Shown piece by piece: positions 1 to 32,923 of a stretch of 32,923 bases of DNA. Each line of letters opens with the position of its first letter. Position 1 is the first letter of the stretch. The translations under genes were made by a program, and so were the position numbers. The notes under the pieces are model-generated. The model searched no databases. It worked only from the letters and a program-made list of their open reading frames with translations, and had not been told where the DNA came from. The stretch comes from Nocardiopsis sp. (GTDB lineage: Bacteria > Actinomycetota > Actinomycetes > Streptosporangiales > Streptosporangiaceae), in the NCBI GenBank assembly GCA_021154785.1, contig JAJKHX010000298.1, positions 1-32,923 of the forward strand, given 5' to 3'.

Positions 1-909
1 GCTGTCCCTCGGGACGGCGGCCGGGCCGGTCGCCGTATCGCCGCTGCCGAACGCACTCGCCACCGAGCGCAGCGCGGTCGTGACCTCGCTCGGGATGACC
101 CAGAAGGTGTTACCCGCGCCCTGCGCCAGCTGCGGCAGCGTCTGCAGGTACTGGTAGGCGAGCAGCTTGGGGTCGGGGTCGTTCTCGTGCACCGCCTGGA
201 AGACGGCCTCGATGGCCTGGGCCTCGCCTTCCGCAGTCAGGATCTTGGCCTGCCGGACGCCTTCGGCCGTCAGGATGGCGCTCTGCTTCTCGCCTTCGGC
301 GGTCAGGATCTTGGACTGCCGGACGCCTTCGGCGGTCAGGATCGCGGCGCGCTTCTCGCGCTCGGCGCGCATCTGCTTCTCCATCGCGTCCTTGACCGAC
401 TTGGGCGGGTCGATGGCCTTGAGCTCCACCCGGGTGACCCGGATACCCCACTTGCCGGACGCGTCATCCAGCACCCCGCGCAGCAGGGCGTTGATCTTGT
501 CACGCGAGGTCAGCGTCTGCTCCAGGTCCATCGACCCGATCACGCTGCGCAGCATCGTCGCGGTGATCTGCTCGATCGCCTGGATGTAGTTGACGATCTC
601 GTAGTCCGCTGCCCGCGGGTCGGTCACCTGGAAGAACAGCACCGTGTCGATGAGCACGACCAGGTTGTCCTCGGTGATCACCGGCGCGCCGTTGAACGAA
701 ACCACCTGCTCGCGCAGGTCGATCATCGGCTTCACCCGGTCGATCCCGGGGATAACGAAGTTCATCCCCGGCTCGAGTGTCTTGCGGTAACGGCCGAGCC
801 GTTCGACGTTCCGGGCGCGTGCCTGCGGCACGATCCGCACCGACCGCATCACAGTGATAACAACCAGCAACGCGACTACCGCCGCGATGGCTATCTCCGC
901 GATCAACAT
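1..909 (-). CDS. SPFH/band-7 domain protein (stomatin-like), 3' end beyond window start
   Basis: Reverse-strand translation from ATG at 909: MLIAEIAIAAVVALLVVITVMRSVRIVPQARARNVERLGRYRKTLEPGMNFVIPGIDRVKPMIDLREQVV...; typical SPFH sequence followed by AEG-type coiled-coil repeats; open to window edge; adjacent to NfeD. Confidence 0.93.
   Translation of the reverse strand, partial: MLIAEIAIAAVVALLVVITVMRSVRIVPQARARNVERLGRYRKTLEPGMNFVIPGIDRVKPMIDLREQVVSFNGAPVITEDNLVVLIDTVLFFQVTDPRAADYEIVNYIQAIEQITATMLRSVIGSMDLEQTLTSRDKINALLRGVLDDASGKWGIRVTRVELKAIDPPKSVKDAMEKQMRAEREKRAAILTAEGVRQSKILTAEGEKQSAILTAEGVRQAKILTAEGEAQAIEAVFQAVHENDPDPKLLAYQYLQTLPQLAQGAGNTFWVIPSEVTTALRSVASAFGSGDTATGPAAVPRDS
226..357 (-). 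repeat. Four tandem 33-bp (11-aa) repeats inside the SPFH gene
   Basis: gccttcggcggtcaggatc-like units starting at 226, 259, 292, 325; encode ILTAEG(V/E)(R/K)Q(S/A)(K/A); alternating ABAB pattern. Confidence 0.9.
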
Positions 910-911
910 GA

Positions 912-1340
912 CTACTCCCGTGGGTAAACGAGGGCGGTGGCCCCTTCGATCTGCATGACGTCGACCTTGGCGCCGACCGGGATCACCAGCGACTCGTCGT
1001 AAGGACGCGAGGACCACTCCTCGCCGCCGATGCGGATCCGCCCGCTGTGCTCGGAGACCTCCTCCAGGACGATCGCCGAGCGGCCGACGAGCGCCGCGGT
1101 TCCGGTGCGCAGCAGCGGCGGCTGCTTGATGTGCCGCATGGCTATCGGCCGAACGAAGCCGAGACCAGCCCCGGCCGCCACGACGAACGCGGCGAGCTCG
1201 GCCGCCAGGCCGATGTGAAACGTCCCGACGACGGCCGCGACCAACGCCGCGACCGCGATGAGACCGAAGGCCAGCGTCGTGGTGAGCAATTCGGCCACGC
1301 CGAGTACCGCTGCCACGATGAGCCATACGATCCAGGACAT
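912..1340 (-). CDS. NfeD family protein
   Basis: MSWIVWLIVAAVLGVAELLTTTLAFGLIAVAALVAAVVG...GTAALVGRSAIVLEEVSEHSGRIRIGGEEWSSRPYDESLVIPVGAKVDVMQIEGATALVYPRE; two/three TM helices + OB-fold; stop is 2 nt upstream of SPFH start. Confidence 0.9.
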   Translation of the reverse strand: MSWIVWLIVAAVLGVAELLTTTLAFGLIAVAALVAAVVGTFHIGLAAELAAFVVAAGAGLGFVRPIAMRHIKQPPLLRTGTAALVGRSAIVLEEVSEHSGRIRIGGEEWSSRPYDESLVIPVGAKVDVMQIEGATALVYPRE

Positions 1341-1594
1341 GGCCGCTCCGCCGATTGCTCCTGTTCCGACTGTAACCCCGCCCGCGACCGTCCGCACCAC
1401 GAGACCGGCCCGGCCACCGTCTCAAATGACACATCGTCTGCCATCGAGGGGATACCCCGCGATACACCTGATCGTGTGCAATTAGTGACAATTAGCCGTC
1501 TAGGTCATACAGGGGATTTCTATCGACCTACACTCAAGGGGTAAGGGCAAGCGTCCCGCGTCACTGCTGGACAGCGAGGTCCAGGAGGCATCTG

Positions 1595-3493
1595 GTGGAA
1601 CGTAGCGACACTGGCCTCGGCCGTGACGCGTACGGTCCGCCGAGACGCGAGCGCGATCGCCGTGGCAACGGTTCTAGACCCTACCCGGCGGACGAGGATT
1701 ATCCCATCGCAGCCGAGGATGACGATGGGGCGGGGCCAGGCCGACCGGTGCATCTCGACGAAGACGACTACGGGCAGTCGCCGCGCCATCCGGGTGAGGC
1801 GCCTCCTCGTTCGCCGCGGCCGCGTGAGCCAGGGCGGCCCTACCCGGGCCAGCCGGGTCAGCCGGGTCAGCCCGGCCGGTTCGCGCCGAGTGGGCCGCCG
1901 AATGGCGGTGCCGGCTACGGCGGACCGCAGGGGCCGGGACCGCGCGGCGGCCCCCCGGGCGGCCCGAACGGCGGATACCCGGATAGCGGATACGCGAACG
2001 GCGGCTACCCGGATAGCGGATACGCCGATGGCGGGGGACACGGGCCGGGGTCGCACGGCGGCCCGGTAAGTGCCCCCGGGCCGCACGGGCCCGGGCCGAG
2101 CGCCGCCGCGCCGCATGGGCCTGGCCCGAACGCCTCAGCGCCGCAGGGGCCTGGGCCGTATCCCGCCGGGCCGAACGGCGGAGCGCCGAACGGCGGCTTC
2201 CCGAACCGGCCTAACGGGCCCGTGAACTACGGGGTACCACCGGATGGCGGCGGGTCCAGCGCAGGCAGCCGGCTGCCGAACGGTCGGCGGGTGCCGCCGG
2301 GGGCGGACCGCCCTTACCGGCCGTCCGGTCCGAGCGCGCCAGGCGGTACTACGGGTCGTCATCACAGTCCCGGCCGGCCGCCCCAGGACCAGTACAGCGA
2401 CAGCTGGACCCGATCGTCAGCCGGGCCGCCACCGGGCGGACCCGTCGCGGGCAGCCCCGCTACGGGCGCCCCGGTGGCCGGCGGCCCAGTTGGGAGCGGG
2501 CCCGTCGTGGGCGGGCCCGCGCACGGAGAGCAGGTGTACGGAAGACCGGCGCATGCAGAGCAGGCGCACGGAGGACCAGCGCACTCCGGGCCAGTGCACC
2601 CGGGACCGGTTCATCCGGGCCCGGTGCCACCAGGACCGGTGCCACCAGGACCGGTGCCACCAGGACCGGTGCCACCAGGACCGGTGCCACCAGGACCGGT
2701 GCCACCAGGACCGGTGCCTCCGGGGTTGGCGCATCCGGGGCCGGCGCATCCGGGGCCGGCGCACGGGGTGCCGCCGCATGGAAGCCCGACGTCCTACAGC
2801 GGGCCGGCGCACGGGGCGCCGCCGACTGGAACTCCGGCGTCTTACAGCTCCTCGGGAATGGCCGGGGCACCGGGAGTTCCAGGCGGTCCGCCGTTGCGGG
2901 AGCCGGGCCCTCCGCCGTTGCGGGAGCCGGGGCCGCGGGCGCGCTACGAGGCTCCGGACGGACGCGAGCGGCCGGGGACGCCGGCCGAGCCGCCGGGGCC
3001 GGTGATCAGGCAGCGGGACACGGCCGTACCCGAGGAGCCGTCGGCCGGGGTCCAGCCGGTGGCGAGCATCGCGCCGGATGGCCTGGAGGCGTTCGCCCGG
3101 GACCTGCGCGCGCTGCGGGCCAAGGCTAACCTCGAATACCCGGAGATGGCCGAGACCTCGCACTTCGAGATGAAGACGCTCGCGGCGGCCGCGGGCGGCC
3201 TGCGGATGCCGACGCTGCCGGTCGCGGTCGCCTTCGTCCGGGCCTGCGACGGGAACGTCGCCGAGTGGGAGGACCGCTGGCAGAAGCTGGCCGAGAAGCT
3301 CACCGCGGAGACGGCCAGGAAGCGCAGGAGCGACGGCGAGGACCCGGCCGAGCCGGTGGAACCGGCGGACGCGCCCGCCGCGCTGGAGCCGCCGCCGGCC
3401 AAGCCCGCCGCTCCCCCGGCACCCGACGCCGACGGCGGCGAGGTGTACGTGATCACCTCGGCCAAGCCGCGGCCCGAGCCGGACGGCTGGTAG
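1595..3493 (+). CDS. Pro/Gly-rich low-complexity protein with C-terminal XRE-like helix-turn-helix region
   Basis: GTG start with AGGAGG 6 nt upstream (1583-1588); long Pro/Gly-rich N-terminus; C-terminal LEAFARDLRALRAKANLEYPEMAETSHFEMKTLAAAAGGLRMPTLPVAVAFVRACDGNVAEWEDRWQKLAEKL resembles actinobacterial HTH regions ending in ...VAEWE.RW. Confidence 0.85.
   Translation: MERSDTGLGRDAYGPPRRERDRRGNGSRPYPADEDYPIAAEDDDGAGPGRPVHLDEDDYGQSPRHPGEAPPRSPRPREPGRPYPGQPGQPGQPGRFAPSGPPNGGAGYGGPQGPGPRGGPPGGPNGGYPDSGYANGGYPDSGYADGGGHGPGSHGGPVSAPGPHGPGPSAAAPHGPGPNASAPQGPGPYPAGPNGGAPNGGFPNRPNGPVNYGVPPDGGGSSAGSRLPNGRRVPPGADRPYRPSGPSAPGGTTGRHHSPGRPPQDQYSDSWTRSSAGPPPGGPVAGSPATGAPVAGGPVGSGPVVGGPAHGEQVYGRPAHAEQAHGGPAHSGPVHPGPVHPGPVPPGPVPPGPVPPGPVPPGPVPPGPVPPGPVPPGLAHPGPAHPGPAHGVPPHGSPTSYSGPAHGAPPTGTPASYSSSGMAGAPGVPGGPPLREPGPPPLREPGPRARYEAPDGRERPGTPAEPPGPVIRQRDTAVPEEPSAGVQPVASIAPDGLEAFARDLRALRAKANLEYPEMAETSHFEMKTLAAAAGGLRMPTLPVAVAFVRACDGNVAEWEDRWQKLAEKLTAETARKRRSDGEDPAEPVEPADAPAALEPPPAKPAAPPAPDADGGEVYVITSAKPRPEPDGW
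2623..2712 (+). repeat. Perfect 15-bp tandem repeat x6 (GGTGCCACCAGGACC), encoding PVPPG
   Basis: Six identical 15-mers at 2623, 2638, 2653, 2668, 2683, 2698 with degenerate copies on both sides. Confidence 0.97.
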
Positions 3494-3602
3494 GCCGCTC
3501 TGTTAGGCCGCTGGCAGCGCCGACGCGCTACCGGGCTCCCGCGCAGGCCTGGATAGGCTCGAGGGTAAGCATCAGCCACGACACGAGTAGGACCGATCCG
3601 GC

Positions 3603-4469
3603 GTGCCCCCTGCGCAGCAACCGGCCAGCGGAAGCTGGTCTCCCCCCGTCGACAATCACGTGCACACCCAGTGGTCGTGGGACGCGCCGCGCGAGGCCTC
3701 CATGGCGCGCAGCTGCGAGCAGGCGGTGGCAGCCGGCCTGCCGGGCCTGGCGTTCACCGACCACCTCGACTTCACCACCTGGACAGACGGCGATCAGATC
3801 GGCGCGCTGAACCTCGACCCGCACCGGTACAGCCGGATGCACCTGATCGACCTGGACGGCTACTACGCGACCTTGCAGGAGTGCCGGCAGCGCTACCCCG
3901 AGCTGCGGATCCTGTCCGGCATCGAGATCGGCGAGGCGCACCTGTGGGGCGCCAGCGCGGCCGCGACGGTGGCCCGGACCGCCCCCGCGGGCCCGGACCG
4001 GATCCTCGGCTCGCTGCACGCGATCCCGTGCCACGGCCGGCTGACCGCCGCCGACGACCTGTACCGGCTGATGCCGCCCGACGAAGTGATGCACAGCTAC
4101 CTCGCCGAGCTGCTGCGGCTGGTCGAGGGCAGCGACCTGTTCCAGGTGCTGGCGCATATCGACTTCCCGCGGCGGATGTGGCCGTGGTCGGCCGGCCCGT
4201 ACTCCGAGCAGGCGTTCGAGGCCGAGTACCGGGCCGTGCTGCGGGCCCTGGCGGCCGGGGACCGGGTGCTCGAGGTGAACACCAAGAGCCCGCTGCTGTC
4301 GGCCGAACTGGTGGGCTGGTGGCGGGAGGCCGGCGGGAAGGCGGTCTCGTTCGGCAGCGACGCGCACCAGCCCTGGCGGGTGGGTGACAAGTTCAAGCTG
4401 GCGGTCGACATGGTCGAAGCGGCCGGGTTCCGGGCGGGACGCGACCGCTTCGACTTCTGGCGCAGGTAG
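3603..4469 (+). CDS. PHP domain protein, histidinol-phosphatase-like
   Basis: DNHVHTQWSWDA (PHP motif I), GLAFTDHLDF, SGIEIGEAH, LGSLHAI, LAHIDFPRR, GSDAHQP. Confidence 0.88.
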   Translation: MPPAQQPASGSWSPPVDNHVHTQWSWDAPREASMARSCEQAVAAGLPGLAFTDHLDFTTWTDGDQIGALNLDPHRYSRMHLIDLDGYYATLQECRQRYPELRILSGIEIGEAHLWGASAAATVARTAPAGPDRILGSLHAIPCHGRLTAADDLYRLMPPDEVMHSYLAELLRLVEGSDLFQVLAHIDFPRRMWPWSAGPYSEQAFEAEYRAVLRALAAGDRVLEVNTKSPLLSAELVGWWREAGGKAVSFGSDAHQPWRVGDKFKLAVDMVEAAGFRAGRDRFDFWRR

Positions 4470-4496
4470 ATCCCCGATTTTCTTACTCACCAGTAA

Positions 4497-4554
4497 ACCG
4501 GTGGCGGTCCCGGACGCCCGAGCGCCGGAGGAAGGCTCCGGGACCGCCGCCGGT
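4497..4554. terminator. Stem-loop between convergent genes (18-bp stem, one mismatch/wobble)
   Basis: ACCGGTGGCGGTCCCGGA (4497-4514) / 22-nt loop / TCCGGGACCGCCGCCGGT (4537-4554). Confidence 0.8.
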
Positions 4555-4559
4555 GGCCC

Positions 4560-4970
4560 TTAGGTCCAGGTGTCGCCGAAGCGCGCGATCATCTCATCCC
4601 AACTTTCGCCCTCGGTGCCGCCGTCCTCGGCGGCACGCCCCTCATGGGCACGGTTCCCCTGGGCGCCCTTGGTGGAAGCGCTGTCCGACCAGACGCTGGC
4701 GTCCTCGTTATCGAGGGCGGCGCGCGGGGCGGGAATGGACCGGCTCTGGCAGTGCACGGCGAACCGCAACTCTGCGTAGTAGGTCTCCCGGTCGCGCAGC
4801 TCGGCACGGGCTTCGGTGTGCGCCGGACGGCTAGTGCCCCCCGTACGGAACGGCAAGTCGGCGGAGTAGTCCCCGCCCTCGTTCGCCGGCAGGCCCTCGT
4901 CCGGATAGTTGCTGGCCACGACACACACCTCGAATGCGGTATACACGGTGCGAAGTTGTTTCGCTACCAT
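4560..4970 (-). CDS. Hypothetical protein
   Basis: MVAKQLRTVYTAFEVCVVASNYPDEGLPANEGGDYSADLPFRTGG...ESWDEMIARFGDTWT; faces a terminator-like hairpin; no family recognised; start codon uncertain (5000 possible). Confidence 0.6.
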   Translation of the reverse strand: MVAKQLRTVYTAFEVCVVASNYPDEGLPANEGGDYSADLPFRTGGTSRPAHTEARAELRDRETYYAELRFAVHCQSRSIPAPRAALDNEDASVWSDSASTKGAQGNRAHEGRAAEDGGTEGESWDEMIARFGDTWT

Positions 4971-5237
4971 TTGTAATGTAACACTACGTGCTGTATCCAA
5001 TGCAACGGGTGATAAGGTAATACTTGCCTATCTTTTGGGATAGGTCTTACAGAGAGTGACATATGTGATTCTGGCGTGACACCAGGGTTGGCCGGTAGGC
5101 AAGTGATCGCAGGATGCGGTGACGGGGCGTGACACGAGCCCGTTCGGCGGAAATTTTGTAATAGTTTGATTACTGTCCGCACATGAGATTACCGGTGATC
5201 CCACCGGGCGCGCCGGCTTTCGCGACCCTGGGAGTCA

Positions 5238-6917
5238 GTGTCCGATTCCCGCCAGTTATGGTCCCCGCGGGCTGGCATTGTGGATGACGTGAAGGAGAAC
5301 GAGACGACCGCCCCGGGCGGGGTGGCGGCGCTGGACGACGAGCGGCGCTACCAGGCGGCGGCCAGCAAGGACCCCCGCTTCGACGGCGTGTTCTTCACCG
5401 GGGTGACCTCGACCGGTATCTACTGCCGGCCGTCCTGCCCGGCGATCACGCCGAAACGCGAGAACATGCGGTTCTACCGCAGCGCGGCCGCAGCCCAGGA
5501 GGCGGGCTTCCGGGCCTGTAAGCGGTGCCGCCCGGACGCGTCCCCCGGCTCGCCCGAGTGGAACATCCGGGCCGACGTAGTCGGGCGCGCCATGCGGCTG
5601 ATCGCCGACGGCGTGGTCGACCGGGACGGCGTCGAGGGCCTGGCCAGCAAGCTCGGCTACGAGCAGCGTCAGGTGCGCCGCCTGGTCACCGCCGAACTCG
5701 GCGCGGGCCCGCTGGCTATCGCCCGCGCGCAGCGGGCGCAGACCGCGCGTATCCTCACCGAGACCACCGCGCTGCCGCTGTCCGAGATCGCCTTCGCGGC
5801 CGGCTTCGCCAGCATCAGGCAGTTCAACGCGACCATCCGCGAGGTCTTCGCGGTGACGCCGACCGAGCTGCGCGAGGCGCGCGGAAGGCGGGCCGCGCCG
5901 ACCAGGCGGCTGCCTGCCCGGCCGGCCGGCGATCCGGCGGCGCCCGGGCTGATCCACTTGCGGCTGGCCTACCGGGCCCCCATCGACGGCGAGCGGATGC
6001 TCGGCTACCTGGCCGCCCGGGCCGTCCCCGGGGTGGAAGAGGTGCGGGACGGGTCCTACCGCCGGACAATCAGCCTGCCGAACGGGGTAGGCATCTTGTC
6101 CCTGGGCCCGCTCGTGTCCTCGTCCGGCGGGCGGCCCCACGGGGCGGATCCGGGTTACGTCGAGTGCGAGCTCCAGCTCGAGGACCTCCGCGACCTGACG
6201 GCCGCGGTCCAGCGCTGCCGGCGCCTGCTCGACCTGGACGCGGACCCCGAGGCCGTCACCGGCTACCTGGCCGCGGACCCCGTGCTGGGGCCGCTGGCCA
6301 CGGCCAACCCGGGACGGCGCTCGCCCGGCCACGTGGACGGGAACGAGCTGGCGCTGCGGGCCGTGCTCGGCCAGCAGGTGTCGGTGGCCGCGGCCCGGCG
6401 GCTCGGGGCCCGGCTGGTGGCCACCTACGGCAAGCCGCTGTCGCGGCCGGACGGGCCGCTGACGCACTGCTTCCCGGCCGCCGAGACGCTGGCGGCCGCC
6501 GACCCGGGCACGCTGCCGATGCCGCGCAGCCGCGCCCGGGCGCTGACCGGCCTGGCCGCCGCGCTGGCGGGGGGCGAGCTGTCGCTGGACCCGGGCGCCG
6601 ACCGGGAGCACGCCGCCGCGGCCCTGCTGGCGCTGCCGGGCATCGGGCCGTGGACCGTCTCCTACATCCGGATGCGGGCGCTCTCCGACCCGGACGCGTT
6701 CCTGCCGGCTGATGTCGGCGTGCTCGAGGCGCTGGCCAGACTGGGTGCCCCGCTTGGGCTAGCAGGGCCGGCTGGCACCGGACCGGCCGCGCGGGCCCGG
6801 GCGGCCCGGGCCGCGGCGGCGCTAGCGGAGCGGCTGGCGGAGAGCTGGCGGCCGTGGCGCTCGTACGCCGTCCACCACCTGTGGGCGTACCTCGAAAAAG
6901 AAAAGGATGCATCATGA
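5238..6917 (+). CDS. alkA: AdaA-AlkA fusion: methylphosphotriester-DNA methyltransferase/AraC HTH + 3-methyladenine DNA glycosylase
   Basis: Ada Zn domain (FFTGVTSTGIYCRPSCPAITPKRENMRFYRSAAAAQEAGFRACKRCRPD), AraC HTH (LPLSEIAFAAGFASIRQFNATIREVFAVTPTELR), HhH glycosylase (LRAVLGQQVSVAAARRLGARL..., LLALPGIGPWTVSYIRMRAL...DAFLPADVG). Start codon could be downstream. Confidence 0.95.
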   Translation: MSDSRQLWSPRAGIVDDVKENETTAPGGVAALDDERRYQAAASKDPRFDGVFFTGVTSTGIYCRPSCPAITPKRENMRFYRSAAAAQEAGFRACKRCRPDASPGSPEWNIRADVVGRAMRLIADGVVDRDGVEGLASKLGYEQRQVRRLVTAELGAGPLAIARAQRAQTARILTETTALPLSEIAFAAGFASIRQFNATIREVFAVTPTELREARGRRAAPTRRLPARPAGDPAAPGLIHLRLAYRAPIDGERMLGYLAARAVPGVEEVRDGSYRRTISLPNGVGILSLGPLVSSSGGRPHGADPGYVECELQLEDLRDLTAAVQRCRRLLDLDADPEAVTGYLAADPVLGPLATANPGRRSPGHVDGNELALRAVLGQQVSVAAARRLGARLVATYGKPLSRPDGPLTHCFPAAETLAAADPGTLPMPRSRARALTGLAAALAGGELSLDPGADREHAAAALLALPGIGPWTVSYIRMRALSDPDAFLPADVGVLEALARLGAPLGLAGPAGTGPAARARAARAAAALAERLAESWRPWRSYAVHHLWAYLEKEKDAS

Positions 6918-7444
6918 CCAGCCCGTTCGTGGCGACGGAACCGGACGCCCCGTGTCTGTACCACATCGTCAGCTCCCCCATCGGCAGGCTGCTGCTGCTC
7001 GGCGACGGGCACGCGCTGACCGGCCTGTGGATGATCGACGCCGAGCGGCACGTGTCCCGCGCGGTCGACGGGCTGACGTCCAGCCCGGAGTCCTTCCGCG
7101 AGGTCGAGGCGCAGCTCGAGGCGTACTTCGCCGGTGACCTGAAGGAGTTCACGGTGCCGCTGGCGCCGACCGGGTCGCCGTTCCAGCTGGCGGTCTGGAC
7201 CGAGCTGACCAAGATCCCGTACGGAAGCACGGTGACGTACGGCTCCATTGCCCTGGCGCTGGGCAAGCGGCTGGTCGCGTCGCGCGCGGTGGGCCTGGCC
7301 AACGGGTCCAACCCGATCTCGGTCATCGTGCCGTGCCACCGGGTCATCGGCAGCGACGGCAGCCTGACCGGGTACGGCGGCGGCCTGGAGCGCAAGGAGC
7401 TGCTCCTGAAGCTGGAAGGCGCGGGTCCGGTCACGCTGTTCTGA
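6914..7444 (+). CDS. ogt: Methylated-DNA--[protein]-cysteine S-methyltransferase
   Basis: ISVIVPCHRVIGSDGSLTGYGGGLERKELLLKLEGA; ATGA 4-bp overlap with upstream alkA stop. Confidence 0.96.
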   Translation: MTSPFVATEPDAPCLYHIVSSPIGRLLLLGDGHALTGLWMIDAERHVSRAVDGLTSSPESFREVEAQLEAYFAGDLKEFTVPLAPTGSPFQLAVWTELTKIPYGSTVTYGSIALALGKRLVASRAVGLANGSNPISVIVPCHRVIGSDGSLTGYGGGLERKELLLKLEGAGPVTLF

Positions 7445-7507
7445 GCTCGCCTCTGCGAAACTTCTGACGTGATGGAACGGCTGCCGCGCACGGCACGTCC
7501 AACCCAC

Positions 7508-8161
7508 ATGACGTCTCCACGCCAAGTTCGCGGAACTGTACTAGCGGTACTGCTGTGCTCGGCACTGGCCGGGTGCGGCTCGGTGGTGGCCTCGGCTCCG
7601 GCCGCGGGCCAGGGCTCGTCGTCGGCCGCCTCAGCCGGGGCGACGTCATCGGCCTCGTCCTCCGCCGGGGCGGCCGGGTCTTCCGCCGCCGCGGTCGCGG
7701 ACGCGGCGGGCTGCTCAGACGTGACCCAGGCGACGTCGGTTACCGTGCACCGCGTCCTGCACCTGGTGGAGCCGACCAGGCAGGGCGCACTGGCCAAGAC
7801 CCAGCGCGACACCAGCTTGGTGCGCGCGCTGTACAGCCAGCTGTGCGCGGCCATCACCCACCCGGCCAAGCTCAAGGGGACGGTGCGCTGCCCGGCCAAC
7901 CTCGGGATTTCCTACACCGGGACGTTCTACGACGGCAGAGCGCCGCTGGCCACCTTCGTCTACGGCGCGAGCGGGTGCCAGACGGCGAGCCTCACCGCGG
8001 CCGGCCAGACCAAGATCACCATGATGGTCGGGTCGGCGTCGGCCGCCGCGCCCAGGCTGCGGGCCGACCTGGCCAAGGTTCTCGGCCTGCCCTCGCTGGT
8101 GATGGCCCAGCCGAAGTCCGGCACCGGGACCCCGCGGGACGGCGGCCCGGTCACCGGCTAG
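7508..8161 (+). CDS. Putative lipoprotein of unknown function
   Basis: [26 protein letters not shown]: signal peptide + lipobox (LAGC), Ser/Ala-rich linker, small globular domain. Confidence 0.8.
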
Positions 8162-8406
8162 ATCGGCGGCAGGTTGCCCGACTCGTCGAGGTCGAACTCG
8201 CCGTCCCTGACCCCCAGGACGAACGCCTCCCACTCCGCCTCGGTGAAGTAGAGCTTGTCACCGTCGGGCTTGGCGGCGTCGTACATCACGTACAGCTTGG
8301 GCTCGCCGGCCTTGTGCGGCGCGCCCGAGGTGTCGGTGGTGATGTAGACCTCGACCCGGCTCTCGTCCTCGGGGGCTGGCGCGGCGTCGTCACCCGGTGT
8401 GTGCAT
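8158..8406 (-). CDS. DUF397-like small protein
   Basis: ...[32 protein letters not shown] matches the DUF397 C-terminal signature; TAGCCT -10-like element 6 nt upstream of ATG. Confidence 0.75.
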
Positions 8407-8451
8407 GCGCCCAGGCTACTACCGGGGCCGCTACCGGATAAGGTCGTTTCC

Positions 8452-8950
8452 GTGCCCGATCCCGTCTCTCGTGCCTTCACCCCGGCCGAAGAGGCCGCGT
8501 GGTATGCGCAGCTGCCGACGATGTTCGGTGCCGCGGGGGCGTTGTTTACCGATGCCGACGGACAAGTGCTGCTGGTCAAGCCGAACTACCGGGACCACTG
8601 GTCGCTGCCGGGCGGGATCCTCGAGGAGGGCGAGCCGCCGCACGAGGCCTGCCGCCGTGAGATCCGGGAGGAACTCGGCCTCGACATCACCCCGGGCCGG
8701 CTGCTGGTCGTGGGCTGGACCGGGCTCGACGGCAAGCGCCCCCGGCCGGTCCTGCATTTCGTCTTCGACGGCGGCACGCTGGCCGCCGGCACGCCCATCC
8801 GGCTGCAGGCGGACGAACTCGACGATTACGAGTTCGTCTCGCTCGCCCGGCTTGACGACTACCTGCCCCCGCTGATCAGCGCGCGGGTCACCGCCGCGAT
8901 CCACGGCCGGGACAGCGCGGCGACGGCCTACCTGCCCTGGCCCCCGTTAG
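8452..8950 (+). CDS. NUDIX hydrolase; natural stop apparently lost by frameshift (nominal frame stays open to 10005)
   Basis: GTG start; [79 protein letters not shown] = NUDIX box GX5EX7REUXEEXGU. Confidence 0.88.
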
Positions 8951-9168
8951 CTGGCCTGGGCTCCGGAGCGGACCTGGAGCTGGTCGAGCAGGGTGGCGGT
9001 GGCCGCGGCGACGGCGTCGACGGCATGGGCGAACGCCTCGGCGTTGTGGGCGGCGGGGGCGCGGAAACCGCTGATCTTCCTGACGTACTGCAAGGCGGCG
9101 GCCCGGACGTCATCGTCGGTGACCTGCTCGGCGTACGGCGGGCGGAGAGTCTTGATGCTTCGGCACAT
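8947..9168 (-). CDS. DUF2277 family protein
   Basis: [64 protein letters not shown]. Confidence 0.9.
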
Positions 9169-9189
9169 GCTTCCGACCGTACCCTGCGG

Positions 9190-9978
<789 letters not shown>

Positions 9979-10114
9979 CTACGGGGCGCCGACCAAGAAT
10001 ATTAGGCGGCGGGGCCACGGCTAGGCCGGATAGCCCGCAAGCGGCGATTTGCCGGCAGTTGTGGTCGTCAGGGCAGCCATAACCGCAGCCAAATCCGGGG
10101 CGTGCTGACGACGA

Positions 10115-10150
10115 CGGCCCGGGCCCGCGGTGAGGCGGGACCCGGGCCGG
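10115..10150 (-). terminator. GC-rich stem-loop downstream of the rpsO-pnp-M16 operon
   Basis: CGGCCCGGGCCCGC (10115-10128) / GGTGAG / GCGGGACCCGGGCCGG (10135-10150), one bulge. Confidence 0.55.
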
Positions 10151-10213
10151 GGCCGGACTTGCTGGACGTGCCTGGGTTTCGCGGTGCTGCGGTCAGGCCT
10201 TGGCGTTGGGTGG

Positions 10214-11497
10214 TCAGGCCTGGAAGGCGCTGGCGTCGTCGAAGGGGCCGACGACGGCCAGGGTCTTGGGCCGGGTGAGGATCTCGGTCGCGATGCCGCG
10301 GATGTCGTCGTGGCTGACGGCATCGATCGCGGCGAGGACCTCGTCGACCGGCTCGAGCCGCGGGTAGACCAGCTCGGACTTGCCGAGGCGGCTCATCCTC
10401 GAGGACGGGTCCTCCAGGCTGAGCACGATCGAGCCGCGGACCTGGCCCTTGCCGCGGGTGAGCTCGGCGTCGGTCAGTCCGCTCTCGACCAGCCGGCTGA
10501 TCTCGTCGGTGCAGATGGCCAGCACCTCGTCCGCCTTGGACGGCAGGCAGCCGACGTAGATGCCCCACACGCCGGTGTCGGCGTGCTGGCCGGAGAAGCT
10601 GTACACCGAGTACGCCAGGCCGCGCTTCTCCCGTACCTCCTGGAACAGCCGGGAGGACATGCCGCCGCCGAAGGCCGCGTTGAGCACGCCGAGCGCGAAG
10701 CGGCGCTCGTCGGTCCGGGCCAGCGCCGGGCAGCCGAGCACCAGGTTGGCCTGCTCGATGCCGCGGGAGACCAGCGTGGTGCCCGCGCCGGCCGGCTGGC
10801 CCGGCTGATCGCCGCCCAGCCGGGGCGCGGCGGGCTCGGCGGTCCGCTCCAGGGCCGGGCCGAAGGCCTGCCGGACCAGTTCCACGACCGTGTCGTGGTC
10901 CAGGTTGCCGGCCGCGGCCACCACCAGGTGCTCGGGGGTGTACCGGGCCTGGTAGTGCTCGAAGATCTGGTCCCTGGTGATCGCGTTGATGGAGTCCGTG
11001 GTGCCCAGGATCGGCCGGCCCAGCGGGGTGTCGCCGAACAGCTTGGCGGTGAACGCCTCGTGCACGGTGTCCGAGGGGTCGTCCTCGTTCATCGCGATCT
11101 CTTCGAGCACCACGTTGCGCTCGGCGTCCACGTCCTTGGGCGCGATCAGCGAGCTGGTCACCATGTCGGACAGGACGTCCACGGCCAGCGGCAGGTCCGC
11201 GTCGAGCACCCGCGCGTAGTAGCAGGTGTACTCCTTGGCGGTGAACGCGTTCATCTCCCCGCCGGCCGTGTCCATCTCCGCCGAGATCTCCAGCGCGGTC
11301 CGCTTGCTGGTGCCCTTGAACAGCAGGTGCTCAAGGTAGTGGGTGGCGCCCGCGTGCGAGAGGTCCTCGTCGCGGGAGCCCACTCCCACCCAGATGCCGA
11401 GCGCGACCGAGCGCACGGCGGGCAGGGATTCGGTGACTACCCGGAGTCCGCCGGGAAGGATCGTCCGGCGGACTCCGTAGCTGGGTTCGGTAGCCAT
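10214..11497 (-). CDS. M16 family zinc peptidase
   Basis: GATHYLEHLLFKGT (HXXEH), TAKEYTCYYARVLDADLPLAVDVLSDM, EEIAMNEDDP; start abuts pnp stop (TAA|ATG). Confidence 0.95.
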   Translation of the reverse strand: MATEPSYGVRRTILPGGLRVVTESLPAVRSVALGIWVGVGSRDEDLSHAGATHYLEHLLFKGTSKRTALEISAEMDTAGGEMNAFTAKEYTCYYARVLDADLPLAVDVLSDMVTSSLIAPKDVDAERNVVLEEIAMNEDDPSDTVHEAFTAKLFGDTPLGRPILGTTDSINAITRDQIFEHYQARYTPEHLVVAAAGNLDHDTVVELVRQAFGPALERTAEPAAPRLGGDQPGQPAGAGTTLVSRGIEQANLVLGCPALARTDERRFALGVLNAAFGGGMSSRLFQEVREKRGLAYSVYSFSGQHADTGVWGIYVGCLPSKADEVLAICTDEISRLVESGLTDAELTRGKGQVRGSIVLSLEDPSSRMSRLGKSELVYPRLEPVDEVLAAIDAVSHDDIRGIATEILTRPKTLAVVGPFDDASAFQA

Positions 11498-13828
11498 TTA
11501 GTCTTGGTGCCCCCGGCTGCGGTGCCGGGTCCGGCGGTGGTCGCCGCCGCCGTCGCCGCCTCGGTCGCCGCCCCTGGACTCACGGGGACGGTCGCCGCCG
11601 CGGGAGTCACCGCGGGAGTCGCCGCCGGACAGGTCCTCGCCCGCCGCCTCGCGCTCCACCACCTCGACCGGGACCAGCGACAGCTTGCCGCGGTCGTCGA
11701 CCTCGCGGATCTCGACCTGGATCTTGTCGCCGATGTGCACGACTTCGTCGATGTTCTCGATCCGCTTGCCGCCGTGCAGCTTGCGGATCTGGGTGATGTG
11801 CAGCAGGCCGTCCTTGCCGGGCAGCAGCGAGACGAACGCGCCGAACGTGGTCGTCTTCACCACCGTGCCGAGGAACCGCTCGCCGACCTCGGGCATGTGC
11901 GGGTTGGCGATCGCGTTGATCGCGGCCCGCGCCGCCTCGGCCGACGGGCCGTCGGTGGCCCCGACGTAGATGGTGCCGTCGTCCTCGATCGTGATCTCGG
12001 CGCCGGTGTCGTCCTGGATCGAGTTGATCATCTTGCCCTTCGGGCCGATGACCTCGCCGATCTTGTCCACCGGGACCTTGATCGTGATGATCCGCGGAGC
12101 GTAGGCCGACATCTCGCCGGGCTCGGTGATGGCCCCGCGCATGACCTCGAGGATCGTCATCCGGGCCCCGCGGGCCTGCTTCAGCGCCGCGGCCAGGACC
12201 GAGGCGGGGATGCCGTCCAGCTTGGTGTCGAGCTGGAGCGCGGTGATGACCTGCTCGGTGCCCGCGACCTTGAAGTCCATGTCGCCGAACGCGTCCTCGG
12301 CACCGAGGATGTCGGTGAGCGTCACGTACTGGTCGCCCTCGTTGATCAGGCCCATCGCGATGCCGGAGACCATGTCCTTCAGCGGCACGCCCGCGTCGAG
12401 CAGCGCCATCGTCGAGGCACAGACCGAGCCCATCGAGGTGGAGCCGTTGGAGCCGAGCGCCTCGGAAACCTGGCGGATGGCGTACGGGAACTCCTCCCGC
12501 GTGGGCAGCACCGGCAGGAGCGCCCGCTCGGCCAGCGCGCCGTGGCCGATCTCGCGCCGCTTCGGCGAGCCGACCCGGCCCGTCTCCCCGGTGGAGTAAG
12601 GCGGGAAGTTGTAGTTGTGCATGTAGCGCTTGGTGCGGTCCGGGTTGAGCGTGTCGATCATCTGCTCCATCCGGAGCATGTTCAGCGTGGTCACGCCCAG
12701 GATCTGGGTCTCGCCCCGCTCGAACAGCGCGGACCCGTGCACCCGGGGCAGCACGTGCGTCTGGGCGGACAGCGGCCGGATATCGGTCAGGCCACGGCCG
12801 TCGATGCGGATCCCGTCCCTGATAACCCGCTCCCGGACCAGCTTCTTGGTCAGCGAGCGGAACGAGGCGCTGATCTCGCTCTCCCGGCCCTCGAACCGCT
12901 GGGCCAGCTTCTCGACCACGAGCGCCTTGACCCGGTCGGTCTCGGCCTCGCGTTCTTGCTTGGGCGCGATGGTCAGGGCCTGAGCCAGCTCGGCGGAAAC
13001 CTCGCCGGCCACCGCTTCGTAGACGTCCTCGCCGTAGTCGAGGAACACCGGGTACTCGGCCGTCGGCTTGGCGGCGGTGGCGGCCAGCTGCTGCTGAGCC
13101 TCGCAGAGCACCCGGATGAACGGCTTGGCCGCCTCCAGGCCCTCGGCCACCGTCTCCTCGGTCGGCGCGATCGCGCCGCTGTCCGGGTCCGCGATCAGCT
13201 TGAGCGTCTGCGGGGTGGACTCGGCCTCGACCATCATGATGGCCACGTCGCCGTCGTCCAGGCGCCGGCCGGCCACCACCATGTCGAAGGTCGCCTCGGA
13301 GAGCTGCTCGTGGGTCGGGAAGCCCACCCACTGGCCCTTGATCAGGGCGACCCGGACCCCGCCGATCGGGCCGGAGAACGGCAGGCCCGCCAGCTGGGTG
13401 GACATGGACGCGGCGTTGATCGCGACCACATCGTACAGGTGCTGCGGGTCCAGCGAGAGAATCGTCTCGACGATCTGGATCTCGTTGCGCAGGCCCTTGA
13501 CGAACGACGGGCGCAGCGGCCGGTCGATGAGCCGGCAGGTGAGGATCGCGTCCTCGGACGGACGGCCCTCACGGCGGAAGAACGAGCCGGGAATCCGGCC
13601 CACCGCGTACATCCGCTCTTCCACGTCCACGGTGAGCGGGAAGAAGTCCAGGTTGTCCTTGGGCTTCTTGGATGCGGTGGTGGCGGACAGGACGACGGTC
13701 TCGCCGTCCAGCGTCACCACGGCGGAACCGGCCGCCTGACGGGCCAGCCGGCCCGTTTCGAACCGGATTGTATGCACGCCGAATTCGCCGTTATCAATAA
13801 CGGCTTCGGCACTGTGGACACCCTCCAC
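11498..13828 (-). CDS. pnp: Polyribonucleotide nucleotidyltransferase (PNPase)
   Basis: RNase PH domains, KH ([40 protein letters not shown]) and S1 ([30 protein letters not shown]) domains; Arg/Gly-rich tail. Confidence 0.98.
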
Positions 13829-13903
13829 GGGTGAGACCTCCTTGCGGTAGATCCCGCACCCACCCGCCGCCGTGCCGCATGTGGCCTGGCTCGCCTGCTA
13901 TGC

Positions 13904-13972
13904 GTGCCTCAACTGTGCTTGCCTCGAGAACTGTGCTTGCCTCGAGAGGGCTTACCTCAGATGGGCTTGCTT
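13904..13972 (-). repeat. Degenerate 15/18-bp tandem repeats in the pnp leader
   Basis: + strand units TGCCTCAACTGTGCT / TGCCTCGAGAACTGTGCT / TGCCTCGAGAGGGCT / TACCTCAGATGGGCT. Confidence 0.8.
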
Positions 13973-14020
13973 CAACAGGACGGCCGGCCGGTCTTCGATC
14001 GAAGCCCTCGGGTGCTGCCG

Positions 14021-14057
14021 CCTCGAGGACAGTGCGTCGAAGGCACTGTCGTCGAGG
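14021..14057 (-). promoter_or_regulatory. rpsO-pnp intergenic hairpin (candidate RNase III processing site)
   Basis: CCTCGAGGACAGTGC (14021-14035) / GTCGAAG / GCACTGTCGTCGAGG (14043-14057): 15-bp stem with one mismatch. Confidence 0.75.
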
Positions 14058-14187
14058 GCGGGCGACCCGGGGACCACTACCGAGGACCGGCCCTGGCGCT
14101 CGGGGCCGGGGGCTACGGGATGTCAGTGTTGTCGATATGCAGTTGTGGGTGGCCGGGAACGATCTCCAGCCGGGCGATCTGGGGCGG

Positions 14188-14457
14188 CTAGCGGCGGATG
14201 CCGAGGCGCTCCCGGACGGCGCGGTACCGGTTGATGTCCTTCTTGGCCAGGTACTTGAGCAGCCTGCGGCGACGGCCGACCAGCAGCAGCAGCCCGCGGC
14301 GGCTGTGGTGGTCGTGCTTGTGCACCTTGAGGTGCTCCGTCAGGTGGTTGATGCGCCTGGTCAGCAGTGCGACCTGGACTTCCGGCGAACCGGTGTCACC
14401 CTCACTGGTCGCGTACTCCGCCAGGATTTCCTTCTTGACGGCGGTGTCGAGCGGCAC
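14188..14457 (-). CDS. rpsO: 30S ribosomal protein S15
   Basis: [92 protein letters not shown] start behind AAGGAG. Confidence 0.98.
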
Positions 14458-14585
14458 GTGACTCCTTAGGAATTGGTACGAAATGGGATCAGCATGCTGA
14501 ATTTCCCAAGAACAAGGCGGCCGCATGAGGGTGCAGCACGCCTTCAGCCAACCCGGTTACTCCCCGGGCAGCGTTTCACATTACC

Positions 14586-14615
14586 ACGGACGGCAAGGCG
14601 GCCGCGCCCGTCCGT
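14586..14615 (-). terminator. Stem-loop at the end of the APC permease gene
   Basis: ACGGACGG (14586-14593) / CCGTCCGT (14608-14615); the last base touches the stop codon. Confidence 0.45.
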
Positions 14616-16291
14616 CAGCGGACCTCCCCGTCCTCCCGCGGCGCGGCCGACGGGGCCACCGGGTCCGGCTGGGTCACCAGATCGGGCTGGGCCACCGGGT
14701 CCGGCCGGCCGGGGACGCCGGCGTCGGTCAGGTGCGCGCCGATCTCCCGGCCGCGGTGCGCGGCGAGGAAGACGATGATCCCGGCCACAGTCACGACCGC
14801 CATCACCAGCAGGGTGATCCAGTTCAGGTTGAAGTAGGCCCGCCCGCTGCTCTGCCCGGACGGCAGCACCACGTTGACCAGCATCAGGATCAGGTAGGCG
14901 ACGGCGACGATGGAGACCGGCCAGGCCCAGCGGCCGAGCGTGAACTTGCCGGCCGGGATCCAGCCCCGGCGCCGGGCGATCATCGACCCGATCACCGTCA
15001 GCAGGAACGACAGGTAGATCCCGCTGACCCCGAACGACACCAGCGAGACCAGCACGTTGGTGTTGGCCGGGTAGGTGATGAACCAGATCTTGACGTCGCG
15101 GGTAGGCGAAGCGAACTCCAGGCCGATGAACACCACTGTGACCAGCGCGCCGCCGAACAGGGCGTTGGCCGGGGTCTTGAACCGCTCGCTGATCGCGGAG
15201 ATCCACTTCGACCCGGGCAGCGCGCCGTCCCGGGCGTAGGAGAAGGCGAGCCGGCTGCCCGCGCCCTGCACCGCGGAGCCGCAGGAGAAGAAGGCGAAGA
15301 TGATCAGGCCCAGCATGACGTCCTGCATCCAGTGCGGCAGCTGGCTGAGCAGAAACGGGATGCCGCCGTTCTGGATGGTCAGGTTGGCCGCGCCGGCCCC
15401 GGTCGGCATGGACAGCAGCAGGGCGGCGGTGAGCACGAAGGAGGCGATCCCGCCCCAGATCAGGGCCAGGCGCATGGCCCGCGGCACCTGCCGGCCCGCG
15501 TCCTTGGTCTCCTCGGAGATGTCCCCGGCCGACTCGAAGCCGTAGAAGATGTAGACCGGGGCGAGCACCGCGATCAGCGCGGCGCCGATCCAGCTGCCGT
15601 GGAAGTTCAGGCCGAGCGGGTTGGCCGTGGCCTGCTGGACGTTCAGGGTGCTGGTCAGGTAGCCCGGGCCATGGTGGAAGCCGTGGATGGCGAGGACGAC
15701 CGCGATGCCGAACGTGCCGAGGATCTCGACGTAGACGCCGAACTGCGCGACCCGGCCCATGACGCGGGCGCCGATGGTGTTCAGCCCGGTCTGCAGCGCG
15801 AGCAGGACCAGCGTGACGACCAGCAGGACCGTGTGACTGGCCGGGTTGAAGTTCCAGCCGAGCCACAGATGGCCCAGGGCGGTGACGTACGGCACGACGC
15901 CCGTGTCCACCGAGGCCACGGTGACGAGCAGGGCGATCCCGTAGAACCAGCCGACGAACCAGCCGAACTTCCGGCCCACCGTGTACTTGCTGTACTGGTA
16001 GAGCGCGCCCGCCACCGGGTAGTGGCTGGCCAGTTCGCCGAAGACCAGGGCGACCAGCAGCATCCCGGCGACCGGGATCCAGGTCAGCCAGATGTAGGCC
16101 GGCCCGCCGGTGCCCAGGCCCAGCGCGAACAGGGAGAAGATGCCGACCATCGGCGACAGGTAGGTGAACGCCACCGAGAAGTTCGAGAACAGCCCGAGCA
16201 CCCGGTTGAGCTGCGGCCGGTAACCGAGGCTCTCCAGCCGGGCGTCGTCCTCATCCGGGATGACCGGCGCCCGCGCCCCCGTGTCCTGCAT
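14615..16291 (-). CDS. APC superfamily amino-acid permease
   Basis: MQDTGARAPVIPDEDDARLESLGYRPQLNRVLGLFSNFSVAFTYLSPMVGIFSLFALGLGTGG..., about 12 hydrophobic segments, YGFESAGDISEETKDAGRQVPRAM. Confidence 0.93.
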   Translation of the reverse strand: MQDTGARAPVIPDEDDARLESLGYRPQLNRVLGLFSNFSVAFTYLSPMVGIFSLFALGLGTGGPAYIWLTWIPVAGMLLVALVFGELASHYPVAGALYQYSKYTVGRKFGWFVGWFYGIALLVTVASVDTGVVPYVTALGHLWLGWNFNPASHTVLLVVTLVLLALQTGLNTIGARVMGRVAQFGVYVEILGTFGIAVVLAIHGFHHGPGYLTSTLNVQQATANPLGLNFHGSWIGAALIAVLAPVYIFYGFESAGDISEETKDAGRQVPRAMRLALIWGGIASFVLTAALLLSMPTGAGAANLTIQNGGIPFLLSQLPHWMQDVMLGLIIFAFFSCGSAVQGAGSRLAFSYARDGALPGSKWISAISERFKTPANALFGGALVTVVFIGLEFASPTRDVKIWFITYPANTNVLVSLVSFGVSGIYLSFLLTVIGSMIARRRGWIPAGKFTLGRWAWPVSIVAVAYLILMLVNVVLPSGQSSGRAYFNLNWITLLVMAVVTVAGIIVFLAAHRGREIGAHLTDAGVPGRPDPVAQPDLVTQPDPVAPSAAPREDGEVR

Positions 16292-16452
16292 GAAGCCCTC
16301 CTCGTCCGATGTGCCGCGGCCTGCCTGGGCTACGCCCGGTGGCCCCTTGCCCGCCGTGGCATGCCCCGCGGAATGTAGCAATGTAGCGCACCGGGCCGCT
16401 GTTTAACTCCAAACTCAGCTGTTCCCCAGGGAGGGCACGCTGGCCTGCGCGG

Positions 16453-16481
16453 TTGAGGCGTTTTGCCGCCCTTTCTAGACT
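16453..16481 (+). promoter_or_regulatory. Promoter of FUSC-like gene, leaderless type
   Basis: TTGAGG (16453-16458) - 17 bp - TAGACT (16476-16481) - 6 nt - ATG 16488. Confidence 0.7.
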
Positions 16482-16487
16482 GGCGAG

Positions 16488-18863
16488 ATGCCCGATCTGA
16501 GCGTTGCGCGCGGCCTGCCGCCGGGTCACCTCCCGCAGTCCGCGCCGCGGCCGCGCCCGGCCTGGTGGCCGGCCTGGTCGGTGCCGGCCGCGCTGCGCGC
16601 GGTGCGCGCGGTGCTGGTGATCCCGCCCCTGTTCGCGCTGACTTACGAGGGCTTCGGCAACCTGCAGATGGCCCTGTTCGCCGCGTTCGGCGGGTTCGCG
16701 AGCCTGATCTTCGCCTCGTTCGGCGGGACCAGGCGGGACAAGCTCACCGCGCATCTCATGCTGGCGCTGATCGGCAGCGTCGCGCTGATCATCGGCACGG
16801 CCGTCAGCGGGATCACCTGGCTGGCCGTCCTGGTCACCGTCCCGGTCGCCGCCGGGATCTTCTTCGCCGGGGTGGCCGGGCCCAACGCGGCCTCCGGAGT
16901 CACCGCCGCGCTGCTCCCCTACGTGCTGCCAGTGGCCACGCCCGGCGGCATCGGCACGATCCCGGACCGGCTGGCGGGCTGGTGGCTGGCCTCGGTGGTC
17001 TCGACCGCGGTCGTGCTGGCCATCGCGGCCCCGTCCCCGGGCGACCGGCTGCGCACGGCCGCGGCCCGGTCGGCCCGGACGCTGGCCGCCCACCTGGAAG
17101 CCGCGGTGCGCGGCACCTCCACGGCCGCGGACCTGGCGGCCTGTCACGAGGCCAAGAACCAGCTGGTGAGCACGTTCGCCAGCACGCCGTACCGGCCGCT
17201 CGGCCTGGCCACGGCCGACCAGGCCATGTCCAGCGTGGTCCAGCTGCTCGAGTGGTGCACCGCGCTGGTCGCCGACGCCACCGAGGGCCACCCGGACCTG
17301 GACCGGGCCGCGCCGGCCGACCGTGACCTGCTCAGCCTGGCCGCCACGGTGCTCAGCCAGGCCGGCGACCTGCTGGCCGGGACCAGGACCGAGCCGGTCG
17401 AGACGGCCGCCCTGGACCGGCAGCGCGAAGCCAGCGTCGCCTACCACCAGTCGAGGACAGTGCTGGCAACCACGGGCGGGGACTACGACTCGGACGAGAT
17501 CATCGCCCGGCACGCCTTCCACGCACAGGTCATCACGCTCGCCGTCCGGAACGTCCTGGCGGACGTCCAGATCGCGACCCGGCAGTCCGACCCGGAGACG
17601 ATCGCGGCCCGGCGCCGCAGCTGGTACGGGGCCCAGCCCGAGGGGACGATGGCCGAGCGGCGGGTGGCCTCGATCCACGGCGCGATCGGCGTCCTGGTCC
17701 GGCACGCGAGCTTCCGCTCGATCTGGCTCCTGAACAGCCTGCGCGGATCGCTGGCCCTGGCCGCGGCGGTCCTGGTGGCCGACGTGTCCGGGGTGCAGCA
17801 CGGGTTCTGGGTGGTGCTCGGCACGCTGTCGGTGCTGCGCACCAACGCGGCGTCGACCGAGTCCACCGCGCTGCGCGCGCTGGGTGGCACCGTGGCCGGC
17901 TTCGTCGTCGGCGCGCTGCTGCTGCTCGGCATCGGCACCAGCACCCCGGCGCTGTGGACGGCGCTGCCGATCGCGCTGGCCGTGGCCGCCTACGCACCGG
18001 GCGCGCTGCCGTTCACCTTCGGCCAGGCGGCGTTCACCGTGGTGGTCGTGGTGCTGTTCAACCTGCTCCAGCCGGCCGGCTGGAGCGTAGGCCTGCTGCG
18101 CATCGAGGACGTGGCCATCGGCTGCCTGGTGAGCCTGGTGGTCGGTGTGCTGTTCTGGCCGCGGGGCGCGGCCACGCTGGTCGGCGACGACCTCGCCGAC
18201 GCGTTCCGCAGCGGCGCCGCCTACCTGACCCAGTCGGTGGACTGGGCGCTCGGCAACCGGCACGAGGCCCCGGACGCAGGCACCGCCGCGGTCACCGCCG
18301 GCATCCGGCTGGACGAGGCCCTGCGCGGCTTCCTGGCCGAGCAGGGCGCCAAGCGGGTGTCCAAGGAGGAACTGTGGATGCTGGTGATGGCGTCCATGCG
18401 GCTCCGGCTGACCGCCTACTCGCTAGCCGGGCTGCAGGCACCCGAGCACATGCGGCCCAAGCACCGCGGCACGGCCTACGCGCGCGCCGCGCTGGAGCAG
18501 GCCACCGCCGACCTGGCCGGCTTCTACGAGCGGATAGCGGTGCTGGTCGGACGGCCGGTCCCGGGCCAGGTGCTGCTGCCGGTCGGCGTCCCGGCCTTCA
18601 CCGGCCTGAACGGCACCACGTCGCGGCCGGCCGGTGACGGCGATGACGGCCGGGTCGCCGTGCTGACCGGGGGCGGGGACTCGGACGGGCTAGGCGACAG
18701 GCTGACGGGCGGCACGGACGTGATTCGCGTCATCACCACCCCGCACCATCCGCACCTGCTGTGGGTACACGAGCACCTGCAGCACCTCAGCTCGCACGCG
18801 GGCGTGATCACCAGCCCGGCCTCGCACGTGGCCGAGCAGCGGCGCCTGCCCTGGTGGCGGTAG
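16488..18863 (+). CDS. FUSC family integral membrane protein (aromatic-acid-exporter-like)
   Basis: Two hydrophobic multi-TM blocks (e.g. LRGSLALAAAVLVADVSGVQHGFWVVLGTLSVLRTNAASTESTALRALGGTVAGFVVGALLLL) separated by soluble domains. Confidence 0.88.
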   Translation: MPDLSVARGLPPGHLPQSAPRPRPAWWPAWSVPAALRAVRAVLVIPPLFALTYEGFGNLQMALFAAFGGFASLIFASFGGTRRDKLTAHLMLALIGSVALIIGTAVSGITWLAVLVTVPVAAGIFFAGVAGPNAASGVTAALLPYVLPVATPGGIGTIPDRLAGWWLASVVSTAVVLAIAAPSPGDRLRTAAARSARTLAAHLEAAVRGTSTAADLAACHEAKNQLVSTFASTPYRPLGLATADQAMSSVVQLLEWCTALVADATEGHPDLDRAAPADRDLLSLAATVLSQAGDLLAGTRTEPVETAALDRQREASVAYHQSRTVLATTGGDYDSDEIIARHAFHAQVITLAVRNVLADVQIATRQSDPETIAARRRSWYGAQPEGTMAERRVASIHGAIGVLVRHASFRSIWLLNSLRGSLALAAAVLVADVSGVQHGFWVVLGTLSVLRTNAASTESTALRALGGTVAGFVVGALLLLGIGTSTPALWTALPIALAVAAYAPGALPFTFGQAAFTVVVVVLFNLLQPAGWSVGLLRIEDVAIGCLVSLVVGVLFWPRGAATLVGDDLADAFRSGAAYLTQSVDWALGNRHEAPDAGTAAVTAGIRLDEALRGFLAEQGAKRVSKEELWMLVMASMRLRLTAYSLAGLQAPEHMRPKHRGTAYARAALEQATADLAGFYERIAVLVGRPVPGQVLLPVGVPAFTGLNGTTSRPAGDGDDGRVAVLTGGGDSDGLGDRLTGGTDVIRVITTPHHPHLLWVHEHLQHLSSHAGVITSPASHVAEQRRLPWWR

Positions 18864-18882
18864 GGCGGCAGGGACGGGGGCG

Positions 18883-19185
18883 TCAGTACTCCAGGACGGT
18901 GTTGCGGAGCGCCGGGAGGAGCAGCGCGCCGAGCGCGCCGGCCGCGGCGATCGCGACCAGGACCAGGCCGACCGCGTGCAGGGCGGCGGCCGGGCCGACG
19001 GTGCGGACCTGGGCCGTCTACAGCGCCGCGACCAGCCCGATACCGAACGACCCGGCGATCCGCTGCCAGCCGGGCGGGCCGGCCGTCCTGCGGCTCGGCG
19101 GTCTTGGTGACCGCTCCGGCCTCCTCGAACCGGCGCAGCGCCGGCTCCGGAGCCGGAGGACTCGTCGCTTCAGCGCGGCTACAGC
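18883..19185 (-). pseudogene. Decayed remnant: MarR-like wing fragment joined out of frame to the C-terminus of an MFS (DHA2-type) transporter
   Basis: Reverse strand: ...LRRFEEAGAVTKTAEPQDGR... then in another frame GWQRIAGSFGIGLVAAL*TAQVRTVGPAAALHAVGLVLVAIAAAGALGALLLPALRNTVLEY* with an internal TAG at 19018-19020. Confidence 0.6.
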
Positions 19186-19211
19186 GCCGCTTCAGCGCGA
19201 CGGCCTAGCAT
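19169..19211 (+). promoter_or_regulatory. Three 11-bp direct repeats followed 8 bp later by a -10 element, upstream of the lectin gene
   Basis: TTCAGCG-CGGC-TACAGCG-CCGC-TTCAGCG (19169-19197), 8 nt, TAGCAT (19206-19211). Confidence 0.55.
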
Positions 19212-19253
19212 GCGAGCGTCCGGGTATCGGAGACCGCATCAGGAGGCCGCGAC

Positions 19254-19853
19254 ATGGGGCGAACCAGGAAGCTGGCGGGCGCGCTGGCCGCGATCGGGCT
19301 GGCGGCGGGCCTGGCCATGGCCGGGCCAGGAACCGCCCGGGCCGACGTCATCCCGCCTGCTGGATGGGCCGAGATCTTCAATCCGTATCTGCACGCCCAG
19401 AACAACACATTGTGCGTCGACGATCCGAGCGGATCCCTGGCTATCCTCCAGAAGATCCAGCTCTTCCGCTGCCACGGATATGACAGCCACGGCTCGCCGC
19501 AGCGGTGGTTCTTCGAGCCCGCCGGGACAACCGGCATCTTCGGGAACTTCAACGTGTACCACATCAGGAACACGGGCTCGGGCCTGTGCCTCGGCCTGAC
19601 GACGAACGTCCCCAACACCGCGGGCCGGGATGTCGTCCAGCTTCAGTGCACGGACACCGCGACCGAATGGTTCCTGGTGCCTCTCGACCGGTCCAATCCG
19701 AACTCGGACTTCCAGCTGGAATTCCTGATCGGCTACCCCTTCGTCAACAGCTGGTGCATGGCCGCGAGCAACTTCACGGACAGCAGCCCCACCCGACTGG
19801 TCAACGCGTCGTGCGCGGACACTGACACCAGTCAGCTCTGGAACCTGGGCTAG
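19254..19853 (+). CDS. Secreted ricin B-type (beta-trefoil) lectin-like protein
   Basis: Signal peptide MGRTRKLAGALAAIGLAAGLAMAGPGTARA; QRWFFEP...YHIRNTGSGLCLGLTTN...VVQLQCTDTATEWFLVPL...SQLWNLG; AGGAGG 7 nt before ATG. Confidence 0.75.
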   Translation: MGRTRKLAGALAAIGLAAGLAMAGPGTARADVIPPAGWAEIFNPYLHAQNNTLCVDDPSGSLAILQKIQLFRCHGYDSHGSPQRWFFEPAGTTGIFGNFNVYHIRNTGSGLCLGLTTNVPNTAGRDVVQLQCTDTATEWFLVPLDRSNPNSDFQLEFLIGYPFVNSWCMAASNFTDSSPTRLVNASCADTDTSQLWNLG

Positions 19854-19860
19854 CCATCGC

Positions 19861-19896
19861 CCGTCCTGGTCACGTGGTTTGGCGTGACCAGGACGG
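19861..19896. terminator. Perfect 14-bp stem-loop between convergent genes
   Basis: CCGTCCTGGTCACG (19861-19874) / TGGTTTGG / CGTGACCAGGACGG (19883-19896). Confidence 0.88.
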
Positions 19897-19905
19897 AGGG
19901 GCGGG

Positions 19906-20859
19906 TCAGTAGCGGGCGCCGGCGACCTGGTCGCCCAGCGGGTTCAGGACGGCGAGCTCGCCGTCGGTCAGGGTGACGTCGAGGGCGCCGACGTTCTGCT
20001 CGAGCCACTTGATCCGCTTGGTACCGGGAATCGGGGCCAGGTTGACGCCGAGCCGCTGCTCCTGGGCGTAAACCCAGGCCAGGGCGATCTGGGCCGCGGG
20101 CACGCCCTTGGCGTCGGCCACCTGGCGGACCGCCTCGACGATGGCCAGGTTCTGCTGCCCGGCCTCGCCCTTGAAGCGGGGGTTGCGGCTGCGGAAGTCC
20201 TTCGCGTCGAAGGAGCCCAGGTCGACAGTGGCGGTCAGGAAGCCGCGGCCGAGCGGTGAGTAGGGCACGAAGCCCACGCCGAGCTCGCGCATGACGCCGA
20301 CCGCGTCGGTCTCCACGTCGCGGGTCCACAGCGAGTACTCGCTCTGCACCGCGGTGATCGGGTGCACCGCGTAGGCGCGGCGCAGCAGGTCGCCGGTGAC
20401 CTCGGACAGGCCCAGGTAGCGGACCTTGCCCTCGGCGACGAGCTCGGCCATCGCGCCGACGGTCTCCTCGATCTCGGCCGTCTGCGGCGGGCGGTGCAGG
20501 TAGTACAGGTCGATGTGGTCCACGCCCAGCCGGGTCAGCGACGACTCGCAGGCCCGCTTGACGTAGTCGTGCTCGCCGCGGATGACACGCTTCGCATCGC
20601 CGCCGGACCGGTCGATGCCGAACTTGGTGGCCAGCTGGACCTCGTCCCGCCGGCCCACGATGCCGCGGCCGACCAGGACCTCGTTGTGGCCCGCGCCGTA
20701 GGCGTCGGCCGTGTCGAGGAAGGTGACGCCCAGGTCCAGGGCGCGGCGGATGGTGGCGATCGACTCGTCCCAGTCGGTGGCGCCGTACCACTCGCTCATC
20801 CCCATGCAGCCCAGGCCCTGTGCGGACACGGTGAGCGGACCGAGTTTGGTGGTGCGCAT
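19906..20859 (-). CDS. Aldo/keto reductase
   Basis: [21 protein letters not shown]...[18 protein letters not shown]...[35 protein letters not shown]. Confidence 0.95.
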
Positions 20860-20878
20860 GTGTTTGCCTTGCCCCTCG

Positions 20879-21265
20879 TCAGATGGCGGTTGCTTGCGGC
20901 GCGGCGACGGCCAGGCAGTCCGTGTAGTAGCCGATCTTGGAGTCGAGCAGCTTCAGGCACTCCCGCTGGCTGGCGAGCGCCCGGCGCACCTCCTCGCGGT
21001 GCCGCTTGAGCAGCTCGATCCGTTCCGCCTGGCCCGCGCCCGACCTGACCAGCTCGGCGTACCGCTGCATGTCACGGACCGGCATCCCGGTCGCGCGCAG
21101 CTTGGTGATCAGCGACAGCCACTCCAGGTCGCTCTCGCTGAACCGGCGGCGGCCGTCCCCGCCCCGCTCGATGCTCGCGAGCAGGCCGATGCGCTCGTAC
21201 CAGCGCAGCGTGTGCTGGGAAAGACCGCACTTGGCGGCGGCTTCGCCGATGCTCCAGGTCGTCAC
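20879..21265 (-). CDS. MerR family transcriptional regulator
   Basis: [73 protein letters not shown] start. Confidence 0.95.
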
Positions 21266-21272
21266 GTCAACG

Positions 21273-21303
21273 AGCCTACGAGTTAGAGCGTGCTCTAACG
21301 CAA
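21273..21303 (-). promoter_or_regulatory. MerR-type operator/promoter
   Basis: Reverse strand TTGCGT (21303-21298) - 19 bp - TAGGCT (21278-21273); GTTAGAGCGTGCTCTAAC inverted repeat at 21282-21299. Confidence 0.82.
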
Positions 21304-21314
21304 ACGGGTCCCGG

Positions 21315-22097
21315 TTACGAGCTGGCGGATGCGGATGCGGATGCGGATGCGCTGGCGGTGGGGCCGGCGCTGGCGGCGGGACCGCTAAACGTGACGGTGA
21401 CGTGCTGGAAGCCCAGCGACGTCAGCATCCCGGTGAGCATGCCCTCGGTGTTCTTCTGGGCGTCGGCCAGCAGCGGGCTCTGCCGGGCCGCGGTCTCGAT
21501 CTTGCCCTCGGCGATCTGGTACACCTGCTGCTGGCTGTTCGGGTTGCCGGAGAAGAAGTCGCCGACCCGGTTGAACAGCCCCTGCTGCTCGGCGTACACG
21601 TACGACTGGTCGACGTTGAGCACGGCCGGCTCGAGCTGCGGCTTCGGCAGCGTCACGGTGACCGAGGTGCGGTTCTTGCTCACCGCGATGGCCCCGTTCT
21701 TGAGCGTGGCGAAGTCGACGTACGCGATGTCGGAGCCCTGCCCGACGAACAGCGTCTCGCTGCCCGCCAGGAACGAGGGCAGGATGCCGTTGCGCTTGGT
21801 CACGTCGACCACGACCTGGAACGAGCCGCTGGCCGCCTCGTAACGGCTGAGGTTGGTGATGGACTTCAGGATGACCGGCTGGCTGCGGACCGTGGTGGTC
21901 TCGCCGAACGGGTTCCGCAGCTGAGGCAGCAAGTGGGCCGCGGACAGCACCACGATCAGGACAATAATCGCGACGATGACGGAGACCAGGCCGCCCGCCC
22001 GTCCCGTTCCCGGCAGGCGCGGCATCGTGATCTTGACCTGGCGCGGTTCATGCCTTTCCGGCATCTCACGCGTCGTTCCAGAGAACTTGTCCATCAC
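21315..22097 (-). CDS. DUF4230 domain protein
   Basis: One TM helix then VRSQPVILKSITNLSRYEAASGSFQVVVDVTKRNGILPSFLAGSETLFVGQGSDIAYVDFATLK... Confidence 0.85.
   Translation of the reverse strand: MMDKFSGTTREMPERHEPRQVKITMPRLPGTGRAGGLVSVIVAIIVLIVVLSAAHLLPQLRNPFGETTTVRSQPVILKSITNLSRYEAASGSFQVVVDVTKRNGILPSFLAGSETLFVGQGSDIAYVDFATLKNGAIAVSKNRTSVTVTLPKPQLEPAVLNVDQSYVYAEQQGLFNRVGDFFSGNPNSQQQVYQIAEGKIETAARQSPLLADAQKNTEGMLTGMLTSLGFQHVTVTFSGPAASAGPTASASASASASASS
21325..21348. repeat. (GCGGAT)x4 hexanucleotide microsatellite in the DUF4230 C-terminus
   Basis: gcggat at 21325, 21331, 21337, 21343; encodes Ser-Ala repeats. Confidence 0.95.
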
Positions 22098-22220
22098 GCC
22101 GTTCCGTTGCGTCCGGAGGTTTTCTTCTCGGGCCTCTTAGCCGTTACAGAGCTACCCCCGGGCGGACAGATAAATCGGATCGGGTGGCATATTGCGCTGT
22201 GCCTGGGCATACCTAACGTC

Positions 22221-22469
22221 ATGAGCAGGTTCCGGCGCGGCAGGCAGCGGATCGACTCCGGGGACTGGGATCGCGGCCCGCGCCGGCGGTGGCGCCCGCG
22301 GCGTTCCCGGGCCCGCGGCTGCCTCATGTTCGTCCTGCTGCTCATCGTGATCCTGATCGTGCTCGCGGTGGCCTTCGGCGGTTTCCGGAAAGGCACCAAG
22401 AGCGGTTCGCTTCCGCATGTGTGCACGTCATGCTCGGTAACGCCGATACCGGTACCTACCGGCGGGTAA
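22221..22469 (+). CDS. Small basic single-pass membrane protein
   Basis: MSRFRRGRQRIDSGDWDRGPRRRWRPRRSRARGCLMFVLLLIVILIVLAVAFGGFRKG... Confidence 0.65.
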   Translation: MSRFRRGRQRIDSGDWDRGPRRRWRPRRSRARGCLMFVLLLIVILIVLAVAFGGFRKGTKSGSLPHVCTSCSVTPIPVPTGG

Positions 22470-22492
22470 CTCGGGTGTGCCATAGTGCGGGC

Positions 22493-23230
22493 ATGGGCAT
22501 CTTCGACGATCTGGCGGCGGAGCAGGAGCGGCTGGAGAAGGTCCTGGCCGGACTGGACGAGGGGCAATGGGCGACGGCCTCGGGGGCCGCGGGCTGGACG
22601 GTCGCCGATGTGGTGCTGCACCTGGCTCAGTCGGAGGAGGCGGCCGCGGGCACCGCTGCGCACGGCACGCTCCGGGGCGGGCTGGCCGCGGTGGCCGGGG
22701 GCACGATGGACGAACGGGCCGACAACGCGGTCAGGAACGAGCGGACCGCGCCCGCGGAGATCTTCGCCCGGTGGCAGCGGGCCAGGCAGGCGTCGCTGGC
22801 CGCGCTGCGGGGCGCCGACCCGGACCGGCCGGTGGAGTGGGTGGCCGGGCCGCTCAAGCCGGCCACGCTGGCGACGACCCGGCTGGCCGAGCACTGGGCG
22901 CACGGCCTGGACATCACCGGGCCGCTCGGCGTCGACCTGCCCGACACGGACCGGCTGCGGCACATCGCCTGGCTGGCGCACCGCACGCTGCCGTACGCGC
23001 TGAGCGTGGCGGGCGAGCCGGCGGCCCGGGTGCGGTGCGAGCTGACGGCGCCGGACGGGGTTGCCGTGTGGAGGTTCGGGCCGGACGATGCGGAGTCGGC
23101 CATCACCGGGGCGGCCGGGGAGTTCTGCCGGGTCGCGGCGCGCCGGCTCGACCCGGCGCAAACCGCGCTCAGGGCCGCCGGCCCGCACGGCGCCACCGCG
23201 CTGCGCCTGGTGCGCACCTACGCGGCATGA
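22493..23230 (+). CDS. TIGR03084/maleylpyruvate isomerase-like (DinB-fold) protein
   Basis: IFDDLAAEQERLEKVLAGLDEGQWATASGAAGWTVADVVLHLAQSEE...RLAEHWAHGLDI...RHIAWLAHRTLPYAL. Confidence 0.88.
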   Translation: MGIFDDLAAEQERLEKVLAGLDEGQWATASGAAGWTVADVVLHLAQSEEAAAGTAAHGTLRGGLAAVAGGTMDERADNAVRNERTAPAEIFARWQRARQASLAALRGADPDRPVEWVAGPLKPATLATTRLAEHWAHGLDITGPLGVDLPDTDRLRHIAWLAHRTLPYALSVAGEPAARVRCELTAPDGVAVWRFGPDDAESAITGAAGEFCRVAARRLDPAQTALRAAGPHGATALRLVRTYAA

Positions 23231-23270
23231 GGCCCGCCGCATCCGGCGGACTGCCACCCCGCGACTCTCT

Positions 23271-25826
23271 TCACAGGCGCGGGTCGACGGGCTCGGATTC
23301 CAGGGCGAGGACGGCGAAGACGCACTCGTGCACCCGCCACAGCGGCTCGCCGCCGGCCACCCGGTCCAGGGCCTCGAGGCCGAGGGCGTACTCGCGCAGC
23401 GCCAGCGAGCGCTTGTGGGACAGGCCGCGCTGGCGCAGCCGGGTCAGGTTGGCCGGCTCGGTGTAGTCCGGGCCGTAGATGATCCGCAGGTACTCCCGGC
23501 CGCGCACCTTCAGGCCGGGCTGGGCCAGGCCCTGCGGTCCGCGGGTCAGGTTCGCGGCGGGCTTGACGACCATGCCCTCTCCCCCGGCGGCGGTCAGCTC
23601 CTCCCACCAGCGGGTCGCGGCGGCGACCGAGGCGGGGTCACCGGTGTCCGCCTCGACCCGGCGGGTGGCCGTGAAGAGCTCCGGGGCCGCGGCGGCGAGC
23701 CGGTCGGCCAGGGCGAGGTGCCACCGGTGCGGCCGGTCGTGGTAGACGGCACCCTCGGTGGCGAGCAGCTGGAACGGGGCGACGCACACCCCGGCCAGGT
23801 CGTCGGTGGCCCAGCAGTAGCGGGCGTAGGCGGCGGTGAACGCCTCGGCGTTGGCCAGCCGGGCCCGGGTCCGGTCCAGCAGGTCGCCGAGGCCGGGCAG
23901 GTCGCGGGACGACGCCTGGGTCAGGGCCGCGGCCGCGGCCGGGAGGGCGGCCAGCGCGGCCGCGCCCACCGCGGCGTACTGGTCCCGCAGCAGCGACCCG
24001 GCCTTGACGTTCCAGGGCAGGATCTCGGCGTCCAGCAGCAGCCAGGACGTGCCGAGCTCGTCGAACAGGCCGGCCTTCCCGGCCGCCGCGCGCGCCTGCT
24101 CTGCCAGGTGCGGGCCGGCCGGGCCGGGGAAGAACGGCCGGCCGGTCCTGGTCCAGGCCGCGCCCCCGCCGGAGGAGACACCGAAGCGAGCCCGCGCGTC
24201 GTCCTGCGACCGGCAGATCAGCAGCACGGCCCGGGAGCCCATGTGCTTCTCCTCGCACAGCACCGAGGCCACCCCGGCGGTGGCGTAGGCGCTGAATGCC
24301 TGCTCCGGGTGCTCCAGCAGGTCGTCGCGGGACGACGTGGCAACCGGGCTCATGGTCGGCGGCAGGTAAAGGAGCCAGCGCGGGTCGATCGCGAACCGGC
24401 TCATCACCTCGAGCGCGGCGGCGGCGTGCGCGTCGCGGACGCCGACCCGCGGCAGGTAAGCGGTCTCGATGACCCGGGAGCCGGACACGTCGGCGATGTC
24501 GAGCACGTCGGGCTCACGCCGCGCGACGCCGGCCGCGGGGGCGGATTCGGCGGGGAACGGCCGGGCCGGGGGGTGGTAGACACGGGCGGCGGGGACGGAA
24601 ACGGTACCCCGTTCGGGATAATTCAGGGCGGTCAGACGGCCACCGAAGACACAGCCGGTGTCCACGCACAGGGTGTTGTTCAGCCATTCCGCGGCCGGCA
24701 CGGGGGTATGGCCGTACGCCACGACGGCGCGGCCCCGGTACTCGGTGGCCCACGGGTAGCGGACCGGCAGGCCGTACTCATCGGTCTCGCCGGTGGTCTG
24801 GCCGTACAGGCAGAACTCGCGGACCCGGCCCGAGGCGCGGCCGTGATAAGGCTCGATCAGCCCGGCGTGGGCCACCACCAGGTTGCCTCCGTCGAACACG
24901 TAGTGGCTGATCAGGCCGTCGATGAACCGCTCGGCGGCGGCACGGAACTCCGGCGTCTCCGCCTCCAGCTGCTCCATCGAGGCGTCCAGGCCGTGGCTGC
25001 GCTTGACGTTCTTGCCGCGCAGCGCCTTGAGCAGCTTGACCTCGTGGTTGCCGGCCACGCAGAACGCGGTCCCGGCCGCCACCATGCCCATGACCAGGCG
25101 CAGCACGCCGGGCGTGTCGGGTCCCCGGTCGACCAGGTCGCCGACGAAGATCGCGCGCCGGCTGCCGGGGTGGCGGGCGTTCACCGGGCGCCCGGCCGCG
25201 TCCCGGCCGAGCTCGTAGCCCAGCGTGGTCAGCAGTTCTTCCAGCTCGGCGCGGCAGCCGTGCACGTCGCCGATGATGTCGAACGGGCCGGTCTCGTCCC
25301 GCTTGTCGGTGTACAGCCGGGTGCGGGTGATCGCGGCCGCGTCGACTTCCTCCTGGCTGTGCAGCACGTGCACGGTGCGGAACCCCTCGCGGCCAAGACC
25401 GCGCAGGCCGCGGCGGAGCTGGCCGCGCTGGCGGCGGAGCACGTGCGGGCCGAAGTCCCGGTCCGGGCGGCTTTTGTTCCGTTCCGCGCACAGGTCTTCC
25501 GGCAGGTCGAGCACGATCGCGGTCGGCAGCACGTCGTGCTCGCGGGCGAGGAGGACGAGGTCGCGGCGGGCTTCGGGCTGGACGTTGGTGGCGTCGATGA
25601 CGGTGAGGCGGCCGGCCTTGAGGCGCTGGCCGGCGATGAAGCTGAGCAGCTCGAACGCGGCCGGGGTGGCGGACTGGTCGTTCTCGTCGTCGGCCACCAT
25701 GCCGCGGCAGAAGTCCGAGGAGATCACCTCGGTCGGCTTGAAGTGCGCGCGGGCGAACGTGGACTTGCCCGAGCCGGTCACGCCGATCAGGACGACCAGG
25801 CTCAGCTCGGGGACACCGAGGTTCAT
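23271..25826 (-). CDS. pnkp: Bacterial polynucleotide kinase-phosphatase-ligase (Pnkp), RNA repair
   Basis: Kinase P-loop GVTGSGKST; metallophosphatase motifs GDVHGC, GDLVDRGPD, GNHE; ligase nucleotidyl-Lys motif CEEKHMGSRAV; ATG overlaps Hen1 TGA. Confidence 0.95.
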   Translation of the reverse strand: MNLGVPELSLVVLIGVTGSGKSTFARAHFKPTEVISSDFCRGMVADDENDQSATPAAFELLSFIAGQRLKAGRLTVIDATNVQPEARRDLVLLAREHDVLPTAIVLDLPEDLCAERNKSRPDRDFGPHVLRRQRGQLRRGLRGLGREGFRTVHVLHSQEEVDAAAITRTRLYTDKRDETGPFDIIGDVHGCRAELEELLTTLGYELGRDAAGRPVNARHPGSRRAIFVGDLVDRGPDTPGVLRLVMGMVAAGTAFCVAGNHEVKLLKALRGKNVKRSHGLDASMEQLEAETPEFRAAAERFIDGLISHYVFDGGNLVVAHAGLIEPYHGRASGRVREFCLYGQTTGETDEYGLPVRYPWATEYRGRAVVAYGHTPVPAAEWLNNTLCVDTGCVFGGRLTALNYPERGTVSVPAARVYHPPARPFPAESAPAAGVARREPDVLDIADVSGSRVIETAYLPRVGVRDAHAAAALEVMSRFAIDPRWLLYLPPTMSPVATSSRDDLLEHPEQAFSAYATAGVASVLCEEKHMGSRAVLLICRSQDDARARFGVSSGGGAAWTRTGRPFFPGPAGPHLAEQARAAAGKAGLFDELGTSWLLLDAEILPWNVKAGSLLRDQYAAVGAAALAALPAAAAALTQASSRDLPGLGDLLDRTRARLANAEAFTAAYARYCWATDDLAGVCVAPFQLLATEGAVYHDRPHRWHLALADRLAAAAPELFTATRRVEADTGDPASVAAATRWWEELTAAGGEGMVVKPAANLTRGPQGLAQPGLKVRGREYLRIIYGPDYTEPANLTRLRQRGLSHKRSLALREYALGLEALDRVAGGEPLWRVHECVFAVLALESEPVDPRL

Positions 25827-27220
25827 GCCGCCTCCTTCTCGAACACGGCCAGCTGGGTAGGCGGACCGTCGGCCGGGTCCTCCGGGCCGACCGGCAGGAA
25901 CCGGGCCTGGTAGCCGTAGCGCTGCCCGGCCTGCTCGGCCCAGGCGCGGAACTCGGCCCGGGTCCACTCGAAGCGGTGGTCCGGGTGCCGCGTCGCGCCG
26001 GCGGCCAGCGTGGCGAAGTGGGCGTTGTACTCGGCGTTGGGGGTGGTGACGACGACGGTGGCGGGCGCGGCCGCACCGAACACGACCCGCTCGAGCGCCG
26101 GGATCCGGTCCGGGTCCAGGTGCTCGATGACCTCCATCAGCACGGCGGCGTCCAGCCCGGCCAGCCTGCTGTCGCGGTAGGTGAGCGAGGACTGGAAGAT
26201 CGTCAGCCGCTCGCGCCGGGGTGCTGGCATCTGGTCGAGCCGCAGGTGGCGGGCGGCCAGCTGCAGGGCCCGGGCGGACACGTCGGTGGCGGTGACGTGC
26301 TCGAACCGCTGGTCCGCGAGCAGCTCCCTGGTCAGCGCGCCCGAGCCGCAGCCCAGGTCGCCAACGCGGCGGGCGCCGCGTTCGTGCAGCACGGCCACGA
26401 TGGCCGCGCGGCGCTGGACGGCCAGCGGCTTGCTCGTCTCGGCTTCCGCCGCCTCGTCCTCGGCCGGCACCGCGTTGTCCAGCTCGTCCGGCTCGGTCTC
26501 GTCGGCTTCGGCCAGCCGGGCCAGCGCGGACTGGGCGAGCCTTTTCTGGTGCGCCAGGTAACGGCGGGTGATGAGCTCCTTATCCGGGTGCCCGGCCAGC
26601 CAGCCGCCGCCGGCCCGGATCAGCTTGTCCACCTCGTCGGCCGCCACCCAGTAGTGCTTGGTGTCGTCGAGCACGGGCAGCAGCACGTACAGGTGGTTGA
26701 GCGCGTCGGCCAGCCGGACCTCGCCGGTCAGCCGCAGGTCCAGGTACGGGGAGTCGCCCCACTCGGCGGGCGTGAACGGCTCGGCCCGCGCGTCGACCTG
26801 CCAGCCGAGGGGCGCGAAGAGGCGGTCCGCCAGGGTCCGGCCGCCCCGGCAGCGCAGCGCGGGGACGTGCAGGGTGAGCGGGATGGACGCGGCGGCCAGC
26901 TCGGGCCGGGCATCGCAGCGGCCGGTGAGCGCGGTGCGGAAGGCCTCCTTGATCGCCACCGCGAGCAGGCTGGAGGCGGCGTAGGGCCGGTCGTTGACGT
27001 ACTGGGCCAGCTCGCCGCCGCCCTTACGGTCGCGGACCAGGGCGACCGGGTCGACCTCGAGGAGCAGCGCGGCCGTGCACCGGTCCGGTTCCGCCTCCGG
27101 ATAGAAGACGTGCGCCGTCCCCGCCGAGAGCGCGAACGACTGGACCCGGTCCGGGTGCTTATGCAGCAGGTAACCCAGGTCGGTCGCGGGCGCGCGGGTG
27201 GTCGTGATCGTCAGAAGCAC
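25823..27220 (-). CDS. hen1: 3'-terminal RNA ribose 2'-O-methyltransferase Hen1
   Basis: N-terminal Hen1 domain (MLLTITTTRAPATDLGYLLHKHPDRVQSFALSAGTAHVFYPEA), SAM motif VGDLGCGSGAL, metal-binding EVIEH and HPDHRFEWTRAEF; GTG start at 27220 inferred. Confidence 0.95.
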   Translation of the reverse strand: MLLTITTTRAPATDLGYLLHKHPDRVQSFALSAGTAHVFYPEAEPDRCTAALLLEVDPVALVRDRKGGGELAQYVNDRPYAASSLLAVAIKEAFRTALTGRCDARPELAAASIPLTLHVPALRCRGGRTLADRLFAPLGWQVDARAEPFTPAEWGDSPYLDLRLTGEVRLADALNHLYVLLPVLDDTKHYWVAADEVDKLIRAGGGWLAGHPDKELITRRYLAHQKRLAQSALARLAEADETEPDELDNAVPAEDEAAEAETSKPLAVQRRAAIVAVLHERGARRVGDLGCGSGALTRELLADQRFEHVTATDVSARALQLAARHLRLDQMPAPRRERLTIFQSSLTYRDSRLAGLDAAVLMEVIEHLDPDRIPALERVVFGAAAPATVVVTTPNAEYNAHFATLAAGATRHPDHRFEWTRAEFRAWAEQAGQRYGYQARFLPVGPEDPADGPPTQLAVFEKEAA

Positions 27221-27302
27221 ACGCCATTGTGACCGCGTCCGGCCGGCCAGATCAAAATCATTAATCCCGCACGAGTCGGCGCGTCCCGGGTATGACCCCT
27301 GC
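27221..27302. promoter_or_regulatory. 82-bp divergent promoter region between Hen1-Pnkp and the Y-family polymerase
   Basis: Head-to-head starts; reverse TTGATC-18 bp-CACAAT 5 nt before Hen1 GTG; forward TATGAC 6 nt before polymerase ATG. Confidence 0.5.
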
Positions 27303-28400
27303 ATGGGGTGGTGGGTGCTGCACGTGGATCTCGACCAGTTCATCGCGGCGGTCGAGGTACTGCGTCATCCCGAGCTGCGGGGGCGCCCGGTGGTGGTGGG
27401 CGGTGACGGCGACCCGACCAAGCGGGGCGTGGTGAGCACCGCGTCCTACGAGGCCAGGGAACACGGCGTGCATTCGGGGCTGCCGCTGCGCACGGCGGCC
27501 AAGCGGCTGCCCGACGCGGTGTTCCTGCCGGTGGACCGGGAGGCCTACGAGGAGATCTCGGAGACGGTGATGGCCGTGCTGCGGTCCTCCGGCGCGGTGG
27601 TGGAGGTGCTCGGCTGGGACGAGGCGTTCGTGGGCGTGGAGACGTCTGATCCGGAAGCGTTCGCGCGGTCGCTGGCGGCGCGGGTGCGGGCGGAGACGCG
27701 GCTGGACTGCACGGTGGGGATCGGGGAGAACAAGCTGCAGGCCAAGATCGCCACCGGGTTCGGCAAGCCGGCCGGGGTGTTCCGGCTGACGTTCGCTTCC
27801 TGGTTCTCCGTTTTGGGTGACCGGCCGGTGGACGCGCTGTGGGGCATCGGGGCCAAGACGGCGAAAAAGCTGGCCGGGCTGGGGATTCATACCGTTCGTG
27901 AGCTGGCGGCCGCGGACCCGGACGCGCTGGCTTCGGAGTTCGGGCCGATGACGGGGCCGTGGCTGGTGCTGCTGGCGTGCGTGCGGGGCGACGTCGAGGT
28001 GGACGCCTCGCCGTACGTGGCCAAGGCGCACGGGCGGGAGGAGACGTTCCAGCGGAACATCGCCGACTGGTCCCGGGTCCAGGCCGAGGTGGCACGGATC
28101 GCCGGGCTGCTGGCCGGGGACCTGGCGTCGGAGCCGAGGCCGGCGGTGCGGGTGGTGGTGAAGGTGAGGTACGCGCCGTTCGTCACGGAGAGCCACGGGG
28201 TGACGCTGGCCTCGCCGTCGTCCGACGCTGGGGTGATCGCTGTGGCCGCTTCTCAGGCGCTCGGGCGGTTCACCGGGCGGCGGCCGGTGCGGCTGCTCGG
28301 GGTGCGGGCGGAGTTCGGGTCCTCGTTACGGCTTTTCCCAGGGGGACGGGTCATAGGGTGGTCGCGCGTACCAAGACCATCGCGTCAGCCCTGGCTGTAG
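27303..28400 (+). CDS. Y-family DNA polymerase, DinB/Pol IV-like (DinB2-type)
   Basis: WVLHVDLDQFIAAVEVLRHPELRGRPVVVGGDGDPTKRGVVSTASYEAREHGVHSGLPLRTAAKRLPDAVFLPVDREAYEEIS...VEVLGWDEAFVGV...TVGIGENKLQAKIATGFGKPAG...LWGIGAKTAKKLAGLGIHTVREL. Confidence 0.93.
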   Translation: MGWWVLHVDLDQFIAAVEVLRHPELRGRPVVVGGDGDPTKRGVVSTASYEAREHGVHSGLPLRTAAKRLPDAVFLPVDREAYEEISETVMAVLRSSGAVVEVLGWDEAFVGVETSDPEAFARSLAARVRAETRLDCTVGIGENKLQAKIATGFGKPAGVFRLTFASWFSVLGDRPVDALWGIGAKTAKKLAGLGIHTVRELAAADPDALASEFGPMTGPWLVLLACVRGDVEVDASPYVAKAHGREETFQRNIADWSRVQAEVARIAGLLAGDLASEPRPAVRVVVKVRYAPFVTESHGVTLASPSSDAGVIAVAASQALGRFTGRRPVRLLGVRAEFGSSLRLFPGGRVIGWSRVPRPSRQPWL

Positions 28401-28807
28401 TCCACGCTCACCCAGCGCTCGGGGGTCATCCGGATCATGATCTGGCCGCCGGCCGGGGTCGCCGCCAGGAAGGCGTCGCCGCCCTCGGTGCCCAGGTAGC
28501 GGCGGGCCAGTTCGAGCCGCTCGGCGTCGGTGGCGTCCTCGATGACGGCCGGGCCCTCGACGCTGACGTACTTGTACGGCGGCTGCTCGTCCTGGACGCA
28601 CAGGCTGAACCGGCCGGCCGCCATGATGGCCTGGGCCTTGCGGGTGCCGGGGCCGGTGCTCACGTTCAGCGTGCCGCCCGGCTGGTAGGTGTACCAGATC
28701 GGGATGGTCAGCGGCCCGCGGTCGTCACCGGCGGCCACGCTGAGCACCCCGACATGGAGCCCGGCCAGGAACTCCTCGCGCTCGGTCCGGCTCATGCTTC
28801 GCGGCAT
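28385..28807 (-). CDS. Pyridoxamine 5'-phosphate oxidase-fold (PPOX/F420-type) protein
   Basis: FLAGLHVGVLSVAAGDDRGPLTIPIWYTYQPGGTLNVSTGPGTRKAQAIMAAGRFSLCVQDEQPPYKYVSVEGPA; AGGAG before ATG. Confidence 0.88.
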   Translation of the reverse strand: MPRSMSRTEREEFLAGLHVGVLSVAAGDDRGPLTIPIWYTYQPGGTLNVSTGPGTRKAQAIMAAGRFSLCVQDEQPPYKYVSVEGPAVIEDATDAERLELARRYLGTEGGDAFLAATPAGGQIMIRMTPERWVSVDYSQG

Positions 28808-28816
28808 GTCAGCTCC

Positions 28817-29602
28817 TTAATCGAAGTGGCGGGCGCTCGGGTAGATCTGGGCGCCGTCGACGGCGACGTTGGCGCCGGTGACCCACGAGGCCCGGTCGGA
28901 CAGCAGGAACGCGACGACGTCGGCGACCTCGGGCAGGGTGCCGAGGCGGCGGTGCGGGAACTGGGTGTCTACGAACGCGGCGAAGTCCTCCGGGTTCTCC
29001 CGCTGGAAGGTGTCCCAGCCGCCGCCAGGGAACATGATCGACCCGGGGCTGACGCAGTTCACCCGGACGCCGGACGGCGCGAGTTCCTGGGCGGCGGTCG
29101 CGGCGAGATGGATCTCCGCCGCCTTGGCGGCGGCGTAGGCGGTCCGCGGCGCCGGCCGCATCCCGGTGACCGAGGAGATGATGACCACCGCGCCGCCGCC
29201 CGCGGCCTTCAGGTGCGGCAGCCCGGCCCGGATGAGCTCCGCGGCGTGGCCCGCGTTGAGCGCGAACGTGGCGGTGAAATCGTCGTCACCGGCGCTGGTC
29301 AGGTTGCCCCGGCCGACCGTTCCGCCCGCGTTGGCCACCAGCCGGTCCAGCCCGCCCAGGGCGGCCGCGACTTCCGATACGGCTTGCTTGAGCTGGGGTG
29401 TGTCGCTCACGTCGGCGACCGCGGTGGCCACCGGGACGCCCCGCGGTTCCAGCCGCGCGGCGGCCCCGGTCAGGCCCGCGGGATCCCGGGCGACCAGGCC
29501 GACGGCGGCGCCCTCGGCCGCGAGCGCGTCCGCCACCGCGAAGCCGATGCCCCGGCTCCCGCCGGTGATCAGCACCCGGCGGCCGTGCAGGCCCAGGTCC
29601 AT
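28817..29602 (-). CDS. SDR family oxidoreductase
   Basis: LITGGSRGIGFAVA (TGxxxGxG), LVANAGG (NAG), YAAAKAA (YxxxK), VNCVSPGSI, WVTGANVAVDGAQ. Confidence 0.95.
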   Translation of the reverse strand: MDLGLHGRRVLITGGSRGIGFAVADALAAEGAAVGLVARDPAGLTGAAARLEPRGVPVATAVADVSDTPQLKQAVSEVAAALGGLDRLVANAGGTVGRGNLTSAGDDDFTATFALNAGHAAELIRAGLPHLKAAGGGAVVIISSVTGMRPAPRTAYAAAKAAEIHLAATAAQELAPSGVRVNCVSPGSIMFPGGGWDTFQRENPEDFAAFVDTQFPHRRLGTLPEVADVVAFLLSDRASWVTGANVAVDGAQIYPSARHFD

Positions 29603-29724
29603 GGCGGCTCCCCTCGTCGGCTTCGTCCGGTCAGCAGTATCACAGCCTAGGCTGGATCCCGTGATCGCCGGTTCCGGAGACGTGGCCGCGCTCGTCGCCG
29701 CCATGGAGCCGGCCGGCGGCCACG

Positions 29725-30084
29725 TCAGCCGCGGGCGTAGTTGCTGGCGCCGTACCAGTCCACGACGACGACCGGCTCGTCGCCGACCACCCAGGCGTCG
29801 TGGCCCTGGGGCAGCGCGGTGACGTCGCCGGGCCGGGCGTCGAACTCGGCGCCGTCGGCCATCACGACGTGCAGCGTCCCGGCCACGTGGTACTGGAAGT
29901 GCGGCGCCTCGCACAGGTCGGTGCCAGCCAGCGGCTTGACGTGATCCGACCAGCGCCATCCCGGCTGCAGCGTGAGCCGGCCGATCTCGGCGCCGCCGAT
30001 CTGGAGCAGGTCCAGGGCGCCGTAGTCGAAGGCGCGGGTCTCGTCCGGCGCCGCGAAGCTCTTCTGTTCCGCCTTCTCGCTCAT
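29725..30084 (-). CDS. Cupin domain protein
   Basis: LTLQPGWRWSDHVKPLAGTDLCEAPHFQYHVAGTLHVVMADGAEFDARPGDVTALPQGHDAWVVGDEPVVVVDW; AAGGAG before ATG. Confidence 0.88.
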   Translation of the reverse strand: MSEKAEQKSFAAPDETRAFDYGALDLLQIGGAEIGRLTLQPGWRWSDHVKPLAGTDLCEAPHFQYHVAGTLHVVMADGAEFDARPGDVTALPQGHDAWVVGDEPVVVVDWYGASNYARG

Positions 30085-30135
30085 GCTGGTCTCCTTTGCC
30101 TGGTGGAACGTTCGGTGACCACGATGCGCGGCGGC

Positions 30136-30177
30136 GGTTGCAGCCAGGTTGCACCGGGCTGGCCCAGGCGTGGCCCA
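30136..30177 (+). promoter_or_regulatory. Two pairs of heptamer direct repeats, each with an 11-bp period, between cupin and SARP genes
   Basis: GGTTGCA-GCCA-GGTTGCA (30136-30153) and TGGCCCA-GGCG-TGGCCCA (30160-30177). Confidence 0.6.
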
Positions 30178-30215
30178 CCCTGGTCCGCAACCCGCCGACA
30201 GGATTTAATACCGGC

Positions 30216-32923
30216 ATGAAGTCGCTGGCTGTGCGGGTGCTCGGCGATTTCGGCGTGGACGGCATCGAGCCCCAGACACTCGGCAGCCGGAAGGCGCGGC
30301 TCGCGCTGCACCTGCTCGCGCTGGCCGACGGTCAGGCCGTGCCGGCGGACGTGCTGATCGACGCGCTCTGGGAAATCACCCCGCCCGCGCGGCCGGAGGA
30401 CCAGCTGGCGGTGCTGATGAGCCGGCTGCGCTCGGTGCTGGGGCGTGACCGGATCGAGCACCGGGACCAGGGCTACCTGCTGCACCGCGACTGGCTCGAC
30501 GCGGCCGAGCTGACGGCGCTCACCCGCGAGGTGCAGGCGCGGCGGGAGGCGGGGCAGCTGATGGGCGCGGTGGCCGCCGCCCGGGTCGCGCTGTCGCTGA
30601 TCCGGGGCGGCGGCCTGCAGCCGCTGCCCGGTGAGTGGGCACAGCTGCGGCAGGCCGAACTGGAGCGGCTGGCCAGCCGGGCCCGGCTGGTGGCGGCCAC
30701 CGCGCTGCTCGAGGCCGGCGACTGGATGGCGGCCTGCGACGCCGCGGCGGCGGCGATCGAACGCGACCCGTACGACGAGGCGGCACTGCGGGTACTGCTC
30801 CGCGCATACGTGGCCGGCGGGCGGGTGGCCGCGGCGCTGGCCGCCTACGCCAGCGCACGCGCCCGGATGGCCGATGAGCTGGGCACCGATCCCTCGCCGG
30901 AGACGGCCGCGCTCTACACCGCGATCCTGCGCGGCGAGCTGACTACCGGGCCGGGGCCGGCGGAGCCCTCCCCCGGGCTGGTGGGCCGGGACGACGAGCT
31001 GGCCTGTCTCGAGGCGCTCGCGGCCCGCGCCCGCGGCGGCTCCGCCCAGGTGGCCGTGGTCGACGGCGAGGCCGGCATCGGGAAGACCACGCTGCTGCGA
31101 GCCTGGGCCGAGCGGCGCGCGGCGGACGGCGACACGGTGCTGGTCGCGTCGTGCGGGCCGCTCGACCGGTCGCTGCCGCTCGACGCAGTGCTGACCGCGC
31201 TGGCCTCCCGCCTGCGTGAGATCGGTCCTGAGGACAGCGCCGCTATCCTCGGCGCCGACGCGGCGCTGCTGGCCCCGTTGCTGAACCTGACGCCGAGCCC
31301 GCAGCTCAGGGGAGCCGCGGGTGCGGCGACGCTGCTGGCGGACAGCATGCTCGGACCAGGGGTACTGTACGCAGCTCTGGTGCGCGCACTGGGGCGCCTG
31401 GCCGAGCGCGCCCCGCTGGTGATCGTGATCGACGACGCGCACCTGGCCAGCTCCGTGCTGACCGACTGGCTGCGGTTCGCCCGGCGCGAGGCCCTGGCGG
31501 CGACAGTGGTCGCCGCGGTCCGGTCCGGCGAGGGTGAGCCGCTGCCCGGGACGGTGTTCATCCACCTCGGCGCGCTCGGCCGGGACGCGGCGGCGGAGCT
31601 GGTGGGGGTGCTGGGATCGGGCCGGGTCGATGAGCTGTACGCCCGGTCGAAAGGACACCCGCTGTTCCTGACCGAGCTGGCCCAGCAGGCCGCGGGCGGG
31701 GACCTGCCCGCGTCGCTGGTGGAGTCGGTGTCCGCGCGGTGCGACGAGCTCGGCACAGCCGGGCTGCTGCTGCGCACCGCGGCCGTGATCGGCCCGGAAC
31801 TGGACGCCGACCTGCTCGCCGCGGTGCTCGGCCGCCCGGTCGTCGCCCTGCTCGACGACGCCGAGCAGGCCGTGGCCAAGCAGTTCCTGGCCGAACAGGA
31901 CGGGAACTTCCGGTTCCGCCACGAACTGGTCAGGGAAGCGCTGGCGGCGAGCGCGACCGCGGGCCGGGCCGCGCTGCTGCACCGGCAGGCTGGCCGGGTG
32001 CTCGACCGGCGGGCCGATGCCGACCCGCTGACCGTGGCGAGCCACGCGCGGCTCGGCGGTGACCTGGCGCTGGCCGCCCGCGCGCTGCGGGAAGCCTCGG
32101 CTCAGGCCGCGGAACGCTTCGACTACCGGGCGGCCGAGGCGCTGCTCGACGATGCGCTGCGGCTGCACGCCGACCCCGGGCTCCTGCTGGCCCGGGCTCG
32201 GGTACGGACGCTGCGCGGGCATTACGCCGAGGCGCTGCAGGATGTGGAACGGGCTCCGGCGGGTGGCGCGGCGGTGCTCGAGGCCGGCGCCTGGGCGTCG
32301 TATTTCGGCCGCGACTTCGCCCAGGCCGCTCAGTTCGCCGCGGACGGCGCGCTCGCCGCGGAGGACGCCGGCATCCGGGCCCGGTGCCTGGCGGCCGGCG
32401 GCCGGACCCGGCACGCCGCCGGCGACCTGGCCCAGGCCGAACTGCTGCTCGGCGAGGCGTTCTCCCTGGCTGAAGGCCCGGACCGGGTCGCGGCGGCCGG
32501 ATGGCTCGGGGTACTGCGGTCGCACCAGAGCCGGGTCGACGAGGCGCTGGCGTTGCTGCGCCCGGCGGCCCGTGGCCAGACGGGGGTGGAGCACACCTCG
32601 GCCACCATGCACTCCCTGCTGTTTACCGGTCACGCGTACGCGCTGGCCGGCCGTCCGGCGCAGGCGCTGGCCGCGCTCAGCCGGTACACCGCCGAGGTGG
32701 AGCGACGCCAGGTCCCGCGGTTCGCCGGCCGTGCGGTGAACTTCGCCGGCTGGGTCCTGCGCAACCTGGGCGCCTTCCCGGAGGCGCTGGACCACCACCA
32801 CCAGGCACTGGAGGCAGGCCAGGGTCAGGGCACCGCCGACGTCACCGTCGCCGCGCTCGAGGACCTGGCCGAGCATGACCTGGAAACCGGCGACGCCGAC
32901 GCCGCGGCGGCCCGGCTCGCCGA
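30216..32923 (+). CDS. SARP/BTAD transcriptional regulator with ATPase domain (AfsR-like), 3' end beyond window
   Basis: N-terminal wHTH VRVLGDFGVDG...LGSRKARLALHLLALADGQAVPADVLIDALW; BTAD region; Walker A GEAGIGKTT; Walker B-like VIVIDDAHLA; open to end. Confidence 0.92.
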   Translation, partial: MKSLAVRVLGDFGVDGIEPQTLGSRKARLALHLLALADGQAVPADVLIDALWEITPPARPEDQLAVLMSRLRSVLGRDRIEHRDQGYLLHRDWLDAAELTALTREVQARREAGQLMGAVAAARVALSLIRGGGLQPLPGEWAQLRQAELERLASRARLVAATALLEAGDWMAACDAAAAAIERDPYDEAALRVLLRAYVAGGRVAAALAAYASARARMADELGTDPSPETAALYTAILRGELTTGPGPAEPSPGLVGRDDELACLEALAARARGGSAQVAVVDGEAGIGKTTLLRAWAERRAADGDTVLVASCGPLDRSLPLDAVLTALASRLREIGPEDSAAILGADAALLAPLLNLTPSPQLRGAAGAATLLADSMLGPGVLYAALVRALGRLAERAPLVIVIDDAHLASSVLTDWLRFARREALAATVVAAVRSGEGEPLPGTVFIHLGALGRDAAAELVGVLGSGRVDELYARSKGHPLFLTELAQQAAGGDLPASLVESVSARCDELGTAGLLLRTAAVIGPELDADLLAAVLGRPVVALLDDAEQAVAKQFLAEQDGNFRFRHELVREALAASATAGRAALLHRQAGRVLDRRADADPLTVASHARLGGDLALAARALREASAQAAERFDYRAAEALLDDALRLHADPGLLLARARVRTLRGHYAEALQDVERAPAGGAAVLEAGAWASYFGRDFAQAAQFAADGALAAEDAGIRARCLAAGGRTRHAAGDLAQAELLLGEAFSLAEGPDRVAAAGWLGVLRSHQSRVDEALALLRPAARGQTGVEHTSATMHSLLFTGHAYALAGRPAQALAALSRYTAEVERRQVPRFAGRAVNFAGWVLRNLGAFPEALDHHHQALEAGQGQGTADVTVAALEDLAEHDLETGDADAAAARLA

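Follow-up and report, generated by a model that had tools for sequence, protein, structure and literature searches.

A DinB2-type polymerase of Nocardiopsis with an isoleucine gate and a threonine filter: a candidate for intermediate sugar selectivity

The window, which is the whole stretch of 32,923 nucleotides of Nocardiopsis sp. analysed here, encodes a Y-family DNA polymerase of the DinP/DinB2 group that combines an aliphatic steric gate (Ile14) with a threonine at the position of the proposed polar filter (Thr46). Judged from these residues and from its intact catalytic core, the protein would be a competent translesion or gap-filling polymerase of intermediate sugar selectivity, a reading to which a probability of about 0.6 is given, and its permissiveness for ribonucleotides is probably weaker than that of Mycobacterium smegmatis DinB2. 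The worthwhile outcome is a testable split of gate and filter residues across the DinB2 group, and not the isoleucine gate itself. The features of the gene in window coordinates are:

27303-28400, forward strand: dinB2/dinP-type Y-family DNA polymerase, 365 aa (NF002883, PF00817 and PF11799, PDB relatives)
27327-27329, forward strand: codon of Asp9, the first metal-binding Asp, kept in 229/230 relatives and aligned with E. coli Asp8
27342-27344, forward strand: codon of Ile14, the steric gate, equivalent in the alignments to Leu14 (M. smegmatis DinB2) and Phe13 (E. coli Pol IV)
27438-27440, forward strand: codon of Thr46 at the 'polar filter' position, where E. coli Pol IV has Thr43 and M. smegmatis DinB2 has Cys47
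27618-27623, forward strand: codons of Asp106-Glu107 in the GWDEA motif, kept in 229/230 relatives

Identity and integrity of the polymerase

The open reading frame is complete, with 0 internal stops, and its product starts MGWWVLHVDLDQFIAAVEV. In profile searches it reached 522 bits against NF002883 (PRK03352), for which the cut-off is 330, so that the pattern is not due to chance; both the PF00817 and PF11799 domains were matched, and the other Pol IV models scored below their own cut-offs. The top PDB relatives in a sequence search were the entries 6jum, 6jun, 4dez (E 3e-103) and 6juo, all of them M. smegmatis DinB2 (MsDpo4). In the tree, the protein falls inside the actinobacterial DinB2 radiation, in a 12-row clade (100* support) amid the DinB2 of Streptosporangiaceae and other Actinomycetota. 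Its place in the DinP/DinB2 group, as anticipated in the initial annotation made from the DNA letters, is secure, and the group itself is conserved over many genera.

The catalytic Asp9, Asp106 and Glu107 are all intact in the alignment, the last two as the acidic pair within LGWDEAF. The replacement of the usual SxDEA by this motif had been pointed out in the initial annotation; it is real, yet it reads as the signature of the DinB2 group and no oddity, with Trp105 of GWDEA present in 227/230 DinB2-like rows and Asp106/Glu107 in 229/230. Prediction of the structure from the single sequence gave a pLDDT of 37 only, and the model used here was obtained from a 51-row alignment (mean pLDDT 89, pTM 0.77). 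Its four best PDB matches are the MsDpo4 complexes 6jum, 6jun, 6juo and 6jul, with TM 0.88-0.89 and rmsd 1.8-2.0. The M. smegmatis enzyme (4dez, 6jul) thus shares with the window DinB2 the NF002883 group, an identity of about 51% (structure comparison), the aliphatic gate, GWDEA and the fold, and differs in having Leu instead of Ile at the gate and Cys47 instead of Thr46. E. coli DinB/Pol IV, with only 31% identity, shares the Thr at the filter, the catalytic core and the fold, but it has the aromatic gate Phe13.

Most DinB2 relatives end shortly past RLLGVRAEF, and residues ~341-365 of the window protein form a non-conserved tail with pLDDT <50 in the model; the stop of the gene overlaps a convergent gene at 28385 by ~16 bases. 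DinP of M. tuberculosis has been described as a polymerase core without any additional C-terminal domain or motif (PMC6511836). A C-terminal beta-clamp motif was considered and rejected: the tail reads SSLRLFPG, a weak lookalike that is absent from the relatives, and no clamp-like pattern was seen in the tails of 207 of them. A mobile origin was likewise rejected, as the group has no phage copy (best phage matches 32-35% identity), and in the plasmid collection DinB2 occurs in 3 records only, 2 of them chromosome-sized.

The steric gate

Ile14 aligns with Leu14 of the wild-type M. smegmatis enzyme (4dez) with no gaps around the gate, with Tyr in 6jun, a gate mutant, and, in a pairwise alignment, with Phe13 of E. 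coli Pol IV. Both the assignment of Ile14 to the gate and that of Leu to the gate of M. smegmatis DinB2, as given in the initial annotation, are therefore correct. Neither the alignments nor the predicted model, which fits the MsDpo4 complexes best, give any hint that an aromatic residue has moved into the gate position.

A survey drawn from named genomes, from the relatives of the window, from its family and class and from fetched loci resulted, once duplicates were removed, in 230 distinct DinB2-like proteins. Isoleucine is the most frequent gate among them (141), followed by Leu (60), Val (17), Gln (10) and Met (1), one row being uncovered at this position. Trees were inferred after masking both the gate and the filter column; they require at least 33 (FastTree) or at least 34 (IQ-TREE LG+G4) changes of the gate residue, and the 12-row clade of the window holds Ile as well as Leu gates. 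Because of these many changes, and of the mixture within a single clade, the exact aliphatic residue at the gate is evolutionarily loose. An isoleucine gate is thus a natural variant of the aliphatic class, as had been proposed, and an ordinary state for the group. The finding is not new, since gates of the Ile, Leu and Val types have been on record for actinobacterial DinB2 since 2014. In that year Ordonez founded the DinB2 clade on the M. smegmatis enzyme with its Leu14 and described Ile gates for nine species of actinobacteria, from Amycolatopsis, Kribbella, Catenulispora, Arthrobacter and other genera, and Val gates for two (PMC4176160). These Ile- and Val-gate proteins share the gate state of the window DinB2 and no important difference from it was found; the relatives from Amycolatopsis, Catenulispora and Arthrobacter in the present survey are Ile/Thr.

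The polar filter

The filter segment of the window DinB2 reads VVSTASYEAR, and its Thr46 falls on Thr43 in the E. coli Pol IV segment RGVISTANYPAR; that polymerase is known to have the polar filter (PMC11253446). The same segment is VVTCASYEAR in 4dez (Cys47) and VVTTASYEAR in 6jum, whose Thr, by comparison with 4dez, would be engineered. This variant, with a Leu gate and a Thr filter, can be regarded as a solved analogue of the natural combination in the window, from which it differs in its Leu instead of Ile gate and, presumably, in not occurring in nature. Two sugar-sensing positions distinguish M. smegmatis DinB2 from Pol IV, the gate (Leu14) and the filter (Cys47), and the use of ribonucleotides by this enzyme has been credited to the gate and the missing filter together (PMC10159617). 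The missing filter of the Cys47 type is a feature that the window DinB2, with its Thr46, does not have.

The filter residue in the survey is Thr in 200 proteins, Cys in 26, Ala in 2 and Gly in 1 (n=230), and this position shows only 3 changes on either tree (FastTree, IQ-TREE). One branch (100* support) sets all 26 Cys-filter proteins apart from the clade of the window, and all of them come from one search group (f6), which is taken as the mycobacterial/Nocardia family because its Gln-gate sequences match Nocardia farcinica (L297). In terms of gate/filter pairs (n=230), I/T is found in 140 proteins, L/T in 42, V/T in 17, L/C in 16 and Q/C in 10, together with the rare L/A (2), I/G (1) and M/T (1). 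Most DinB2 proteins hence carry an aliphatic gate with Thr, and the loss of both the aromatic gate and the Thr filter is confined to the mycobacterial/Nocardia branch. Since the filter is Thr in 200/230 proteins and Cys marks one mycobacterial/Nocardia clade, the characterised M. smegmatis enzyme is atypical of the DinB2 group, and the statements in the literature that the whole group is ribonucleotide-adept rest on this atypical Cys branch. The natural contrasts of one or two residues (I/T, L/T, V/T, L/C, Q/C) would show which residue sets the sugar choice, which is the point of disagreement between the polar-filter and steric-sensor models.

Some further variants were observed in the survey. 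The Gln gate combined with a Cys filter defines a branch of mycobacterial/Nocardia type (L245, L253, L255, L256, L278-L282 and L284; HVDLDQFQAAVE), and the protein of Nocardia farcinica (L297, 3001-4050), which the Gln-gate sequences of f6 match, reads WLLHVDLDQFQAAVEF...VVTCASYPAR. The Gln gate is absent from the Leu, Ile and Val gates of the published survey (PMC4176160), no mention of it was found in the DinB2 literature searched, and it adds a further gate state to that list. Two outliers on long branches are the DinB2-like protein of L276 (G218), which has a Met gate and reads HIDLDFFMAAVE and GLDEAF, and that of L275 (G068), which has a Gly filter. In a Trebonia-like DinB2 (L289 7519-8505 / L005 5008-5994), motif I (HVDLNQFIAAVE) has Asn instead of its second Asp, which is the non-catalytic one.

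Tolerance to ribonucleotides

The initial annotation held that the enzyme should be rNTP-permissive. The part of this expectation that stands is the aliphatic gate; the part that does not is the equivalence with M. smegmatis DinB2, as Thr46 is kept where the latter has Cys47. An aliphatic Ile14 would make no aromatic clash with the incoming 2'-OH, whereas Thr46 should, like the Thr of E. coli Pol IV, keep the incoming nucleotide close to the protein. Because Ile14 would give no clash while the Thr46 filter is present, the rNTP tolerance expected for the window DinB2 would lie above that of a DinB1 with an aromatic gate and clearly below that of M. smegmatis DinB2 with Leu14 and Cys47. The change of Cys47 to Thr in MsDpo4 (M. 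smegmatis DinB2), in work by Johnson dated to 2019, reportedly cut rNTP insertion strongly. If this effect holds, the window DinB2 would be a natural analogue of the C47T variant and not of the wild-type M. smegmatis enzyme. No kinetics of any DinB2 with an Ile gate and a Thr filter were found in the literature. Likewise, we know of no assayed member among the Ile- and Val-gate actinobacterial proteins listed in 2014. What is directly observed for the window DinB2 is the protein with its group, both residues and their distribution, and the intact catalytic core; its kinetics and cellular role are inferred.

Confidence in an intermediate selectivity is moderate, because the filter model is disputed (in re-examined structures, few of the proposed hydrogen bonds meet geometric criteria, and steric sensing is favoured; PMC10639073), because human Rev1 selects sugars poorly although both gate and filter are present (PMC9130138), and because the change F23L alone conferred vigorous RNA synthesis on M. 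smegmatis DinB1 (PMC4176160). An effect of the filter on the window DinB2 is plausible in its direction.

The gain of strong RNA polymerase activity by DinB1 F23L suggests that the gate may dominate sugar choice. It also favours the alternative that the aliphatic gate alone decides, in which case the window DinB2 would be as rNTP-permissive as M. smegmatis DinB2 and would lay down ribo-patches when dNTPs are short. The M. smegmatis enzyme itself, with a dNTP/rNTP ratio of ~3-6 fold in kpol, loses its RNA polymerase activity with L14F and keeps it with L14A (PMC4176160); an RNase HII is encoded in the genome of the window; and, according to a survey from 2026, the DinP/DinB2 group is found only in Actinobacteria and has a natural aptitude for inserting ribonucleotides (PMC12926913). 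However, this last statement cites only the 2014 study of M. smegmatis, an enzyme of the atypical Cys branch, and Thr46 restores the filter whose loss has been credited with part of the rNTP use (PMC10159617), so full permissiveness is a tentative reading that we consider rather unlikely. A degenerate or inactive paralogue of DinB is a very improbable reading of the protein: inactive Y-family groups do exist in actinobacteria, such as scDinB2-like (PMC6511836), and the tail past residue 340 is not conserved, but the protein retains Asp9, Asp106 and Glu107, its frame is full-length, the group is conserved over many genera, and scDinB2-like is a different group under the same name.

The Hen1-Pnkp cassette beside dinB2

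The Hen1-Pnkp bacterial RNA-repair cassette lies at 23271-27220 on the reverse strand, head-to-head with dinB2:

25823-27220, reverse strand: hen1, 3'-terminal RNA ribose 2'-O-methyltransferase (TIGR04074 694 bits, cut-off 340; PF12623), its start placed by the PF12623 match
23271-25826, reverse strand: pnkp, polynucleotide kinase-phosphatase-ligase of this cassette (TIGR04075 1368 bits, cut-off 750)
27221-27302, no strand: 82 bp of intergenic space that separate the starts of the divergently oriented hen1 and dinB2

No sigma-70-like promoter or close LexA-box match was found in this space, and an SOS or sigma-70 site ahead of dinB2 was rejected.

This arrangement raises the idea of DinB2 as a functional partner of Hen1-Pnkp, for example as the enzyme that closes gaps at RNA or RNA/DNA ends with ribonucleotides ahead of the sealing step, and both cassette proteins are identified with high scores. 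The head-to-head order occurs in six genomes of three genera (that of the window, G000, and G014, G358, G361, G362 and G365), with about 82-131 bp between dinB2 and hen1 in four of them; the DinB2 of the other five are 64-73% identical to that of the window, and a seventh genome (G364) has dinB2 and the cassette genes at contig edges in a compatible arrangement. In one genus (g89), the trio of dinB2, hen1 and pnkp is kept amid mostly different flanking genes, which leaves a small residual chance of a functional link. However, all the genomes with the linkage fall inside the 12-row DinB2 clade of the window, and outside it Hen1 or Pnkp was found near DinB2 in 0/149 evaluable loci (at least 3 kb on each side), although Hen1 is present in 298/343 and DinB2 in only 129/343 genomes of the family. 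The figure of 0/149 exaggerates the contrast, as many of the genomes behind it may have no cassette at all. In the same clade, linkage of DinB2 to a DUF2461 gene is about as frequent (7/12), so the linkage of Hen1 is not exceptional. Moreover, a genome of the same genus (G001, DinB2 84% identical; L294) still has DinB2, flanked by part of the outer neighbours of the window locus (DUF4230/FUSC genes and an SDR gene), with hen1 and pnkp gone and no Hen1 found genome-wide. No paper linking DinB2 to Hen1-Pnkp was found.

Because the linkage is limited to part of one clade, DUF2461 is about as common and G001 lacks the cassette, the pairing is most simply regarded as clade-level local synteny and not as a partnership, which failed both the family-wide linkage test and the DUF2461 synteny control and has very little chance of being right. 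Hardly more credible is a scenario in which a Streptosporangiaceae/Trebonia-like lineage would have recruited a ribose-tolerant DinB2 into the Hen1-Pnkp module to extend or fill RNA or RNA-DNA ends, with the shared region of 82-131 bp driving both; if true, DinB2 would extend the ends that Pnkp heals and seals and that Hen1 protects.

Other neighbourhoods and genome context

Outside the clade of the window, the neighbours of DinB2 are lineage-specific; no neighbour recurring across the whole group was found among the loci compared, and a recurrent functional neighbour was rejected, as only lineage-specific synteny was seen. The Cys-filter loci of mycobacterial type (L228-L281) have a TetR gene directly upstream (median 18 bp), and nrdI with an apparent nrdE, named from its sequence, about 2 kb away; these neighbours are absent from the window locus. 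The presence of nrdI/nrdE (class Ib ribonucleotide reductase) near Cys-filter DinB2 may connect the supply of dNTPs with a ribose-tolerant polymerase.

The genome of the window encodes a second Y-family polymerase, which is DinB1-like and has a canonical Tyr gate (L001). Together with the RNase HII, it also encodes two Ku proteins, so that both gap-filling at breaks and the removal of embedded ribonucleotides would be possible in this organism, which is background to the window DinB2 and no proof of its function. In another part of the window, an Ada-type zinc/HTH plus AlkA fusion (5238-6917, forward strand) overlaps an O6-methylguanine-DNA methyltransferase gene (6854-7444, forward strand), the two forming a compact alkylation-repair pair.
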